From Pontibacter sp. FD36 (lineage in GTDB: Bacteria; Bacteroidota; Bacteroidia; Cytophagales; Hymenobacteraceae): DNA of 64,000 nucleotides. Both the position numbers and the translations under genes were made by a program. Of this stretch, positions 1 to 64,000 are shown in pieces. The stretch covers positions 62,001-126,000 of the forward strand of contig NZ_JADPMP010000014.1 of assembly GCF_015686655.1 (NCBI RefSeq), in the 5' to 3' direction. The notes under the pieces were generated by a model. It did no database searches and was not told the origin of the DNA. It saw only the letters and a program-made list of their open reading frames with translations. Every line of letters starts with the position of its first letter. The stretch's first letter is position 1.

Positions 1-397
1 TCGGAACCGTCTTCCAACCCACGGTTGGTACCATCGACATAGACTCCGTTCCACCTGCAATAATGCAGTCTGCCATACCTGCCTGTATGCGGTTGCAGGC
101 AATGGCAATGGTTTCCACACCGGAGCCGCAGTAGCGGTTCACGGTCATACCTGACACAGACATGGGCAACGACAGCAAAGCGATCATACGACCGATCTGC
201 AAGCCCTGCTCCGCTTCCGGCACGGCGTTACCCACAATCAGGTCGTCTACACGCTCTGGGTCAAGGGCTGGTACTGATGCCAAAAGATGTTTGATGACGT
301 CAGCGGCTAGGTCATCAGGTCTGGTGAACCGGAAGCCCCCGCGCCCGGCCTTGCCTACTGCGCTACGAAATCCGGCTACGATATATGCGTTATTCAT
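1..397 (-). CDS. fadA: Acetyl-CoA C-acyltransferase (thiolase), N-terminal part, cut by window edge
   Basis: The minus strand reads from an ATG at 397 without a stop to the window edge, about 132 residues. It begins MNNAYIVAGFRSAVGKAG, the usual thiolase N-terminus, and carries the nucleophile motif NRYCGSG with the catalytic cysteine at about residue 90, followed by IIAGGTESMS. Thiolases cleave 3-ketoacyl-CoA with CoA to release acetyl-CoA, the last step of beta-oxidation, in the cytosol. The gene starts about 30 bases after the stop of the FadN/FadB-type gene, so the two are very probably one operon. The C-terminal His and Cys of the active site lie outside the window. Confidence 0.93.
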   Translation of the reverse strand, partial: MNNAYIVAGFRSAVGKAGRGGFRFTRPDDLAADVIKHLLASVPALDPERVDDLIVGNAVPEAEQGLQIGRMIALLSLPMSVSGMTVNRYCGSGVETIAIACNRIQAGMADCIIAGGTESMSMVPTVGWKTVP

Positions 398-427
398 TTT
401 GATGCTCTTTATAGTTTAAACTAAACT

Positions 428-2830
428 TTAATTTCTCAGCGGCTTGCCTGTGGTCAGGATGCTCTGAATGCGCTCTAGTGTCTTGCGCTCACCGGTAAGT
501 GACAGGAAGGCTTCACGCTCGAGGTCCAGCAGGTACTGCTCACTCACATCCGTTGGGGCTGATAGGTCGCCACCGCACATCACGTAAGCTAGTTTGTGCG
601 ATATCTTCTGGTCATGCTCTGAAATGTAACCGCCTGTTACCATGGCGCTGGCTCCCGTCAGGAACATACCTAATGCGCCTTTGCCCTGCACTTTTATCTT
701 GGTTTTCTTTGCTGGCTGCGTATACCCTGCCTCGGCCAGACGAATTGCCTGCGCTTTCGCATCGGCTATCAGTCGGTTGTTGTTGAGGGTAATGGCATCG
801 CCTTCGCGCATAAAGCCTAAGTCGAAGGCCTCTTTCGCTGAAGTTGACACTTTCGCCATACCTATCGTCAGGTAGATGTTCTTTAGCGTGTTGTATTCGA
901 TGTCGCCGTCTTCGTACATCTCAGCTGCGCGGAGTGTCATTTCTTTCGTACCGCCGCCGCCTGGTATCAGACCTACGCCAAACTCTACCAGACCCATGTA
1001 AGTCTCAGCAGCCGCCTGCACATGGTCGCAATGCAGGTTGAGTTCGCAGCCACCGCCCAATGTCAGGCCGTGCGGCGCACCTACCACAGGTATAGCCGAG
1101 TAGCGCATGCGCATCATCGTGTCTTGGAATTGCTTGATCATGAAGTTGATCTCGTCGTACTCCTGTTCCAAAGCATACATATAGATCAAGCCCACGTTGG
1201 CTCCGGCAGAGAAGTTAGCGGCGTCGCTGCCTACTACCATGCCCCGAAATTCCTTTTCGGCAATCTCTATACCTTTGTTCAGGCCCTGTACCACATCGCC
1301 TCCGATAGTGTTCATCTTGGTGTGGAACTCCACGTTCAGGATGCCGTCGCCCAAGTCGATCAGGCTGGCACCGGAGTTTTTCCACACTACTTTGTTGCTG
1401 CGCAGGTTGTCGAGAATGATGAAGTTCTCCACACCCGGTATCGCTTTGTATTCTTTGCTCTGGATGTCGTAGTAGCGGCGGTTGCCGTTCTCCACGATGT
1501 AGAAAGATTCTTTGCCTTTGTTGAGCATTTCCTCTACCCAAGCGGCCGGCTGGTAACCTGCCTCGGTCATGCGCTGCACAGCCTCACGGGCACCGATCAC
1601 GTCCCAGTACTCGAACGGACCAAGCTCCCAGCCAAAGCCGGCACGCATGGCATCGTCGATGCGGTATAGTTCGTCGGAGATTTCAGGCATACGGTTGCTC
1701 ACATACTGGAACAAGCCGTAGAGCGACTCGTTGAAGAATTGCGCCGCTTTGTCGTTTTGCTTCGAAAAGGTCTTCACCCGCTTCTTCAAATCCTCAATGG
1801 GCTTGAGCACCTCGAGGCTCTGGAACTTCGGACGTTGTTTCGGACCGTACTCCAGTGTGTTCAGATTAAGTGTGAGTATCTCAGTTTTGCCTTTGGCATC
1901 TTTGGTCTTTTTGTAGAAGCCCTGACCGGTCTTATCGCCCAGCCATTTGTTCTCCACCATCTTCTGCAGGTAGTCCGGTAGCTTGAACAACTCGCGCGAT
2001 TCATCTTTCTCGCCTGTCTGATGCAGACCGTTGGCTACGTTAGCGAGGGTATCCAATCCCACCACATCCAGCGTGCGGAAAGTGGCGGACTTCGGACGAC
2101 CGATGATTGGACCCGTAATGCGGTCCACCTCGTCCACGTTCAGACCGAGTTTGTTCATCACCTGCAAACCCTGCATGATGGCGTAGATGCCTACCCGGTT
2201 TGCGATAAAGGCTGGTGTGTCCTTAGCCAACACAGTGGTCTTACCAAGGTATAAGTCGCCGTAGTGCATCAGGAAGTCTACAACATCCTGATCGGTTTCT
2301 GGCGTAGGTATAATTTCTAATAGCTTGAGGTAGCGCGGCGGGTTAAAGAAGTGCGTGCCGCAGAAGTGTTTCTTGAAGTCGTCGGACCGTCCCTCTAGCA
2401 TCATGTGGATCGGTATACCTGACGTGTTGGAAGTGATCAGCGTGCCCGGCTTGCGGTGCTGTTCCACCTGATCAAACACCGTCTTCTTGATCTTGAGGTT
2501 CTCCACTACCACTTCGATGGTCCAATCGGCGGTGGCAATGTCCTTCATGTTGTCCTCGAAGTTGCCAGTCTGGATAAGGCGGGCGTCGGACTTGCGGTAA
2601 AGCGGCGAAGGATTGGACTTGATGGCGGCCTCCAGCGCACTGTTCACAATGCGGTTGCGGACCTGTTTCTTCTCCAGCGTCAGCCCTTTTTTCTCTTCGT
2701 CAGGAGTTAGTTCGCGCGGCACGATGTCGAGCAACAGTACCTGCACACCGATATTGGCAAAGTGGCAGGCAATGCGGGAGCCCATTACACCGGAACCCAG
2801 CACGGCTACTTTCTTAATTAATCTCTTCAT
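428..2830 (-). CDS. 3-hydroxyacyl-CoA dehydrogenase / enoyl-CoA hydratase, FadN-type
   Basis: An 800-residue bifunctional beta-oxidation enzyme. The N-terminus carries the NAD-binding motif GSGVMG (residues 12-17), then SNTSGIPI and the HFFNPP motif with the catalytic histidine of 3-hydroxyacyl-CoA dehydrogenases. A second dehydrogenase domain follows (DTPAFIANRVG). The crotonase-type hydratase domain is at the C-terminus, with oxyanion and active-site segments GGGCELNLHCDH and GLIPGGGGTKE. This order, dehydrogenase first and hydratase last, matches Bacillus FadN-like proteins and is the reverse of E. coli FadB. It would hydrate enoyl-CoA and oxidise 3-hydroxyacyl-CoA, feeding the thiolase encoded next. 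It lies between a MarR regulator 26 bases upstream and the thiolase about 30 bases downstream. Confidence 0.93.
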   Translation of the reverse strand: MKRLIKKVAVLGSGVMGSRIACHFANIGVQVLLLDIVPRELTPDEEKKGLTLEKKQVRNRIVNSALEAAIKSNPSPLYRKSDARLIQTGNFEDNMKDIATADWTIEVVVENLKIKKTVFDQVEQHRKPGTLITSNTSGIPIHMMLEGRSDDFKKHFCGTHFFNPPRYLKLLEIIPTPETDQDVVDFLMHYGDLYLGKTTVLAKDTPAFIANRVGIYAIMQGLQVMNKLGLNVDEVDRITGPIIGRPKSATFRTLDVVGLDTLANVANGLHQTGEKDESRELFKLPDYLQKMVENKWLGDKTGQGFYKKTKDAKGKTEILTLNLNTLEYGPKQRPKFQSLEVLKPIEDLKKRVKTFSKQNDKAAQFFNESLYGLFQYVSNRMPEISDELYRIDDAMRAGFGWELGPFEYWDVIGAREAVQRMTEAGYQPAAWVEEMLNKGKESFYIVENGNRRYYDIQSKEYKAIPGVENFIILDNLRSNKVVWKNSGASLIDLGDGILNVEFHTKMNTIGGDVVQGLNKGIEIAEKEFRGMVVGSDAANFSAGANVGLIYMYALEQEYDEINFMIKQFQDTMMRMRYSAIPVVGAPHGLTLGGGCELNLHCDHVQAAAETYMGLVEFGVGLIPGGGGTKEMTLRAAEMYEDGDIEYNTLKNIYLTIGMAKVSTSAKEAFDLGFMREGDAITLNNNRLIADAKAQAIRLAEAGYTQPAKKTKIKVQGKGALGMFLTGASAMVTGGYISEHDQKISHKLAYVMCGGDLSAPTDVSEQYLLDLEREAFLSLTGERKTLERIQSILTTGKPLRN

Positions 2831-2856
2831 AGAAAAAGCTTGATGGTCTACTATGG

Positions 2857-3291
2857 TTAGAAAATCTCTTTGTTTTCGATCATGTTGATGATGCGCTCGG
2901 AGACCCGGAAAAAGGTATTCAACTCTTCCTGTGGTATAGCTTCCTGCACTTTATGGTTAAAATGAAGCACCGTTCTGCGCGACACTTCCTTTTTCTCCAG
3001 CCCTAGTTCGGTCAGGAAAATCCGCACCAGCCGTTTATCCTTGTCGTCAGACACCTTATAGATAAGGCCTTTCTCCTCCATGCTCTTCAGGATGCGGGTC
3101 AGGCTGCGTGCCTCCAGCCCGAGTAAGGGGGCTATTTTGGTGGCGGGAGTACCTGTCTCCTGATTGATGTTTAACAGAACAAATCCTATGGAGGTGGTAA
3201 TATCATTTTTGGCAGCCTCTGTATTATACATACGCGAGATAGCATGCCAACAAACCTTCACATTATAATCTACGGTCTCTTCCGGCTTCAT
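2857..3291 (-). CDS. MarR-family transcriptional regulator
   Basis: A 144-residue protein with the MarR winged-helix layout: a recognition-helix segment around TPATKIAPLLGLEARSLTRI and a wing containing KGLIYKVSDDKDKRLVRIFL. Helices at both ends would form the dimer interface. It is the first gene of a minus-strand unit continuing into the FadN-type enzyme and the thiolase, so the inference is that it regulates beta-oxidation, perhaps in response to acyl-CoA or fatty acid. A -7 box (3310-3317) lies about 19 bases before the start codon. The ligand cannot be read from the sequence. Confidence 0.88.
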   Translation of the reverse strand: MKPEETVDYNVKVCWHAISRMYNTEAAKNDITTSIGFVLLNINQETGTPATKIAPLLGLEARSLTRILKSMEEKGLIYKVSDDKDKRLVRIFLTELGLEKKEVSRRTVLHFNHKVQEAIPQEELNTFFRVSERIINMIENKEIF

Positions 3292-3309
3292 GCATCATGT
3301 AGTTTATAC

Positions 3310-3317
3310 CAAATATA
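3310..3317 (-). promoter_or_regulatory. Bacteroidota -7 box for the MarR-fad operon
   Basis: The minus strand reads TATATTTG, matching the Bacteroidota -7 consensus TAnnTTTG. It lies 18 bases upstream of the MarR ATG, so transcription would begin about 15 bases before the start codon. No convincing -33 TTTG is visible. Confidence 0.55.
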
Positions 3318-3450
3318 AAGAAAAATGTTATGCAAGCATACTAATTTAACGAAAAATTTATTCCCCCTCCGACTTCAAAGGTTAAAGCGGATTTCGTGCT
3401 ATAGTACCTTCCGCTATAGTTTATGTATAATTCATAGAATGGTTACAAAC

Positions 3451-3483
3451 AAAAAACCCTTTCCGATCCGGAAAGGGTTTTTT
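3451..3483 (-). terminator. Intrinsic terminator after the acyl-CoA synthetase gene
   Basis: CCCTTTCCG and CGGAAAGGG form a perfect stem around a 3-base loop. It is flanked by six A and six T, so it can work in both directions. It lies about 40 bases past the stop of the minus-strand acyl-CoA synthetase gene and separates it from the MarR-fad operon. Confidence 0.88.
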
Positions 3484-3521
3484 GTTACCTGAAAGGCTTT
3501 AAATCTTCAATTCACTTCAAA

Positions 3522-5279
3522 TTAATACATACTGTCAATCTCTTTCTGGTAATTGGCTGTAATGTTTTTGCGCTTCACCTTCAGGGTTGGTGTCAGCTCA
3601 CCGCTTTCCACTGTCCACATGTTAGGAACCAGCGTGAACTTCTTGATGGTCTCAAATTGCGCCAGCCCTTCGTTGGCTTTGTCCACCTCACGCTTATACT
3701 TGTCAATGATCTCCGGTTTAGTGATCATCTCAGCATCAGAGGTATACGGTATACCTTTGTGCGCACACCAGTCCTGCAGCCCCAGGAACGAAGGCACGAT
3801 CAAAGCGGCGGCGTACTTCTGCCCGGCACCTACCACCATGGCCTGCTCTATCACCACCGATTCCTTCAGCTTGTTCTCGATCGGTTGCGGCGCCACATAC
3901 TTACCACCCGACGTTTTGAACATCTCTTTCTTGCGGTCCGTAATCTTAAGGAACTTGCCTTCTACCAGTTCTCCTATGTCACCGGTATGGAACCAGTTTT
4001 CGGCGTCGATCACTTCGGCCGTCAGATCAGGTTTCTTGTAATAGCCTTTCATCACGTGTGGTCCACGGGTCAGTATCTCACCATCCTCTGCAATTTTGAT
4101 CTCCACCCCATCGATGGCCATACCTACGGTACCAATCACATTGTTCTCCGGCTCGTAGCGGTTCACAGCTATCACCGGCGACGTCTCCGTCAGACCATAA
4201 CCTTCCATCACGCGGATGTTGGCTGACCAGAACACACGGGCCAGACGTGGCTGTAGTGCCGCACCACCCGACACGATGGCAATTACGTTGCCGCCCAGGG
4301 CCTCACGCCATTTGCTAAAGATAAGTTTATTGGCCAGTTCCAGCTGCTTGTTGTACCACCAGCCTTTGTCCTCACGGGTATCATACTGCAGGCCGAGCTC
4401 CAGTGCCCAGAAGAAAAGCTTACGCTTCACGCCGGTCAGTTCCATACCTTTGGCCACGATCTTGTCATATACCTTCTCGAGCAGACGCGGCACCGTGGTA
4501 AATACATGCGGCTGCACCTCTTTCAGGTTGTCGGCCACTTTCTCGATGCTCTCAGCGTAGTAGATCGACACGCCGATACGCATGTATAAATAAAGGAGCA
4601 TGCGCTCGAAAATGTGGCAAAGCGGCAGGAAGCTCAGCGCGCGGTGATGCTGGTTGACCGGCACATAAGGCAGCGTACCAGTCACGTTACTGATAATGTT
4701 GTTATTTGTCAGCATTACCCCCTTCGGGTTGCCAGTTGTACCAGAGGTATAGATAATGGTGAGGATATCGTCAGGACCAACGCCAGCCTTCAATGGCTCA
4801 AGCTGTGCTACGTCTTCTCCTTCTCCCAGTTTGATCACTTCTTTCCAGTGCTTGGCACCGTGAATTTCGTCGAAGGTATAGATCTCTTTGATGCTCTCCA
4901 TCCCCTCTGTAGCAGCCACCACTTTGTTGTAGAGCTCCGCGTCAGACACAAACACAGCTTTCACCTCCGCATCGTTGAAGATGTAGCGGTAGTCCTCCAC
5001 CGTGATCGTCGGGTACATTGGCACACTGATAGCACCTATCTGCTGTATACCAAAGTCAGCAAACACCCACTCCGGTCGGTTCAGGGAAATAATAGCCACT
5101 TTGTCGCCCTTTCCTATACCTAATTTCAGCAGACCAAGGCTCACCTGGTTGGCAGTGTCTTGCACATCCTGTGTGCTGTATTTAATCCATTGTCCGTTAA
5201 CTTTTGTAGCCAGACAGTCCGGCTGAGGCGAGTTCTGCAGCTGAAAAGGCAGCAGATCAAGGGTGCGGGTTACGTTCAT
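3522..5279 (-). CDS. Long-chain fatty acid--CoA ligase (AMP-forming)
   Basis: A 585-residue adenylate-forming enzyme. The AMP-binding P-loop motif YTSGTTGNPKG is at about residues 177-187. Further on come GYGLTETSP, the hinge region with WFHTGDIG, and DRKKEMFKTSGGKY near the C-terminal domain. It activates fatty acids with ATP to acyl-AMP and then to acyl-CoA, the entry step to beta-oxidation, probably at the inner face of the membrane. The length and the DRKKEMFKTSGGKYVAPQ segment fit the FAA1/FadD15-like long-chain group. It sits upstream of the beta-oxidation operon on the same strand but is separated from it by a terminator, so it is likely a separate transcript. Confidence 0.93.
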   Translation of the reverse strand: MNVTRTLDLLPFQLQNSPQPDCLATKVNGQWIKYSTQDVQDTANQVSLGLLKLGIGKGDKVAIISLNRPEWVFADFGIQQIGAISVPMYPTITVEDYRYIFNDAEVKAVFVSDAELYNKVVAATEGMESIKEIYTFDEIHGAKHWKEVIKLGEGEDVAQLEPLKAGVGPDDILTIIYTSGTTGNPKGVMLTNNNIISNVTGTLPYVPVNQHHRALSFLPLCHIFERMLLYLYMRIGVSIYYAESIEKVADNLKEVQPHVFTTVPRLLEKVYDKIVAKGMELTGVKRKLFFWALELGLQYDTREDKGWWYNKQLELANKLIFSKWREALGGNVIAIVSGGAALQPRLARVFWSANIRVMEGYGLTETSPVIAVNRYEPENNVIGTVGMAIDGVEIKIAEDGEILTRGPHVMKGYYKKPDLTAEVIDAENWFHTGDIGELVEGKFLKITDRKKEMFKTSGGKYVAPQPIENKLKESVVIEQAMVVGAGQKYAAALIVPSFLGLQDWCAHKGIPYTSDAEMITKPEIIDKYKREVDKANEGLAQFETIKKFTLVPNMWTVESGELTPTLKVKRKNITANYQKEIDSMY

Positions 5280-5493
5280 TGTGTTTGCTAAGGTTAGTGT
5301 CAGTCTATTTTAGGACGTTACGAACGATGGCACAACATGGGCCACACGTTCGTTAGTATGTGCATTTTAATTATTTTTTTCTGAAATTTCTATACCTTCC
5401 TGTACAAATATTTGCTATTCATTATATTGATAGCACTTTTTACGCGAAAAAGTTATAGTTAATAAAAGCCGCTCACAAAAGCAGCAGTTTTGC

Positions 5494-5501
5494 TATATTT
5501 G
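5494..5501 (+). promoter_or_regulatory. -7 box for the arginase-fold gene
   Basis: TATATTTG matches TAnnTTTG and lies 19 bases before the ATG at 5521. The 241-base gap between the divergent acyl-CoA synthetase and arginase-fold genes must hold promoters for both. I could identify only this one. Confidence 0.55.
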
Positions 5502-5520
5502 ACCTTCCTGATTCTGATTT

Positions 5521-6672
5521 ATGAACCTTTCCATCTTTTTCGAACCTCTGAATGAGGACATTTTTGCGCTGCTTGACAAACCGCGCACACTTGGTGCCTA
5601 CATCGGCCGCTTTACTGGCAAATTCCCCGACTGGCGCTCAGCTGACATCGCCCTGATCGGGATAAACGAGACCCGGGGACAAGGAGAGGAAACAGTAGCA
5701 GAGATGATTCCGGCCCGTGCTGTACGCAAAAAACTGTACAGCATGCACAAAGGAGCCGGTCGCTGCAACATAGTCGACCTGGGCAACCTGCGCCCGGGTA
5801 TAACACTCGACGACACTTACCTGCGGCTGAAAGAAATCGTTGAAATCCTCATCTCCCATAACACCATCCCCATTATCATTGGCGGCACGCATGACCTGGA
5901 GTACGGACAATACATGGGCTATGAGTACCTGGAACGTGCCGTGAATATGGTGACCGTGGACAGCAGTGTGGACATGAGCGAAGACAATGACGTGCCTGCC
6001 AATAAAAAGCAGCTCCGCCAGATTCTGATGCACGAACCAAACTACCTCTTCAGCCTGGGCCAGATCGGCTATCAGTCTTACCTGGTGGACCCAGAAGTGA
6101 TGGCCACGTTCGAAAAGCTGCACTTTGAGGCATACCGTGTAGGCGAAGTGCACCGCAGTGTGCAGGAGATGGAGCCGGTTGTACGCCTGGCTGATTTGCT
6201 CACTTTTGATATTTCGGCTATCCGCCATCAGGATGCGCCGGGCTATACGCCAGCCAACCCGTTCGGGCTTACAGGCGAGGAAGCCTGCCAGCTGTGCTGG
6301 TATGCAGGTCTGAGTGACCAGATGACATCACTGGGAATTTACGAGTATGATCCGGCACAGGACAGCCAGGAACTAACGGCCATGACCATCGCCACCATGA
6401 TCTGGTACTTCATAGAGGGCTTCTACCACCGCAAGAACGAAACAGAATTCAGCTCTAGCAAGTTTACCAAATACGCCGTCGCCTTCAGTGACAATCCGGA
6501 GCGTATGACATTCTATAAAAGCAAAGCAAGTGAAAAGTGGTGGATGGAAGTAGAACCCCTTTCAGACGAAAAGAGTCCCCGCATTGTACCCTGCAGTTAT
6601 GAAGACTATCTGCAGGCCATCAAAGGCGAAGTACCTAACCGCTGGATCCTGACACAGTCCCGCATTGGCTAA
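5521..6672 (+). CDS. Arginase/formimidoylglutamase-fold protein with degenerate metal site
   Basis: A 383-residue member of the ureohydrolase (arginase, agmatinase, formimidoylglutamase) family, as shown by IIIGGTHDLEYG, TVDSSVDM and LTFDISAIRHQDAPG, which line up with the three metal-binding motifs of arginases. Active members have GGDHS, DAHxD and DxD. Here the His of the first motif (H124) and the outer Asp residues of the second (D147, D151) are kept. The central His of DAHxD is Ser149 and the second Asp of DxD is Ser232. Two of six metal ligands are therefore missing, so hydrolysis of formimidoylglutamate is doubtful even though homologues carry that name. No other histidine-degradation gene is nearby. 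A cytochrome b5-like gene follows closely. Confidence 0.85.
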   Translation: MNLSIFFEPLNEDIFALLDKPRTLGAYIGRFTGKFPDWRSADIALIGINETRGQGEETVAEMIPARAVRKKLYSMHKGAGRCNIVDLGNLRPGITLDDTYLRLKEIVEILISHNTIPIIIGGTHDLEYGQYMGYEYLERAVNMVTVDSSVDMSEDNDVPANKKQLRQILMHEPNYLFSLGQIGYQSYLVDPEVMATFEKLHFEAYRVGEVHRSVQEMEPVVRLADLLTFDISAIRHQDAPGYTPANPFGLTGEEACQLCWYAGLSDQMTSLGIYEYDPAQDSQELTAMTIATMIWYFIEGFYHRKNETEFSSSKFTKYAVAFSDNPERMTFYKSKASEKWWMEVEPLSDEKSPRIVPCSYEDYLQAIKGEVPNRWILTQSRIG

Positions 6673-6743
6673 CACTTCAGGAAGCGAACAAAGAAACAAA
6701 CCCGATTCTGTTCCGTTTGCCCCAATCACTAGGGCAGTATTAT

Positions 6744-6751
6744 TATATTTG
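6744..6751 (+). promoter_or_regulatory. -7 box for the cytochrome b5-like gene
   Basis: TATATTTG matches TAnnTTTG and ends 30 bases before an ATG at 6782. A TTTG lies 24 bases further upstream, slightly beyond the usual spacing. This favours 6782 over any upstream start. Confidence 0.5.
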
Positions 6752-6781
6752 CAATCCGGGCTCTGTGAGGCCTGCAATCAA

Positions 6782-7039
6782 ATGGAAGAAAATCTCCCGG
6801 AGTTCACCCTGCAACAGCTTGCCCTGCGCAACGGCCAGGACCGTGACGAAGTATGGGTGGCTTACAAAGGCCTGATTTACGACGTGAAAAAATCACGCCT
6901 GTGGCGGAGCGGCAACCACTACGAGCACTGGGCAGGCCAGGACCTGACCGAGGAACTGAAGGATGCACCACATACCGAATATGTATTTGACAAATTTGAG
7001 GTGATCGGACAAGTCAAAAATTCAGTATACCGAAAATAA
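6782..7039 (+). CDS. Cytochrome b5-like heme/steroid-binding domain protein
   Basis: A short protein of 85 residues from the ATG at 6782. It consists almost entirely of a cytochrome b5-like domain: FTLQQLALRNGQDRDEVWVA, then YKGLIYDVKKSRLW and a GNHYEHWAGQDLTEEL segment. The two histidines (of NHYEH and of APHTEYVF) are candidate heme ligands as in membrane-associated progesterone-receptor-like proteins, but binding cannot be proved from sequence. A longer reading frame with a TTG at 6665 overlaps the arginase-fold gene by 8 bases. I prefer 6782 because a promoter box lies between the two candidate starts and the domain begins just after the internal Met. Function is unknown. Confidence 0.75.
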   Translation: MEENLPEFTLQQLALRNGQDRDEVWVAYKGLIYDVKKSRLWRSGNHYEHWAGQDLTEELKDAPHTEYVFDKFEVIGQVKNSVYRK

Positions 7040-7099
7040 AACACAGGGAGTATGCTACTGTAACGGTAGGCTCCTGATCAACTATAAATTACCAATACT

Positions 7100-7960
7100 A
7101 TGATTCTGATAGCTGACAGCGGCTCTACCAAAACAGACTGGCGTGTAATCGATGCCGACAACGAATATGAACAGGTCAACACAACTGGCATCAACCCGCA
7201 GTACCTCGACACTGACAAGATTTACAGCATTTTTGAGACCGAGCTGCTGCCTCAGCTGAAAGAAAAAAACATTAGCGCTATTTACTATTACGGTGCTGGC
7301 TGTAGCTCTCCGGAGCGCAACAAACGCGTAGAAGACGCCCTTAGCCGCGCCTTCCCGAACGTTCCGAACTATGTGGACCATGACCTGCTGGCCGCGGCCC
7401 GTGCCCTGTGTGGTCACAAGCCAGGTATAGCCTGTATTCTGGGCACCGGCTCCAACTCCTGTCTTTATGATGGCAAGAACATTATAGACAACGTGACTTC
7501 ACTCGGTTTCCTGATGGGTGACGAAGGCAGTGGTGCCTACTTGGGCAAACTGTTGATCAAAGCCTACATGTACCGTGAGTTGCCTGAAGAATTGGCCACT
7601 TCACTTAAGAACAGATACAATCTGACCAAGGACGGCATACTTGACGCTGTATACGGCTCAGACATACCAAGTCAGTACCTGGCCACTTTTGCTAAATTCA
7701 TGTATGAAAAACGCAAGAGTCCGGTGATCAAAGAGATGATTTACGAGAACTTCGAGGAGTTCTTTGAGCGCCATGTCAGCAAGTACGAGGGTTTTGGTGA
7801 GCTTCCTGTAAACTTTGTTGGTTCTATCGCGTTTCATTTCTCGGACACGCTCAAGCTGGTCGCCAAGAAGTATGGCTGCCATATCGGAGTAATCATCTCC
7901 AGCCCAAGCGAAGGCCTGATCAAATACCACCAGGAGCTGCTCAAAATGCAGAATGCCTAA
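7100..7960 (+). CDS. BadF/BadG-type ATPase, probable N-acetylglucosamine/N-acetylmuramic acid kinase
   Basis: A 286-residue protein of the ASKHA sugar-kinase superfamily, BadF/BadG/BcrA/BcrD group. The N-terminal phosphate-1 motif is ADSGSTKTDWRV (residues 4-15), and the adenosine-binding region has ILGTGSNSCLYDG followed by LMGDEGSG. Eukaryotic GlcNAc kinase and clostridial MurK belong to this family and phosphorylate GlcNAc or MurNAc at O-6. Here the next gene, 47 bases on, encodes MurQ, which needs MurNAc-6-phosphate. A MurK-like role in cell-wall sugar recycling is therefore the best inference. No PTS transporter (MurP) is present, consistent with phosphorylation inside the cell. Confidence 0.82.
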   Translation: MILIADSGSTKTDWRVIDADNEYEQVNTTGINPQYLDTDKIYSIFETELLPQLKEKNISAIYYYGAGCSSPERNKRVEDALSRAFPNVPNYVDHDLLAAARALCGHKPGIACILGTGSNSCLYDGKNIIDNVTSLGFLMGDEGSGAYLGKLLIKAYMYRELPEELATSLKNRYNLTKDGILDAVYGSDIPSQYLATFAKFMYEKRKSPVIKEMIYENFEEFFERHVSKYEGFGELPVNFVGSIAFHFSDTLKLVAKKYGCHIGVIISSPSEGLIKYHQELLKMQNA

Positions 7961-8007
7961 TTACAAACACGCTTTTTTACTGAATTCAAATTTGACCGAT
8001 TAACACA

Positions 8008-8826
8008 GTGTCCACTACCGAATCCGACTCACTTTACGATAGACTAGAGCAAATGCCCGTGCACGAGGTGCTCACCTGCATCAACCAGGAAGACAAAAGT
8101 GTGCCACTGGCTGTTGAGCGTGTTATACCTCAGATCGAGACGCTGGTCAATGCTACTGTAGAGCGTCTCCGTGACGGAGGCAGACTCTTTTACATTGGGG
8201 CAGGCACCAGCGGGCGACTCGGCATAGTAGACGCATCGGAGTGTCCTCCTACTTATGGGGTGCCCCATGGCCTGGTAGTCGGCATTATAGCAGGTGGTGA
8301 CGGCGCCATCCGGAAGGCAGTGGAATTTGCCGAAGATGACACCAAACAGGCTTGGAAAGACTTGCAGGAGCATAATATCACTACCAAAGACATCGTGGTA
8401 GGTATAGCCGCTTCGGGCAGCACACCCTATGTAATAGGCGGATTGGAAGATTGCCGACGCCAGGGGATAGCCACTGGCTGTATTGTATGCAATGCCAACA
8501 GTGCTATAGCCGCTGCTGCTGACTATCCGGTAGAAGTGGTTACAGGTCCGGAATTTGTAACGGGCAGCACCCGCATGAAAGCCGGTACTGCTCAAAAGCT
8601 GGTGCTCAACATGCTCACCACTGCCACCATGATCCAGCTCGGCCACGTGAGGGGCAACAAGATGGTGGACATGCAGCTATCGAACACCAAGCTGGTGGAG
8701 CGCGGCACACGCATGCTGATGGAAGAGCTACAGTTGGCAAAACCTGAGGCTGCTGCCTTACTCAAGAAGTATGGTAGCGTTCGTGCTGCCATCGAGGCCT
8801 ACCGTAATGGCAATGGCATTTCTTAA
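8008..8826 (+). CDS. murQ: N-acetylmuramic acid 6-phosphate etherase
   Basis: A 272-residue SIS-domain lyase. It opens the lactyl ether of MurNAc-6-phosphate to give GlcNAc-6-phosphate and D-lactate in the cytosol. FYIGAGTSGRLGIVDASECP holds the sugar-phosphate loop and the catalytic Glu of DASECPPTYG. The second SIS signature is ASGSTPYVIGGL, and TGSTRMKAGTAQKLVLNML is diagnostic of MurQ. The start is a GTG at 8008, and no in-frame ATG lies close upstream. The protein lacks the C-terminal helical extension of some longer homologues. It probably forms an operon with the preceding sugar kinase and ends before a very strong hairpin. Confidence 0.93.
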   Translation: MSTTESDSLYDRLEQMPVHEVLTCINQEDKSVPLAVERVIPQIETLVNATVERLRDGGRLFYIGAGTSGRLGIVDASECPPTYGVPHGLVVGIIAGGDGAIRKAVEFAEDDTKQAWKDLQEHNITTKDIVVGIAASGSTPYVIGGLEDCRRQGIATGCIVCNANSAIAAAADYPVEVVTGPEFVTGSTRMKAGTAQKLVLNMLTTATMIQLGHVRGNKMVDMQLSNTKLVERGTRMLMEELQLAKPEAAALLKKYGSVRAAIEAYRNGNGIS

Positions 8827-8841
8827 GAAGGCTTATTTCTG

Positions 8842-8897
8842 ATAAAACAGCTCGGCCTGCCAGTATTAAAGTTTACTGGCAGGCCGAGCTGTTTTAT
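8842..8897. terminator. Strong bidirectional terminator, 24-bp perfect hairpin
   Basis: Bases 8842-8865 and 8874-8897 are perfect inverted repeats around an 8-base loop, with A-rich and T-rich outer ends (ATAAAACAG / CTGTTTTAT). It sits between the convergent murQ and TPR-protein genes and can stop transcripts from both sides. Confidence 0.9.
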
Positions 8898-8917
8898 CGC
8901 TTTTTGATTAAGAGCTG

Positions 8918-10000
8918 CTAGTCCAAGATGGCCATACTTTCTACAAGCACTTTTGCTGCTTCTTTGCTTGGTACTTTGTAATTGGTCACCGCCCAGTCAT
9001 AGCCTAGTTTAAAGCGATCATCTTTCATGGCGTAGCGCATTTTCTCGCGGTAGTCGGCTACAGGCTCCAGACCAAGCGCCTGCCGGAGCTCGTTCGCCCG
9101 CGCCTCTTCTTCCTCGCTCATGCGTTGAATCAGATAGCGGCTCGACAGATCTCCAAACTCATCATCATCCTGGCAGTCTTCCGGTTTGTTGCAGATCACA
9201 CGTGCAAGCACTTTAGACCGATACAGGTTCTTGCCCTGCTGTTGGTCCATCAGGTAAGCCGCCGCGTGCGGGTCGAGTTTGCCCTCCTGCACTGCCTGAG
9301 TAAGCACAGGCGTGAAGTCAAAGCCGTTGCGGGCAGAGGTCTGGCGTTGAATCACAATACTGAAGCGCGGCAGCGCCTCCAAGGTGTCGGGCACCCCAAT
9401 CAGTTCCTCCCCCGGATAGCCGTGTTTGCTGATCCAGGCCAGCAGCTTTTTCACATTATCAGCTTCTATTTTTCTGATCGTGTCGGCATGCACGCGCAGA
9501 CCTCCCTTAGCCTGCCGGAAGAACTGGTCACGGGCCCAGAGCTCATCCAGATCGGCACGCAGGTCTATGTTCATATTCTCACGGAAGGCTTTGCGGCGCT
9601 TCGGATATTTTTTTGCGAACTTCTTCCAGCCTTTATGGGCTCGCAGTGGTTCAAACACCTCCTGCTGCTCCAGGTACTCCAGGGTCACTCCTTTTTCCAC
9701 CAGTTTCTCGAGGTAGTCTATACCTTGCTTTTCATTGCCTGTAAGCGTGGCACATACCGCGGCATTGTAATAGTCGCGGGCAAAGCCCTTGGGTACGGCC
9801 GAGAAGGCCTGCTGGTAAGTTTCCAGCGCCCCTTCGTAGTCCTTTGCCATCACCAGCCTTTCAGCTTTGTTGATTCGAGGATGGTACTCTTTGATATAAT
9901 CTGCTTTCGCAAACGCCTGATTGCCGTAACTCAGCATTACAAGCAGAAGAAGCAAAGAGAGGGTCTGTCTTAAAAAATTGAAGCTGAATGTGAACTGCAT
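8918..10000 (-). CDS. Secreted TPR-containing protein of unknown function
   Basis: A 360-residue protein with a clear signal peptide (hydrophobic stretch LSLLLLLVMLSYGNQAFA, likely cleaved near residue 31). After it comes a short TPR-like region around residues 35-105, recognisable from AKDYEGALETYQQAFSAVP and FARDYYNAAVCATLTGNEKQ. The remainder is charged and helical with no motif I recognise, apart from a KHGYPGEELIG segment resembling the DUF6624-like region of some Bacteroidota proteins. It probably acts in the periplasm or outside the cell. It is a single-gene unit, and the hairpin at 8842-8897 ends its transcript. Confidence 0.75.
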   Translation of the reverse strand: MQFTFSFNFLRQTLSLLLLLVMLSYGNQAFAKADYIKEYHPRINKAERLVMAKDYEGALETYQQAFSAVPKGFARDYYNAAVCATLTGNEKQGIDYLEKLVEKGVTLEYLEQQEVFEPLRAHKGWKKFAKKYPKRRKAFRENMNIDLRADLDELWARDQFFRQAKGGLRVHADTIRKIEADNVKKLLAWISKHGYPGEELIGVPDTLEALPRFSIVIQRQTSARNGFDFTPVLTQAVQEGKLDPHAAAYLMDQQQGKNLYRSKVLARVICNKPEDCQDDDEFGDLSSRYLIQRMSEEEEARANELRQALGLEPVADYREKMRYAMKDDRFKLGYDWAVTNYKVPSKEAAKVLVESMAILD

Positions 10001-10223
10001 AGAAAATGAGTGATGTTTTCAGTTGGAACGTGCTATGTTATAACGTACTCGGGGCAGCCTTAGCATATCTTGCGGCCATTTTGTACCTGCTTATACCTGC
10101 ATCAGTATGCAGGAGTTGACTAATCAGGCGATTTCTACCTTAAATATAGCCAACTTTGTCCAAAATCTTAGAGTAGACAGACAAATGCCTGCCAATGGCA
10201 CAGGCGGCAAAATGAATTGATAT

Positions 10224-10793
10224 ATGCACACGATCGAACCCTTTTATAACTGGCTGGAGCTCTATTCAGCTACCGACGACCCTCGCTCTCCACTGTATGG
10301 AGCCGAGAACAGCCTGACACACTACACGCATACCATTTACGGTTACTACATCCACCCGCAGTGGGACGACATCGACTCTGAAACACTTTTCCTGAAAATA
10401 CTTTATGCCGACTACGACCTGAGCTTTGCCGTGATCGAGTTTATCGGGGAGTGGAACGATGCCCTCAACAATGACATCATGAAGCTCAAGCGTAACATCA
10501 TCGACCCGCTCGTGCAGGAGGATATCAAGCATTTTATTCTGATAGGTGAGAATGTGTTCAACTTCCACGGTTCCGAAGACGATTATTACGAAGAGTGGTT
10601 TGAGGATGTGGAGGAAGGCTGGATTGCGGCTATCAGCTTCCGTGACTTTGTGCTTAACGAGATGCGTAGCTACAACATAGACTCGTACATCAACTCAGGT
10701 GGCACTCTGGACGAGCTACACTGGCGCACCTATACGCCCAAGCGGCTCTTTGCGCTGGTCAACAGTATGATTCAGAAAAGGCTTGGTCCGTGA
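10224..10793 (+). CDS. Conserved hypothetical acidic protein
   Basis: I do not recognise a functional family for this 189-residue protein. It has no signal peptide or membrane segment, so it is probably cytosolic. It is strongly acidic and aromatic, with clusters such as GSEDDYYEEWFEDVEEGW and many Tyr and Trp. The reading frame is long, well populated with ordinary codons and bounded by its own terminator, so it is very likely a real gene. It lies alone between a minus-strand TPR gene and two small minus-strand lipoprotein genes, and the context says nothing about its job. Confidence 0.7.
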   Translation: MHTIEPFYNWLELYSATDDPRSPLYGAENSLTHYTHTIYGYYIHPQWDDIDSETLFLKILYADYDLSFAVIEFIGEWNDALNNDIMKLKRNIIDPLVQEDIKHFILIGENVFNFHGSEDDYYEEWFEDVEEGWIAAISFRDFVLNEMRSYNIDSYINSGGTLDELHWRTYTPKRLFALVNSMIQKRLGP

Positions 10794-10813
10794 TCATATA
10801 CCTGATTGCAGAC

Positions 10814-10858
10814 ATAAAAAAAACGGCAGACTCTTAGAAGGGCCAGCCGTTTTTTTAT
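10814..10858. terminator. Bidirectional intrinsic terminator
   Basis: A run of eight A with CGGC pairs with GCCG and seven T across an 18-base loop. It lies between the plus-strand hypothetical gene ending at 10793 and the small minus-strand lipoprotein gene ending at 10871. Confidence 0.75.
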
Positions 10859-10870
10859 GTTGTGGATATT

Positions 10871-11050
10871 TTATTGAACAGCTTCTTCTGTTTCGTCTTC
10901 TACTTCTTCAGCGGCATCTTCCACGTCGTCGCCTACGTCTTCTGCGGTGTCTTCCATTCTTTCCTGTGTGTTTTCTTCACGCGTTTCGCATGATGTGAAA
11001 GAGAAAGTTAGCAAACCTGCAACAAGCATCATTAAAATTGGCTTCTTCAT
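10871..11050 (-). CDS. Small acidic lipoprotein (59 residues)
   Basis: An ATG at 11050 opens a 59-codon frame. The product starts MKKPILMMLVAGLLTFSFTSC, a lipoprotein signal with the lipidated Cys at residue 21. The rest is almost entirely Glu, Asp, Ala and Val in a roughly seven-residue rhythm (EDVGDDVEDAAEEVEDETEE), suggesting an amphipathic acidic helix or disordered tail. The next gene upstream encodes a similar small lipoprotein, so the two look like diverged paralogues. The leader GTTGGTTAAGGTGAG (plus-strand reading, 11056-11070) resembles those of two receptor genes in this window. Function unknown. Confidence 0.72.
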   Translation of the reverse strand: MKKPILMMLVAGLLTFSFTSCETREENTQERMEDTAEDVGDDVEDAAEEVEDETEEAVQ

Positions 11051-11121
11051 ATTAAGTTGGTTAAGGTGAGAAATAAGCTTCTTGCAATACGGGGACAGTA
11101 TGTATAGGTTTTGGCATATAT

Positions 11122-11151
11122 AAAAAAAAGCACTCCACGGAGTGCTTTTTT
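11122..11151 (-). terminator. Intrinsic terminator after the 61-residue lipoprotein gene
   Basis: GCACTCC and GGAGTGC form the stem, flanked by eight A and six T. It lies 45 bases past the end of the minus-strand gene at 11196 and separates the two small lipoprotein genes into independent transcripts. Confidence 0.85.
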
Positions 11152-11195
11152 CTTTTGCCTGACCACATGGTCAGGTAGTACTGGTACTAGTGTGA

Positions 11196-11381
11196 TTACT
11201 GAACAGTAGTTGTGTCTTCCATTACAGATGTAGTGTCCATCTCCATGTCAGTCTCAACGTCAACTGTCTCTACAGTTTCAGTTTCAGTAGTCTCAACATC
11301 AGTTGCAGTTTCTTCTGCGTTATTGCATGATGCAAATGTGAAAAGACCTGCAACGAATAGTAAACCGAATACTTTTTTCAT
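11196..11381 (-). CDS. Small acidic lipoprotein (61 residues)
   Basis: The product begins MKKVFGLLFVAGLFTFASC, with a lipobox and lipidated Cys at residue 19. It then consists of low-complexity Thr, Glu, Val and Asp (for example VETTETETVETVDVETDMEM). It resembles the neighbouring 59-residue lipoprotein in signal peptide, size and acidity but not in detailed sequence. It has its own -7 box (11413-11420) and terminator. No known domain is visible. A role at the periplasmic or outer face of the envelope follows from the lipobox; anything further would be a guess. Confidence 0.72.
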   Translation of the reverse strand: MKKVFGLLFVAGLFTFASCNNAEETATDVETTETETVETVDVETDMEMDTTSVMEDTTTVQ

Positions 11382-11412
11382 AATGTTTTGTGATTGGTTA
11401 AAGATGAAGCAT

Positions 11413-11420
11413 CAAATATA
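11413..11420 (-). promoter_or_regulatory. -7 box for the 61-residue lipoprotein gene
   Basis: The minus strand reads TATATTTG (consensus TAnnTTTG), 31 bases upstream of the ATG at 11381. Confidence 0.5.
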
Positions 11421-11453
11421 ACAGTATATCTGAATATATTGATATAGAAGCTC

Positions 11454-12767
11454 TTATTTTTTCTTAAACAACACTTTGATCGGCACACCCTCGAAGCCAA
11501 AATGCTTACGGATGCTGTTCTCCAGGTAGCGTGTGTAAGGCTCCTTCACATACTGCGGCAGGTTGCAGAAGAACGCAAACGTTGGGTTATGCGTCGGCAG
11601 CTGCGTCACATACTTGATCTTGATGAACTTTCCTTTCACGGATGGTGGCGGGTAACGCTCAATGTCCGGGAGGATTTTGTCGTTCAGCTTCGAAGTAGAG
11701 ATTTTACGCGTTTTCTGCTCGTATACCTCCATTGCTGTTTCCACGGCCTTGTGCACACGCTGCTTTGTCACAACAGAGGTAAAGATGATCGGCACGTACT
11801 TGATCGGTGCGATCGCTTCAAGAATCTTCTCTTCGAACTCCTTGGTCGTATTCGTCTCTTTCTCTACCAAATCCCACTTGTTCACCAGAATCACGATGCC
11901 TTTGCGGTTTTTCTCAGCCAGTGAGATGATGTTCACATCCTGTGACTCTATTCCTCTGGTAGCATCCAGCATCACAATACACACATCAGCATCTTCCAAA
12001 GCACGCACGGAGCGCATCACGGAGTAAAACTCAATGTCTTCGCTCACTTTGCTCTTGCGGCGCAGACCAGCTGTGTCGACAATGATAAACTCTTTGCCAA
12101 AGGCATTGTAGCGGGAGTCGATGGCATCGCGGGTCGTACCGGCAATATCGGTCACGATGTTACGCTCTACACCCAGCAGCATGTTCACGAAAGAAGACTT
12201 ACCTACGTTCGGGCGACCCAGCACGGCAAGTCTAGGTATACCTGCATCCGGATCTTCTGTGCCTTCGGTTTTGAAGTGTTTCACCACCTCATCCAGCAGA
12301 TCACCTGTACCGGAGCCACTCTGCGATGAGATTGGGAAAATGTCTATACCTAAACCCAGTGCATAAAACTCACCCATCTGGTGGGCACGCGCATTGGTAT
12401 CGGCTTTATTAGCCACTACATAAATAGGCTTGTCGGTGCGACGCAGTACGTTGGCAAACTCTTCGTCCAATCCGGTCAGACCAGCCTCCACATCTACCAT
12501 GAACAGGATTACGTCGGCTTCTTTGATAGCCAGTTCTACCTGCTTGTTGATTTCACCTTCAAAAATATCGTCGGAGCCGTGCACATAACCACCCGTGTCA
12601 ATCACGGTGAAGTATTTGCCGGTCCAGTCGCCATGCCCGTAGCTACGGTCGCGGGTTACGCCGCTCTCGTTGTCCATAATGGCTTGGCGGCGCCCCACAA
12701 GGCGATTAAAAAGTGTAGACTTGCCCACGTTCGGGCGGCCTACGATTGCAATGATGTTGGTTGACAT
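11454..12767 (-). CDS. der: Ribosome biogenesis GTPase Der (EngA)
   Basis: A 437-residue protein with two tandem Era-like GTPase domains and a C-terminal KH-like domain, the hallmark of Der. The first P-loop is GRPNVGKSTLFNRL (about residues 10-23) with DTGG and NKAD motifs. The second is GRPNVGKSSFVNML (about residues 183-196) with DTAGLRRKSK and NKWD. Der binds the 50S subunit and helps its late assembly. Length is standard. The gene encoding another assembly GTPase, Era, lies just upstream on the same strand, and the 63-base gap between them has no clear terminator, so co-transcription is possible. Confidence 0.97.
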   Translation of the reverse strand: MSTNIIAIVGRPNVGKSTLFNRLVGRRQAIMDNESGVTRDRSYGHGDWTGKYFTVIDTGGYVHGSDDIFEGEINKQVELAIKEADVILFMVDVEAGLTGLDEEFANVLRRTDKPIYVVANKADTNARAHQMGEFYALGLGIDIFPISSQSGSGTGDLLDEVVKHFKTEGTEDPDAGIPRLAVLGRPNVGKSSFVNMLLGVERNIVTDIAGTTRDAIDSRYNAFGKEFIIVDTAGLRRKSKVSEDIEFYSVMRSVRALEDADVCIVMLDATRGIESQDVNIISLAEKNRKGIVILVNKWDLVEKETNTTKEFEEKILEAIAPIKYVPIIFTSVVTKQRVHKAVETAMEVYEQKTRKISTSKLNDKILPDIERYPPPSVKGKFIKIKYVTQLPTHNPTFAFFCNLPQYVKEPYTRYLENSIRKHFGFEGVPIKVLFKKK

Positions 12768-12830
12768 CTAAATAAAATAAAATAGTTAAAGTGCCCCCGG
12801 AGCACCTTGCCCCGAAGCTTTAATGGTGCG

Positions 12831-13718
12831 CTACTCGCTGTAGCCAAAACGGCGTAACAGCTTCTGGTCGGTTCGCCAGTTCTCGTTCACGCGCACGTAT
12901 AAATCAAGAAATATCTTTTTCTGGAAAAACTGTTCCATATCCAGACGGGCTTGCATGCCTACTTTTTTCAGCGCTTCGCCTTTGTGGCCGATCACAATAC
13001 CTTTCTGGCTTTTGCGCTCCACGCTGATTTCGGCACGGATACGGATGATGTCCTCTTCTTCTTTAAACTCCTCCACTACTACTTCGCAGCTGTAGGGAAT
13101 TTCCTTTTTATAGTTGAGGAAAATCTTCTCCCGGATGATCTCCGACACAAAGAAACGCTCGGGCTTGTCAGTCAGTTCATCTTTCGGATAAAAAGCCGGA
13201 TGCTCGGGCAACAAAGCCATCAAACGATTGAATAGCTGCTCTACGCCAAAGTTATGCAAAGCCGAAATCGGGTGGATCTCGGTCGGGTTCATCTTCTCCT
13301 GCCAGTAAGCTACCTTCTCCTGCACTTCCTCTTCTGTAGCCTGATCAATCTTATTGATCAGCAACAGGATGGGCACCTCGGCATGCTGCAATCGCTTGAT
13401 CACATCATCCTCGTCGTGCTTCTCGTAAATGTCCGTCACAAACAGAATGATGTCGGCATCTTCCAGGGATGTGCGCACAAAACTCATCATTGACTCATGC
13501 AGGGCATACTGCGGCTTGATGATGCCAGGGGTGTCAGAGTACACGATCTGAAAATCATCGCCATTCAGGATACCCATGATGCGGTGACGTGTGGTCTGGG
13601 CTTTGGACGTGATAATAGACAGCTTCTCCCCTACCAGGGCATTCATAAGTGTGGATTTACCCACATTTGGCTTACCTACTATACTTACAAAACCAGCTTT
13701 GTGCGGAGCTTGTGACAT
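12831..13718 (-). CDS. era: GTPase Era
   Basis: A 295-residue GTPase from the ATG at 13718, beginning MSQAPHKAGFVSIVGKPNVG. The P-loop is GKPNVGKSTLMNAL, with DTPG and NKID further on. The C-terminal KH domain, which binds the 3' end of 16S rRNA, contains GIVIGHKGEALKKVG. Era acts in 30S maturation. The reading frame stays open upstream to 13820, but a -7 box at 13737-13744 lies inside that extension and the extension has no family resemblance, so 13718 is chosen. Confidence 0.96.
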   Translation of the reverse strand: MSQAPHKAGFVSIVGKPNVGKSTLMNALVGEKLSIITSKAQTTRHRIMGILNGDDFQIVYSDTPGIIKPQYALHESMMSFVRTSLEDADIILFVTDIYEKHDEDDVIKRLQHAEVPILLLINKIDQATEEEVQEKVAYWQEKMNPTEIHPISALHNFGVEQLFNRLMALLPEHPAFYPKDELTDKPERFFVSEIIREKIFLNYKKEIPYSCEVVVEEFKEEEDIIRIRAEISVERKSQKGIVIGHKGEALKKVGMQARLDMEQFFQKKIFLDLYVRVNENWRTDQKLLRRFGYSE

Positions 13719-13736
13719 AATTAAAATTTGAGGATG

Positions 13737-13744
13737 CAAAATTA
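13737..13744 (-). promoter_or_regulatory. -7 box for era
   Basis: The minus strand reads TAATTTTG (consensus TAnnTTTG), 18 bases upstream of the era ATG. Its position rules out the longer reading frame. Confidence 0.5.
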
Positions 13745-13903
13745 CTTCTTTTTTACGAAACCCCGTGAAAATGTGTGGATTTAGAATTTTGATTGAATGC
13801 GAGAATGAAGTTTTAAACATTTCTCTCTGCTTTCAGCTTTACTCCATACCTCCCTCTATCAGGGTATAGAAACTATCGATCATAACTAACTCGTTATACT
13901 TCG

Positions 13904-13911
13904 TATCTTTG
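13904..13911 (+). promoter_or_regulatory. -7 box for hemH
   Basis: TATCTTTG matches TAnnTTTG and lies 26 bases before the hemH ATG. Confidence 0.55.
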
Positions 13912-13937
13912 TATAGCAAAAAGCACTATTGATTTAG

Positions 13938-14966
13938 ATGAGCAAGAAAAAAACAGGCAAGATCGGTGTTTTACTGGTGAACCTCGGCACACCGGATACC
14001 CCCAACACACCTGATGTAAGAAAATACCTGCGTGAGTTCCTCCTGGACCCACGCGTGATTGACATAAACCCCGTAGGCCGGTTTGCCTTGGTGAATGGCG
14101 TGATCGCACCTTTCAGAGCCCCAAAATCAGCCAAGGTATACAAACAGCTATGGACGGAACGAGGCTCCCCCCTGCTATTCCACGGACTGGACTTGCAGAA
14201 AAAGCTGCAGGAAGCACTGGGCTCTGACTATCATGTGGCCTTTGGTATGCGCTACCAAAGCCCCAGCATCGCCAGCGCACTGGAAGAGCTTCGTGAAAAA
14301 AGTGTAGACCGTATTATCGTGCTCCCACTGTTCCCGCAGTATGCCGCTGCTTCTACCGGCTCGGTGCAGGATAAAGTAATGGAAATCGTGCGAGAGTGGT
14401 GGGTTATACCTAGCATTAACTTTATCTCTTCGTTTTGCGATGACCCTGGCTTTATCAATGCATTTGCAGAATTGGGCAAGCAACATATGGCACAGGATGA
14501 TTACGACCATGTGATCTTCAGCTATCACGGTTTGCCAGAGCGACAAGTTTTGAAAGGCAGTGACAAAGGCTACTGCCAATTGGGCGCCTGCTGCAACAGC
14601 TATAACAAGCGCAACAAATACTGCTACCGCGCCGCCTGCTTTGCCACTTCAAGGCTGTTAGCCGAGAAACTTGGCCTCAGCGAAGATCAGTATACCGTTA
14701 CCTTCCAGTCCAGACTCCTGAAAGATCCGTGGCTACAACCCTACACCGACGAAGTGCTGAAAACACTGCCGGAGCGGGGCATTAAGAAGGTTTTGGCGTA
14801 TAGCCCTGCCTTTGTGGCCGATTGCCTCGAGACGACCATTGAAGTAGGCGAAGAATTCAAAGAGATGTTTGAACATGCCGGTGGCGAAAAATGGCAGCTG
14901 GTAGAGAGCCTGAACTCAAACGATACGTGGGTGCAAGCCGTGAAGGAAATGATCCTCCAACATTAG
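13938..14966 (+). CDS. hemH: Ferrochelatase with internal cysteine cluster
   Basis: A 342-residue ferrochelatase, inserting Fe(II) into a porphyrin in the last or near-last step of heme synthesis. KIGVLLVNLGTPDTP at the N-terminus, LPLFPQYAAASTGS and FSYHGLP with the conserved metal-site His197 are family signatures. CLETTIEVGEE near the C-terminus holds the conserved acidic residues. Between residues 213 and 234 there are five cysteines (213, 218, 219, 229, 234), resembling the internal [2Fe-2S] ligand region described for one class of bacterial ferrochelatases. No other heme gene is nearby. A -7 box precedes it, and a 19-bp hairpin follows. Confidence 0.95.
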   Translation: MSKKKTGKIGVLLVNLGTPDTPNTPDVRKYLREFLLDPRVIDINPVGRFALVNGVIAPFRAPKSAKVYKQLWTERGSPLLFHGLDLQKKLQEALGSDYHVAFGMRYQSPSIASALEELREKSVDRIIVLPLFPQYAAASTGSVQDKVMEIVREWWVIPSINFISSFCDDPGFINAFAELGKQHMAQDDYDHVIFSYHGLPERQVLKGSDKGYCQLGACCNSYNKRNKYCYRAACFATSRLLAEKLGLSEDQYTVTFQSRLLKDPWLQPYTDEVLKTLPERGIKKVLAYSPAFVADCLETTIEVGEEFKEMFEHAGGEKWQLVESLNSNDTWVQAVKEMILQH

Positions 14967-14992
14967 AATTTGAAGATGTCTTTACAACAGGT

Positions 14993-15040
14993 ATAAAACA
15001 GAAGCGGCGCTACAAATTTGCAGCGCCGCTTCTGTTTTAT
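14993..15040 (+). terminator. Terminator after hemH, 19-bp perfect hairpin
   Basis: Bases 14993-15011 and 15022-15040 are perfect inverted repeats around a 10-base loop. The outer stem ATAAAACAG/CTGTTTTAT is the same as in the hairpin at 8842-8897. It can act on both strands between convergent hemH and the LOG gene. Confidence 0.88.
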
Positions 15041-15208
15041 CTTATTGATGTCTGAGACTTATGGAGGCATCCTCGATTTTAATCTATACTATCAGCTTCG
15101 CCATACCTATACACGATTCAGAAAGGTTTCGACCTGCCCCTACGAAAAGGACCAATCATCGAACAGCAAAATTTTAGTAGCCAACAAGTAACAATCAGCA
15201 TCTAATAA

Positions 15209-15790
15209 TTAAATTCTCTTAAAATCGACCCAGTAATCAGATGTGGCGTCGGCATATGCTCTGATTCTCTCTAGTAGCACCTCAGCATCACTTTCTATAA
15301 TCAGGTTTTCGCGCTGGTCACCTTTCACAAAGCCTTCACTTACGGTATGGTCGATCATCTCAAAAAACTTGTCCCAATAGCCGTTAATATTATAGAAGGC
15401 TACTGGCTTTTTGATGATGCCGAGCTGGTTCCATGTGATGATCTCGCAGATCTCGTCGAATGTACCGAAGCCGCCGGGCATAGCGATAAAGGCATCGGAA
15501 CGAGCCGCCATAATGGCTTTCCGCTCATGCATTGTCTCCACCACAACCAGTTCCTGCAATCCTCTATGGGCTACTTCCCTGTCAACCAAGCTTTGCGGGA
15601 TCACGCCTATACCTGTGCCTCCTGCTGCCAGCACCGCATCGGCAATCACGCCCATAAGCCCTACATTGCCACCACCATATACCAGCTTTATACCTTGCTC
15701 CGCCATTAATTCCCCTAATCGCGCTGCAGACTCACTGTACATTGGATTTATACCTGCATTGGCTCCACAAAAAACGCCTATACTTCTCAT
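15209..15790 (-). CDS. LOG family protein (probable nucleoside 5'-monophosphate phosphoribohydrolase)
   Basis: A 193-residue Rossmann-like protein. It carries the family signature PGGFGTFDE (PGGxGTxxE) and an upstream ERK in MHERKAIM, the two motifs that build the active site in LOG proteins. Members release ribose 5-phosphate from cytokinin or other nucleoside monophosphates. Many were earlier mislabelled lysine decarboxylases. The N-terminus, GVFCGANAGINPMYSESAARLGELMA, is typical for TIGR00730. The natural substrate here is unknown. It follows the cysteine desulfurase gene on the same strand after a terminator-like hairpin, so it may be transcribed separately. Confidence 0.9.
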   Translation of the reverse strand: MRSIGVFCGANAGINPMYSESAARLGELMAEQGIKLVYGGGNVGLMGVIADAVLAAGGTGIGVIPQSLVDREVAHRGLQELVVVETMHERKAIMAARSDAFIAMPGGFGTFDEICEIITWNQLGIIKKPVAFYNINGYWDKFFEMIDHTVSEGFVKGDQRENLIIESDAEVLLERIRAYADATSDYWVDFKRI

Positions 15791-15827
15791 TGCTATACCT
15801 TGTTCTTCTATAAATTTCGTTTCACAA

Positions 15828-15861
15828 AGAAAGGCTCCAGCATTACTGCTGAAGCCTTTTA
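15828..15861 (-). terminator. Terminator after the cysteine desulfurase gene
   Basis: AAAGGCTCCAGCA pairs with TGCTGAAGCCTTT (one mismatch) around a 4-base loop. On the minus strand it follows the desulfurase stop at 15887 and precedes the LOG start. Confidence 0.75.
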
Positions 15862-15886
15862 CTATTTTGAAGGATGCCGGCTATAC

Positions 15887-17029
15887 CTAGGCCAGCTCCT
15901 TTTTATACATTTTGGCAAGCGTTTCAGCAACATAATCGATCTCAGCTTCTGTGTTGTACTTGCTGAACGAGAAGCGAACTGAACCTCTAGCCGGATCTAC
16001 TCCCAAAGCACGAAGCACATGCGAACCGGCATTGGCACCGCTACTGCAGGCACTGCCACCAGAGGCAGAAATCTTGGCAATGTCCAGGCTGAACAATAGC
16101 ATTTCGTTGATGTCAGAGGCAGGCAGACTCACGTTTAGTACGGTATACAAGCTCTTATCCGCAAACTCCGACATGCCGTTAAAGCTCACATCCTCCATCT
16201 GCTCCCGCAGTTTGTAGATCATACGGTCCTTCAACCCCTGTATATGCTTCTGGTGCTCGTCCATATCATGGTAGGCAATTTCCAGCGCCTTGGCCAGACC
16301 AATGATACCATACACGTTCTCGGTACCTCCGCGCATGTTTCGCTCCTGGGCACCACCCTGAATCAATGGCTGAATCTTAGTGCTGGCATCACAGTACAGG
16401 AAGCCCACACCCTTTGGTCCATGAAATTTGTGCGCTGAACCTATCAGAAAGTTGGCACCAATCTGCTGCACATCGTGCTTGTAGTGGCCCATGGTCTGCA
16501 CAGTATCGGAATGAAAAATAGCGTCATACTTTCTGCAGATCACTCCGATCTTTTCAATATCGTTCAAAGTACCAATCTCGTTATTGGCATGCATGATCGA
16601 AACGATCGTGCGTGGCTGATTAGCCAACAGCTCCTCCAGGTGCTCCAGGTCTAGGTTGCCGCGTTCGTCGTGGCGCAGGTAACTCAACTGAACCTCTTCG
16701 TTTTTTTCCAGCATCTCCATGGTATGCAGCACGGCATGATGCTCCAGCTTCGTTGTGATGGCATGCTTTATACCTAGCGAACGACAGGAACAGACGATGG
16801 CAGCGTTATCAGCCTCTGTACCGCCGGAGGTGAAGAATACCTCTGCAGGCGACGTGTTTAACAGCGTAGCTACCGTGCGACGGGCTTTTTCGATAGCAGA
16901 CCTCACCTCTCGTCCATGTGAATGGATGGAAGAAGGGTTGCCAAAGTGCTCGAGCATAAAAGGTGCCATGGCATCAAAAACCTCTTTGTCCAGAGGGGTG
17001 GTAGCTGCATTATCTAAATAAACACGCAT
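15887..17029 (-). CDS. Cysteine desulfurase (NifS/IscS family)
   Basis: A 380-residue PLP enzyme that takes sulfur from cysteine as a persulfide for Fe-S clusters, thio-tRNA or other acceptors. It begins MRVYLDNAATTPLD. The PLP lysine is in IGSAHKFHGPKG (about residue 205), RGGTENVYGI follows, and the persulfide cysteine is in GSACSSG near residue 325. The loop and the CSSG sequence fit the group I IscS/NifS type. No iscU or other cluster-assembly gene is adjacent, so its partner is not shown. It could also release selenium for the SelD/MnmH pair elsewhere in this window, but that is only a possibility. Confidence 0.92.
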   Translation of the reverse strand: MRVYLDNAATTPLDKEVFDAMAPFMLEHFGNPSSIHSHGREVRSAIEKARRTVATLLNTSPAEVFFTSGGTEADNAAIVCSCRSLGIKHAITTKLEHHAVLHTMEMLEKNEEVQLSYLRHDERGNLDLEHLEELLANQPRTIVSIMHANNEIGTLNDIEKIGVICRKYDAIFHSDTVQTMGHYKHDVQQIGANFLIGSAHKFHGPKGVGFLYCDASTKIQPLIQGGAQERNMRGGTENVYGIIGLAKALEIAYHDMDEHQKHIQGLKDRMIYKLREQMEDVSFNGMSEFADKSLYTVLNVSLPASDINEMLLFSLDIAKISASGGSACSSGANAGSHVLRALGVDPARGSVRFSFSKYNTEAEIDYVAETLAKMYKKELA

Positions 17030-17070
17030 GATATTTTGTATTGGATTCTCTTAAACGAACTACTAAAGTA

Positions 17071-17122
17071 TAAAAAAAAGTTGCGCCAATGGAGAAAAAG
17101 CTTGATTTCTCCTTTGGCGCAA
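17071..17122 (-). terminator. Terminator after glmM
   Basis: GTTGCGCCAA with GGAGAAA pairs with TTTCTCC and TTGGCGCAAC (one mismatch) around an 8-base loop. On the minus strand it is followed by eight T. It ends glmM about 43 bases past its stop. Confidence 0.88.
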
Positions 17123-17164
17123 CCTCTGATTGCTAGTTAATTAATATGCTACAGCAACAACACA

Positions 17165-18556
17165 TTACGCTTTTGTCGAAATGATTTCTTTGATGTCAGC
17201 AATGATCTTGTTGGCCAGGTGCTCGGCTGTGGCGTTGCTCTCCGATTCAGCATAGATGCGTATGATAGGCTCTGTATTAGACTTGCGCAGGTGCACCCAC
17301 TCCTTATCAAACTCAATCTTCACACCGTCGATGGTGTTAATCGGCTGCTTGGCATAGCGCTCCTGCATTTGGATTAGCACTTGGTCTACATCCACTTCAG
17401 GAGTCAACTCTATTTTATTTTTAGAAATGTAGTAGTTCGGGTAGCTGGCACGCAGGCGAGTCATGCTCATACCTGATTTAGCCAGGTGCGTCAGGAACAA
17501 AGCTATACCTACCAAGGCATCACGACCATAGTGCAGTTCAGGATAGATAATGCCACCATTGCCCTCACCTCCGATGATCGCATTTTCGGCTTTCATCATG
17601 TTCACCACATTTACCTCACCCACAGCAGCGGCAAAGTAATTGCCGCCAGCCTTCTCCGTCACGTCACGCAATGCTCTTGTTGAGGAGAGGTTAGAAACCG
17701 TGTTGCCCACCTGATTCTTCAGCACATAATCAGCTACGGCTACTAATGTATACTCTTCACCGAACATACTGCCATCTTCATTGATCAGGGCCAGGCGATC
17801 CACATCCGGGTCCACTACTATACCTAAGTCAAACTTGCCTTTTTCGATCACGCGGGAAATCTCGCGCAGGTTCTCTGGCAACGGCTCCGGGTTGTGCGGG
17901 AAATTGCCGTCCGGCTCGCAAAACAGCTTCTCCACCTTATTTACTCCCAAAGCTTCCAGCAGCATCGGTATCGCTATACCTCCGGAAGAGTTCACACAGT
18001 CGATAGCAACGCTGAAGTCTTTTTCTTTGATAGCATTTACATCTACAAGCGGCAGTGCCAGAATGGAGTCGATGTGCTTTTGCAAGGCTTCGTCATCACG
18101 CTGGTATTTACCCAAGTCGTTTACCTGCGCAAATTCAAAGGCCTCCTTGTCTGCCAGTTCCAGCACCAACTTACCTTCTGCATCAGAGATGAACTCACCC
18201 TTCTGGTTAAGAAGCTTGAGCGCATTCCACTGTTTTGGGTTGTGGCTCGCAGTCAGAATGATGCCACCACCAGCTTTATATTCAGGCACGGCCATCTCCA
18301 CAGTAGGCGTCGTTGACAGCCCCAGATCGACCACATTTATACCTAAGCCCTGCAGGGTCGCGCAAACCAGTTTGTTCACCATGTCACCTGAAAGGCGCGC
18401 ATCGCGTCCTACAATGATGGTATTGTTGCCAGTAGTCTGCAACACCCAGGTACCGAAAGCGGCGGCAAACTTCACCACATCCACTGGGGTTAGCGCTTCA
18501 CCGGCCTGCCCTCCAATCGTACCTCTGATTCCTGAAATTGATTTTATTAAAGCCAC
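17165..18556 (-). CDS. glmM: Phosphoglucosamine mutase (GlmM-type phosphohexomutase)
   Basis: A 463-residue alpha-D-phosphohexomutase. The phosphoserine loop is TASHNPKQWNALK with Ser104, the metal loop is VDPDVDRLALI, the sugar-binding loop is GGEGNGGI, and the C-terminal phosphate-binding loop is RKSNTEPIIRIY. GlmM converts glucosamine 6-phosphate to glucosamine 1-phosphate for UDP-GlcNAc synthesis. Bacteroidota homologues of this length are usually called GlmM, though phosphomannomutase activity cannot be excluded. Translation starts at a GTG (18554-18556), with a -7 box 23 bases upstream. It is a single-gene transcript ended by the hairpin at 17071-17122. Confidence 0.92.
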   Translation of the reverse strand: MALIKSISGIRGTIGGQAGEALTPVDVVKFAAAFGTWVLQTTGNNTIIVGRDARLSGDMVNKLVCATLQGLGINVVDLGLSTTPTVEMAVPEYKAGGGIILTASHNPKQWNALKLLNQKGEFISDAEGKLVLELADKEAFEFAQVNDLGKYQRDDEALQKHIDSILALPLVDVNAIKEKDFSVAIDCVNSSGGIAIPMLLEALGVNKVEKLFCEPDGNFPHNPEPLPENLREISRVIEKGKFDLGIVVDPDVDRLALINEDGSMFGEEYTLVAVADYVLKNQVGNTVSNLSSTRALRDVTEKAGGNYFAAAVGEVNVVNMMKAENAIIGGEGNGGIIYPELHYGRDALVGIALFLTHLAKSGMSMTRLRASYPNYYISKNKIELTPEVDVDQVLIQMQERYAKQPINTIDGVKIEFDKEWVHLRKSNTEPIIRIYAESESNATAEHLANKIIADIKEIISTKA

Positions 18557-18579
18557 TACGAGAATATTTTTTTCAGCTG

Positions 18580-18587
18580 CAAAAGTA
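18580..18587 (-). promoter_or_regulatory. -7 box for glmM
   Basis: The minus strand reads TACTTTTG (consensus TAnnTTTG), 23 bases upstream of the glmM GTG start. This supports that start. Confidence 0.5.
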
Positions 18588-18747
18588 ATAATTTAGTTTT
18601 AGGTTTGAACATTATCTGCTGCGGTATCCGTTAGCCCGAACATCACAGAACTGTAACTCAGGCAGAATGCTTACCGGCAAATAGTCATCATCGTCCTATT
18701 TACTACATAGCAGAACGCCTATATAACTACCTCTGGCAGTTATTTAT

Positions 18748-18755
18748 TATATTTG
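18748..18755 (+). promoter_or_regulatory. -7 box directly before mazG (probable leaderless transcript)
   Basis: TATATTTG matches TAnnTTTG but ends only five bases before the mazG ATG. With the usual spacing transcription would begin at or within about two bases of the start codon. Confidence 0.5.
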
Positions 18756-18760
18756 CCTTT

Positions 18761-19570
18761 ATGAATAATCAACGTTTTGAAGATACTCCACGTGGTCGAC
18801 AGCTTCAGGCTTTTGACCGGCTGCTGGATGTGATGGATGATCTGCGTGAAAAATGCCCCTGGGACAGGAAGCAGACCATAGAAAGCCTGCGCCACCTGAC
18901 TATTGAGGAAACCTATGAACTATCCGACGCCATTATCCGGCAGGATATGCAGGAAATAAAAAAAGAGATTGGGGACATCATGCTCCATATGGTGTTTTAT
19001 GCCAAAATAGCCTCTGAACAAAAAGCCTTCGACATAGCGGATGTGCTGAACTCACTCTGTGAGAAGCTTATCTTCAGACATCCACACATCTACGGGGATG
19101 CGACAGCCAGTACGGAAGAAGAAGTAAAGCAGAACTGGGAGCGCCTGAAACTGAAAGAAGGCAACAAATCGGTATTGGGTGGCGTACCAGCCTCATTACC
19201 AGCGCTTGTAAAAGCTATGCGCATACAGGAGAAGGCCCGTGGAGCAGGTTTCGATTGGGATGACAAGTCAGAGGTATGGAAAAAGGTACAGGAGGAATTG
19301 AATGAATTTGAATCTGAATTTAATACAGCAGACCTTCAGTCCATTGACCACCTAAAAGCAACCAGTGAATTTGGAGATCTGCTTTTTTCACTCATTAACT
19401 TTGCCCGTTTTATTGACATTAACCCAGAAGAAGCACTGGAAAAAACCAATCTGAAATTCATAGATCGGTTTCAGTATATGGAAGAGGAAGCCTCTAAAGA
19501 TGGCAAACGACTACAGGATTTGTCCTTAAATGAAATGGACATTTACTGGAATCAGGCAAAAAAAAGATAG
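18761..19570 (+). CDS. mazG: Nucleoside triphosphate pyrophosphohydrolase MazG
   Basis: A 269-residue protein with two MazG domains. The first has CPWDRKQTIESLRHLTIEET and the metal-binding acidic set EETYELSDAI and EIGDIMLHMVFY. The second has EFGDLLFSLINFARFI. MazG hydrolyses (d)NTPs to NMP and pyrophosphate, cleaning the nucleotide pool and affecting the stringent response. Length matches E. coli MazG. The ATG at 18761 fits the family N-terminus (FEDTPRGRQLQAFDRLLDVM), yet a promoter box ends five bases before it. The gene stands alone, followed by a 560-base AT-rich gap. Confidence 0.94.
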   Translation: MNNQRFEDTPRGRQLQAFDRLLDVMDDLREKCPWDRKQTIESLRHLTIEETYELSDAIIRQDMQEIKKEIGDIMLHMVFYAKIASEQKAFDIADVLNSLCEKLIFRHPHIYGDATASTEEEVKQNWERLKLKEGNKSVLGGVPASLPALVKAMRIQEKARGAGFDWDDKSEVWKKVQEELNEFESEFNTADLQSIDHLKATSEFGDLLFSLINFARFIDINPEEALEKTNLKFIDRFQYMEEEASKDGKRLQDLSLNEMDIYWNQAKKR

Positions 19571-20132
19571 GCATGCATACAGTTTAGTCAAACATGCATT
19601 ATATTTATGCTTCTATTTGTTCTCAGGCACAACCCAAGCAAACTTAGTTTTACTTAATTTTATTACAACCAAATAGTTTAAACGCTTTGCTCTTCTCTGA
19701 ATAACGCACACCTGTTTTATTACTATTACAGTAATCTCACTTATTGCTTGCACTAAAGTCACGTTACAATTCAGGTTTATCACCACACATTATGGCGAAT
19801 AAACCTCTGTTTAACAGCCAATAAGGGATACAGCAGGGTGAAAGGGACAGGCTGTATGAAGTTTAAACTTTGGATAAGAATTTAAAATAAAATATATTTG
19901 TAAAGCCGCAATATTCGCCTTAAGCTAAAGCAGTGAAAAATTTATTTTAGACAGACTTTACAGTATTAAGTCGGGATTTTTCAAAATTTAAAGCTTGAAA
20001 TCGTTTGAAAATTGCGGAAAAAGCAGAAATTGCAAAACCAATAAAGAACTAAATCCAAAACAATTACATTCTTATATTACACAATCGATTTAATTACAAC
20101 ACAAACAGCTAAACTTTAAACTTTTAAACAAA
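19571..20132 (+). other. 560-base AT-rich gap with promoter and long leader of the exbB operon
   Basis: I see no coding frame with a plausible start, tRNA or repeat here. The first 300 bases hold nothing I can name. A well-spaced promoter lies at 19869-19900, leaving a leader of about 230 bases before the exbB ATG at 20133. This leader is very A-rich and contains repeated TTTAAAnnTT-like words, ending TTTAAACTTTTAAACAAAATG, with no Shine-Dalgarno sequence. A leader this long may be regulatory. Confidence 0.6.
19869..19900 (+). promoter_or_regulatory. Full Bacteroidota promoter (TTTG-N20-TATATTTG) for the exbB cluster
   Basis: A -33 TTTG (19869-19872) is followed after 20 bases by TATATTTG (19893-19900). 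This is the best promoter match in the window in both sequence and spacing. Transcription would begin near 19904. Confidence 0.7.
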
Positions 20133-21008
20133 ATGGAAAAAAAGACTGCAGTAGTGAGCAAAGATGCTAATGTAGAACAAAAGAGCGGTACAACTTCCTC
20201 TCTATTTGCCACTATCGTAATTCCGGTTGCATTTATTGCATGTGTACTTATCTATATGTTCGTATTCGGTAATCCTGCCAACTTTGAAGGCGGTGACAAT
20301 GCGAACCATCCACTTCCGGACAACTACCTGGGTATTGTTTATAAAGGTGGTTGGGTAGTACCTATCCTTTTGACGCTTAACCTACTGGTTTTCATCTTTG
20401 CTATCGAGCGTTCACTTACAATCAGCAAAGCAAAAGGAACTAAGAACGTTGCCGGTTTCGTACGTACAATCTCTCAGAAACTGAACCAGCGTGACATCAA
20501 CGGTGCTATCGCTGCCTGCGACGCACAAAAAGGTTCTGTTGGTAACGTAGTAAAAGCTGGTCTGCTTAAGTACAAAGAAATGCAGAACGAGCCAGAACTG
20601 CTTAAAGCTGAAAAAGTAGCCGCTATTCAGAAAGAAATTGAAGAGTCTACTTCACTGGAACTTCCAATGCTGGAGAAAAACTTGGTGATTATCTCTACTA
20701 TCGCTTCGGTTTCTACACTTACAGGTTTGATCGGTACGGTACTAGGTATGGTGAAGGCGTTCTCGGCTCTTGCAACAGCAGGTTCTCCAGACGCAGTAGC
20801 TCTTGCAAACGGTATCTCTGAGGCCCTTATCAACACGGCTCTTGGTGTAACTGGATCTGCTATCGCGATCATTGCTTATAACTTCTTTACTAGCAAGATT
20901 GACGAATTAACTTACAGCATTGACGAAGCTGGTTTCAGCATCATCTCTACGTTCGCTTCGCAGCACGAAACTGCAGCTAACACTGTAAGACCTCATTCAA
21001 CTATCTAA
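20133..21008 (+). CDS. MotA/TolQ/ExbB proton channel family protein
   Basis: A 291-residue inner-membrane protein. Membrane segments are visible near residues 25-45 (TIVIPVAFIACVLIYMFVF), 73-90 (WVVPILLTLNLLVFIFAI), about 185-210 and about 225-250. The last two carry the family core with LTGLIGTVLGMVKAFSALA and ALINTALGVTGSAIAIIAYN. With ExbD it forms the proton-driven stator that powers TonB or Tol-type energy transfer to the outer membrane. The extra N-terminal segment and the NHPLPDNYLG stretch are typical of Bacteroidota versions. It starts a cluster with two ExbD genes 18 and 16 bases apart and TonB. Confidence 0.93.
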   Translation: MEKKTAVVSKDANVEQKSGTTSSLFATIVIPVAFIACVLIYMFVFGNPANFEGGDNANHPLPDNYLGIVYKGGWVVPILLTLNLLVFIFAIERSLTISKAKGTKNVAGFVRTISQKLNQRDINGAIAACDAQKGSVGNVVKAGLLKYKEMQNEPELLKAEKVAAIQKEIEESTSLELPMLEKNLVIISTIASVSTLTGLIGTVLGMVKAFSALATAGSPDAVALANGISEALINTALGVTGSAIAIIAYNFFTSKIDELTYSIDEAGFSIISTFASQHETAANTVRPHSTI

Positions 21009-21026
21009 TCGCTATAACCCAATAAA

Positions 21027-21632
21027 ATGCCTAAAGTAAAAGTAAAAAGAACCAAACCGTCGTTGGATATGACGCCGATGGTGGACTTGGCCTTCTTGCT
21101 GGTTACTTTCTTTATGTTGACAACAAAGTTTGCTCCTGAAGAGGCAGTGGTTGTAGATACACCATCCTCTGTATCGGAGATTAAACTTCCTGACACCAAC
21201 ATCATCACCATCACGGTAGACAAAGAGGACAGAGTGTTCTTTGGTGTTGATGGGCAGGGAACTAAAGAAGCGTTGCTTGACAAGATGGGCACCAAGTACG
21301 GCGTAAGCTTTACAGAAGAAGAGCGTAAGACCTTCTCTCTGCTGACCAACTTCGGTGTACCGGTGAACCAACTTAAGTCGTATCTGGCTATGGAGCCTGC
21401 TGATCGCAAAAATGTGAATCAGCCAGGTATACCAGTTGACTCTGCCAGAAACGAATTGGGTGACTGGGTACACCAGACGCGCCTGACAAACCCTAAAGTT
21501 GTTATCGCAATTAAAGGGGATGTGGATGTAAGTTATCCTACTGTAAAAAGAGTAATGGATACACTGCAGGACCGTAAGATCAACAGGTTCAACCTGATCA
21601 CGGACATGGAAAATAGACCTACTAACCTCTAA
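21027..21632 (+). CDS. ExbD/TolR family biopolymer transport protein, first copy
   Basis: A 201-residue ExbD-type protein with a short cytosolic N-terminus, one membrane helix and a periplasmic domain. KPSLDMTPMVDLAFLLVTFF holds the helix, with the essential membrane Asp in MVDLAF, the proton-carrying residue of the stator. The periplasmic part is longer than in E. coli ExbD (about 140 residues) and contains a segment around residues 90-140 with no obvious match in the second copy. The two ExbD proteins could form a mixed dimer inside the ExbB pentamer. Same-strand genes on both sides are 15-20 bases away. Confidence 0.92.
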   Translation: MPKVKVKRTKPSLDMTPMVDLAFLLVTFFMLTTKFAPEEAVVVDTPSSVSEIKLPDTNIITITVDKEDRVFFGVDGQGTKEALLDKMGTKYGVSFTEEERKTFSLLTNFGVPVNQLKSYLAMEPADRKNVNQPGIPVDSARNELGDWVHQTRLTNPKVVIAIKGDVDVSYPTVKRVMDTLQDRKINRFNLITDMENRPTNL

Positions 21633-21648
21633 TAAAAGGAGCTAAAAA

Positions 21649-22176
21649 ATGGCAGAAATACAAGAAAAAGCCGACTCCGGTAAAGGTGGTAAGAAAAGGG
21701 CCAAAAAAATGTCTGTCCATCTGGACATGACACCCATGGTAGACCTTGCATTCCTTCTGTTGACATTCTTCATGCTTACTACTACCTTCAGCAAGCCACA
21801 GACCATGGAAATTAACATGCCTGTGAAGCCAGATACTGAAGACGAGCAGATTGCTCTGAAAGCAAGTAATGCCATGACGATTGTTCTGGGTGAAAATGAC
21901 AGAGTTTACTACTACTTTGGTCTAGGTGATCCTGCCGAAAATCCGGAAGTTCAAACAACTGACTACTCTGCTAACGGTATCAGAAAAGTATTGATTTCGC
22001 CTCAAGTGCGCGGAAACGAGAAAATGACGGTACTCGTTAAACCAATGGAGGGGTCACGCTACAAGAACGTTGTAGACATTTTAGATGAATTGAAAATCAC
22101 TGACACCAACCGCTTTGCTATTGTTGAAATGAACGACAATGACAAGCAGTTGATTCAGGACATAACTGGACAGTAA
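21649..22176 (+). CDS. ExbD/TolR family biopolymer transport protein, second copy
   Basis: A 175-residue paralogue of the preceding protein. A basic N-terminus (GKGGKKRAKKMS) precedes SVHLDMTPMVDLAFLLLTFF, again with the membrane Asp. The periplasmic domain is different and shorter than in the first copy. Paired ExbD genes are common in Bacteroidota ExbB-TonB clusters. It lies three bases upstream of the tonB start, so translation is probably coupled. Confidence 0.92.
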   Translation: MAEIQEKADSGKGGKKRAKKMSVHLDMTPMVDLAFLLLTFFMLTTTFSKPQTMEINMPVKPDTEDEQIALKASNAMTIVLGENDRVYYYFGLGDPAENPEVQTTDYSANGIRKVLISPQVRGNEKMTVLVKPMEGSRYKNVVDILDELKITDTNRFAIVEMNDNDKQLIQDITGQ

Positions 22177-22179
22177 CAC

Positions 22180-23004
22180 ATGGAAACTAGTAAGTTAGAA
22201 AAAGCATCGCTTGATGACATCGTCTTTGCCGGACGAAACAGAGCGTATGGCGCCTACCTACTACGTCGACTGTACAATAAGCATGTTACTACCGCAGCCA
22301 TTATGGCTATCTCAATCTTTGCGCTTCTGATCAGTATTCCACTGATTGCTAAGTTATTCGAAGAAGAGGAAGTCGTGGTACCAGTAGAGCGTATTGTTAC
22401 AGAGGTAGAGTTAGCACCACCACCACCAATCGATGAAGCGACGCCGCCGCCGCCGCCGCCGCCACCAGATCTTCCACCACCGCCGCCACCAGTGCGTGCT
22501 CAGGTGAAGTTTACGCCTCCAGTAGTGAAGCGTGACGCCGAAGTAGTGGAAGAAGAGCAGGTGCCAGATCAGAAGGAACTGGAAGACATCGATATCGGTA
22601 CTAAAAACGTTGAAGGTGTTAAAGGTGCTCCACTTGATTTGGGAGACATCGATGGTACCAGCGATGTTGTTGCTGAAGTAGTAGAAGAAAAGCCATATAC
22701 TTACGTGGAGCAGATGCCTGAATTCCCAGGTGGTGAAGGCGAAATGATGAGATATCTTGGCAAGAACATCCGCTACCCAGCTGCTGCACAGCGTGCCGGA
22801 GTAGAAGGCTTGGTAGTACTTTCGTTCGTAGTAAGCCGCACAGGCGAAATCTCAGAAATTGAGGTTGTGAAGAGCCTGGGTTCTGGTACTGACGAAGAAG
22901 CTGTACGTGTTGTGAAAACAATGCCGAAATGGTCTCCAGGTAAGCAGAACGGACGATCAGTACCTGTTCGCTACACATTGCCAGTACGATTTGCTATCAA
23001 GTAA
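22180..23004 (+). CDS. tonB: Energy transducer TonB
   Basis: A 274-residue TonB. The N-terminus has a motif shared with the second TonB in this cluster (DDIVFAGRNRAYGAYLLRRLY), one membrane helix at about residues 38-58, then a proline-rich spacer (residues about 82-108) made partly by a CCG repeat near 22441-22462. The C-terminal TonB domain contains FPGGEGEMMRYLGKNIRYP, a beta-core VEGLVVLSFVVSRTGEI and VRYTLPVRF at the end. It transmits the proton-motive force from ExbBD to outer-membrane receptors such as the SusC and TonB-dependent receptors found later in this window. A strong terminator follows. Confidence 0.94.
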   Translation: METSKLEKASLDDIVFAGRNRAYGAYLLRRLYNKHVTTAAIMAISIFALLISIPLIAKLFEEEEVVVPVERIVTEVELAPPPPIDEATPPPPPPPPDLPPPPPPVRAQVKFTPPVVKRDAEVVEEEQVPDQKELEDIDIGTKNVEGVKGAPLDLGDIDGTSDVVAEVVEEKPYTYVEQMPEFPGGEGEMMRYLGKNIRYPAAAQRAGVEGLVVLSFVVSRTGEISEIEVVKSLGSGTDEEAVRVVKTMPKWSPGKQNGRSVPVRYTLPVRFAIK

Positions 23005-23020
23005 ATCTGATTCCATAACA

Positions 23021-23055
23021 ATAAAAAAGGCCCTCCCAGGAGGGCCTTTTTTATT
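23021..23055 (+). terminator. Terminator after tonB
   Basis: AAAAAAGGCCCTCC and GGAGGGCCTTTTTT form a perfect stem around CA. It ends the exbB-exbD-exbD-tonB transcript 17 bases past the stop. Confidence 0.92.
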
Positions 23056-23204
23056 GTGCACTAGTTTACAATCAAAGAACCAGGCAGTAACTTAAAGAAT
23101 GTATTCTATGAAAAAATAAAAAGACGGCTTGTGGAAAAATAGCTAATGGTGCATCTAATAAGAAAATGCAGGTAATACTGCTTCACTTCTAAAACTTATG
23201 CGCC

Positions 23205-24047
23205 ATGAAAGAGAACTATTTATTCGACATGACCTTTAATAATGTAGTGTTTGCGGCACGAAATAAAGCTTATGGAGCTTATGTACTCAGAAAGGATTAT
23301 AGCAAGCACATTTTAACAGCGGCATTATTAGCAACAAGCATCTTTACTACTGGACTTGGCTGGCCACTTATAATCGGTAAACAAGAAATAACACAGACAG
23401 CGAAGCAAGATTCTGAAAAGGATAAAAGGGTAATTATAATAGATCAACCGTTATTACCTCCACCGCCAAAAGAGAAACCAGAACCAGTACAGCAAGCAGT
23501 AGCGCCTGTACAGGAAAAACAAATCAAGACCGTGAGAAACCCTACCCCTACTGTTGTACCAGACTCGCACCCTGGTCCGGATGAAATTCCTCCTACACAA
23601 CAACAGATGGAAGGAGCCATTATCGGAACACAAAGTACTGATGGAGAACTATTGAGTAGCATAGACCTGGAAGGTATAGAAACAGACGGTAACGCTGGCA
23701 CAACAGGTACTGCTGGTGGAGAAGGAAATAACGTATTTGACTTTGCCGAGGAGATGCCTGCATTTGAGGGAGGAGAAGCAGCCCTAATGCGCTACATAGG
23801 CAAAAAAATACGTTACCCTCGCCAGGCAATCACAGAGCAAATAGAAGGCATAGTTATTGTAAGCTTTGTAGTAAACCGAAACGGTAAAGTGACCGACGCT
23901 ACAGTATTGAAAGAATTGGGTTTCGGAACCGATGAAGAGGCACTGCGAGTTATTGAAAGCTTACCTGATTGGACACCAGGCAAACAAAATGGAAAACCTG
24001 TCGCGGTACGTTATACTTTACCAATACGATTCAACTTGCAACGATAA
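23205..24047 (+). CDS. Second TonB-family protein
   Basis: A 280-residue paralogue of the preceding TonB. The N-terminus keeps the same motif (NNVVFAARNKAYGAYVLRKDY) before one membrane helix. The spacer (residues about 80-150) is proline- and threonine-rich but has no long polyproline run. The C-terminal domain has FEGGEAALMRYIGKKIRYP and ends VRYTLPIRFNLQR. It is flanked by its own terminators on both sides, so it is transcribed apart from the first TonB, and the third position of its codons looks more AT-rich than in tonB. It could serve a different set of receptors through the same ExbBD motor. Confidence 0.9.
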   Translation: MKENYLFDMTFNNVVFAARNKAYGAYVLRKDYSKHILTAALLATSIFTTGLGWPLIIGKQEITQTAKQDSEKDKRVIIIDQPLLPPPPKEKPEPVQQAVAPVQEKQIKTVRNPTPTVVPDSHPGPDEIPPTQQQMEGAIIGTQSTDGELLSSIDLEGIETDGNAGTTGTAGGEGNNVFDFAEEMPAFEGGEAALMRYIGKKIRYPRQAITEQIEGIVIVSFVVNRNGKVTDATVLKELGFGTDEEALRVIESLPDWTPGKQNGKPVAVRYTLPIRFNLQR

Positions 24048-24063
24048 ATGATAATATAAAGTA

Positions 24064-24111
24064 TAAAGCAGAAGCTAATCTATACATAGCATGGCTTCTG
24101 CTTTAGTTTTT
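24064..24111 (+). terminator. Terminator after the second TonB gene
   Basis: TAAAGCAGAAGC and GCTTCTGCTTTA pair perfectly around an 18-base loop and are followed by a T-run. It lies 17 bases past the stop at 24047. Confidence 0.8.
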
Positions 24112-24159
24112 AAAGTATAAACCTTAAATTTAGGCCTACATATATAGGCAAACCTGAAC

Positions 24160-24414
24160 ATGCTACGACCAAGGCGAGAAGACGAAAAACCGTCTGTTAC
24201 ATTTTTCAACAAATTTGCACGCTATTTTGGCATGCTCATGACATTGGTATATGTAGCGCTGGGACTATTTATCATCTTCATGGATGAGGAGCAGTATAAC
24301 CTGGACATGTCACAAACGGCACGTACCATCTTTGGTGGCACCCTTATACTGTATGGCCTCATACGACTTGTGAGAGCATATCAGGTTAATTCCAAATCAA
24401 GGAGAGACAGATAA
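24160..24414 (+). CDS. Small two-helix membrane protein, unknown function
   Basis: An 84-residue protein with two predicted membrane helices (about residues 24-41, FGMLMTLVYVALGLFIIF, and 55-72, TIFGGTLILYGLIRLVRA) and basic ends (MLRPRRED and SKSRRDR). I do not recognise a named family. Its stop is one base from the ATG of the PstS-like lipoprotein gene, so the two are almost certainly translated from one message. The position between the TonB genes and the PstS-like and TPR genes suggests a role in the same inner-membrane complex, but this is inference from neighbours only. Confidence 0.75.
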   Translation: MLRPRREDEKPSVTFFNKFARYFGMLMTLVYVALGLFIIFMDEEQYNLDMSQTARTIFGGTLILYGLIRLVRAYQVNSKSRRDR

Positions 24415-24415
24415 G

Positions 24416-25378
24416 ATGATTAAAGCAGCCAAAGTGGTTTTGGGGCTCGGACTAGTTGCGCTTGCAGCTTGCGGCGGTAACCCTGAAACGAAACGCGACA
24501 CCTCAACGACTGGTACCATCGGCATAAGTGTAGATGAGACCTTCCAACCTATTATAGAAAGCCAGGTAAGCACATTTGAAGGTATCTACAAATACGCCAA
24601 TATAAATGCGCAGTACAAGGCAGAGGGTAAGGTATTTGATGACCTGATCAATGACAGTACGCGAATCGCAATTGTATCGCGCAAAATGACTGATCAAGAG
24701 AAAGAAGTATTTGATCAGCGAAAGATTACCCCCAGGTATACTAGAATCGCCATTGATGCCGTTGCACTTATTGTTAACAACAAAAATCAGGATACCCTCC
24801 TGACCATGAGTGAACTGCGGGACATCTTTACAGGAAATATTACCAGTTGGAAGCAGTTAAACCCAAAAAGCAGTTTGCGAGACATTGCCATTGTGTTTGA
24901 CAACAATAATTCCAGTACAGCAAGGTACATGCGTGATACCCTGATGGCAGGCCAACCGTTGCCTACTACAGCCTCCGCTAGTAACTCCCACCCTGCACTG
25001 ATAGACTATGTTGCAAAGAACGAGAATGCAATTGGGGTAATTGGTGTGAACTGGATAAGCGACCGCGATGATACAACTTCGCTTAATTTTCTAAGCCAGG
25101 TAAAGGTAGTAGGAGTAAGTGCCGAAGATAACCCGGTAACAACAGATAGTTATTTTCAGCCGTACCAGGCTTACATTGCACAGGGAGAATATCCGCTCAG
25201 AAGGTTCTGGTATATCATTAGTACTGAGGGCCGTGCGGGTCTTGGCACAGGTTTTGCATCCTATGTAGCAAGTGACCGCGGACAACGTATTATATTAAAG
25301 TCAGGCCTGGTGCCTGCCACTATGCCAGTACGTATAGTGGGCTTTAATAATAGAGCGAGTAAATTCAGACAGGATTAA
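24416..25378 (+). CDS. PstS-like substrate-binding lipoprotein
   Basis: A 320-residue protein with a lipoprotein signal (VVLGLGLVALAAC, Cys19). The body is a type II periplasmic-binding domain of the PstS family. Phosphate-binding-like segments are present: SRKMTDQEKEVF, IAIDAVALIVN, LRDIFTGNITSWKQL, and NSSTARYMRD where the SGT loop of PstS lies. No PstC, PstA, PstB or PhoU gene accompanies it. It instead follows ExbBD/TonB genes and precedes a TPR gene, so the name phosphate transporter may mislead. A role in the cell-envelope machinery powered by ExbBD is equally plausible. The start is the ATG one base after the previous stop. Confidence 0.82.
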   Translation: MIKAAKVVLGLGLVALAACGGNPETKRDTSTTGTIGISVDETFQPIIESQVSTFEGIYKYANINAQYKAEGKVFDDLINDSTRIAIVSRKMTDQEKEVFDQRKITPRYTRIAIDAVALIVNNKNQDTLLTMSELRDIFTGNITSWKQLNPKSSLRDIAIVFDNNNSSTARYMRDTLMAGQPLPTTASASNSHPALIDYVAKNENAIGVIGVNWISDRDDTTSLNFLSQVKVVGVSAEDNPVTTDSYFQPYQAYIAQGEYPLRRFWYIISTEGRAGLGTGFASYVASDRGQRIILKSGLVPATMPVRIVGFNNRASKFRQD

Positions 25379-25419
25379 CCATTACAAACAATAATAACAC
25401 AACCTAAATTAAACTAACA

Positions 25420-27024
25420 ATGACAAATAACTGGAAATATGCTTTGCTGGTAGCTGCCATGTTCCCTACAGCAGCGGCATTTGCGCAGTCTGGCGATCAG
25501 GGCCGTAAAGCGGTTGACCTGGGGCGCTATCAGGAGGCTAAGTCTATTTATAAATCTCAGTTGAACAATAAGAACGCTGACAATGCTTATTTCGGACTGG
25601 GCGATGTATACCTTCGTTCTGAGAACGTAGACTCAGCAGCCTACTACTTTAACCAAGGTTTGGCTAAAAACTCTAAGTCTGCTATCAACATGGTAGGACT
25701 TGGCAAAGTAGAAATGGCCAAAGGCAATCGTGTTGGCGCTGAGAAGCATTTTGCTGATGCTATGAAGCGTGGCAAAAAGGATTCACACGTACTTGCCAGT
25801 ATCGGTGAAGCTTATCTGATGGCTCCGGAAGCAACTGAGCAGGATTATAATAAAGCAATTGAGTACCTGAAGCAGGCAGTTGAGCGTGATAAGAATAATG
25901 CTGAGGCATATCTCCTGATGGGTGATGCTTATCTGAAGCTGGGCAATGGTGGTCAGGCTATGACTAGCTATGACAATGCTATTCGTATCAACGACAAGTC
26001 ACCAAAAGCTCACTTAAGAAGAGGCCAGCTTTATACTAGCTCGCGAAACTACAATGAAGCGGAAGAAGCGTATAAGAAGGCTATTGAACTAGATCCAAAC
26101 TATGCACCTGCATACAGCGATCTGGGCGAGCTTTATTACTTTGCCGGTCAGTATGACAGAGCACTGTCTACTTTCAAGCAGTTTGTAGACATGTCTGAGA
26201 ACACGCCTGCAACTCGTGCTAAGTATGCCTCTTTCCTATTTCTGACAAAAGATTATGAAGGTACGCTGCGTGAAGTACAGGAAGTACTGAAAACAGAGCC
26301 TAACAACAAGACGATGAACCGTCTGTTGGCCTACTCATACCTTGAGCTTGGCAAGCCTGAAGAAGCTTTGAAGGCGATGGAAAACTACCTGAGCACGGTA
26401 GATCAGAATAGCCTGATTGCAAGCGACTACGAGTACTATGGCAGAATCCTAGCCAGAAACAACCAGCCTGCAAAAGCTGTTGAGAACCTGGAGAAAGCTA
26501 TTGCTTTAGAACCTACTAAACCAGAGCTTTATTACGACCTGGCTAATATGTATGCGCGCGAGAAGCAGTTTGACAAAGCTGTAGAGGTTTACAACAGAAA
26601 GCAGGAGAAATTAGGAGCTTCTAATACTGACTACTTCCACCTGGGTAATGCTTACATGATGGCAGAGCAGTATGACAAGGCTGACGAGACTTATAAGAAG
26701 ATCACAGACGCTAACCCTACTTATGCTTATGCACACCTGTGGAGAGCCCGTGCGCAGTCTAACCTAGACCCTGAAACAGAGCAAGGTTTAGCGAAGCCTC
26801 ACTACGAAGAGTTCATCAAACTTACCAACGGTGAGAAAGAGAAGTATAAGAAGGAGTTAATCGAAGCTAATACTTACCTGGGCTATTATTTCTACCTGAA
26901 GGGTGAGCGTGAAAACGCTATCAAACACTGGACAGAGGTAAAAACACTGGACCCAACCAATACACAGGCTGAAACAGCCTTGGCTGAGATCAACAAGACT
27001 CCCTCTCAAAAAAAGAGACGTTAA
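25420..27024 (+). CDS. Exported tetratricopeptide-repeat protein
   Basis: A 534-residue protein. A signal peptide (ALLVAAMFPTAAAFAQ, cleavage near residue 22) is followed by about ten TPR units covering nearly all of the mature chain, clearest at KAIELDPNYAPAYSDLGELY, and ending in a basic tail (TPSQKKRR). It would be a periplasmic scaffold for protein-protein contacts. It lies 41 bases after the PstS-like gene and completes the cluster before a perfect hairpin. Codon use is rich in GCT, CTG and GAA, similar to the ExbBD genes and suggestive of high expression. Confidence 0.88.
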   Translation: MTNNWKYALLVAAMFPTAAAFAQSGDQGRKAVDLGRYQEAKSIYKSQLNNKNADNAYFGLGDVYLRSENVDSAAYYFNQGLAKNSKSAINMVGLGKVEMAKGNRVGAEKHFADAMKRGKKDSHVLASIGEAYLMAPEATEQDYNKAIEYLKQAVERDKNNAEAYLLMGDAYLKLGNGGQAMTSYDNAIRINDKSPKAHLRRGQLYTSSRNYNEAEEAYKKAIELDPNYAPAYSDLGELYYFAGQYDRALSTFKQFVDMSENTPATRAKYASFLFLTKDYEGTLREVQEVLKTEPNNKTMNRLLAYSYLELGKPEEALKAMENYLSTVDQNSLIASDYEYYGRILARNNQPAKAVENLEKAIALEPTKPELYYDLANMYAREKQFDKAVEVYNRKQEKLGASNTDYFHLGNAYMMAEQYDKADETYKKITDANPTYAYAHLWRARAQSNLDPETEQGLAKPHYEEFIKLTNGEKEKYKKELIEANTYLGYYFYLKGERENAIKHWTEVKTLDPTNTQAETALAEINKTPSQKKRR

Positions 27025-27044
27025 TCTTAACTCTTAATTAATAT

Positions 27045-27080
27045 ACAAAAAGCCCGCTCCTGTTGGAGCGGGCTTTTTGT
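27045..27080. terminator. Bidirectional terminator, 16-bp perfect hairpin
   Basis: ACAAAAAGCCCGCTCC and its perfect complement surround the loop TGTT. It lies between the convergent TPR and RluD genes. The inner stem AGCCCGCTCC recurs in the feoB terminator at 55244-55273. Confidence 0.93.
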
Positions 27081-27116
27081 ATGTCTATACCTAATGAAAA
27101 AGGTGATCCTTATACC

Positions 27117-28154
27117 TTACTGATTTTCGTATAGTGACCACTTTTCGAGTGCGGCCTGAAAATCATCCGGCAGCTCAGAATTGAATTGTATAAACTCCTT
27201 TGTAGTTGGATGAATAAAGCCTAGTGACTTGGCATGCAGCGCTTGCCGGGGCATCAACTTAAAAGCGTTCTCAACGAATGTCTTATAAGAGCCGGTTGGC
27301 ATGCCCTGCAATATCTTATCCCCTCCGTAGGTAGCATCTGAGAACAAAGGGTGGCCCAAGTACTTCATATGCGCTCTTATCTGGTGTGTCCGACCTGTCT
27401 CCAGGTTGCACTGCACCAGCGACACATACTTATACTTTTGCAGCACCTTATAATGGGTCACAGCATGCTTTCCAAACTCTCCGTTAGGGTATACGGTCAT
27501 CACTCTTCTATCCTTTGCACTACGCCCTACATGACCTACTATGGTGCCTTCATCCTGCTTGGGCACACCCCACACTAATGCGTAGTAGGTGCGTTCAATT
27601 GTGTGCTTAAAAAACTGCTTTGCTAGAAAAGCCATGCTGTACTCTGTTTTCGCTATCACAAGCAAGCCTGATGTGTCTTTATCAATGCGATGCACAAGAC
27701 CAGGGCGGCCCTCTCCGTTGCGGGTAGTCGGCAATTGCTGTAGGTGATAGGTAAGCGCATTCACCAGCGTCCCTGACCAGTTATTAAAGCCTGGATGTAC
27801 CACCATACCTGGCTCCTTGTTGATGATGAGCAGTTCCTCATCTTCATACATGATGTTGATCGGAATATCCTCCGGAATGATCTCGGTATCACGAGGAGGT
27901 GTAGCCAACGTAATGGTGATCACATCCAGCGGTTTCACCTTATAGCTTACCTTTACAGGCTTTTGGTTCACCTGTACTGATTCGGAGCGTATAGCGCCCT
28001 GCAACTTATTACGGGTCACATTAGGCAGCCGATCCATCAGAAACTTATCGATGCGCAGCAGCGCCTGTCCTTTATCCACCACAATGCGGTGGTGCTCATA
28101 TAATTCGTCCGAATCCTCTATACTGTCTTGCTCTTCTTCTTCAAAGTCAATCAC
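27117..28154 (-). CDS. RluA/RluD-family pseudouridine synthase
   Basis: A protein of 345 residues from a GTG at 28154. An N-terminal S4 RNA-binding domain (LRIDKFLMDRLPNVTRNKL) precedes the catalytic domain with HRIDKDTSGLLVIAK, whose Asp is the nucleophile. LETGRTHQIRAHMKYLGHP is the second family motif. RluD-type enzymes make pseudouridines in helix 69 of 23S rRNA. The frame is open to an ATG at 28220, but the extra 22 codons would run through the terminator hairpin of the preceding OmpH gene (28176-28210) and have no family resemblance. I therefore chose the GTG, with moderate certainty. Confidence 0.9.
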   Translation of the reverse strand: MIDFEEEEQDSIEDSDELYEHHRIVVDKGQALLRIDKFLMDRLPNVTRNKLQGAIRSESVQVNQKPVKVSYKVKPLDVITITLATPPRDTEIIPEDIPINIMYEDEELLIINKEPGMVVHPGFNNWSGTLVNALTYHLQQLPTTRNGEGRPGLVHRIDKDTSGLLVIAKTEYSMAFLAKQFFKHTIERTYYALVWGVPKQDEGTIVGHVGRSAKDRRVMTVYPNGEFGKHAVTHYKVLQKYKYVSLVQCNLETGRTHQIRAHMKYLGHPLFSDATYGGDKILQGMPTGSYKTFVENAFKLMPRQALHAKSLGFIHPTTKEFIQFNSELPDDFQAALEKWSLYENQ

Positions 28155-28175
28155 GGTACTGGCTTTAGGTATAAA

Positions 28176-28210
28176 CAAAAAGAAAGCCGAAGTATAGAAC
28201 ATCGGCTTTC
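28176..28210 (-). terminator. Terminator after the OmpH/Skp pair
   Basis: GAAAGCCGA pairs with TCGGCTTTC around an 11-base loop, followed on the minus strand by five T. It ends the uppS-bamA-ompH-ompH transcript and separates rluD. Confidence 0.78.
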
Positions 28211-28233
28211 CTGAACTCACAAAGGAGTATTAC

Positions 28234-28839
28234 TTATTTTTTCTTCTTGGCTGGTGTTGTAGTAGTTGGCTTAGCGGCAGCTGGCTGCTGCTGTGGCTGG
28301 GCCTGCTGTGCTGCTGGCTGCTTGTTAGGATCCACACCCAGCTTCTTGAACACCAGGTTGTTGATGTTGCCGCTGTCAGGACCTTCCAAAATTGCCTGCT
28401 CACTCAGGATATAGAGGTAACCGTTCTCCTTCGCTACGTCTTTGATCGCGTTCTCGATCTTTACAAGTACAGGCTGAATCAGTGACTGCTCTTTCTCACG
28501 AATAGACATCTGAGCATCGTACTGGAACTTCTGGATTGACTGCTCCAGGTTCACCAGCTCACGCTCTTTGTCTTCGCGCACTACTTTGTCCATAGTGGAG
28601 GCGCCTTTCTGATAAGCCTGCAGTTTGTTGTTATACTCAGTCTCTTTAGTTGCAAACTGCTCCTGTAGTTTCTGGCCGTAAGTTTCCAACTCTTTCTGCA
28701 TGGCTGTTCTTTCCGGCATCTTGCTCAGAATCTCTTCCACGTTAGCATAACCTATCTTAGTTGCCTGCTCGTTTGTCTGCGCAAAAGATGCGAAGCTGAT
28801 AAAGAAAAACGCTACTACTAAAAATTTGATTTTGTTCAT
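28234..28839 (-). CDS. OmpH/Skp-family periplasmic chaperone, second copy
   Basis: A 201-residue OmpH protein. The signal peptide (KFLVVAFFFISFASFAQ) is followed by the OmpH start GYANVEEILSKMPERTAMQK and a long charged helical hairpin that in Skp forms the tentacles gripping unfolded outer-membrane proteins. The C-terminal tail after residue 170 is Gln/Pro/Ala-rich (NKQPAAQQAQPQQQP) and ends KKKK, probably disordered. It follows a longer OmpH paralogue and BamA, matching a role in delivering barrels to the Bam complex. Confidence 0.9.
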   Translation of the reverse strand: MNKIKFLVVAFFFISFASFAQTNEQATKIGYANVEEILSKMPERTAMQKELETYGQKLQEQFATKETEYNNKLQAYQKGASTMDKVVREDKERELVNLEQSIQKFQYDAQMSIREKEQSLIQPVLVKIENAIKDVAKENGYLYILSEQAILEGPDSGNINNLVFKKLGVDPNKQPAAQQAQPQQQPAAAKPTTTTPAKKKK

Positions 28840-28870
28840 GATTGGATGGTTAATTTGTTATTCTTGTTGT

Positions 28871-29533
28871 TTAGTTGTTTGACTTCTTTTTTGTTGGAGG
28901 TGTCTTTTGCTTATTCTGCTGCGTCTGATTCTCCTCGTTTTCTATACCTGTTTCAGGTAAGCTATTGGGGTCATCTACCAGTGCATCTGTCGGCTGCTTA
29001 CCCGGCACATTCTGCTTGTCGGTAGCAAGTCCCAGTTCTTCCAGCACATACTCTGTGTAATCATGTACCGGATTGGTATAGATCATGATCAGATCTCCCG
29101 ACTTATCAAATACCGTCTGCAGGCCTCTTGCCTTTGCGACTTTCTCAACTGCCGTGAAAACTTCGTCCTGAATAGGTCTAATCAAATCCTGACGTCGCTT
29201 AAACATCATACCTTCAAAACCGAATACCTTGCGCTGATACTCCCGCACTTCATTCTCTTTGCGGGAAATCTCAGCCTGGCGCTTCTTCTTCATTTCTTCT
29301 GTCAGAAGCACTTCCTCGGCTTTAAAGTCTTCCTTCATCTTCTCAACTGCCTGGTACATCCCTTCGATCTCCTTCTGCCAGGCCGTACTTTGCTTGTCTA
29401 GCTCCACCTGTGCTTTGGCGTATGCCGGCATCTTGCTCAGAATGAAGTTAGAATCAATATAGCCAAACTTCTGCGCCTGTGAAACAGTCGATAGGAAAAA
29501 CCCGGCTAAAAAGATGAACAAAAACTTTTTCAT
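28871..29533 (-). CDS. OmpH/Skp-family periplasmic chaperone, first copy
   Basis: A 220-residue OmpH protein with a signal peptide (FLFIFLAGFFLSTVSQAQ). The opening FGYIDSNFILSKMPAYAKAQ and a long coiled region rich in Lys and Glu mark the Skp fold. The C-terminal tail (from about residue 180) is polar and low in complexity, ending TKKKSNN. It starts 9 bases after the bamA stop and 31 bases before the second OmpH gene. The two copies resemble each other mainly at the start of the mature chain. Confidence 0.9.
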   Translation of the reverse strand: MKKFLFIFLAGFFLSTVSQAQKFGYIDSNFILSKMPAYAKAQVELDKQSTAWQKEIEGMYQAVEKMKEDFKAEEVLLTEEMKKKRQAEISRKENEVREYQRKVFGFEGMMFKRRQDLIRPIQDEVFTAVEKVAKARGLQTVFDKSGDLIMIYTNPVHDYTEYVLEELGLATDKQNVPGKQPTDALVDDPNSLPETGIENEENQTQQNKQKTPPTKKKSNN

Positions 29534-29542
29534 ACTAATTCA

Positions 29543-32032
29543 TTATCGTATCTGCTGCCCGATCATGAAGTGGAACTGACCACGCTTCATCTCCGGACGT
29601 CCTGGCACATCATCAAATCTCCAGCCGTAGTCGAACCCTAACAGACCGAAGGCTGCCATGAAGATACGCACACCCACACCACCTGAGCGATAAAGCTTAA
29701 ATGGATTGTAGCGGTCATAAGACCCAAAGCTGTTACCTGCTTCCAGGAATGTCAGGCCATAGATCGTAGCAGCTGGGTTAGGAGAGATAAGATATCTCGC
29801 CTCCATCACAAACTTATTATAAGCAACACCTCCTGTGTTGATCAACGCCTGATCCGGGTTATTGATTACAGACTCGTCATCATAACCACGCAGACCAATG
29901 TAATCAGTTCCTACAAAGATATTGGCACCACCTAAGCCGTTACCTCCTAATCTAAAACGCTCAAACGGACCAATACTTGTCTTCGAGTTGTAGTTGTTCA
30001 GGAAGCCAAAGTGGGCTCGTGTGTTCAATACCAAATTTCCTGCCAAATTCATGAAGAACGATGCGTCAAGCATCCATTTATTGAATTCAACATACTCAAA
30101 GTTATTGCGCTTCTCAGAAAACAGCGAATAAGGTGGCGTTAGGTTCACACTAAGAGCAATGTTAGAACCTCTGCGAGGGAATGTTGGGTTATCTATGCTT
30201 ACTCGCGCCAGTGTGTTATTCAACGATATACTGTTCGATACACCATTGTTAAAGCCACCAAACAGGTTGAAGTTTTTCAGGGTATAGCGGTTATAGCTCA
30301 GAGAGTGACTCAATTGGAAGAAGTTGTCTGGCCAATTCAAAGTACGGCCTAAGCTAAGTGCAGCACCATCTACATTCAGGCGACTATCCACATCGGCTCT
30401 TGGGTCGCGGCGGATGGTCTTGAATACACTCGCCGTAAGTGAGTTTCGCTTACGACCACCTAACCACGGCTCCGTGAATGAGAAGGAGTAGGACTGGTAG
30501 AAGCGGCCGTTGGCTTGCACGTTCAGGTTCAGACGCTGACCGTCGCCACTTGGAAGCGGTCTCCACTCCGACAGCTTCAGCAACTTACGTGTAGAGAAGT
30601 TGTTCAGGGTAAGACCGACTGTACCTACCGCGCCAATCGGGCCACCCCAACCTCCTGAAAGGCTGATTTGGTCATTCGGACGCTCCGATACGGTATAGTT
30701 AATATCTACAGTTCCTTCTTCCGGGTTCGGCATTGGGTTCAGGCCGATCGTTTCCGGATCAAAGTAACCTAGGTTTGCCAATTCGTTTCGGGAGCGGATC
30801 AAATCTTCGCGGCTGTACTTCTGACCAGGTAAGGTACGGATCTCACGAAGCACCACATGGTCACTCGTTTTTGTATTGCCCGTCACTGTCACTTTGCTGA
30901 TCGTCGCCTGCGGACCTTCTGACACACGCATCTCAATGTCGATAGAGTCACCTTCCACAGTCACCTCCACCGGATCAATGTTGAAGAACAGATAGCCGTC
31001 ATTTTGGTAAAGCGCAGAAACATCTATACCTGCAGGGTTATAGTTCAGGCGCTTATCAAGCTCCTGCTTGTTGTACACATCTCCCTTGTTTATACCGAGT
31101 ACACGGGTCAGGTAATCATCCTCGTACAGGTAGTTTCCGTTCCAGGTAATATTGCGGTAGTAGTAGCGGTTACCTTCATCAAGGGTGATCCGGATACCCA
31201 AACGGTCTTCACTTGTATTATACACCGTGTCTGATACGATGATGGCATCGCGATAGCCTTCTGAATTGTAGAAGTCTAGCAGGAGCTGCTTATCATTCTC
31301 GTATTCTGAGCGCTGGAATTTGGACGAGGTAAATATTTTATAGAAGCGTTTTTCTTTTGTCTTCTTCAGCTGGCGGCGTAGTTTTTTGTCGGCAAATGCT
31401 TCGTTGCCTTCAAAAATGATCTCAGAGATTTTTACTTTATCACCCCTGTCAATGTTGATGTTCAGCACGACACTGTTTGGCAGCAGAGAGTCAGGTCGCT
31501 GCACAATGTTGATCTTGGCGTTGAGGAAACTCTTTTCAGCGTAATACTTGCGGATAATGTTGCGTGTTTGGTTGAGCACAGCATCTGTTACCACCTTCCC
31601 TCTGATCAGGTTGATCTTCTCCCGAAGGGCATCCTGCTGCGATTTGTTGATACCATTGAACTCAAAGCGGGACAGACGCGGGCGTTCTTTCAGGTCAAAG
31701 TTCAGGAAGATCTGGTTGCCTTCGATGCGGGTTACGTATACGTCTACATCACCTAAGAGGCCCTGGTCCCACAACTTTTGAATAGCACGGCTTATGTCTT
31801 CGCCTGGTACCGTGATCTCATCGCCAATCTTAAGACCCGTAATACCAGTAAGCGCGGTAGGATCCAGGAATTTGATTCCCGTAAACTCAATGCCCCCAAT
31901 GCGGTACTGTTGGGGCTGACCGTAGTCAATCGTATTGCTCTGTGCTTGATTATTCAGAACTTGTGAAGAAGCTGTGCCTGTCATTAGCAGAAACACAAGC
32001 ACCCAGATGCATCTTGTCATTAATATGTTCAC
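29543..32032 (-). CDS. bamA: Outer membrane protein assembly factor BamA
   Basis: An 829-residue Omp85 protein. A signal peptide (VLVFLLMTGTASSQ) precedes five POTRA domains over about residues 45-440, recognisable by repeats such as ISEIIFEGNEAFADKKLRRQ and ISKVTVTGNTKTSDHVVLRE. The C-terminal half is a 16-strand barrel with LRGYDDESV (the conserved RGF/RGY loop) and ends in FHFMIGQQIR. It folds and inserts outer-membrane barrels. The start GTG overlaps the uppS stop by four bases, giving translational coupling. An internal ATG four codons on is an alternative start. It precedes the two OmpH chaperone genes. Confidence 0.95.
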   Translation of the reverse strand: MNILMTRCIWVLVFLLMTGTASSQVLNNQAQSNTIDYGQPQQYRIGGIEFTGIKFLDPTALTGITGLKIGDEITVPGEDISRAIQKLWDQGLLGDVDVYVTRIEGNQIFLNFDLKERPRLSRFEFNGINKSQQDALREKINLIRGKVVTDAVLNQTRNIIRKYYAEKSFLNAKINIVQRPDSLLPNSVVLNINIDRGDKVKISEIIFEGNEAFADKKLRRQLKKTKEKRFYKIFTSSKFQRSEYENDKQLLLDFYNSEGYRDAIIVSDTVYNTSEDRLGIRITLDEGNRYYYRNITWNGNYLYEDDYLTRVLGINKGDVYNKQELDKRLNYNPAGIDVSALYQNDGYLFFNIDPVEVTVEGDSIDIEMRVSEGPQATISKVTVTGNTKTSDHVVLREIRTLPGQKYSREDLIRSRNELANLGYFDPETIGLNPMPNPEEGTVDINYTVSERPNDQISLSGGWGGPIGAVGTVGLTLNNFSTRKLLKLSEWRPLPSGDGQRLNLNVQANGRFYQSYSFSFTEPWLGGRKRNSLTASVFKTIRRDPRADVDSRLNVDGAALSLGRTLNWPDNFFQLSHSLSYNRYTLKNFNLFGGFNNGVSNSISLNNTLARVSIDNPTFPRRGSNIALSVNLTPPYSLFSEKRNNFEYVEFNKWMLDASFFMNLAGNLVLNTRAHFGFLNNYNSKTSIGPFERFRLGGNGLGGANIFVGTDYIGLRGYDDESVINNPDQALINTGGVAYNKFVMEARYLISPNPAATIYGLTFLEAGNSFGSYDRYNPFKLYRSGGVGVRIFMAAFGLLGFDYGWRFDDVPGRPEMKRGQFHFMIGQQIR

Positions 32033-32772
32033 TTTGTTAGTTGTTCACTTGTCTTGCCAAAGCGGCGTTCTCTTCTCTGGAAAGCACATATAGCTTCGTA
32101 GAGGTGCTCTTTGCGGAAATCAGGCCAGAGTAGCTCTGTAATGTAGAGCTCTGTATAGGCCAGTTGCCAAAGCAAGAAATTGCTGATACGCTGCTCCCCA
32201 CTCGTACGAATCAATAATTCAGGATCAGGTATACCTGCCGTAGAGAGATACTGCGCAACAGTGGCCTCACTTATATCAGTTGGTGCTATAGTACCATGAC
32301 CCACTTCTACGGCAATTCGTTGCATGGCTTGTGCAATGTCCCAGCGACCGCTGTAGCTCAGGGCCAGCACCAGGGTCATGCGGCTGTTATCCTTTGTTAT
32401 CTCAATTGCTTCAAGCAATTCTTTCTGACAGGCTTTCGGCAGGCTTTCCGTATTTCCTATTGTCTGCAGCCGGATATTGTTCTTGTTCAGAGTAGCGGTC
32501 TCTTTTCTGATAGTAGACACCAGTAGTTGCATCAATGCGGAAACCTCTGTTGCCGGCCTCGACCAGTTCTCAGTAGAAAAGGCATACAGGGTTAGATATT
32601 CGACTCCCATCTCTGCTGCAGCCTCTACCGTTTCACGAACAGCCGTGATAGCACTCTGATGACCGAAAATTCGCAGGCCGCCACGTTTCTTTGCCCATCG
32701 TCCATTCCCGTCCATGATAACGGCAATGTGTCTTGGCAAATTGTCTAAATCTACTTGTTCCCTTAAATTCAT
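32029..32772 (-). CDS. uppS: Isoprenyl transferase (undecaprenyl diphosphate synthase)
   Basis: A 247-residue cis-prenyltransferase from the ATG at 32772. Signatures are IAVIMDGNGRWAKKRG with the diphosphate-binding Asp, LTLYAFSTENWSRP, and PELLIRTSGEQRISNFLLWQ near the C-terminus. It adds isopentenyl units to farnesyl diphosphate to make the lipid carrier for peptidoglycan and other envelope polymers. The frame extends seven codons further upstream, but MNLREQVDLDNLPRHIA is the usual start. It overlaps bamA by four bases, linking the lipid carrier and outer-membrane assembly in one operon. Confidence 0.95.
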   Translation of the reverse strand: MNLREQVDLDNLPRHIAVIMDGNGRWAKKRGGLRIFGHQSAITAVRETVEAAAEMGVEYLTLYAFSTENWSRPATEVSALMQLLVSTIRKETATLNKNNIRLQTIGNTESLPKACQKELLEAIEITKDNSRMTLVLALSYSGRWDIAQAMQRIAVEVGHGTIAPTDISEATVAQYLSTAGIPDPELLIRTSGEQRISNFLLWQLAYTELYITELLWPDFRKEHLYEAICAFQRRERRFGKTSEQLTK

Positions 32773-32832
32773 TAAACCACAATTTCCTTGCAAGTTACAA
32801 AAAGCAAGATAATTTAATGAAATTTTAGCGGG

Positions 32833-33639
32833 TTAATCTAGTATTCCGGCTTTGCGTTTGTAAACAGGGGGGCAGTTGAGTCGATATAGTGTGTAAGAAA
32901 GGCTTATACCGTTATAGAAGTACATATCTTTATCGAAGGGATTAGCATACGCCTTTGAGCCGCTCGCCCCCAGATCTGTAGCTAACAATCCAGATCCACT
33001 CTCTTGCAGATAGTCCAGGTTATCTGTAAACATAAATCGAGGGCCGAACTCCAGACCCAAATTCCAGTGCTTGCTTAGCGCATATTTCACCCCTACTCCA
33101 AAAGGAATGGTAACCGCAAATTTGTTATCGAATGGCTCCATCACATTGCCCTGGCGGGTAAGCTGGTGGTTAAAGTTGAGCAATGCGGCTCCTAAGAAGA
33201 AATAAGGCGATACGCGGTGCGGCTTACGAACATCTTCGTAGTAATCGAGAAAATTGTACTCTATACCTAGCGAAAACTCCAGCATACTTAGCTTCAACTC
33301 CGTGTCACGCCAATCGTGATGGGGAAGGTTTTGCGACTCATCCTTGAATGCCTTGTCGTTAAATATGCGATGGCTACCCATGAAGGCAGCCTTGAGCGTA
33401 ATAGGCGCTGAGATATCATGACGATAGAAGATCGTCATGGCAGGTTGGTTATTTAAAAAGCGGTAATTGGGTGATATCTCACCAACATAATTAGCTCCGC
33501 CTATACCGGCACCAATCTCACTGGTGGTCACAGGCTTGATCTGCTGCAGCTGAGCCTTAGCAGTATTGCATAAAAAGACGCTCCCAATTTGCAGTAGTAC
33601 ACAAATAAGGAGCGTCTGTCTGAATGTATTCAAAATCAT
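32833..33639 (-). CDS. DUF6089-type outer-membrane beta-barrel protein, second copy
   Basis: A 268-residue protein from the ATG at 33639. A signal peptide (LLICVLLQIGSVFLCNTAKAQ) is followed by SEIGAGIGGANYVGEISPNYRF, then alternating polar and hydrophobic strands typical of a small 8- to 10-strand barrel, with KYALSKHWNLGLEFGPRFMF near the end. It resembles the next upstream gene (shared GIGGANYVGEI / GASNYFGDL pattern and the RxTFTD/RFMFTDxLD segment), so they are tandem paralogues. The role is not known. The context between NAD kinase and UppS-BamA points to the outer membrane. Confidence 0.83.
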   Translation of the reverse strand: MILNTFRQTLLICVLLQIGSVFLCNTAKAQLQQIKPVTTSEIGAGIGGANYVGEISPNYRFLNNQPAMTIFYRHDISAPITLKAAFMGSHRIFNDKAFKDESQNLPHHDWRDTELKLSMLEFSLGIEYNFLDYYEDVRKPHRVSPYFFLGAALLNFNHQLTRQGNVMEPFDNKFAVTIPFGVGVKYALSKHWNLGLEFGPRFMFTDNLDYLQESGSGLLATDLGASGSKAYANPFDKDMYFYNGISLSYTLYRLNCPPVYKRKAGILD

Positions 33640-33686
33640 GTATTTTTTACGGAGTTTAGAAAAACAACGCACTATACTCCGTTATA

Positions 33687-34688
33687 TTATCTGAATTTAG
33701 GTCTTCTTACACGTGGGTTCAGGATATAGTTCAGGCCTAAGCTTGTTTGGATGTACCAATCATTGTCAGAGCTGTTACCGCGTGTACGGTTACTGCTTGT
33801 ACCGTATGGACGAAGACGGCTGAAACCATTAGGCTCTGTAATCAGGTCATTTGTGAAGCCTGACTCAGCGCTTCTGTCAGAGAAGATTACAGAGGCATTG
33901 CGGTTGTCTACGCGGTTACCCTCGCTTAGCAGTACGTTTTTGTCTACGTGAGCTGTACTTACGTCATCCAGGTAGTCTGTAAAGGTGGCTCTCCAACCTA
34001 CCTCGAAGCTAAAGTCCCAGTTGCGGTCTAGCTTGTATCGTACACCAAGTCCAAAAGGAATGGCAATCTGTACGCGGCTGTAAGGGTCACTAACAGTACC
34101 CGGGTGATCTACGAACTGACCTTCTGTACCTAGTGGCTGTAGGGCATACCAGCCAGAAGGAATATCCTGATCAGCTGACAAACCTGGATGAGAGCCATTT
34201 TCATAATACGCTTTCGGGTTGTGGTGCATTACTGCCACACCAATGAAACCATAAGGCACGAAGTCCGGACGACGACGGTAGTAGTTACGGTTTTCAAAAA
34301 GGTCAATGATCGCTACAGCACTCAACTCTTTGATGTCATTGCGGAAAGACAGGTTACGTCTGTATCGGTCTATGTTCTCACCTTCATCAGGTCCGGCTGC
34401 CAGGGCATCGTCACCCGCAATGCGGTTCCAGTTGAAAGCCACACGCGAAGAAATACGCGGGAAGTGACGGTGCGTATAATTGATACCTACACTTGGACGA
34501 GTAGACTTTATGCGCATACTCGTAAAGTTTGGCTGAGGCACCAGGTCGCCGAAGTAGTTAGAAGCACCCAGCTGGATACCCACTGTGGAGTACTCCTTTC
34601 GCTTGGTAAAACGCTGTGCTTCAGCCTCTATGGCCACAGTGGTAAGCACAACAGTAAGTAATAAAAACAGCGTAGTAAATCTCTTCAT
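33687..34688 (-). CDS. DUF6089-type outer-membrane beta-barrel protein, first copy
   Basis: A 333-residue protein from the ATG at 34688. The signal peptide (FTTLFLLLTVVLTTVAIEAEAQ) precedes STVGIQLGASNYFGDLVPQP and a barrel-like remainder, with GVRYKLDRNWDFSFEVGWRATFTDYLDDVS matching the paralogue downstream. The C-terminus is rich in Arg and Asn (NRTRGNSSDNDW). The frame is open another 51 codons upstream, but that stretch is AT-rich, contains the promoter box at 34756-34763 and overlaps the nadK stop, so it is not coding. The two DUF6089 genes lie 47 bases apart. Confidence 0.85.
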   Translation of the reverse strand: MKRFTTLFLLLTVVLTTVAIEAEAQRFTKRKEYSTVGIQLGASNYFGDLVPQPNFTSMRIKSTRPSVGINYTHRHFPRISSRVAFNWNRIAGDDALAAGPDEGENIDRYRRNLSFRNDIKELSAVAIIDLFENRNYYRRRPDFVPYGFIGVAVMHHNPKAYYENGSHPGLSADQDIPSGWYALQPLGTEGQFVDHPGTVSDPYSRVQIAIPFGLGVRYKLDRNWDFSFEVGWRATFTDYLDDVSTAHVDKNVLLSEGNRVDNRNASVIFSDRSAESGFTNDLITEPNGFSRLRPYGTSSNRTRGNSSDNDWYIQTSLGLNYILNPRVRRPKFR

Positions 34689-34755
34689 AGCGAACCAATT
34701 TCTTTTTAAGCGTATTTCCGCAGGCTTATAATTCTTCCAAATTAAACCATTGTGA

Positions 34756-34763
34756 CAAAAATA
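34756..34763 (-). promoter_or_regulatory. -7 box for the DUF6089 gene pair
   Basis: The minus strand reads TATTTTTG (consensus TAnnTTTG) in an AT-rich gap, giving a leader of about 65 bases before the ATG at 34688. It suggests a new transcript start within the envelope block. Confidence 0.45.
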
Positions 34764-34812
34764 GAAATAATTTTCTGGTATAAAAATATGTATATTAAAT
34801 ATTGAATATAAT

Positions 34813-35700
34813 TTACCTAAAAATATTTGTTCTTTTATCAAGACCCCAGTTTAACTTGCCACGCAAGGTGGTCAGGAAGTTTACGTGATGCAGTTTGACA
34901 AGTCGTGCCACAAAATTCTCTCGTCGCACTGCTATCTGAACTGACATGTCTACTGGAACGGACCTTGAGTCGAGCGAGGCCAGGTATGTGCTGCTGCGCC
35001 CTTCTACTTCAAAAGAGATCACGCTCCGGTCTGACACAATCATGGGCCGCACATTCAGGTTGTGAGGGCATACGGGTGATATAACGAAATTGTTGGTCTG
35101 TGGCAATACCAAAGGACCGCCACAGCTAAGCGAATAGCCCGTCGATCCGGTTGGGGTGGCCACTACCAGCCCATCAGCCCAGTAAGTGTTCAGATACTCA
35201 CCATCTATATACGCATGTACAGCTATCATGGACGAGGAATCACGCTTTAGCAAACTGAATTCATTAAGCCCGAAGTTAATCCCATCAAAGATTTCCAGAT
35301 CAGAATCCACTCGGATCAATGCCCGGTCATCGAAGGTATAGTGTCCTTTGAAAAGGGCATCCAGCGCCAAGTTGATGCTGTCGTGAGCAATGGTAGCCAG
35401 GAAGCCGAGGCGGCCCGTGTTGATACCCAGAATCGGGATCTGGAGCGCCCCCACATAGGTGACAGTGTCCAGCAAAGTACCGTCGCCGCCCAGGCTCAGG
35501 ACAAAGTCTACTCCTTCCAGGCTATCTCCACGGGTGAAAGTAGGTATACTCCCGGGCAGGTTGATGCGATTCTGCAGAAACAGACTGAAATGCTCTACCA
35601 CCAGAATGTCGGCTTTACGGCGCTGCAGTTCGTCAAAGAGATTCTGAATAAACGGACCGTACTCTTCGTCAAAGGGTTTTCCCAGTATAGCTATCTTCAT
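34813..35700 (-). CDS. nadK: NAD kinase
   Basis: A 295-residue enzyme that phosphorylates NAD to NADP with ATP. It carries SLGGDGTLLDTV with the GGDG motif (residues about 70-82), GINTGRLGFLA, the NE-type segment GLNEFSLLKRD, and ADGLVVATPTGSTGYSLSCGGP of the glycine-rich C-terminal domain. Length fits the family. It starts 14 bases after the small BamA-like gene and lies in the conserved CBS-Omp85-NADK-porin-UppS-BamA order seen in Cytophagales. Confidence 0.95.
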   Translation of the reverse strand: MKIAILGKPFDEEYGPFIQNLFDELQRRKADILVVEHFSLFLQNRINLPGSIPTFTRGDSLEGVDFVLSLGGDGTLLDTVTYVGALQIPILGINTGRLGFLATIAHDSINLALDALFKGHYTFDDRALIRVDSDLEIFDGINFGLNEFSLLKRDSSSMIAVHAYIDGEYLNTYWADGLVVATPTGSTGYSLSCGGPLVLPQTNNFVISPVCPHNLNVRPMIVSDRSVISFEVEGRSSTYLASLDSRSVPVDMSVQIAVRRENFVARLVKLHHVNFLTTLRGKLNWGLDKRTNIFR

Positions 35701-35714
35701 ATATCTTCTTTTCG

Positions 35715-37103
35715 TTAAAAGGGGAAGCGGCCACTAAAGTATAAACCGCCATTTCCTTCGCGATTCAGGGTATACTCCGCCCGAAACACAAAGTCATAAA
35801 AGGTGACTAGGTGCAGTCCTGCTCCCGCTCCTGCCAGCAGCCGGTTAGCCAGCGGGTTGCCTTTATCAAATACATTGTCGGCTACGTAACCGGCGTCAGT
35901 AAAGACGTTGGCATACAGGGCCAATGGCACCTTGTTGAACTTAGGGCTCCGAATAAACTTCAGGTGCACCCCCTTGTGCTGAAAGAGCTCCCGGGTCAGT
36001 CCCTGCTTAAACAAGCCGAAGTGCTGCCCGCCAACCACCTGCAGCTCATATCCCCGCACCAGCGACCGAAAGCCAAGCGCCACATTATCAGCATAAGCAT
36101 AGCGGCGTGACAACCGGGCTTGCGCTTCACCACCCACAAAATAATAATATTTACCTGACAAATGGCGATAATCCACATACTTTGCACGCAGAGTTGTGAT
36201 AGGTGTTCCGTTTCCATTCACAAAAAATGTCTGCGCGGCTATAGCTTCAAAATAACTGCCGGTGAGCGGGTAAATAAAGGAATTGCGCTGGTTCACCACT
36301 TTCGACAACTCCACTCGCAGATACTGCCGATCATGACCACCATCACTGTAGTACACCGGATTGAGCGCTAATACAGTATCAGCCACCTGTTCTTTCACAT
36401 ACGTTAGTCGTATCCCTTCCTGCCGCTGTACACTCTGCCGGTGTGTAAGGCCAGTCGTGAGCAGGGTGCGCTGAATTGGCACGCCGCTCTCCTGCACAAA
36501 AAACCGCTGCCGGTTATTCAGTGTGCGGTAATCAATGGCACGGCTCCGGTAGTCGGCAACCCCGAAGTCCATACCTAGCTTATGCGTACGGCTGACGTAA
36601 GGCACCCGGTAGATAAACTCCAGCCGCTTGTTGAAGCCCTGCTGCAGTCTGACACGCACCTCTTCATTCCGTCCTCTGAAATTGCGCCTGATCAGGTTGA
36701 TTCCATAGTCGACACGCCCCCAGTCGCGGCGCTCAAGCCAGGCGTTGAAGTTGCGGTCAGCCAGGTCGAAGATAGGAATCGGGTACAAGTACCAGCGCTC
36801 CTGCATGGTATAGGTCACCGTCACCCGTCCTCCGAGGCAGGTATAGGTATAGCCTACCTCATGAAATAGACGCAGGTTGAACAGCCTTCTGCGATTCTCC
36901 TCCAACTTGGCTTCCAACTCAGCTGTAGCCACCGTATCGCCGGGAGAGATGTTGAGTTCGAAGAGGAGCATGCGGCTTTTGCTGACCTCGTTGCCCTTAA
37001 AGCCAATGCTGTCGATCACAACAGATTCGGTCAGGCAGGACTGCGCTGCCAAGGTATGGCAAAGCAAACTAAAACACAGCAGCAGGAAAGTGCGAAGGAT
37101 CAC
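35715..37103 (-). CDS. Short Omp85/BamA-TamA-family outer membrane protein
   Basis: A 462-residue protein with a signal peptide (FLLLCFSLLCHTLAAQ). One POTRA-like domain follows (VVIDSIGFKGNEVSKSRMLL, residues about 28-105), then a region predicted to form a barrel. The barrel ends in GGLYFSGRFPF, the aromatic C-terminal signal recognised by BamA. It is much shorter than BamA (one POTRA instead of five), so it is not the main assembly factor. It may be a TamA/TpsB-like translocation or insertion pore. The neighbours are the CBS protein and NAD kinase, with gaps of only 14 bases on both sides. Confidence 0.85.
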   Translation of the reverse strand: MILRTFLLLCFSLLCHTLAAQSCLTESVVIDSIGFKGNEVSKSRMLLFELNISPGDTVATAELEAKLEENRRRLFNLRLFHEVGYTYTCLGGRVTVTYTMQERWYLYPIPIFDLADRNFNAWLERRDWGRVDYGINLIRRNFRGRNEEVRVRLQQGFNKRLEFIYRVPYVSRTHKLGMDFGVADYRSRAIDYRTLNNRQRFFVQESGVPIQRTLLTTGLTHRQSVQRQEGIRLTYVKEQVADTVLALNPVYYSDGGHDRQYLRVELSKVVNQRNSFIYPLTGSYFEAIAAQTFFVNGNGTPITTLRAKYVDYRHLSGKYYYFVGGEAQARLSRRYAYADNVALGFRSLVRGYELQVVGGQHFGLFKQGLTRELFQHKGVHLKFIRSPKFNKVPLALYANVFTDAGYVADNVFDKGNPLANRLLAGAGAGLHLVTFYDFVFRAEYTLNREGNGGLYFSGRFPF

Positions 37104-37117
37104 GGACTGGGACAGGG

Positions 37118-37783
37118 CTATATGTCCAAGTACTTGAACAGCATATCCAGACGGTCACGACCAACGTCATATTTGGACCCGTCCTGGAATTGCGCTGTCA
37201 CCCGGTATTCAAATCGCTCGAGTGTGGCGATAATGCGCGTAAGATCGGTTGTATTGAGTTTAAGCGTCAGCTTGATATTGTAAGGGTCTACCTCGTCTGG
37301 CGATACATAGGCGCTCAGTATCTTGACATTCTCCTCCTCTATCAGGCGGCTGATCTGCCCCAGAGAATAGTCTCGCTCCTGCATGGTAAGCACCAGTATG
37401 CTGCCCTGCCCTTGCAAGGCCGACATCTGACCGAAAGCGGCCAGGGTGTCATTGATGGTGATAATGCCCATGTAGTCCTGCTCTTCGTCGAGCACGGGCA
37501 CAACCTGAATCTTGTTTTTGATGGCGGCCTCCATCACATCATAGAAATGCTGGTGGTGCATCACAAACACATCCTGGTACTCGAGTTTAACCTGTTCCAG
37601 TGTCTGGCTGCGGTCAGGGAGTTCGATCAGATTGGTTTCGGTGGCAAGCCCCATGTACTTGCGGTTGCGGGATACGGGTAGTTCGTTTACGCGGAACTCA
37701 TCCATCCATCGCAAGGCCTTGTCGACGGTGTCGTAAAGCTTAAGCGGCGGTATCATTTGGTTGATGAGTTCTTCTGCGATCAT
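37118..37783 (-). CDS. CBS-domain protein
   Basis: A 221-residue cytosolic protein with a pair of CBS domains: ELINQMIPPLKLYDTVDKAL with RVNELPVSRNRKYMGLA, and a second repeat ending VVPVLDEEQDYMGIITINDT. The C-terminal 80 residues resemble an ACT-like regulatory domain (LVLTMQERDYSLGQISRLIE). CBS pairs bind adenosyl ligands such as AMP or ATP, so it may be an energy sensor. Its target is unknown. It overlaps the upstream hydrolase stop by four bases (ATGA), giving translational coupling. Confidence 0.88.
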   Translation of the reverse strand: MIAEELINQMIPPLKLYDTVDKALRWMDEFRVNELPVSRNRKYMGLATETNLIELPDRSQTLEQVKLEYQDVFVMHHQHFYDVMEAAIKNKIQVVPVLDEEQDYMGIITINDTLAAFGQMSALQGQGSILVLTMQERDYSLGQISRLIEEENVKILSAYVSPDEVDPYNIKLTLKLNTTDLTRIIATLERFEYRVTAQFQDGSKYDVGRDRLDMLFKYLDI

Positions 37784-38556
37784 GTGGCTGTTTCCCTTGC
37801 TTCTGTTTTGGCCAAAAATTTATCTAAGATACTGTTAAACCGCTCCGGATGTTCCATCATGGGAGCATGTCCGCACTTGTCTATGAAGTAAAGCTGCGAG
37901 CCCGGCATCAGCCTGTTGAACTCGTGCGCAACAAGCGGCGGGGTGATCGTATCATTCAATCCCCATATCAACAACGTAGGCACCTTTATGTTTGTGATAT
38001 CCTTCGCCATATTATGCCGCTGAGCCGACTTGGCGATAGCGATAATGCGCAGGCACTTGGCATTGCTGTTAGTAATATCGAACACTTCGTCGACAAGCTC
38101 TTTCGTAGCTGTCTCCGGGCTGTAGAAGGTATACTCCACACGCTCTTTTACATACTCGTAGTTGCCACGCTTCGGGAACGATCCGCCCATGGAATCCTCA
38201 AACAAACCAGAGCTGCCGGTCAGCACCAAGCGCTTCACTTTGTTAGGGTTCTTCAAGGTATAGACCAATGCCACGTGCCCGCCCAGTGAGTTGCCCAGCA
38301 GTGTGAGGTCGCTCAGGTTCTTAAATTTAACAAAATCCTCGATGAAAGAAACCAGCCCGGGCACACCCGCTTTATGAAGCGCCATTTCATAGATAGGCAT
38401 CAGCGGAATAACCACACGGTAATTTTTAGAAAAATGGTCCACTACGCCGTTCCAGTTGCTAAGGGCTCCGAACAAGCCGTGCAGCAATAGTAGCACTTCT
38501 CCTTCTCCTTCGTCAATGTACTGAAATTCGCCTTCGTGTTTGATCTGTAGATCCAT
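37780..38556 (-). CDS. Alpha/beta hydrolase
   Basis: A 258-residue alpha/beta-hydrolase fold protein from the ATG at 38556, beginning MDLQIKHEGEFQYIDEGEGE. LLLHGLFGALSNWN holds the oxyanion-hole HG, LLGNSLGGHVAL the nucleophile elbow with Ser, and KCGHAPMMEHPERF the catalytic His. The substrate cannot be told from the sequence. The frame continues upstream into the pabA gene, but that part lacks family resemblance. It is coupled to the CBS gene. Confidence 0.88.
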   Translation of the reverse strand: MDLQIKHEGEFQYIDEGEGEVLLLLHGLFGALSNWNGVVDHFSKNYRVVIPLMPIYEMALHKAGVPGLVSFIEDFVKFKNLSDLTLLGNSLGGHVALVYTLKNPNKVKRLVLTGSSGLFEDSMGGSFPKRGNYEYVKERVEYTFYSPETATKELVDEVFDITNSNAKCLRIIAIAKSAQRHNMAKDITNIKVPTLLIWGLNDTITPPLVAHEFNRLMPGSQLYFIDKCGHAPMMEHPERFNSILDKFLAKTEARETAT

Positions 38557-38599
38557 TCCTGAAATTCGTAAAAGTAATGTGTTGTAAAAAATCCGGCTG

Positions 38600-39172
38600 C
38601 TACCGACCTGCAATATTAGCAATCCTAAGCCAATTTCGCAGCATATCGAGGCCATAAGTCGTGAGGGCGGCCTCCGGATGAAACTGCAGCGCATGCAGCG
38701 GCAGTGTGCTGTGCCTGAAGGCCATCAGCTCCCTTTCGGCTGTATACGCAAGCGGCACAATACTGTCAGGCCAATGTTTCAAAACAAGCGAATGGTAGCG
38801 TACAACGGGCATTTTAGAGGGCAGACCAGCGAACATCGGATCATCTTCGCAGCTGATCTCCGAGATTTTGCCGTGCATCGGTTTTATACCTTTGTCTAGC
38901 TGCGCTCCCAAAAACTCACCCAGCGCCTGATGCCCCAGGCAGATTCCCAGCATGGGCACTTTGTCATGGTAATGCCGGATCACGTCCATCATCACACCTG
39001 CCCGCTGCGGCTCTCCTGGCCCGGGTGACAACACAATGCCCTCAATCGGGAGCCCCTGTACCTCCTCCAACTTCACATCATTGCGCAGCACATGTACCTC
39101 CACCCCTAACTGACCGAAGTAGTCAACCAGGTTGTAGGTAAAGGAGTCAAAGTTGTCGAGCAGGAGCAGCAT
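38600..39172 (-). CDS. Anthranilate / aminodeoxychorismate synthase, glutamine amidotransferase subunit
   Basis: A 190-residue class I glutamine amidotransferase. The N-terminus DNFDSFTYNLVDYFGQLG and LSPGPGEP are family signatures. The nucleophile Cys is in GICLGHQALGEFLGA, and the His-Glu pair is in LQFHPEAALTTYG. It supplies ammonia to TrpE or PabB. No chorismate-binding partner gene is in the window, so PabA and TrpG cannot be distinguished, and a single protein may serve both. It lies 5 bases after cvpA. Confidence 0.92.
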   Translation of the reverse strand: MLLLLDNFDSFTYNLVDYFGQLGVEVHVLRNDVKLEEVQGLPIEGIVLSPGPGEPQRAGVMMDVIRHYHDKVPMLGICLGHQALGEFLGAQLDKGIKPMHGKISEISCEDDPMFAGLPSKMPVVRYHSLVLKHWPDSIVPLAYTAERELMAFRHSTLPLHALQFHPEAALTTYGLDMLRNWLRIANIAGR

Positions 39173-39177
39173 GCCAC

Positions 39178-39696
39178 CTAAAAATGCTCTTTCAGCGAAA
39201 GGAGCAATGATTTTATAAATGGCAGCACGTAACTCATCACACTGAGGGCATAGGGAGTCGTTTTGATCACGAAGGGGTATACCATAGAGCTGGCTGCTGT
39301 TTCAGGCGTGATGGCTATACCTGCCATCTCCGATACGTATAGCAACAGACTCAATGCCAAAGTCCATTTTAAAGCGCCTAGCAAGCCGCCCAGTATGTTG
39401 TCAAACAAACCAAAGGGAGTAAAGTCGATCACTTTTTTGAGCAGGATACCCAACACCCGCACCCCCAGAATAATAGCCACAAAGATGACCAGGAAAGTAA
39501 CGAAAGGCAGCAGACCACCGGCGTCGCCAATGTACTCTTTCATGATGGGCAGGCCGGAATCAAGCAGTTTGAGGCCAAGCAGGATGCCCAGAACAAGCGC
39601 AAAAAGCGAAATCAGTTCGAGCAAAAGGCCTTTGCGGAAGCCCATAAAGGCGCCGAACAGAATAGGTATAGCCAGAAAAATATCGAAGGTACTCAC
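39178..39696 (-). CDS. CvpA family membrane protein
   Basis: A 172-residue inner-membrane protein with four hydrophobic segments, including ILFGAFMGFRKGLLLELISLF and GLFDNILGGLLGALKWTLAL, matching the CvpA (colicin V production) family. Members affect envelope stress tolerance and secretion by an unclear mechanism. The start is a GTG at 39696 (GTG AGT ACC), since no better ATG is close. The stop lies 5 bases upstream of the pabA/trpG start. Confidence 0.88.
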   Translation of the reverse strand: MSTFDIFLAIPILFGAFMGFRKGLLLELISLFALVLGILLGLKLLDSGLPIMKEYIGDAGGLLPFVTFLVIFVAIILGVRVLGILLKKVIDFTPFGLFDNILGGLLGALKWTLALSLLLYVSEMAGIAITPETAASSMVYPFVIKTTPYALSVMSYVLPFIKSLLLSLKEHF

Positions 39697-39801
39697 GGGA
39701 TAAAAAATTAAAGGCAGAAGCGAACACCTGTCGCCCCTGCCTTCAAATATAATGTAATTGCTGCAGTCGCCCTAGTGTGGGGGCCGCAAAAAATCCAGCT
39801 G

Positions 39802-40263
39802 CTAAAAATCTGTGTTGTTAAGCAAATCACCCACGGCTTTAGAAATAGCGCGACCATCGGCCTGTCCGGCCAGTTCGCGGGAAGCGACACCCATCACTTT
39901 GCCGAGGTCAGACGGACCGGTTGCGCCTACTCGCTGTATAATGTCCAGCAGGCGAATGCGCAGGTCACCCTCATCCAGCTGCTTTGGCATATACTCTTCT
40001 ATTACGGCGAGCTCAGCTAACTCGACCTGCTCTAGGTCGGGGCGCTGCTGCTGGGCGTATACCTCCGCTGACTCGCGGCGTTGCTTGGCGGCTTTGGTGA
40101 GCAGTTTCAGCTCAGTATCCTCACTTAGACCATCGGTACCGCCCTTTTCGGTTTCAGCCAGCAGGATCTGGGATTTGATGCTGCGGAGTGCCTGTAAGCG
40201 GGCTTTGTCTTTAGCCAACATCGCCTGCTTGATATCGGCTTCAATGCGTTGTTTTAAACTCAT
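39802..40263 (-). CDS. GatB/YqeY domain-containing protein
   Basis: A 153-residue YqeY protein: an N-terminal helical bundle (MSLKQRIEADIKQAMLAKDK) and a C-terminal domain like the tRNA-binding tail of GatB (GKVMGVASRELAGQADGRAI). It probably binds tRNA or helps amidotransferases, but no firm function is established for the stand-alone form. It is the first gene of the long minus-strand envelope block; cvpA begins about 105 bases downstream. Confidence 0.9.
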   Translation of the reverse strand: MSLKQRIEADIKQAMLAKDKARLQALRSIKSQILLAETEKGGTDGLSEDTELKLLTKAAKQRRESAEVYAQQQRPDLEQVELAELAVIEEYMPKQLDEGDLRIRLLDIIQRVGATGPSDLGKVMGVASRELAGQADGRAISKAVGDLLNNTDF

Positions 40264-40429
40264 AGTTATATTGTTGATTGATTGTTTACAGTAAGTGATA
40301 CACCTCCTGCCTATACTTTATACACTACTACGGCCAAAGCCATAGGTTATCATCTTAAGCAAATTTCCACTAATTTAGTCTTTCCGTAAGCATACGTATC
40401 ACCAGCCTGCGGGCTACAACTCACATACC

Positions 40430-41143
40430 ATGACCAAACTCAGTGTAAATATAAACAAAATAGCCACACTGCGGAACGCCCGCGGCGGCGACAGACCAAA
40501 CGTTGTGCAGGCCGCTAAAGACTGCGAGCGATTCGGAGCCGAAGGCATCACCGTGCACCCACGCCCCGACGAGCGCCACATCCGCTACCGCGACGTGTAT
40601 GACCTGAAAGAGGTAGTGACCACCGAGTTTAACATTGAAGGCAACCCGACTCCTGATTTTCTGAAACTAGTAAAAGACGTGCGCCCTGCCCAGGTGACAC
40701 TCGTGCCGGATGCACCTGACGCCATCACTTCCAACGCCGGCTGGGACACACTCACGCACAAAGATTTCTTGACGGATGTGATCGGTGAGTTGAAGGAGCT
40801 AGGTATACGCACTTCTATTTTCGTGGACCCGGATGTACGCATGATCGAAGGCGCCTCTTTGGTAGGCACTGATCGGGTTGAGTTATACACGGAAGCCTAT
40901 GCCAAAGGCTACCCGACTAGTCCTGAAGAAGCAATACGGCCATACCTGGTAGCAGCCCGGAGAGCGCAGGATTTCGGCATCGGCCTCAACGCCGGCCACG
41001 ACCTTGACTTGGACAATCTGAAGTACCTGAAGGACACTCTGCCTGGCCTGTTGGAAGTAAGCATCGGGCATGCGCTCATCTGTGACGCGCTATACTTCGG
41101 GCTGGAGAACACCATCCAGCTATACCTGCGTCAACTCAAGTAG
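40430..41143 (+). CDS. pdxJ: Pyridoxine 5'-phosphate synthase
   Basis: A 237-residue TIM-barrel enzyme joining 1-deoxyxylulose 5-phosphate and 3-amino-2-oxopropyl phosphate to make pyridoxine 5'-phosphate. The N-terminus [20 protein letters not shown] and [19 protein letters not shown] with the active-site His are diagnostic, as are [13 protein letters not shown] and [12 protein letters not shown] near the C-terminus. Length is usual. It starts a tight plus-strand operon with mnmH (2 bases apart) and selD (4 bases further). The link between vitamin B6 and selenium genes may be only co-expression. Confidence 0.96.
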
Positions 41144-41145
41144 CC

Positions 41146-42174
41146 GTGATCAACAGCATCACCATAGAAGACTTTCTGCAGAAAGCGAAGCAGTTGCCCG
41201 TGCTGGATGCCCGCGCTCCCAAAGAGTATGCGATCGGACGTATACCACAGGCATTGAGCTTCCCTATTTTTTCGGATGAAGAGCGGGCTAAAGTAGGTAC
41301 TGCTTACAAACAACAGGGGCATGACCCGGCTGTGCTGATCGGACTCGACCTGTTTGGCCCCAAGATGTCAAAGCTTGTGCGGGAAGCAGAGAAACTGGCG
41401 CCAAGCAAAGAGCTACTCGTGCACTGCTGGCGCGGCGGTATGCGCAGTGGCGCCATGGCCTGGCTCCTCGACTTTGCCGGATTCCAGGTATACCTGTTGC
41501 AGGGCGGCTACAAGGCTTACCGCCACTACATGCACGAGCAGTTTGAGCGTGAGCGTCCATTGCTTATTATCAGCGGGAATACCGGCAGCGGTAAAACCGA
41601 CCTGCTCCCCTACCTGCAACAGCAGGGTCAACAGGTCATTGACCTTGAAGGGCTGGCAAGTCACAAAGGCTCTTCTTTTGGGAGTATCGGCATGGCGCCT
41701 CAGCCTAGTACCGAGCACTTTGAGAACCTGCTGGGTATGACCATGCTCGAGCTGGATGATCAGCAACCACTGTGGCTGGAAGACGAGAGCATCAGCATCG
41801 GTAAAGTACAGATGCCCAAGCCACTCTTTGATCATATGCAGCAGTCGCCTACCATTGTGCTCGAAGTACCCAAGACGCTGCGTATACAAAAGCTGGCCGA
41901 AGAGTACTGCCGCACTGATCCAGCCCTGTTGGAGTCGGCCATTCTCAGAATAAAAAAACGCCTAGGAGGGATGGCCACGAAAGAGGCAATTGAAGCCATC
42001 TCGACTGGCGACATGGAGAAAATGGTCGACATCGCCCTCACCTATTATGACAAGGCCTATACCTACGAACTAGCCAAAAAGCAGGAGGTGTTGCGGCTGC
42101 CCCTGGAAACTTTGAACCCGGAAGAGAACGCCCAACGCCTGATTAAATTTGCAACACAGCATCAGCTGATCTAA
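41146..42174 (+). CDS. mnmH: tRNA 2-selenouridine synthase
   Basis: A 342-residue enzyme (also SelU/YbbB) that replaces the sulfur of 2-thiouridine at the wobble position of certain tRNAs by selenium from selenophosphate. The N-terminal rhodanese domain has the catalytic Cys94 in [11 protein letters not shown], and the second domain has a P-loop GNTGSGKT (residues 144-151). The start is a GTG at 41146, two bases after the pdxJ stop. The selenophosphate source, SelD, is encoded next, so substrate and user are in one operon. Confidence 0.95.
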
Positions 42175-42178
42175 TACC

Positions 42179-43234
42179 ATGGAAGAAACTAGCATACAAG
42201 ACATAAAGCTTACCCAGTACAGCCACGGTGCTGGCTGTGGCTGCAAAATATCCCCTAAAGTGCTCGATAAGATCCTGCACACCAATATCCACTATCCCGA
42301 AAACGACAAGCTACTGGTTGGGAACAGCTCACGCGACGATGCCGCCGTGTATGACATTGGCAATGGTCGCGCCGTCATCAGCACCACTGACTTTTTCATG
42401 CCGATCGTGGATGACGCCTATGACTTTGGCCGTATCGCCTCCGCCAACGCCATTTCGGATGTATATGCCATGGGCGGTATACCTACCATGGCTATTGCCG
42501 TAATGGGCTGGCCGATTGACAAACTAGCCCCTGAGGTAGCCAAGCGTGTGATAGAAGGTAGCCGCAGCATCTGTCACGAAGCAGGTATACCATTGGCTGG
42601 TGGCCATAGCATCGACAGCCCCGAGCCGATCTTTGGCCTGGCCGTAACCGGTATGCTCGACATCCCGAACCTGAAGCGAAACGATACCGCCACTGCCGGT
42701 TGTGAGCTATACCTGACCAAGCCGCTCGGCGTAGGTATACTGACCACTGCTCAAAAGAAAGCCATCCTGAAACCAGAGCACGCGCACCTGGCACCACAGC
42801 AGATGATGCAGCTCAATAAGATTGGCTCAGACCTAGGACAGTTGACGCAGGTAGAAGCCATGACCGATGTAACCGGGTTTGGTCTGCTGGGCCATCTATC
42901 CGAAATGTGTGAAGGCAGCAACCTGACAGCTGAGGTGTACTTCGACAAGGTACCCGTTATAGCGGAGGCGTTAGAATACCTGGCGCATAAGGCTATACCT
43001 GGTGGTACGCACCGCAACTTCGACAGCTACGGTCACAAAATAGCCGAACTCACTCCAGACCAAAAGCACCTGCTCTGCGACCCACAAACCAGCGGAGGAC
43101 TATTAGTTGCTGTAGCCCCGGGCGGGCGCGAAGAAGTACTGCAGGTGTTTGAGAAGTATGGCTTGCAACTTCAGCCGCTCGGTATGCTGAAAGAGCGCGG
43201 CAGCGAAGAGAAGCTGATTCGGGTGGTATCATAA
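42179..43234 (+). CDS. selD: Selenide, water dikinase (cysteine form)
   Basis: A 351-residue PurM-like kinase making selenophosphate from selenide and ATP. The N-terminal active site GAGCGCKI has Cys20 and Lys23, equivalent to Cys17 and Lys20 of E. coli SelD, so this form uses cysteine rather than selenocysteine. [37 protein letters not shown] and [12 protein letters not shown] are family signatures. Only mnmH, not selA or selB, is nearby, so the likely use is selenouridine in tRNA. The stop of mnmH lies 4 bases before the ATG. Confidence 0.95.
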
Positions 43235-43282
43235 TCTATTCCCTCCTTCTGCCGTAAGCTAAAAACTGACATTGACTGATAA

Positions 43283-44062
43283 TTGAGAAAAATGAAACTA
43301 CACTACAAGGAAATGGGCCACGGGCAGCCGCTACTGATTCTGCACGGACTGTTTGGCACATTGGATAACTGGGCAACCCTTGCCAAGCGACTGGCTGAGC
43401 ACTACAACGTGTTTATGGTAGACTTGCGCAACCACGGTCGTTCCCCACATAGTGAACAGCATGACTATGACGCCATGGCTGAAGACGTGCTGCGCCTCGT
43501 AGACGACCTCCAAATATCTACTCCGGCCATCATGGGACACTCGATGGGCGGCAAAGTGGCGATGAACTATGCGCTGAAATACCCAACCCGCCTTACCAAG
43601 CTGATCGTAGTGGATATCGCTCCGAAGGCTTACCCGCCGCACCACGACGAGATCATCGATGCGCTGCAGTCGGTAGACATAAGCACTGTAACCAGCCGTG
43701 GTGATGTGGACAAGCAGCTGGCCAAAACGATATCGCAGGAGGAGGTACGGCTGTTCCTGATGAAGAACCTCTACCGCAAAGAGGATAACACCTTTGGCTG
43801 GCGCATGAACCTCGACGCCATCGAGAAAAATTACGAGAAGATAGCAGCTCCTATCACCTCGGATACACCTTTCAAGAAAAACACGCTTTTCATCAAAGGT
43901 GGGCGCTCACGCTACATTCTGCCAGAGGATATTTATGGCAGCATTGAGCATCTATTTACGCTTGTGGAAGTGGAGACTATCCCGAATGCCGGCCACTGGG
44001 TGCATGCTGAAGCACCGGATGAAGTATACGATTTAGTAACAAGATTTCTGGATACGGACTAA
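43283..44062 (+). CDS. Alpha/beta hydrolase (YbfF-like esterase)
   Basis: A 259-residue alpha/beta hydrolase. LILHGLFGTLDNWATLAKRL holds the HG oxyanion motif, MVDLRNHGRSPHS the next strand, GHSMGGKVAMNYAL the nucleophile Ser, and NAGHWVHAEAPDEV the catalytic His. The DNW and GRSPHS segments match YbfF-like short-chain esterases. Its substrate is unknown. It begins 48 bases after selD and may belong to the same operon, which ends at the hairpin at 44167-44199. Confidence 0.9.
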   Translation: MRKMKLHYKEMGHGQPLLILHGLFGTLDNWATLAKRLAEHYNVFMVDLRNHGRSPHSEQHDYDAMAEDVLRLVDDLQISTPAIMGHSMGGKVAMNYALKYPTRLTKLIVVDIAPKAYPPHHDEIIDALQSVDISTVTSRGDVDKQLAKTISQEEVRLFLMKNLYRKEDNTFGWRMNLDAIEKNYEKIAAPITSDTPFKKNTLFIKGGRSRYILPEDIYGSIEHLFTLVEVETIPNAGHWVHAEAPDEVYDLVTRFLDTD

Positions 44063-44166
44063 GCATTAGGATTTTCAGGATGAAGTATTTCTTTCTGAAG
44101 CCCCTCACCTGTATGACGACATCCAGCTGAAACGAGCAGAATATCGCGCATGCAGTTAATCTTAAG

Positions 44167-44199
44167 AACAAAGCCGCGGCCTAAAACTGCGGCTTTGTT
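44167..44199 (+). terminator. Terminator after the pdxJ-mnmH-selD-hydrolase genes
   Basis: AACAAAGCCGC pairs perfectly with GCGGCTTTGTT around an 11-base loop. It lies about 100 bases past the hydrolase stop. Confidence 0.78.
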
Positions 44200-44269
44200 A
44201 TAGGGTATAGCCATCGACAGGTATAGCCACCTATCAATGTAACAGCTCAGCCAATTCACAATTAAACCA

Positions 44270-44277
44270 TACCTTTG
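44270..44277 (+). promoter_or_regulatory. -7 box directly before the methyltransferase gene (probable leaderless transcript)
   Basis: TACCTTTG matches TAnnTTTG and ends four bases before the ATG at 44282, so the message would start at or next to the start codon. Confidence 0.5.
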
Positions 44278-44281
44278 TCTT

Positions 44282-44998
44282 ATGAAGAAGACTGGTACAC
44301 TATACCTGATCCCGACCATTCTGGCTGATGACACAGCTGATCAGGTGATATCGCCGCAGGTAAAAGAAACTGTGAGCCGCCTGACTTATTTCGTTGTCGA
44401 GAACCTCCGTACCGCCCGTCGCTTTGTCAAGAGCATTTGCCCGGAGCTGGTAATCGAGCAGCTCAACTTTGTACAGGTTGATAAGGATGCAACTCCAGCG
44501 CAGGTACAGGCTTCTTTGAAGCCGCTGCTGGAGCAAGGTATGGATGCGGGCATTATTTCAGAAGCAGGCTGCCCAGGTATAGCAGACCCTGGGGCCGAGG
44601 TGGCGAAGTATGCGCATCAGAAAGGTATACGGGTGGTACCATTTGCCGGACCATCGGCGATTCTGCTCAGCCTGATGGCCAGCGGCTTCAACGGACAACG
44701 CTTTGCCTTCCATGGCTACCTGCCCATTGAGAAAGGGCCGCGACTGCAGGCACTGCGTAACCTGGAGAAGGAAATGCTGCAGCGCGACCAGACGCAGATC
44801 TTTATGGAGACGCCTTACCGTAACAACAAGCTACTCGAGGACCTGGTGCAAACCCTGAGTGGTGGTACCCGCCTCTGCATTGCAGCCAATATCACCTCAC
44901 CCGAGCACGAGTTTATCCAAACCAAGACCATTGCCGAGTGGAAAGGCAAGCTGCCGGACATACATAAGCAGCCGGCGGTGTTTTTGATTTATAAGTAA
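44282..44998 (+). CDS. SAM-dependent methyltransferase, RsmI-like (tetrapyrrole methylase fold)
   Basis: A 238-residue tetrapyrrole-methylase-fold protein close to RsmI, which methylates O2' of cytidine 1402 in 16S rRNA. It has TLYLIPTILADDTADQ at the start, SEAGCPGIADPGAEVAKYAH in the middle and FAGPSAILLSLMASGFNGQ, all RsmI-like. It is shorter than E. coli RsmI (286 residues), lacking most of the C-terminal domain, and IADPGAEV replaces the usual ISDPG. A different rRNA or other target is therefore possible. The ATG at 44282 fits the family start, and a promoter box ends only four bases before it. Confidence 0.87.
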   Translation: MKKTGTLYLIPTILADDTADQVISPQVKETVSRLTYFVVENLRTARRFVKSICPELVIEQLNFVQVDKDATPAQVQASLKPLLEQGMDAGIISEAGCPGIADPGAEVAKYAHQKGIRVVPFAGPSAILLSLMASGFNGQRFAFHGYLPIEKGPRLQALRNLEKEMLQRDQTQIFMETPYRNNKLLEDLVQTLSGGTRLCIAANITSPEHEFIQTKTIAEWKGKLPDIHKQPAVFLIYK

Positions 44999-45004
44999 GA
45001 GATT

Positions 45005-46030
45005 TTACCAACCTGCCGGCTGCACATTAGTAGCACCGGGCAGCTCGCGGCAATCGTCAGGATGTATAAAAATACCAACCGGATAGGGTATATCATCGGC
45101 TCTGATGTCTACTTCCTGCATTACTACGCCCGACACATCAAAAAAGCCCAATACCTGCTCTCCCGGATCACTTGTACTGCGCATATTTCCCTTGATCTCT
45201 GCTGGGGGCGGGTCGAACACAGTGCCGGTACTTTCTTTCTGCTGCCCCATAATCCGGTAAAACTCATAGGCATCGGCAGTGATGGCATGCTGGTATACCT
45301 TCATCTTATACCTGGTTTGCAGGTATTTCTCAAAAGGAATGAACAATACTTCTTTGTTGATCACCTGCTGTCCATTGGTCAGACGGTCGTCTGACACGGT
45401 AAAGGTCTCCTCTTTCTCCTGAATCCAGCAGCGGGCGCAGCAGTCTTTTGGCGCTGGGTCGCCCATGTCGTTCAGGAAGTCCCAGGGTTGGGTGAGGATC
45501 TCATATTGCCGGGCAAAGGACCAGCGGTAGTAATTTCGCACTAAGGCCGGGTCCTGAAAGTCCATCAGTACCTGGTAGCCCATGTGCCTTTTTCTTTCCC
45601 TGTCTCCCTGCAGGGCAAAACTCCGCTCGTTTATGGCAAAATGCACCTGGCTTATTGGTACAGGCTCCTTCAGTGTGATCGCCTCTGACCGGTAGGACTT
45701 ATCTCCTACATTTATTTGCAAGGTATAGGTATGGCCTGGTATACCGAAGGTGTTCTCAACATCTATCGGATAGTAATAACCGGCCTGGTCATAGCTGAAG
45801 TAAAACTGCTCGCCCTCCTGGCTTGTAATTACTACCGAAGCTTTCTCCTCAAATTTATTGTATGGGTAATTGTAAGGTAGCGCATAAGTAAGCCGCACAT
45901 AATTGATGCCCGCCATGTTCGTAAAGCTGCTTTCTACCACCAGGTGCTCCTGCTGATCATCATGCTTGAAATCAATGGGATCAATGCATGCTGTTAGCAG
46001 TGCAAGTACAATCAGATACCAATACTTCAT
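45005..46030 (-). CDS. DUF4249 lipoprotein, second copy
   Basis: A 341-residue lipoprotein from the ATG at 46030 (lipobox LIVLALLTAC, Cys15). The N-terminal domain looks like a DUF4249 beta-sandwich (VRLTYALPYNYPYN). The second half has CCARC (in PKDCCARCW), VFDPPPAEIKGNM and a C-terminal GFFDVSGV segment. The downstream copy of the pair, it shares most motifs with the next upstream gene. Both belong to a TonB-dependent receptor operon, with gaps of 6 bases (receptor to first copy) and about 30 bases. They may act as surface partners of the receptor. The ligand is unknown, and three close cysteines suggest metal or disulfide chemistry. Confidence 0.86.
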   Translation of the reverse strand: MKYWYLIVLALLTACIDPIDFKHDDQQEHLVVESSFTNMAGINYVRLTYALPYNYPYNKFEEKASVVITSQEGEQFYFSYDQAGYYYPIDVENTFGIPGHTYTLQINVGDKSYRSEAITLKEPVPISQVHFAINERSFALQGDRERKRHMGYQVLMDFQDPALVRNYYRWSFARQYEILTQPWDFLNDMGDPAPKDCCARCWIQEKEETFTVSDDRLTNGQQVINKEVLFIPFEKYLQTRYKMKVYQHAITADAYEFYRIMGQQKESTGTVFDPPPAEIKGNMRSTSDPGEQVLGFFDVSGVVMQEVDIRADDIPYPVGIFIHPDDCRELPGATNVQPAGW

Positions 46031-46062
46031 TCTACTCTCGAAGACTTTATTTGAATTCATAC

Positions 46063-47118
46063 TTACCAGCCCTCAGGTTGTTCCCTGGTTGCCCCGGGAA
46101 GGGTTAAACAGTCGTCCCACCATCTAAAAGGTATAACAGGATAATCTATATCTGACCGCAATATGGTTACCTCCTTCATACTAACTCCAGAAACATCGAA
46201 AAAGCCGATCACCTGTTCCTCCGCGTTTTCTACATTAAACATATTCCCCTTTACCTCCGCCGGAGGCGGATCGAAAATAGTACCTTTCGCCTCCTTTTGC
46301 TGCTCCATGATATGGAAAAAATTGTAGGCATCCTGTGTAACAGAGTACTGATATACTTTCAGTTTATGCTTAATGCCCAAGTACCTTTCAAAAGGTAAAA
46401 AGAGCACTTCTTGGTTAATTACCCGACGCCCGTTCACCAGCCGGTCGTTCACTACCTTGAATCTGTCGAGTTTTTCTTCCAGGAAGCAGCGGGCGCAACA
46501 TTCCTTAGGTACATGTGCACCTGAGGGGGTTCTGTATTCTTCAGGCTGGGTATTGACTTCGAAGCGGCTGAAAAATGTCCACCGAAGGAAATTCGCGTCT
46601 TTACCCGGATCATGATAATCTACTAATACCTTATAACCAGGCCACTTCTTCCGCTCCTGGTAACCCTTGAAGGAAAACACCTGTTCATCCACCTCAAAAT
46701 GTATGGAGTCTATGGGAACGGGAGCTTTTACAGTTGAAGGAGTAGATTGGTAGGTTCTGCCATTTGCTACCACATGCAGCGTATAGGTATGGCCTATCTG
46801 CGCGATCGCATCCAGCGGAAACTCGGGAAAGTAGCTGCCGGCTGTATTAGAGTAAAAGTCGCCGCCGTCGCCGCCGTAAACAAAATTGTAACGCTCACCC
46901 TCACTGCTTGTCACATATACCTCAGCATCGGTTATGAATTCATTATATGGGTAGTCATAAGGCTGCGCATAGCTCAGTCGCACGTAGTTCAGCTCCGGTA
47001 TGTTAGTAAAGCTGCCCTCTACCGCCAGGTGCTTCTGCTGCTTCATCTTTCCCATGTTGAGTGGGTCAATACATCCAAAAGTCAATAAGAGAAATAATGG
47101 GAGTATTCGCTTCAGCAT
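46063..47118 (-). CDS. DUF4249 lipoprotein, first copy
   Basis: A 351-residue lipoprotein (lipobox LFLLLTFGC, Cys16). It shares with its paralogue the strings VRLSYAQPYDYPYNEF, VPKECCARC, EVLFLPFERYL, KGTIFDPPPAEVKGNM and QVIGFFDVSGV. DUF4249 proteins are found next to TonB-dependent receptors in Bacteroidota and are thought to be outer-membrane lipoproteins that help capture the substrate. It starts 6 bases after the stop of the receptor gene. The pair probably arose by tandem duplication and has diverged well beyond the signal peptide. Confidence 0.87.
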   Translation of the reverse strand: MLKRILPLFLLLTFGCIDPLNMGKMKQQKHLAVEGSFTNIPELNYVRLSYAQPYDYPYNEFITDAEVYVTSSEGERYNFVYGGDGGDFYSNTAGSYFPEFPLDAIAQIGHTYTLHVVANGRTYQSTPSTVKAPVPIDSIHFEVDEQVFSFKGYQERKKWPGYKVLVDYHDPGKDANFLRWTFFSRFEVNTQPEEYRTPSGAHVPKECCARCFLEEKLDRFKVVNDRLVNGRRVINQEVLFLPFERYLGIKHKLKVYQYSVTQDAYNFFHIMEQQKEAKGTIFDPPPAEVKGNMFNVENAEEQVIGFFDVSGVSMKEVTILRSDIDYPVIPFRWWDDCLTLPGATREQPEGW

Positions 47119-47124
47119 ACGCTC

Positions 47125-49482
47125 CTAAAACTTAACATTCAGGTTGATGGAAGGTATAGGAACCCCGATAACAGCCAGTTTATATCCCTGCACAGGGCTG
47201 CCGTAGTAGTGCCTGAAAAAGGCAGAGTAAGCGTTTCGCCGACTATAAAGATTGTAGACAGAAATGCTGCCGGTATACTCTACTTTCTTCCCCTGATTGA
47301 AATCATAATTGAGCGCTACATCCAGGCGATGGTAATCTGGCATCCTGGCCTGGTTGCGTCCCGTGTAGTTGGCGAATATATGACCGTAGTATCTGTACCA
47401 AGAATCGGACGAAGCCATGGGTCTCCCGGAGGTATAGGTGAAGTTAGATGAGAACGTCCACTGCGGCCATAGCTGGTAATTAGCAAACAGGTTCAGGTTG
47501 AGGGGTCTGTCGTAGTCGGCCGGATACCAGTCGCCGTCATTAATCGTCTCCTGGGGTGTATCGCCGGCAATTTTCCTGAGCACTCTGGAATAAGTCAGGC
47601 TCAGCCAACCATTCAGGCGGCCCTTATTTTTCTTGATCATCCACTCAGAGCCATAGGCTATCCCATCTCCATGCAGCAGGTCTGCCTCCAGCACAGGGTT
47701 TAGCACAAGCACGGCTCCATCTTTGTAATCCAACTGGTTATGAAGCAATTTGTAGTATACCTCCCAGCTGAACTCATAGGAATTGTCCTGCTCCACCCTG
47801 AAATACCCTACCGACCACTGGTCGGCTATCTGCGGCCTGAGGTACCTGTTCGAGAGCTTCCACACATCTACTGGTGTGATAGCCGCTGTATTGGAAACCA
47901 GCTGTATGTATTGCCTGCTCCGGCTATAACTGGCTTTTAAGGAGCTGTGGTCGTTCAGAGAGTACTTGATGGCGGCCCGTGGCTCAAAGCCCTGGTAGGT
48001 CTGTACCTTTTTCCCGTCTTCATACACCAGTGTATCCGTGATGGAAGTTTCGCTTCGGGGTCTTCCGTTTTCGTACAGGTATACATCAGTAGGTCCTATT
48101 TTAGAGAAGTTTGAATACCTAACACCCAGCGAAACCGACAGCTTAGGGCTGAGCCGTATTTCATCGTTCACGTAGGCATGGTACTCCACGCCATTGTCTC
48201 GCTGAAGGATTCTGGGGTTTAGGCTGGAAGTACCATAGGGCTCCAGCTTTCCTGGCTCTATGGTATAGTTGGATACACCGCCTCCAAACTCCATTGTATT
48301 GTTAGCAACTCCGGTATACCAGAAATCGACCTTCGCCTGCTCAAAGTCTATACCTGAGTTCAGATTAAACTCTTCACCTATGGCTATACCTTCCACATTG
48401 TTGTCGTACACACTTTTGGCAAGCGTGACAGTGCTGCTCAGGTTGGAGTTAAACTGATGGTCCCACTTCAGGCTTCCCAATGCGTTGGTCCAGTTGTAAG
48501 TAGTATCATAAGGGAATTTAAAGTTATCGGCGCTGTAGTAAGTGGAGAGGGTCAGGCTGTTATTCTCGTTTACTCTGTACTTTGCCTTTACATTCACATC
48601 GTAAAAGTCGGCAGAGCTGTTTTTGATGTTGTCGCTGTTGAACATCTTGAGCAGATAGGTCGGGTAAGCAGCCCGGCCGGCTATCACGATAGAGAGCTTT
48701 TGAGTAACAGGTCCTTCCATGCTGAACTTGGCAGACACAGGGGATATACCTGCTTTAAAGCGCATGCGCTCCGTGTTTCCATCTTCCAGCTTGACATCAA
48801 GTATGGACGAGATGCGTCCGCCGTATTTGGCAGAGATGCCGCTTCGGTGCAAGGTATAGCTCTTGAGTACATCGGGGTTATAGACCGAAAAGAAGCCGAA
48901 CAGGTGAGCAGAGTTGAACACCGGCACATCGTCGAGCAGCACCAGGTTCTGGTCGGCACTGCCGCCGCGCACATAAAAGCCTCCTGTACCTTCACCCGCA
49001 TTCACCACACCGGGTAAACTGGAAACGGAGCGAATCACGTCCACTTCGCCCAGTAGTGCGGGCATTTTAGTGAGCAGCTTCACATCCATGTATGTACTGC
49101 CCATGTTGGTCGAGTTTACATCCGTCGAAGGTCTGGCAATGATCTCCACCTGCCGCAGCCCGGTTGCCTTCACCTTCATCTGCAAGCGCAGGCTCGTATT
49201 GCGTCTTAAGTCCACCTGCTGTACCCCCTGCTCCATACCCAGGTATTGGTACTGCAATGTATATTCACCTGCTGGCAGGCTAATGCTGAACCGCCCTTTA
49301 TCATCTGCACTAACCGTTCTGTTTCCAGGGCTAATCAAAATATGAGCTCCTGGCAGTGTCTCTCCTGATTGGCTGGTTACTGTACCGGAAAGTTCATATT
49401 GCCTTTCCTGGCCTATGGCGGAGCCGGAACAAAACAGGCAAATTATCAGAAGCAGTGTTAGCGAGATTGCAAACCTGTGCAT
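47125..49482 (-). CDS. TonB-dependent outer membrane receptor
   Basis: A 785-residue TonB-dependent receptor. A signal peptide (LLLIICLFCSGSAIGQ) is followed by a carboxypeptidase-regulatory-like domain (ELSGTVTSQSGETLPGAHIL, residues about 29-110), a plug domain (about 120-230, with GTGGFYVRGGSADQNLVLLD) and a 22-strand barrel ending INLNVKF. It imports a ligand across the outer membrane with energy from TonB. Two DUF4249 lipoprotein genes follow in the same operon. The class is the one often found with DUF4249 rather than with SusD. The substrate is unknown. Confidence 0.92.
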   Translation of the reverse strand: MHRFAISLTLLLIICLFCSGSAIGQERQYELSGTVTSQSGETLPGAHILISPGNRTVSADDKGRFSISLPAGEYTLQYQYLGMEQGVQQVDLRRNTSLRLQMKVKATGLRQVEIIARPSTDVNSTNMGSTYMDVKLLTKMPALLGEVDVIRSVSSLPGVVNAGEGTGGFYVRGGSADQNLVLLDDVPVFNSAHLFGFFSVYNPDVLKSYTLHRSGISAKYGGRISSILDVKLEDGNTERMRFKAGISPVSAKFSMEGPVTQKLSIVIAGRAAYPTYLLKMFNSDNIKNSSADFYDVNVKAKYRVNENNSLTLSTYYSADNFKFPYDTTYNWTNALGSLKWDHQFNSNLSSTVTLAKSVYDNNVEGIAIGEEFNLNSGIDFEQAKVDFWYTGVANNTMEFGGGVSNYTIEPGKLEPYGTSSLNPRILQRDNGVEYHAYVNDEIRLSPKLSVSLGVRYSNFSKIGPTDVYLYENGRPRSETSITDTLVYEDGKKVQTYQGFEPRAAIKYSLNDHSSLKASYSRSRQYIQLVSNTAAITPVDVWKLSNRYLRPQIADQWSVGYFRVEQDNSYEFSWEVYYKLLHNQLDYKDGAVLVLNPVLEADLLHGDGIAYGSEWMIKKNKGRLNGWLSLTYSRVLRKIAGDTPQETINDGDWYPADYDRPLNLNLFANYQLWPQWTFSSNFTYTSGRPMASSDSWYRYYGHIFANYTGRNQARMPDYHRLDVALNYDFNQGKKVEYTGSISVYNLYSRRNAYSAFFRHYYGSPVQGYKLAVIGVPIPSINLNVKF

Positions 49483-49571
49483 GGAAGTTTGTTTTGGTGA
49501 GTAGAAGGGTCAAAAGCAATTTACAAATTCCATCATAAAATTGTGTGCAAACATGAATTAAAATAAAAACA

Positions 49572-49604
49572 GAAAAGGCCCCCGGAAACCGAAGGCCTTT
49601 TTCA
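49572..49604 (-). terminator. Terminator after the SusC-SusD operon
   Basis: AAAAGGCC pairs with GGCCTTTT, with an inner CGG/CCG pairing, and ends in a T-run on the minus strand. It lies about 55 bases past the SusD stop and before the divergent-order receptor operon start at 49482. Confidence 0.8.
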
Positions 49605-49658
49605 AATGAAGAAGACTACTACCTAGTTAATTAAACTTCTTCAAGATTATAATACTTT

Positions 49659-51152
49659 TTATTGTCCAGCTGGTCTCACATCCCAGAAGATACGGGTTGT
49701 GGCTTCATCACCACCGATCGCAGTTGCAGCAGCATTTACAGCATCAGGGTTCAGCGTACGCTCGGTCGGCGGATAAGGATAACGCACCGGCACTACGTTG
49801 TAAGCTGGTCTGTACTGTGGATCTGGCGCCTGCAGCTGTGGATAGTCCAATCTGCGGAACTCTGTCCAGGCGTGGAACGGACGCTCATAAAGGGCAATCC
49901 ATTTCTGTACGCCAAGCGCTCTGCGCTGAGCATCTGTAAGTGTTCCACCACTACCAGGAGCAGCAAGTGCGGCTAAGCCGGCAGCTACATCAGGCTGAGC
50001 GAAATAACTCGTTAAGGCAGCTGCGTCAGTTATTCCCCAAATCTCCATAGAGGCTGTGATAGCTCTTCTGAAATGGTCTGCAGGAACAGCTGAAATAAAT
50101 CCACGGGCAGCAGCTTCAGCTAAGTAAAACTCTACTTCGTCATAACCCAGCACGATAGCAGAACGGTCAGGAGCTGTAATAGTTGGATTTACTTTCGAGA
50201 AGTTAGCATAGGTATTGTTGTTACCATAGATACCTCCTACGTAGGCGCCATTAAGCTGTGTGAAGTAAGCGGCACGACGTGGGTCATTCAGCTCATTCAT
50301 TCTGTTGATCAATGTAGCAGAAGGCACAAAGTCATTACGGCCGCTCTGCACCAGGTTTGTCCACACAGGGTTTACGTTTGGTGTAGTAGCTGTGTATCTG
50401 AAAACAGCCTGATCAGCAGTAGACTTGAATACATTTGGAGCAGCTTCGCTGGCAGCTTGCTGGGCACGGCTCGGATTCACATCGGCCACCGTCATACCTA
50501 ACTTCAGCTTAAGCGAGTTGGCATACATGATCCAACGGGCTACGTTACCACCGTAGATCAGGTCAGCACCACCAAAGCTGGCAGCACCTGAATTCTGATT
50601 CAGAGTTGCAATGGCAGCATCCAGTCTGGCAAACAGGTCTTCGTAGATAGCGGCATCATCGTCATAGCTTGGGTAGATAATGTCACGGTTCAACGCCTCA
50701 GAATAAGGAATGTCACCGAACGTATTTACCAGCACAGACCAGGTATACACTTCCATTACCTCGATTATAGCCAGTTGGTTAGCCTTCACAGCAGCATTCA
50801 GCGCCTGATCTTCATTGATCACGATAGAAGCCTCTCTGAAGTCCATCAGCACATCACGGTACAATGTGAACCAGAAGTTCTGAGGAATGTTACGGCTTAC
50901 TAAGTCATACCGGCTTTCCTCTGGATATGTAGTGTTAGCCCAGTGCTGTGATATCAGCCTGAAGATGCCGGAGTTTACGTTAGGAGTTACCATTTGGTCT
51001 ACCAGGTTACGCTGCGCATTAGAAAAAAGCATCGGTGCAGGTACCGCAGTAGGGTTTTTCGGGTCTCTCAAATCCTCTTCCCATTCATCCGTACAGCCGA
51101 CGAACACCAAGGCGAGCATAAGGAATGCAAATATCTTTTTCATATTATTCAT
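49659..51152 (-). CDS. SusD/RagB-family nutrient-binding outer membrane lipoprotein
   Basis: A 497-residue SusD-like lipoprotein (lipobox FLMLALVFVGC, Cys20), followed by TDEWEEDLRDPKNPTAVPAP and a helical TPR-rich SusD fold. The conserved segment NTFGDIPYSEAL, then YEDLFARLDAAIATLNQ and ALYERPFHAWTEFRRLDYPQL, match the SusD_2 type, which is common with peptide- or unknown-substrate importers, unlike the glycan-specific SusD type. It caps the SusC barrel outside the cell and binds the nutrient. It lies two bases after the SusC stop. No glycoside hydrolase or peptidase gene is adjacent. Confidence 0.93.
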   Translation of the reverse strand: MNNMKKIFAFLMLALVFVGCTDEWEEDLRDPKNPTAVPAPMLFSNAQRNLVDQMVTPNVNSGIFRLISQHWANTTYPEESRYDLVSRNIPQNFWFTLYRDVLMDFREASIVINEDQALNAAVKANQLAIIEVMEVYTWSVLVNTFGDIPYSEALNRDIIYPSYDDDAAIYEDLFARLDAAIATLNQNSGAASFGGADLIYGGNVARWIMYANSLKLKLGMTVADVNPSRAQQAASEAAPNVFKSTADQAVFRYTATTPNVNPVWTNLVQSGRNDFVPSATLINRMNELNDPRRAAYFTQLNGAYVGGIYGNNNTYANFSKVNPTITAPDRSAIVLGYDEVEFYLAEAAARGFISAVPADHFRRAITASMEIWGITDAAALTSYFAQPDVAAGLAALAAPGSGGTLTDAQRRALGVQKWIALYERPFHAWTEFRRLDYPQLQAPDPQYRPAYNVVPVRYPYPPTERTLNPDAVNAAATAIGGDEATTRIFWDVRPAGQ

Positions 51153-51154
51153 TA

Positions 51155-54100
51155 TTAAAATCTTGCTCTTACGTTAAAGCCTACATTACGCATAGTAGGA
51201 TAGGCACCACTCTGATATCCAAGTGACTGAGTACCAGCACTCAGACCTTCTTCCGGATCAGAGTATGGCGTGTTCTTGTGGAAGATGTACAGGTTACGAC
51301 CATAGATTGACAGGTCTATACCCTGGAACACCTTGAATCTGGACACAAGCGACTCTGGCAGAGCGAAGCCCAAAGTAGCCTCTCTCAGTTTCACATAGCT
51401 GGCATCGTACACGTGCATTTCTGGCGGGTTGTTGTAACCCATGGCATAGAATACTTCTACACGTGTGTCGTTAGGCGTACCGTCTTCTTTCACACCTGGC
51501 AGAATCATACCACCGCTGTTTTCAGCGTAGCTACCATCGGCGTTACGAACAATTGGGTTACGAACCGGGTTGCCCAGGTCGTTAGTGAACGAAGTGTTAT
51601 CCGGAATACCAGTGTACTGACCATAAGCCTGGTCAAGTGAGAATACGCTGCCACCTTGCTTCACATCAATCAGGAAGCCCAGAGACACACCCTTGTAGCG
51701 GAATGTGTTAGTCACACCACCTACCCAGTCAGGGTTGATGTCACCGATGTTGGTGTTGGCGTTTCTGTTAGACAGATACAAACCGTTGGCACCTACTACA
51801 CGCTGTCCTTGGTCATTGTACACAAAACCAGCACCTCTGATGATACCGAATGGCTCACCTTCAGCTGCGTTAAGCGATACACCACCCTGGAAGGTTGCAA
51901 TCTGGTAGTTCTGGATTGGACCAAGGTCCTCTACCATACTTCTGTTTCTGGTCCAGTTTGCGTTGATAGTCCAGGAGAAGTCATCTGTTTTGATCGGAGA
52001 GCCGAAAGCAGAAACCTCGAAGCCTTTGTTTACCACCTCACCGGCGTTAATCCACTGGGCGTTATAACCAGTAGCTCTTGAGAGCGGCACGTTAAGGATC
52101 TGGTCTACAGAGCTTGCGTTGTAATACGTAACGTCAAAACCAGCACGGGCATCCATGAAGGTGAATTCTGCACCAACTTCCCAGCTTTTCGTACGCTCTG
52201 GCTTCAGGTCAGGGTTGTTTCTGGTACTGTTAACAGATGCCAGCGAAGTAGAGCCAAATGGTGCTATCAAGTTATACACATCAAACACACTCAGTGGCTC
52301 TGCCATGTTACCTACCTCAGCATAGTTGGCTCTGATCTTACCGTAAGTAAACCAGAAGTTAGGCTCCATAAGTTCAGAGAACACAAAGCTACCAGAGATT
52401 GATGGATAGAAATAGTCTCTGTTGGCAGGAGGAAGTGAAGAAGACTGGTCAACACGTGAAGCTACGTCAATGAAGGCCAGGTCTCTGTAACCCAATGTGG
52501 CACTAGCAAAGTAACCGTTCACACGCAGACGGGTGTCTTGCTCAACCGGAGGGCCAAGAGGGTTGCGTGAGTTGGAAAGCGAGTACAGACGTGGCACCAC
52601 CAGACCACCGTTTGTGGTAGAGCGGATAAATGATCTCTTCGTATCGCGGATGTTTGTACCGATCGTGGCTTTAAAGTTTAAGTCTTCAGTGAAGTCTCTG
52701 TCAACGTTCGCCATCAGGTCGTAGTTAGCTTCGCTGAAACGACCATTGTGTCTGGTATAGCTTGATACACCTACAGAACCTACTGCATAGCGCTCTTCAC
52801 GGATTTCGTCATAAGTATCCAATGAAGCACGGCCCATGATGCTCAACCAGTCTGTCAGTTTGTAATCCAAACGAACATAACCCAAAGCACGGCGTCTGTT
52901 GTCTGAGTTAAAGTTTTCGTAACGAGTCCAGTATGGGTTGTCGAAGAACATTGGACGAGGATCGTTCCAGGCTCTTGGGTTCCAGGTTACGTTTTCACGT
53001 GTGTCCAGGTAAGCACGCTCCTGCTCTTTCAGGTCTACGTCAGTTCCCCACCACTGTCTGAAGCCCTGGTTCGGGTTCAGGCCACTGTAACCAGTACCAT
53101 AACGGCCAATACCATCAGTCTCAGTAAAGTTAATAGAGGTAGTGGCTGTTAGCCTGTCAACAAGGTCGTATGATGTTGAGAAACTGATGAAGTTTTTCGT
53201 CACGTTTGAGTTCGGCAGCATACCATCATTGCTGTTGCGGCCATAATTTACTTTAAAGAAACCTTTGTCGCTGGTGCCATCAATTGCGATGCTGTGCGAT
53301 GTGCCATAAGTAGTTTCAAAGAAAGTAGTCGGGTCGTTTGCGCCAGCCACCCAAGGTGTAGGACGACCAAAGTTTGGAGATGTGCGGTCAAAAGAATCCC
53401 AGTTCCAAACAAGCAGGTTCGGATCGAAGCGAGGACCGGCAGAACCGTCTTCGTTCAATACAACCACTCTCTCAGGAGTTCCGTCACCATCAACGTCATT
53501 GGCGTAGAAACCAGGGTACTCATCGCTATAAACGGCTCCCGGATAACCTCTGCCATACTCCTTCTGGAAGCGGGTATAAGTGCTTTTATCCAGGAAGCCC
53601 CAGTTGGCACCCGAGTTGATCGTCACACCTATACCTTGTCTTTTAGAACCTCTTTTGGTAGTAATCATTACAACACCGTTGGCAGCACGCGAACCGTAAA
53701 GTGCAGTTGCAGCGGCGCCTCTCAGGATCGTCATCGACTCGATGTCGTCCGGGTTGATGTCAGCTGCGGCGTTACCGTAGTCATAACCACCTGTACCTCT
53801 CTGCTGACCAGCAGTGTTGTTGGTAGAGTTGTCCAGCGGAACACCGTCTACTACGAAGAGTGCCTGGTTAGCACCGCCGATAGACTTGTTACCGCGGATG
53901 ATCACGTTAGTAGAACCACCCAGGTTGTTGTTCTGAGTTACCTGCACACCAGCCACACGACCAGAAAGCGCATTGGTAAAGTTCTGCTGACGAGTTTGGG
54001 CAACTTCTTCTCCTCCTACAGATTGCGCTGCATAAGGAAGTTCGTTTCGGGTACGCTCGATACCGAGGGCTGTTACCACAACCTCACCCAGCTGACGGGT

Positions 54101-54397
54101 ATCGGCTCCCAGGGATACATTCACAGTAGTTGCGTTGCCGATTGGCCGCTCAATAGTCTGATAGCCTACAAAGCGGAACACAAGTGTGTTGCTGCCTTCT
54201 GGCACATTCACAGTATAGGTACCATCTGCCCCTGTGGCAGTACCCACCGTAGTGCCCTTCACCAGGACTGTAACTCCTGGCAGCGGCTGATTGGTAGTAG
54301 CATCTGTCACCGTACCGGTGATCGCCCTGACTTGAGCCATGGCCTCGTGGATCAAGGCCGACACAAGCAGCAGGCATAGCATTAAAATTTTTTTCAT
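51155..54397 (-). CDS. SusC/RagA-family TonB-linked outer membrane protein
   Basis: A 1080-residue receptor. The signal peptide (MLCLLLVSALIHEAMAQ) is followed by the CarboxypepD-regulatory-like domain (ITGTVTDATTNQPLPGVTVL, residues about 27-105), then the TonB-box/plug region (GEVVVTALGIERTRNELPYA, about 110-240) with the conserved ATALYGSRAANGVVMITTKR motif, and a 22-strand barrel ending NVGFNVRARF. It forms the SusCD transporter with the lipoprotein encoded next. The gene shows very few AGGTATA-type motifs. The leader before the ATG resembles that of a small frame at 54815-54907. Confidence 0.94.
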   Translation of the reverse strand: MKKILMLCLLLVSALIHEAMAQVRAITGTVTDATTNQPLPGVTVLVKGTTVGTATGADGTYTVNVPEGSNTLVFRFVGYQTIERPIGNATTVNVSLGADTRQLGEVVVTALGIERTRNELPYAAQSVGGEEVAQTRQQNFTNALSGRVAGVQVTQNNNLGGSTNVIIRGNKSIGGANQALFVVDGVPLDNSTNNTAGQQRGTGGYDYGNAAADINPDDIESMTILRGAAATALYGSRAANGVVMITTKRGSKRQGIGVTINSGANWGFLDKSTYTRFQKEYGRGYPGAVYSDEYPGFYANDVDGDGTPERVVVLNEDGSAGPRFDPNLLVWNWDSFDRTSPNFGRPTPWVAGANDPTTFFETTYGTSHSIAIDGTSDKGFFKVNYGRNSNDGMLPNSNVTKNFISFSTSYDLVDRLTATTSINFTETDGIGRYGTGYSGLNPNQGFRQWWGTDVDLKEQERAYLDTRENVTWNPRAWNDPRPMFFDNPYWTRYENFNSDNRRRALGYVRLDYKLTDWLSIMGRASLDTYDEIREERYAVGSVGVSSYTRHNGRFSEANYDLMANVDRDFTEDLNFKATIGTNIRDTKRSFIRSTTNGGLVVPRLYSLSNSRNPLGPPVEQDTRLRVNGYFASATLGYRDLAFIDVASRVDQSSSLPPANRDYFYPSISGSFVFSELMEPNFWFTYGKIRANYAEVGNMAEPLSVFDVYNLIAPFGSTSLASVNSTRNNPDLKPERTKSWEVGAEFTFMDARAGFDVTYYNASSVDQILNVPLSRATGYNAQWINAGEVVNKGFEVSAFGSPIKTDDFSWTINANWTRNRSMVEDLGPIQNYQIATFQGGVSLNAAEGEPFGIIRGAGFVYNDQGQRVVGANGLYLSNRNANTNIGDINPDWVGGVTNTFRYKGVSLGFLIDVKQGGSVFSLDQAYGQYTGIPDNTSFTNDLGNPVRNPIVRNADGSYAENSGGMILPGVKEDGTPNDTRVEVFYAMGYNNPPEMHVYDASYVKLREATLGFALPESLVSRFKVFQGIDLSIYGRNLYIFHKNTPYSDPEEGLSAGTQSLGYQSGAYPTMRNVGFNVRARF

Positions 54398-55243
54398 TGC
54401 GCTGTTTGTTTAGGTAAGAATTAATTCAAAATAGTTAAGGTGTTATTTTTACTATGCTGGCTAGCAGCCACAGTCTGTATGTTCTATATTGAAAATTGAG
54501 CACAGGCTTGCTCTGTCTTTTGATCACCTCCTTCTTCTATCAATTCCTTCGCTCCTGACATTTGATACTGAAGATGCTACCATTAACAAGGATTTCTGCG
54601 ACTCAGGTTACCTATAGTGCTGACACCAGCACATTTAAGGAAACAGTTACATAATCCAAATCAGATAATCATCCTCTACAGATCACTGTATCAGACACCG
54701 GAAAAACTGGAGCAGGTTAAATTATTTATCAAAATAAGGACACAGCCATCGTTAGGGCAGACAGTAAAGTCTGAACATAACAGGCTAATAGCCTTAACAG
54801 CAGGCTATGCTACTTCAAAAATTGTTTAGGAGGCCGCTAGTTTGGTTGAAATAGGTAAGCGGCAGTGGGGTAAAAATGACTCTGAGAGTAGTAGAGGTCT
54901 TTTCATTGTTTTATTTGTTTAAGGTGAGAGATATTCAATTATAAAGAATGTTTTCGGCTTTCACAAATATTTAATGCGTTTTTTGATCTCAAACACTCAT
55001 CCTGATCATTCTTACAGGGCATTTTAGGTACTTCTTGCATCAGCAGATTTCGAGCAAAACGGTAAAAGCTCCTCTTTATACGATAAAGTGTCAGAAAAGA
55101 TAAATTTATTCAATATTATAGTAGAAAAATTAAATTTATAAAACATAAGCTGTACATAATCAAGATCTTAGGTTATCGCGAAACAGTACTTAACTACTTC
55201 TACAACTTCCAGCATATAGTGCCTGCTCTTAATTTGAGGGCAC
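54398..55243. other. 845-base gap upstream of susC; no firm gene, possible decayed SusC start
   Basis: This gap between susC and feoB is AT-rich and has stops in all frames. It should hold the susC promoter, but I found no perfect TAnnTTTG box for it. A minus-strand segment at about 54905-54941 resembles the susC leader and start (see the feature at 54815-54907). The rest, about 54950-55240, shows nothing I can name. Confidence 0.5.
54815..54907 (-). pseudogene. 30-codon frame with a SusC-like leader; possible remnant
   Basis: An ATG at 54907 starts a 30-residue frame (MKKTSTTLRVIFTPLPLTYF then NQTSGLLNNF) about 420 bases upstream of susC. Its leader (CACCTTAAACAAATAAAACA before ATGAAAAAG) aligns with the susC leader (TACCTAAACAAACAGCGCA before ATGAAAAAA). 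It resembles the beginning of a signal peptide and stops early. Either it is a decayed copy of a SusC-type gene start or a small leader peptide. No downstream coding trace is visible. Confidence 0.3.
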
Positions 55244-55273
55244 AAAAAAGCCCGCTCCTTTAGGGAGCGGGCT
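55244..55273 (-). terminator. Terminator after feoB
   Basis: AGCCCGCTCC pairs with GGAGCGGGCT around a 5-base loop with six T on the minus strand. The stem is the same as in the hairpin at 27045-27080. It lies about 24 bases past the feoB stop. Confidence 0.9.
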
Positions 55274-55296
55274 GATCAAATGCTTTTATAGGACGC

Positions 55297-57450
55297 TTAG
55301 CTCATCAGTTGAAAAACAGCGAAGGCGGATACATATGCCAGACCTGTCATATACACCAGCTGCGCCAGTGGCCACACCCAGCTTTTAGTCTCGCGACGAA
55401 CAATGGCCAGGGTGCTGATGCACTGCATGGCAAAGGCGTAGAAGATCAGGAGTGAGAAGGCACGGGCCGGCGTGAAGAACGGATTGCCGTCGGCATCTTT
55501 CTCTGACATCAGCTTGTCTTTGATCGTGCTCACGTTCTCTTCCTCCCCTATGCTATAGATGGTAGAGATCGTACCTACAAACACCTCACGTGCGGCAAAA
55601 GAAGTGAGCAGCGCTATACCTATCTTCCAGTCGTAACCCAGTGGACGGATAGCCGGCTCAATCGCCTGTCCGAACTTGCCGGCATAGCTCGACTCTAGTT
55701 GGTAAGACGACACCAGATTATCAGTTTGTTCTTCGCTCAAGCCTCTGGCTTCAGCCTCTACCGTGGCACGCTCCTCGGCACGCTCAAAGCTATCGCCGGG
55801 ACCGTAAGAGGCCAGCACCCATAGGATAATGGAAACCGCCACGATGATCTTACCTGCCTCCAGCACAAACGTCTTGGACTTCTCGAAAATGGTAAGTCCC
55901 ACGTTTTTCCAGCGCGGCATTTTATACACTGGGAACTCCATGATGAAGTAGCTGCGCTCGCGGGCCTTCAGCAACACCTTTAATAAAAGCGCTGAGAAGA
56001 TGGCAGACAGGAAGCCCAACAGGTATAGCCCCATGAGCACAATGCCCTGCAGGTTCAGGAAGCCAAAGTAGTATACCTCCGGTACCACCAAGGCAATCAG
56101 CACCGTGTATACCGGTATGCGGGCCGAGCAGCTCATGAGCGGCGTCACGAAGATCGTGATCATGCGGTCTTTCCAGTTTTCGATGGTACGCGCCGACATG
56201 ACAGCAGGTACTGCACAGGCCACGCCTGATATAAGCGGCACTACACTTTTACCATTCAGGCCGAACTTGCGCATGATCTTATCCATCATGAAAGTCACGC
56301 GGGCCATATAGCCGGTTTCTTCCAGAATGGCAATGAAAGCGAACAATATCGCGATCTGTGGTATAAAGATCAGCACACCACCTAAACCGGCGATTACGCC
56401 CTCTGTGAGCAGGTTGATTAGCGGTCCGCTGAAGTTCTCCTGGATAAGTGTATTGAGTCCGGCTATACCTTCATCGATCAGGTCCATCGGGTAACTGGCC
56501 CAGGCAAACACCGCCTGAAACACCAGGAACAGCAGCGCCAGGAAGATCAGGTAGCCGAACACGCGGTGCGTCAGCACCTGGTCGATCTTGTTGCTGAACT
56601 TCTCCTCTTCTTTGGCTTTCTCTATGCGCACCACATCGAGCAGCACTTCATTTATGCGCACATAGCGGGCTATCGTTTCGTTAGCCTGTGCTGTATTTGA
56701 CTTAAAGTCAGCCGACTCTAGTAGTTGCGCTATCCAAACTCTATCTTGCTCGGACAGGAAGCGCAGGTTTTTATATTGATGAGCGTAGTGCAGCGCCAGG
56801 TAATCGTTGCGCAGATCGAAACGCGCTTTGATCTGGCTAACCGCCTCTTTCAGCTCTTCCGGAATTTCAAAGAAAGTAGCTTTGGCAGGGGTCAGCTGCT
56901 GCGACATTACAATCTTGAGTGCGGCTATACCTATGCCTTTGCGGGCATTGAGAGGAATAACCGGCACACCCAGTTCGCGCTGCAGCGCATCAACATCGAT
57001 CTTCACACCCTCTGTTTCTGCCACGTCCATCATATTGAGGGCCAGTACGGCAGGTATGCGCAGGTCTACCAGCTGGGTAAACAGCAGTAGGTTGCGCTTC
57101 AGGTTAGAGGCGTCAGCCGTTACAATAACAAGATCCGGGTAGTGCTTGGAGGCCGGATCGTAGAGCAGGTCGATGATCACACGCTCATCCAGCGACTTAG
57201 GATACAGGCTGTAGGTGCCGGGCAAGTCAATGATCTGCGCCTTCAGGTTGGGGGTGATGTGGCTGATGCCCGTCTTCTTGTCGACAGTAACGCCCGGGAA
57301 ATTGCCCACCTTCTGGTTAAGGCCTGTGAGTTGGTTGAATAGTGAAGTTTTACCCGAATTCGGGTTGCCAATCAAAGCAATTTTAGCCACCGGCTGATGG
57401 AGCGTTGCTTTTTTGGCTTCTGGCGCTTCCGCCTCTATGGTAACAGCCAT
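55297..57450 (-). CDS. feoB: Ferrous iron transport protein B
   Basis: A 717-residue membrane protein. The N-terminal G domain has the P-loop GNPNSGKTS (residues 28-36), the DLPGTYSLYP switch (G3) and NMMD (G4). A linker domain follows, then a membrane domain of about ten helices with the Gate motif CAVPAVMSARTI and CSARIPVYTVLIAL. FeoB takes Fe(II) across the inner membrane. feoA lies just upstream (12 bases). The length is close to the typical 700-770. A stem-loop ends the operon. Confidence 0.95.
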   Translation of the reverse strand: MAVTIEAEAPEAKKATLHQPVAKIALIGNPNSGKTSLFNQLTGLNQKVGNFPGVTVDKKTGISHITPNLKAQIIDLPGTYSLYPKSLDERVIIDLLYDPASKHYPDLVIVTADASNLKRNLLLFTQLVDLRIPAVLALNMMDVAETEGVKIDVDALQRELGVPVIPLNARKGIGIAALKIVMSQQLTPAKATFFEIPEELKEAVSQIKARFDLRNDYLALHYAHQYKNLRFLSEQDRVWIAQLLESADFKSNTAQANETIARYVRINEVLLDVVRIEKAKEEEKFSNKIDQVLTHRVFGYLIFLALLFLVFQAVFAWASYPMDLIDEGIAGLNTLIQENFSGPLINLLTEGVIAGLGGVLIFIPQIAILFAFIAILEETGYMARVTFMMDKIMRKFGLNGKSVVPLISGVACAVPAVMSARTIENWKDRMITIFVTPLMSCSARIPVYTVLIALVVPEVYYFGFLNLQGIVLMGLYLLGFLSAIFSALLLKVLLKARERSYFIMEFPVYKMPRWKNVGLTIFEKSKTFVLEAGKIIVAVSIILWVLASYGPGDSFERAEERATVEAEARGLSEEQTDNLVSSYQLESSYAGKFGQAIEPAIRPLGYDWKIGIALLTSFAAREVFVGTISTIYSIGEEENVSTIKDKLMSEKDADGNPFFTPARAFSLLIFYAFAMQCISTLAIVRRETKSWVWPLAQLVYMTGLAYVSAFAVFQLMS

Positions 57451-57462
57451 GTGGTAATAAAT

Positions 57463-57711
57463 CTACTTCAGCAGAATGGTTTCAGCTTCGTCTAAACGCA
57501 AAGAAAGTGTATAATCATTCACAATGATCGTGACAGGATCACCAAAGGGGGCCTTGCTGTTCAGTTTTACAGCGGTACCAGGTATGCAACCCATCTCCAG
57601 CAGCTTGAGTGCCATCTCAGGGTCATTCAAACAGCATATCTCTCCGCTCTCCCCGATCTTCAGATCGCGCACACTCTTCTGGGCCTGTGTTTCTTCTGTC
57701 CTATTACGCAC
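57463..57711 (-). CDS. feoA: Ferrous iron transport protein A
   Basis: A small SH3-like FeoA protein, 82 residues from a GTG at 57711. It includes VRDLKIGESGEICCLNDPEM, LLEMGCIPGTAVKLNSKAP and the C-terminal ALRLDEAE-like end (LSLRLDEAETILL). FeoA binds FeoB on the cytosolic side and supports Fe(II) uptake. A longer frame from 57780 adds 23 residues unlike FeoA, so I favour the GTG, which has an A-rich AAAGAAGAGAAATC sequence before it. Certainty about the start is moderate. Position: 12 bases before feoB. Confidence 0.85.
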   Translation of the reverse strand: MRNRTEETQAQKSVRDLKIGESGEICCLNDPEMALKLLEMGCIPGTAVKLNSKAPFGDPVTIIVNDYTLSLRLDEAETILLK

Positions 57712-57956
57712 GATTTCTCTTCTTTTATTTAGACTCGTTATAAACAACTGCAAGATACAAGCTGTTCCCCGGTATTGCAAAAGAATAAGACTGATGATTT
57801 GGATATGAGGTGATTTGAAGATCTGGAGATAGACCGATTTGCTAATTGTTTAATGCGCTAGTGTAGTAAACAGAGAATTACAACTTGTACACCCTGGCAA
57901 ACCAGCTTCCACTTCCTCACATCCCTCATCATCTGAAAATCCCCAAATTCCTAAAC

Positions 57957-60407
57957 CTACTCCGAAAAGAAAATGCGCTTGACGCGGGTGCTGACGTTTG
58001 TGAGGAGTTCGTAAGGGATGGTGCCGATGCGCTGCGCCAGCTCGACCAGCGTGAGTTGCGGGCCAAACACTGTCACTTCATCGTCTACTTTGGCAGGTAT
58101 ACCGGTCACTTCGACCATGCACATGTCCATGCACACATTGCCGATAATGGGGGCTCTTCTGCCATGGAGCAGCACTTCGCCCGCGCCGTTGCTGAAGCGA
58201 CGGTCGTAGCCATCGGCGTAACCGATGGCGATGGTGGCAATGGTCTTGTCGGTGTCGGCTATACCTTTGCGGCTGTAACCCACGGTTTCACCTGCACGGA
58301 TCTGCTTGATCTGGGAGATAGTCGTTTTGAGTGTGCTGACAGGCTGCAATGCCTCCTGTTCGGAACCGGTGGACTCGACCCCATACACACCTATACCTAA
58401 GCGTACCATATCCAGCTGATGCTCCGGAAAACGCACGATGCCTGCTGAGTTGAGAATGTGCTTGAGCACGGTATAGCCGAGGCGCTCTTCTACTTCAGCA
58501 GCCAAAGTCCTGAAGTTTTGTAGCTGCATCCGCGAAAAATCATCGTGGAGGGCTTCGTCAGCCCCGGCCAGATGGCTGAAGGTGCTGACCACCCGCACTT
58601 GGGGGTGCTGGGCAAGCAATGTGAATAGCTCCCCAAAGTCATCCCCTGTAAAACCTAGGCGGTGCATGCCCGTGTCGAGCTTCAGGTGAATCTTATAGTT
58701 AACATCCGGCCGGGCTGTGGATAAAAAATCACGCAGCAGCTCCAGGGAGTAGATCTCGGGCTCAAGGCTATACTGGTGCAGTTTAGCCAGGCTGTCCGGC
58801 GACGGGTTCATGACCATGATGGGCAGCGTAATGCCATGCTCCCGCAGGCTCACCCCTTCGTCCACGTAGGCCACCGCCAGGTAATCTACCCGGTGGAACT
58901 GCAGCAGGTTGGCCACCTCAAAGCTGCCGCTACCGTAGGCGAAGGCCTTTACCATGACCATCAGTTTGGTACCAGACGCCAGCTTGGAGCGATAGTAATT
59001 CAGGTTGTGCACCAGCGCATCCAGGTTGACCTCCAGCACCGTGCCATGCACTTTCTGCTGAAAGGCCTGCACGATCTTCTCGAAACCAAATACCCGGGCA
59101 CCTTTGACCAGTATTAACTCATTGCGGAACTGCTCGGAACTGAACTGCTGCAAAAATTCGGCAGTGCTAGTATAAAAGGCTGTATCGCCTCCAAACTTTG
59201 ATCCATGCGCTTGTATAGTCGGGCCGACCCCGATCAGGCGCTCTACCTGGTGAGCTTTGGTCAGAACTGCTACTTCGCCGTAAAGTTTCTCCTCGGCCAT
59301 ACCTGACTCCAGCAGATCAGAGAGAATCAGGGTGCGCCTACCACGCCTTGGCTGACTGGCCAGCAGATCAAGCGCGATGGATAGCCCGGCGAGGTCGTTA
59401 TTGTAAGTATCGTCGATCAGGTAGCAGCCGTTGATGGCTTCTTTCATTTCGAGGCGCATGGCTACGGGCTGCAGCCGGTCCATGCGGTCCTGTATGTCGG
59501 TGAGCGACATGCCCCGGTGCAGCAACACCACCAAGCAGTGCAGGGCATTCTCCACGGAGGCATCGTCTGTGAAAGGTATAGCCAGGCTGTGCTGCTCGCG
59601 CTGCCAGGTATAGCTCACGATCGTTTTATGGCCCGAAATCGTACTGCTGCTGATCTGAACATCCGCCTGCTGCTTGCGGGACCAGGTGAAAGCAGGTATA
59701 GCATTCGCCAGCACCGCTTCATGCACCAGCTCGTGATCGCGACAGTAGAAGAGCAACTTCACTTGCTTGAATAGCTGCAGCTTCTCTCCCACCTTCTGTT
59801 GTCGATCAGCAAAGCCTTCGTCGTGGGCGCTGCCGATATTAGTAAACAGGCCAATTGTAGGCTGGATGATATTTTGCAGCTTCTGCATCTCGCCTGGTTT
59901 CGATATACCCGCCTCAAAAATACCGAAGGTATGGTTGGTGTCGAGTTGCCAAACCGAGAGCGGCACACCGATCTGGGAGTTGTAACTGCGCGGACTCTTC
60001 ACCACCAACTCCTCCGGACTCAGCAGTTGAGCCAGCCACTCTTTTATGATAGTCTTACCGTTGCTGCCAGTGATGCCCAGCACAGGTATACGAAACTGCG
60101 CCCGGTGCCAGGCCGCCACCGCCTGCAAAGCCTCCAGACTGCTTTGCACCTGCAGGATGCTGGCTTCCGGGTATAGCTGCATCAGTCCTGCCATTTCCTC
60201 CACAACAAACTGCCGCACGCCCAGCTTGTACAGCTGACTCAGGTATACATGCCCGTCGTTGTACCGCCCCTTGATGGCAAAAAACAGCGTACCTGCCGGC
60301 TGCGAGAGCTTGCGGCTGTCGGTAAGCAGGTGCACCACGGGGCTGTCCTGAAGCAACTGTACTACAGTGCCTCCAGTAATGGCTTGAAGCTGGTAAAAGG
60401 TAAGCAT
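57957..60407 (-). CDS. Bifunctional MurF-type ligase / alanine racemase
   Basis: An 816-residue fusion from the ATG at 60407. The first about 440 residues are UDP-MurNAc-tripeptide:D-Ala-D-Ala ligase (MurF), with the ATP-binding GITGSNGKT (residues about 112-119) and KSPRSYNSQIGVPLSV. The rest is alanine racemase, with the PLP lysine in MVMVKAFAYGSG, GYADGYDRRFSNG and GNVCMDMCMVEV. The racemase makes D-Ala and the ligase uses D-Ala-D-Ala, so two steps of peptidoglycan synthesis are joined. This fusion is a known Bacteroidota arrangement. The promoter box at 60429-60436 lies upstream of this start and excludes the longer frame. Confidence 0.93.
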   Translation of the reverse strand: MLTFYQLQAITGGTVVQLLQDSPVVHLLTDSRKLSQPAGTLFFAIKGRYNDGHVYLSQLYKLGVRQFVVEEMAGLMQLYPEASILQVQSSLEALQAVAAWHRAQFRIPVLGITGSNGKTIIKEWLAQLLSPEELVVKSPRSYNSQIGVPLSVWQLDTNHTFGIFEAGISKPGEMQKLQNIIQPTIGLFTNIGSAHDEGFADRQQKVGEKLQLFKQVKLLFYCRDHELVHEAVLANAIPAFTWSRKQQADVQISSSTISGHKTIVSYTWQREQHSLAIPFTDDASVENALHCLVVLLHRGMSLTDIQDRMDRLQPVAMRLEMKEAINGCYLIDDTYNNDLAGLSIALDLLASQPRRGRRTLILSDLLESGMAEEKLYGEVAVLTKAHQVERLIGVGPTIQAHGSKFGGDTAFYTSTAEFLQQFSSEQFRNELILVKGARVFGFEKIVQAFQQKVHGTVLEVNLDALVHNLNYYRSKLASGTKLMVMVKAFAYGSGSFEVANLLQFHRVDYLAVAYVDEGVSLREHGITLPIMVMNPSPDSLAKLHQYSLEPEIYSLELLRDFLSTARPDVNYKIHLKLDTGMHRLGFTGDDFGELFTLLAQHPQVRVVSTFSHLAGADEALHDDFSRMQLQNFRTLAAEVEERLGYTVLKHILNSAGIVRFPEHQLDMVRLGIGVYGVESTGSEQEALQPVSTLKTTISQIKQIRAGETVGYSRKGIADTDKTIATIAIGYADGYDRRFSNGAGEVLLHGRRAPIIGNVCMDMCMVEVTGIPAKVDDEVTVFGPQLTLVELAQRIGTIPYELLTNVSTRVKRIFFSE

Positions 60408-60428
60408 AAACAAATCGGTTTTCAGGCT

Positions 60429-60436
60429 CAAAGATA
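60429..60436 (-). promoter_or_regulatory. -7 box for the murF-alr fusion gene
   Basis: The minus strand reads TATCTTTG (consensus TAnnTTTG), 21 bases upstream of the ATG at 60407. An alternative ATG at 60431 would fall inside this box. Confidence 0.55.
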
Positions 60437-60547
60437 CTATTTCGGATGAAGTGATGTGAGGAGCGGCGAAGAATTAAAGCGCCAGGCAATTAATGTTAAA
60501 ACATGATTGCAAGAAACTATATAGCAGCATTTTCAAAATCAAAACGA

Positions 60548-60555
60548 TACCTTTG
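60548..60555 (+). promoter_or_regulatory. Possible -7 box for the RarD-type gene
   Basis: TACCTTTG matches TAnnTTTG, 159 bases upstream of the start at 60715, giving a long leader. The gap 60432-60714 otherwise shows nothing recognisable. Confidence 0.35.
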
Positions 60556-60714
60556 CGCTCTTTTCATTTCTCAGAAAGGCGGTTCTCCTGTTTGAAGGAA
60601 ATGGACGAAGATCAAATAATGAAAGATTAGGAGCATCCACAGGTAGTCAGAAAATGTAGCTCTATATGCTGCAGACCGCTGGACCGAATGGCTTGACTTC
60701 AACAATATTTTACA

Positions 60715-61665
60715 ATGGAAACAACGAACACCAAACCATACTATGCGGCAGGTATAGCAGCCTTTGTGATCTGGGGCTTTATACCTTTTCCGCTCAAGGC
60801 CCTGGCAGATTATCCCAGCGGACAGATCCTGTTCTTCAGGGTGGCCTTGTCGGTCGTCCTGCTGTTGCTGATCACGGTACTTTTCAGGCGCAAGAACCTG
60901 ATGCAGACACTATCACTGGTAAAGGCATCGAAACCACGGGAGGCCCGCAAATTTCTGCTCTTCACCTTTCTGGGTGGTTCATTACTGACCATAAACTGGC
61001 TGGCATTCATTTATGTTATCAACCACATCAACATCCAGACGGGCTCTTTCTCCTATTTGCTTTGCCCGATACTGACGGCGGTGCTGGGTTTTGCGCTGCT
61101 TAAAGAAGAGCTGCGTGCTAACCAGTGGGTGGCTATCGGGCTCAGCGCTCTGAGCTGTGTGCTGATCGGGACCGGTGAACTGACCAGCCTGCTTTTCAGT
61201 TTGCTGATTGCGCTGAGCTACGCCTTCTACCTGATCACCCAGCGCATTCTCAAGGTATACGACAAGATCGTGCTGCTCACGCTGCAGCTTTTGCTCTCTT
61301 TTGTGTTTATAGCACCGTTTTACGGGCAGCTCAAAGGAAGCTCTGAAGTAGCACTGGACGGTCATTTCTTTCTGATGACAGGTATACTGAGTGCCCTCTT
61401 TACGGTATTGCCGTTGTTTCTGAACCTTTATGCGCTTAAAGAGCTCACGTCAGGAACGATTGGCATCCTGATGTACATCAACCCGATCCTCAACTTCGTG
61501 GTGGCTTTCCTGTACTTCAACGAAGAGACCACAGCGGTAAAGGTGGCGGCTTACATCCTGATCTTTATCTCGGTGATCATCTACAACATCAACCTGAAAG
61601 GGCGCAAGAAGACCGGGGCAGGTCTGGTCATTCCGCCAGTGGGCACTACGGCGGTGGTGAAGTAA
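60715..61665 (+). CDS. EamA/RarD-type DMT-superfamily exporter
   Basis: A 316-residue membrane protein with ten hydrophobic helices. It carries the RarD start GIAAFVIWGFIPFPLKAL and TINWLAFIYVINHINI with an EamA repeat (LTAVLGFALLKEELRANQWV). The second repeat ends GTIGILMYINPILNFVVAFL. RarD-like proteins export unknown metabolites; the name comes from chloramphenicol phenotypes in other bacteria. It has basic C-terminal residues (KGRKKTG). It forms its own unit ending at the hairpin at 61683-61728. Confidence 0.9.
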   Translation: METTNTKPYYAAGIAAFVIWGFIPFPLKALADYPSGQILFFRVALSVVLLLLITVLFRRKNLMQTLSLVKASKPREARKFLLFTFLGGSLLTINWLAFIYVINHINIQTGSFSYLLCPILTAVLGFALLKEELRANQWVAIGLSALSCVLIGTGELTSLLFSLLIALSYAFYLITQRILKVYDKIVLLTLQLLLSFVFIAPFYGQLKGSSEVALDGHFFLMTGILSALFTVLPLFLNLYALKELTSGTIGILMYINPILNFVVAFLYFNEETTAVKVAAYILIFISVIIYNINLKGRKKTGAGLVIPPVGTTAVVK

Positions 61666-61682
61666 CGCTTACCTGCCAGAAA

Positions 61683-61728
61683 ACAGAGAGGCCATACCTG
61701 CTATGCGTACAGGTATGGCCTCTTTCTG
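61683..61728. terminator. Bidirectional terminator
   Basis: GAGGCCATACCTG and CAGGTATGGCCTC form a perfect stem with an A/T-rich outer part around a 9-base loop. It lies between the convergent RarD-type gene and the 119-residue lipoprotein gene. Confidence 0.82.
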
Positions 61729-61744
61729 TTGATGAAGTATCCGG

Positions 61745-62104
61745 TTACTGGTTAGTCCCGTCGATGCGTCTATTAGGTGGCGTCCTGATTTCAGGGCGCT
61801 GGTTAGGATTCTCTTCTGCCTGTCTTAGAATATCCTGCTCCACTTGTCGGCGGGCAGCCGTGTCTACATTAGATGGCAGGTTACCGAAGCGATCGGCCTG
61901 CTCACCTGTTTCGGCAGTGTCTCCTATAGGAGCCGGTCGTGGACGAATCAAATTACGGGTTGATTCACTCTTTCCGGAAATGGCTTCTGATGTACTGGTA
62001 TCGTCTGTCGGGTTCGAGGCCGGCCTATCGCCGCAAGCCACCGTGATGGTAGCCATAAAGGCAGCGGCAAGTCCGGTTTTAAATATATTTTTCAGGTTTT
62101 TCAT
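61745..62104 (-). CDS. Small lipoprotein of unknown function (119 residues)
   Basis: A 119-residue protein. The signal TGLAAAFMATITVAC has a lipobox with the lipidated Cys near residue 24. The mature part is Pro/Thr/Asp/Arg-rich and low in complexity (SNPTDDTSTSE, RPRPAP, NQRPEIRTPPNRR), probably disordered. No known domain. It sits between a RarD-type gene and a DUF5686 protein gene. A function cannot be assigned. Confidence 0.65.
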   Translation of the reverse strand: MKNLKNIFKTGLAAAFMATITVACGDRPASNPTDDTSTSEAISGKSESTRNLIRPRPAPIGDTAETGEQADRFGNLPSNVDTAARRQVEQDILRQAEENPNQRPEIRTPPNRRIDGTNQ

Positions 62105-62216
62105 GGTCGTTTCAAAATATTAGTCTTCTCTGATTTCTAACGTCCAACCTGTCTATTTGGTTGTAATACAGCCTTCCTGCCCCTTCGCTGGCACTATGCT
62201 ATCTTAGCCCTTCAGC

Positions 62217-64000
62217 TTAAAACCCGAATCCTACTCTCACGCCTGTATGCACTTTTTGCCTCTCCTGAAACGAGGTGAAGAAATCGACGCGCAGCACTTT
62301 GAAGATGTGCTCTATACCTAAGCCCAGCTCCAGATAGTTTTCTGACTTGCGTGTGTTCAGGTAGTGCAGGCTTACCACTTCCTGCCATTTCAAGCGACGG
62401 AAGAGCGGTATTTTATTGAACAGGAAACCATTGAAGTGATGCTCGTAGTGTCCCTCCAGGTAACGACTGTTGGTGCTATACCTATAGTAATCGAGGAGCT
62501 GGAAGCCGGTGTACACCCCCGCGAAAATGGTGCGGTTGCCATTGAAGTGGCGGTAGTCCATCAGCCGCATGTTCTCCTTGCCCCAGAAAGTGCCCGCCGT
62601 AAAGCTGTACTCGCTACTGCCCAGCAAGCCTAAACTGAAGTCGTCGGAGAGGCGCAGCGCCACGGTAGTATACTGCACATCACCGCCCAGCGCCTTGATA
62701 CCTCCCCGGTAACCCAGCGAAAAGGTAGGCCAGCGCGAACCGATGTTGATCTTGCGGTCGGGTCGGGAGATGTAGTTCATGCCCGGTCGGAAGGCTACGG
62801 TAAAGGCAGCCGTCAGAGCCTGGTGCGGATCGAAGGAGGCATCGGCCAGCTCAGCGTTCTCTGGCACATTGGAGGTAAAGCCGCCGCTACTGCTTTCCCG
62901 GAAGGTATAGTCAGTGGAATTCTCCATCGGCATCCGGTGGCTGTAGTCCAGTGATGTGAGTATCGTGACGCCATTGAATATCTCAGAGCGGTAATTCACC
63001 CGGGCATAGCCGCGTTGGTAGAGCTTTAGGTAATTGCGCTGCAGCAGCAAGGTATAGATTGTATTGGCGAAAGGCGATATCGGGTTGGTAGAATTAATCT
63101 GATCCACAAAGCGACCGCCCTCCACCGAAATCGAACTCCGCTTGATGGGGTCGTAGGTATAGTTCAGGCGCAGTTTGGCGTTGAGCTTCTCATTTGCCAG
63201 TCCGTAACGGATGGTAGGTTCTATTTCGTAGTGGCGACGGTCCTCAAAGCTCTGGCGGTACTCCATGCCTACATTCAGCACAGTGCCTTCCACGGTGTTG
63301 TATTGCAGCACACTTGGTCCACCTGTCAGACTCAGCAGTGGGTCTATCCGGAAATAGTGGCGCTCGTAGGTGTTGCTGTAGGTATAGCCACGCATGAAAA
63401 AGTTGCCAAAGGTCGGCTTGTTCCGGATACGGTCCAGCGAGTCTTTGTAAACCCTAGACTCACGGATCACTTCCAGGCTGTCTTTGCGTTGGTAATCTGT
63501 TTGCTCTTCCTCAGTCAGCGGCACCGGTCTGATTTCAGCCCAATAGGCCGAGTCACGGGTGTTCGCCTCTTTCTCTACAACCAACACTTCGCGACTAAAC
63601 AACTTTTCATTATGTATGGCAGGCTGCTCCTCAGGCGTGACTTCCTTAGGCTTGATCACCCGGGCACGCTGCCGTCGTGCTGGTTTCACTTCTACTGCTA
63701 CGGCGTCTTCCACTATTTCCGGTTCGGGCTCCACCACCGTTGGTGGACGGCTGTAGGCGGGTTGCACCTTATACTTGGAGTACACGCCCATGGCATAACC
63801 ACCTCCCTTGAAGCCCAGTCCGGAGGCCTCAAAGGTAAAGCGCTGTGACACCGGCATCCAGACATGGTCCTGCACCGGCGCGTATACCTGTCGCACCCGG
63901 ATGAAATCGACGAAATCGATGCCGGCATTCTTGGTGAGGGTAAGGTCGGTACTGTGGATGCGCCAGGTGCCGTCTACGATGTAGATGTTGCCTTGAAAAA
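62217..64000 (-). CDS. DUF5686-type outer-membrane protein, C-terminal part, cut by window edge
   Basis: The minus strand is open from the stop at 62217 to the right edge of the window, about 594 codons, so the N-terminus lies outside. The readable part begins with an OstA-like sandwich (GTWRIHSTDLTLTKNAGIDF), then a basic linker (residues with KPARRQRARV) and a C-terminal barrel of about 400 residues ending GVRVGFGF. This is the DUF5686 family, usually with an N-terminal CarboxypepD-regulatory-like domain and a signal peptide. The protein sits in the outer membrane. Its role is not established. A later GTG at 63896 is inside the conserved domain and is not the true start. Confidence 0.85.
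   Translation of the reverse strand, partial: FQGNIYIVDGTWRIHSTDLTLTKNAGIDFVDFIRVRQVYAPVQDHVWMPVSQRFTFEASGLGFKGGGYAMGVYSKYKVQPAYSRPPTVVEPEPEIVEDAVAVEVKPARRQRARVIKPKEVTPEEQPAIHNEKLFSREVLVVEKEANTRDSAYWAEIRPVPLTEEEQTDYQRKDSLEVIRESRVYKDSLDRIRNKPTFGNFFMRGYTYSNTYERHYFRIDPLLSLTGGPSVLQYNTVEGTVLNVGMEYRQSFEDRRHYEIEPTIRYGLANEKLNAKLRLNYTYDPIKRSSISVEGGRFVDQINSTNPISPFANTIYTLLLQRNYLKLYQRGYARVNYRSEIFNGVTILTSLDYSHRMPMENSTDYTFRESSSGGFTSNVPENAELADASFDPHQALTAAFTVAFRPGMNYISRPDRKINIGSRWPTFSLGYRGGIKALGGDVQYTTVALRLSDDFSLGLLGSSEYSFTAGTFWGKENMRLMDYRHFNGNRTIFAGVYTGFQLLDYYRYSTNSRYLEGHYEHHFNGFLFNKIPLFRRLKWQEVVSLHYLNTRKSENYLELGLGIEHIFKVLRVDFFTSFQERQKVHTGVRVGFGF

Follow-up and report, generated by a model that had tools for sequence, protein, structure and literature searches.

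The gene and its product

The analyzed DNA, referred to here as the window, is a stretch of 64,000 nucleotides on contig C5 of a Pontibacter genome whose closest named relative is P. lucknowensis (99%). An open reading frame at positions 5521-6672 of the forward (+) strand encodes a protein of 383 amino acid residues followed by a stop codon. This protein is called here the pseudo-ureohydrolase (pArg). The neighbours of the gene are a divergently oriented acyl-CoA synthetase gene on one side and, on the other, a small ORF resembling cytochrome b5. The latter, at 6665-7039 (+), directly 3′ of the gene, scores 30.9 bits against Pfam Cyt-b5 and has an ambiguous start; when 95 neighbourhoods were clustered, 12 contained a relative, and each of these came from Pontibacter, Hymenobacter or Solirubrum. 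The Bacteroidota −7 promoter consensus is TAnnTTTG, and the sequence TATATTTG at 5494-5501 (+), about 20 bases 5′ of the start codon, fits it; by eye, a matching −33 TTTG was not seen. Inspection by eye revealed no signal peptide in the Pontibacter protein, which is probably cytoplasmic.

The initial annotation had described an arginase-fold protein that lost two metal ligands. The fold was borne out by sequence and by model. Pfam Arginase (PF00491) matches residues 44-297 with an E value of 9e-19 and 68.4 bits, above the gathering cut-off of 22 bits. An AF2 model built on a 71-row alignment (mean pLDDT 87.2, pTM 0.81) aligns over residues 19-305 (5575-6435, +) with the structure 4myn (Z 35.0, rmsd 2.4 Å, 278 residues aligned). 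4myn, the formiminoglutamase of T. cruzi, is also the top phmmer match of the protein among solved structures. In this phmmer alignment, VDSSVDM is paired with VDSHLDV, and FDISAI with FDVDSL. Thus, Ser149 (5965-5967, +) stands at the His of the DxHxD motif and Ser232 (6214-6216, +) at the second Asp of the DxD motif, in agreement with the two replacements that had been proposed from the sequence. The residues claimed to be kept, His124 (5890-5892, +), Asp147 (5959-5961, +) and Asp151 (5971-5973, +), are indeed present, and so is Asp230 (6208-6210, +), which had not been listed. Following the arginase literature, I take positions 124, 147, 151 and 230 to form the first Mn site, with Asp147 and Asp230 common to both sites, and assign positions 149 and 232 to the second Mn site alone. 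On this assumption, the Pontibacter protein has a complete first site and serines in place of the second-site-specific pair.

The arginase core is followed by a C-terminal extension (residues 307-383; 6439-6669, +), which was predicted by itself as an alpha/beta unit of four strands and two helices with a pLDDT of 89.4. A search of this domain against Pfam gave no confident match, and neither did a comparison with the PDB, where the best Foldseek E value was 0.61 (YkuJ) and the best Z was 4.7. Thus, a binding role gains no support from homology. WGR/WRKY DNA-binding domains recurred among the weak fold matches (Z about 3); they were treated as noise, though they would be compatible with a connection to topA, discussed below.

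Loss of the second metal site across orthologues

An alignment of 75 deep orthologues was used to examine the ligand positions. It had been proposed that Ser149 and Ser232 might be invariant, and this did not hold. Position 149 is K in 20 sequences, R in 19 (K/R in 39 of the 75), F in 9, L in 9 and H in 5, with other residues in the rest. Position 232 is S in 18, T in 16, G in 12 and A in 8, with other residues in the rest and D or E in none. When the entropies of 266 core positions are compared, 219 positions are lower than position 149 and 223 are lower than position 232. On the other hand, D147 (75/75), D151 (70/75; N in 5) and D230 (74/75) are near-invariant. Position 124 is divided between H (37/75) and Q (36/75). 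None of the 75 sequences keeps the six-ligand set. Since no orthologue has all six ligands, and since positions 149 and 232 are variable while D147, D151 and D230 are near-invariant, the ligand loss exceeds what chance or sequence error would give. The conserved feature is the absence of the second site, while the serines themselves vary. In the column that corresponds to the ureohydrolase substrate Glu, 45 sequences have E and 24 have G. Altogether 20 positions are invariant, and five of them (W340, W341, C358, Y363 and P372) lie within the C-terminal extension.

The 75 rows leave out sequences whose cores are too diverged for safe alignment (L174-L178 of family f6 and L179-L182 of family f8), near-copies (most of L001-L031 and L061-L093), and L145, which has no match. 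Other diverged members, for example L259, L261, L263, L266 and L267, have lost between two and all four of the first-site ligands. Five diverged f6 rows have an Asp in column 232, but they have lost 147, 151 and 230, and L180 retains a DxD motif but none of the motifs of the first half. In contrast, all 20 other arginase-family matches of one draw have the canonical set H/N-D-H-D-D-D (H first in 17, N first in 3), and the HutG of the same Pontibacter genome (L002) keeps the canonical ligand set as well.

A conserved clade in the class

Is the loss a peculiarity of Pontibacter? In a 70-row tree, which was midpoint-rooted for drawing only, a single branch with a support of 100/100 separates 40 pseudo-forms from 30 canonical forms. 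The additional C-terminal alpha/beta domain is present in these 40. The gene was matched in 200 of 200 genomes of the family to which the window belongs (f1), the weakest best E value being 5e-55. Across the class, a profile search matched 308 of 326 genomes, or 307 after the removal of G813, which was found to be canonical when 21 genomes were re-examined; the same re-examination revealed strongly diverged forms in G638 and G666 and a fragment at a contig end in G664. The 19 genomes without the gene include G821, where a contig ends, and G690, whose sister genomes carry strongly diverged forms. Nine pairs within the genus gave dN/dS values of 0.014-0.061 (dS exceeds 1.8 in five of these pairs), so the pseudo-ureohydrolase is under purifying selection.

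In a single-protein search of the phylum, 195 of 392 genomes were matched, 98 of them outside the class. Twenty of the 98 were inspected, namely 18 of 20 drawn stretches together with L184 and L185 (the other two of the draw, L249 and L250, are second matches inside the class), and the other 78 are presumed to be canonical. In 19 of the 20 all six ligands are intact, the first being H or N; L185, a canonical outgroup, is the exception with N at 151.

Two odd frames were met in this survey. In G635 (94% complete; L268/L275/L280), the gene is split across frames and one piece contains three TAG codons, which is either a recent break or a sequencing error. A frame of 1043 residues that encloses the gene in Hymenobacter busanensis (L094 and L141) was considered as a fusion and rejected; its upstream part was read as an antisense frame because the neighbours carry the acyl-CoA synthetase gene there on the opposite strand.

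The formimidoylglutamase label

According to the initial annotation, such proteins are usually labelled formimidoylglutamase although no hut gene is nearby, and the doubt about this label proved justified. Against the NCBIfam model for formimidoylglutamase (TIGR01227), the Pontibacter protein scores 55.1 bits and does not reach the cut-off of 229.15, and five relatives score 28-86 bits. The true HutG of the Pontibacter genome scores 306.8 bits (match at C1:14771-15586). It lies about 1.6 kb from hutU (C1:17223-18842), with hutH at C1:110940-112421; all three are on contig C1, and no hut gene was found among the subset of window ORFs scanned. Since the score falls far short of the cut-off and a genuine HutG is located near hutU elsewhere in the genome, the name formimidoylglutamase is wrong for the window gene. 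HutG (TIGR01227; 4myn/4mxr and 3m1r) shares the fold and is the closest relative of the protein in sequence and structure, but the Pontibacter protein is without both second-site ligands, has the extra C-terminal domain and is encoded outside the hut cluster. Thus, a gene that is near-universal in the class sample is not to be taken for a histidine-degradation step. In a report on a Mariniflexile genome, the histidine pathway is said to be absent 'except for formiminoglutamase' (PMC11278836). This remaining gene may be a pseudo-ureohydrolase under the wrong label.

A probable pseudoenzyme

The most probable explanation is that the gene encodes a class-wide pseudo-ureohydrolase, a catalytically dead protein with a binding or scaffold function. 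The initial annotation had left three readings side by side: a single-metal protein, another chemistry, or a non-catalytic member. The non-catalytic reading is the best supported of these because of the drift of the second site, the split between H and Q at 124, the alternation of E and G in the substrate-Glu column and the first-site losses in diverged members; the single-metal reading retains a small chance and is taken up below. Most simply, the second Mn site would have been lost before the clade spread through the class, while the arginase fold was kept and the small C-terminal alpha/beta domain came to accompany it. The protein would then act most likely as a cytoplasmic binding or scaffold protein. 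Its former active-site cleft, with three Asp residues and often K or R149 where metal B would sit, may be structural or serve as a ligand pocket, and the C-terminal domain, rich in Trp, Cys and Tyr, would be a likely contact surface. Some observations weigh against this explanation: the near-invariance of D147, D151 and D230, the His at position 149 in five of the 75 orthologues, the Asp in column 232 of the five diverged f6 rows, the DxD motif of L180, and the N at 151 in a canonical form (L185).

Arginase-family pseudoenzymes have been described. In metformin hydrolase, the arginase-family subunit MetCb is free of metal and serves to activate its catalytic partner; the same report calls the functions of other non-canonical arginases elusive (PMC11271267). 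MetCb (homologues 8snf and 8ryi) is likewise a pseudoenzyme with varied metal ligands and acts as a protein binder. It is encoded beside its catalytic partner, whereas the pseudo-ureohydrolase has no such neighbour in 184 loci and spans a whole class. The arginase-like protein TbARG of Trypanosoma brucei, a eukaryote, is likewise reported to have an arginase fold and to have evolved in the absence of a binuclear Mn cluster. TbARG is not known to have a C-terminal extension of the present kind. In the Pontibacter protein, as in pseudoenzymes of the MetCb and TbARG kind, metal-binding residues are lost and the fold is kept. Histone deacetylase-like proteins are a one-metal version of the arginase/deacetylase fold and keep the Asp-His-Asp second site, which is exactly the site that the pseudo-ureohydrolase has lost.

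Gene neighbourhood and possible partners

With what could such a protein interact? The view from the window had not taken in a wider pattern, which consists of the class-wide clade, the extra C-terminal domain and, in families other than that of the window, a linkage to topA and gldKLMN. Family f7 is one of many in which the gene sits between topA and genes of the type IX secretion system (T9SS). TopA, GldK, GldL, GldM, GldN and PorP were named by NCBIfam and Pfam in L146 and L170, and in the other loci by similarity. GldN was found within 15 kb in 74 of 112 genomes, always downstream and on the same strand (74/74), and these 74 represent 24 families; it is distant on the same contig in 11 genomes and on another contig in 27. 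These 112 are the genomes listed with both places out of 303 with both genes, and they are biased to high scores. Twenty loci from 20 families, picked for a nearby GldN but not for topA, all read pArg-porP-gldK-gldL-gldM-gldN, and 19 of them have topA directly upstream.

The spacing differs on the two sides. Between topA and the gene, with start codons chosen by a script, the gap is at most 15 bp in 20 of 39 loci (three of which overlap) and at most 276 bp in 36. Before porP or gldK it is 70-393 bp with a median of 132 bp (37 loci). The gene thus looks transcriptionally coupled to topA, while the T9SS genes next door, given this gap, are perhaps under their own promoter.

These arrangements are not universal. 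In the window's family and in f2, f4 and f5 (the f4 flanks are mostly about 1.5 kb), no topA and no T9SS genes were seen around the gene. The same holds for individual loci from f58, f89 and further diverged families, often with flanks of about 1.5 kb. The porP-gldKLMN cluster of Pontibacter itself is intact on contig C34, away from the gene. In four of five f6 loci, topA lies upstream on the same strand without T9SS genes, 1.9-3.6 kb away in three of them. Conversely, loci of f9 and f96 and three of the five from f8 have T9SS genes next to the gene and no topA. In the last three (L180, L181 and L182), the homologue is shortened; the arginase core has lost the greater part of its first half and the C-terminal domain is kept, which indicates that the extension can outlive the enzyme core. 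Each of these genes lies near gldK and converges on a gene that by eye resembles murF, and porP was seen in two of the three. Seven T9SS clusters from genomes lacking the gene had no topA within the fetched flanks.

The likeliest partner, as a tentative suggestion, is the T9SS/gliding motor unit encoded downstream in many families. The pseudo-ureohydrolase might be an accessory or regulatory part of this machinery on its cytoplasmic side, for example on GldL. Besides the downstream position of gldN and the constant order in the fetched loci, this idea draws on the shortened f8 homologues that adjoin gldK and on co-occurrence. Of the class genomes sampled, 303 carry both genes, 4 have the gene without GldN, 14 have GldN without the gene, and 5 have neither. 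Thus, GldN is found in 303 of 307 carriers versus 14 of 19 non-carriers (Fisher p 4e-5, phylogeny ignored). However, the association weakens to p = 0.0045 without family f11, in which all six sampled genomes lack the gene, T9SS present or not, and which holds three of the five genomes with neither; the other two measure 0.5 and 1.2 Mb. Among the carriers without GldN, a GldM piece scores above the cut-off in G820 and below it in G666, and in G636 the contig ends on the downstream side of the gene. G543 (99% complete), however, keeps the gene with neither GldN nor GldM by these searches. The 14 GldN-bearing genomes without the gene belong to eight families, which argues that T9SS as such does not require it; G821 is a possible exception among them, since its porP runs into a contig end and the gene may simply lie in unassembled sequence. 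The counts show that neither strictly needs the other, and the statistical support for a link is weak and confounded by phylogeny. The absence of linkage in f1, f2, f4 and f5 and the 70-393 bp gap, which may hold a separate promoter, also speak against a T9SS role.

GldL has a cytoplasmic domain according to PMC10202324, and it is conceivable, purely as speculation, that the pseudo-ureohydrolase makes contact there. No paper linking an arginase-like protein to T9SS was found among the matches listed by the literature searches, which did not reach most subscription papers or any preprints; PMC9169529 is the one paper found to contain both 'arginase' and 'gldK', and its passages use 'arginase' for a biochemical test. 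If the linkage does reflect function, a conserved part of T9SS or gliding has been hidden under a metabolic label. In its boldest form, the idea is that of an arginase turned adaptor, an unrecognized cytoplasmic component or regulator of the T9SS/gliding motor, whose gene ancestrally lay between topA and porP-gldKLMN and later moved, for example in the Pontibacter lineage. I regard this as possible, though it may well be wrong.

A role in topA-related functions is the next candidate, and a rather doubtful one. The gene would then follow topA within one transcription unit, and the pseudo-ureohydrolase would work with DNA topoisomerase I, as suggested by topA lying directly upstream in 19 of 20 loci not chosen for it, by the short gaps, and by the f6 loci that have topA without T9SS genes. 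On the other hand, topA is generally essential, and the gene is nevertheless absent from 19 of 326 class genomes. Moreover, topA was not seen near the gene in f1, f2, f4, f5 and the single f58 and f89 loci (many with flanks of about 1.5 kb), and the f8, f9 and f96 loci hold the T9SS link without it.

Less likely alternatives

A dead enzyme is not the only reading of the ligand pattern. A single-metal hydrolase could operate on the first site, since this site is complete in the window protein (His124, Asp147, Asp151 and Asp230). The near-invariance of D147, D151 and D230 would also fit one retained metal in the H124 lineages (37/75). However, the fourth ligand should be preserved if the function depended on a metal, and 36 of the 75 orthologues have Q at position 124. 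Furthermore, the substrate-Glu column is G in 24 of 75, and L259, L261, L263, L266 and L267 are without two to four of the first-site ligands. I thus consider a single-metal hydrolase unlikely, slightly more so than a topA-related role. It is very improbable that the protein, like MetCb, joins a canonical ureohydrolase in a hetero-oligomer as its non-catalytic subunit: the MetCaCb precedent (PMC11271267) and three other strong arginase-family matches in the Pontibacter genome (motifs checked for HutG only) would allow it, but no second arginase-like ORF was found in 184 loci with a match (flanks of 1.5 to 6 kb), and G297 and G336, both 100% complete, hold one arginase-family match each (E 3e-24 and 1e-19, weak scores typical of the pseudo-ureohydrolase, by which the lone match was taken to be this gene), so that a canonical partner is seemingly no general need.

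Other features of the window

Two adjoining PorG-like ORFs were found at 32833-33672 (−) and 33687-34841 (−), between uppS/bamA and an NAD kinase gene. The first scores 165.5 bits and passes the NCBIfam T9SS PorG cut-off of 130, while the second is below it with 106 bits. Further along, mnmH, which encodes tRNA 2-selenouridine synthase, and selD are adjacent at 41146-43234 (+), and their adjacency points to the use of selenium in tRNA.
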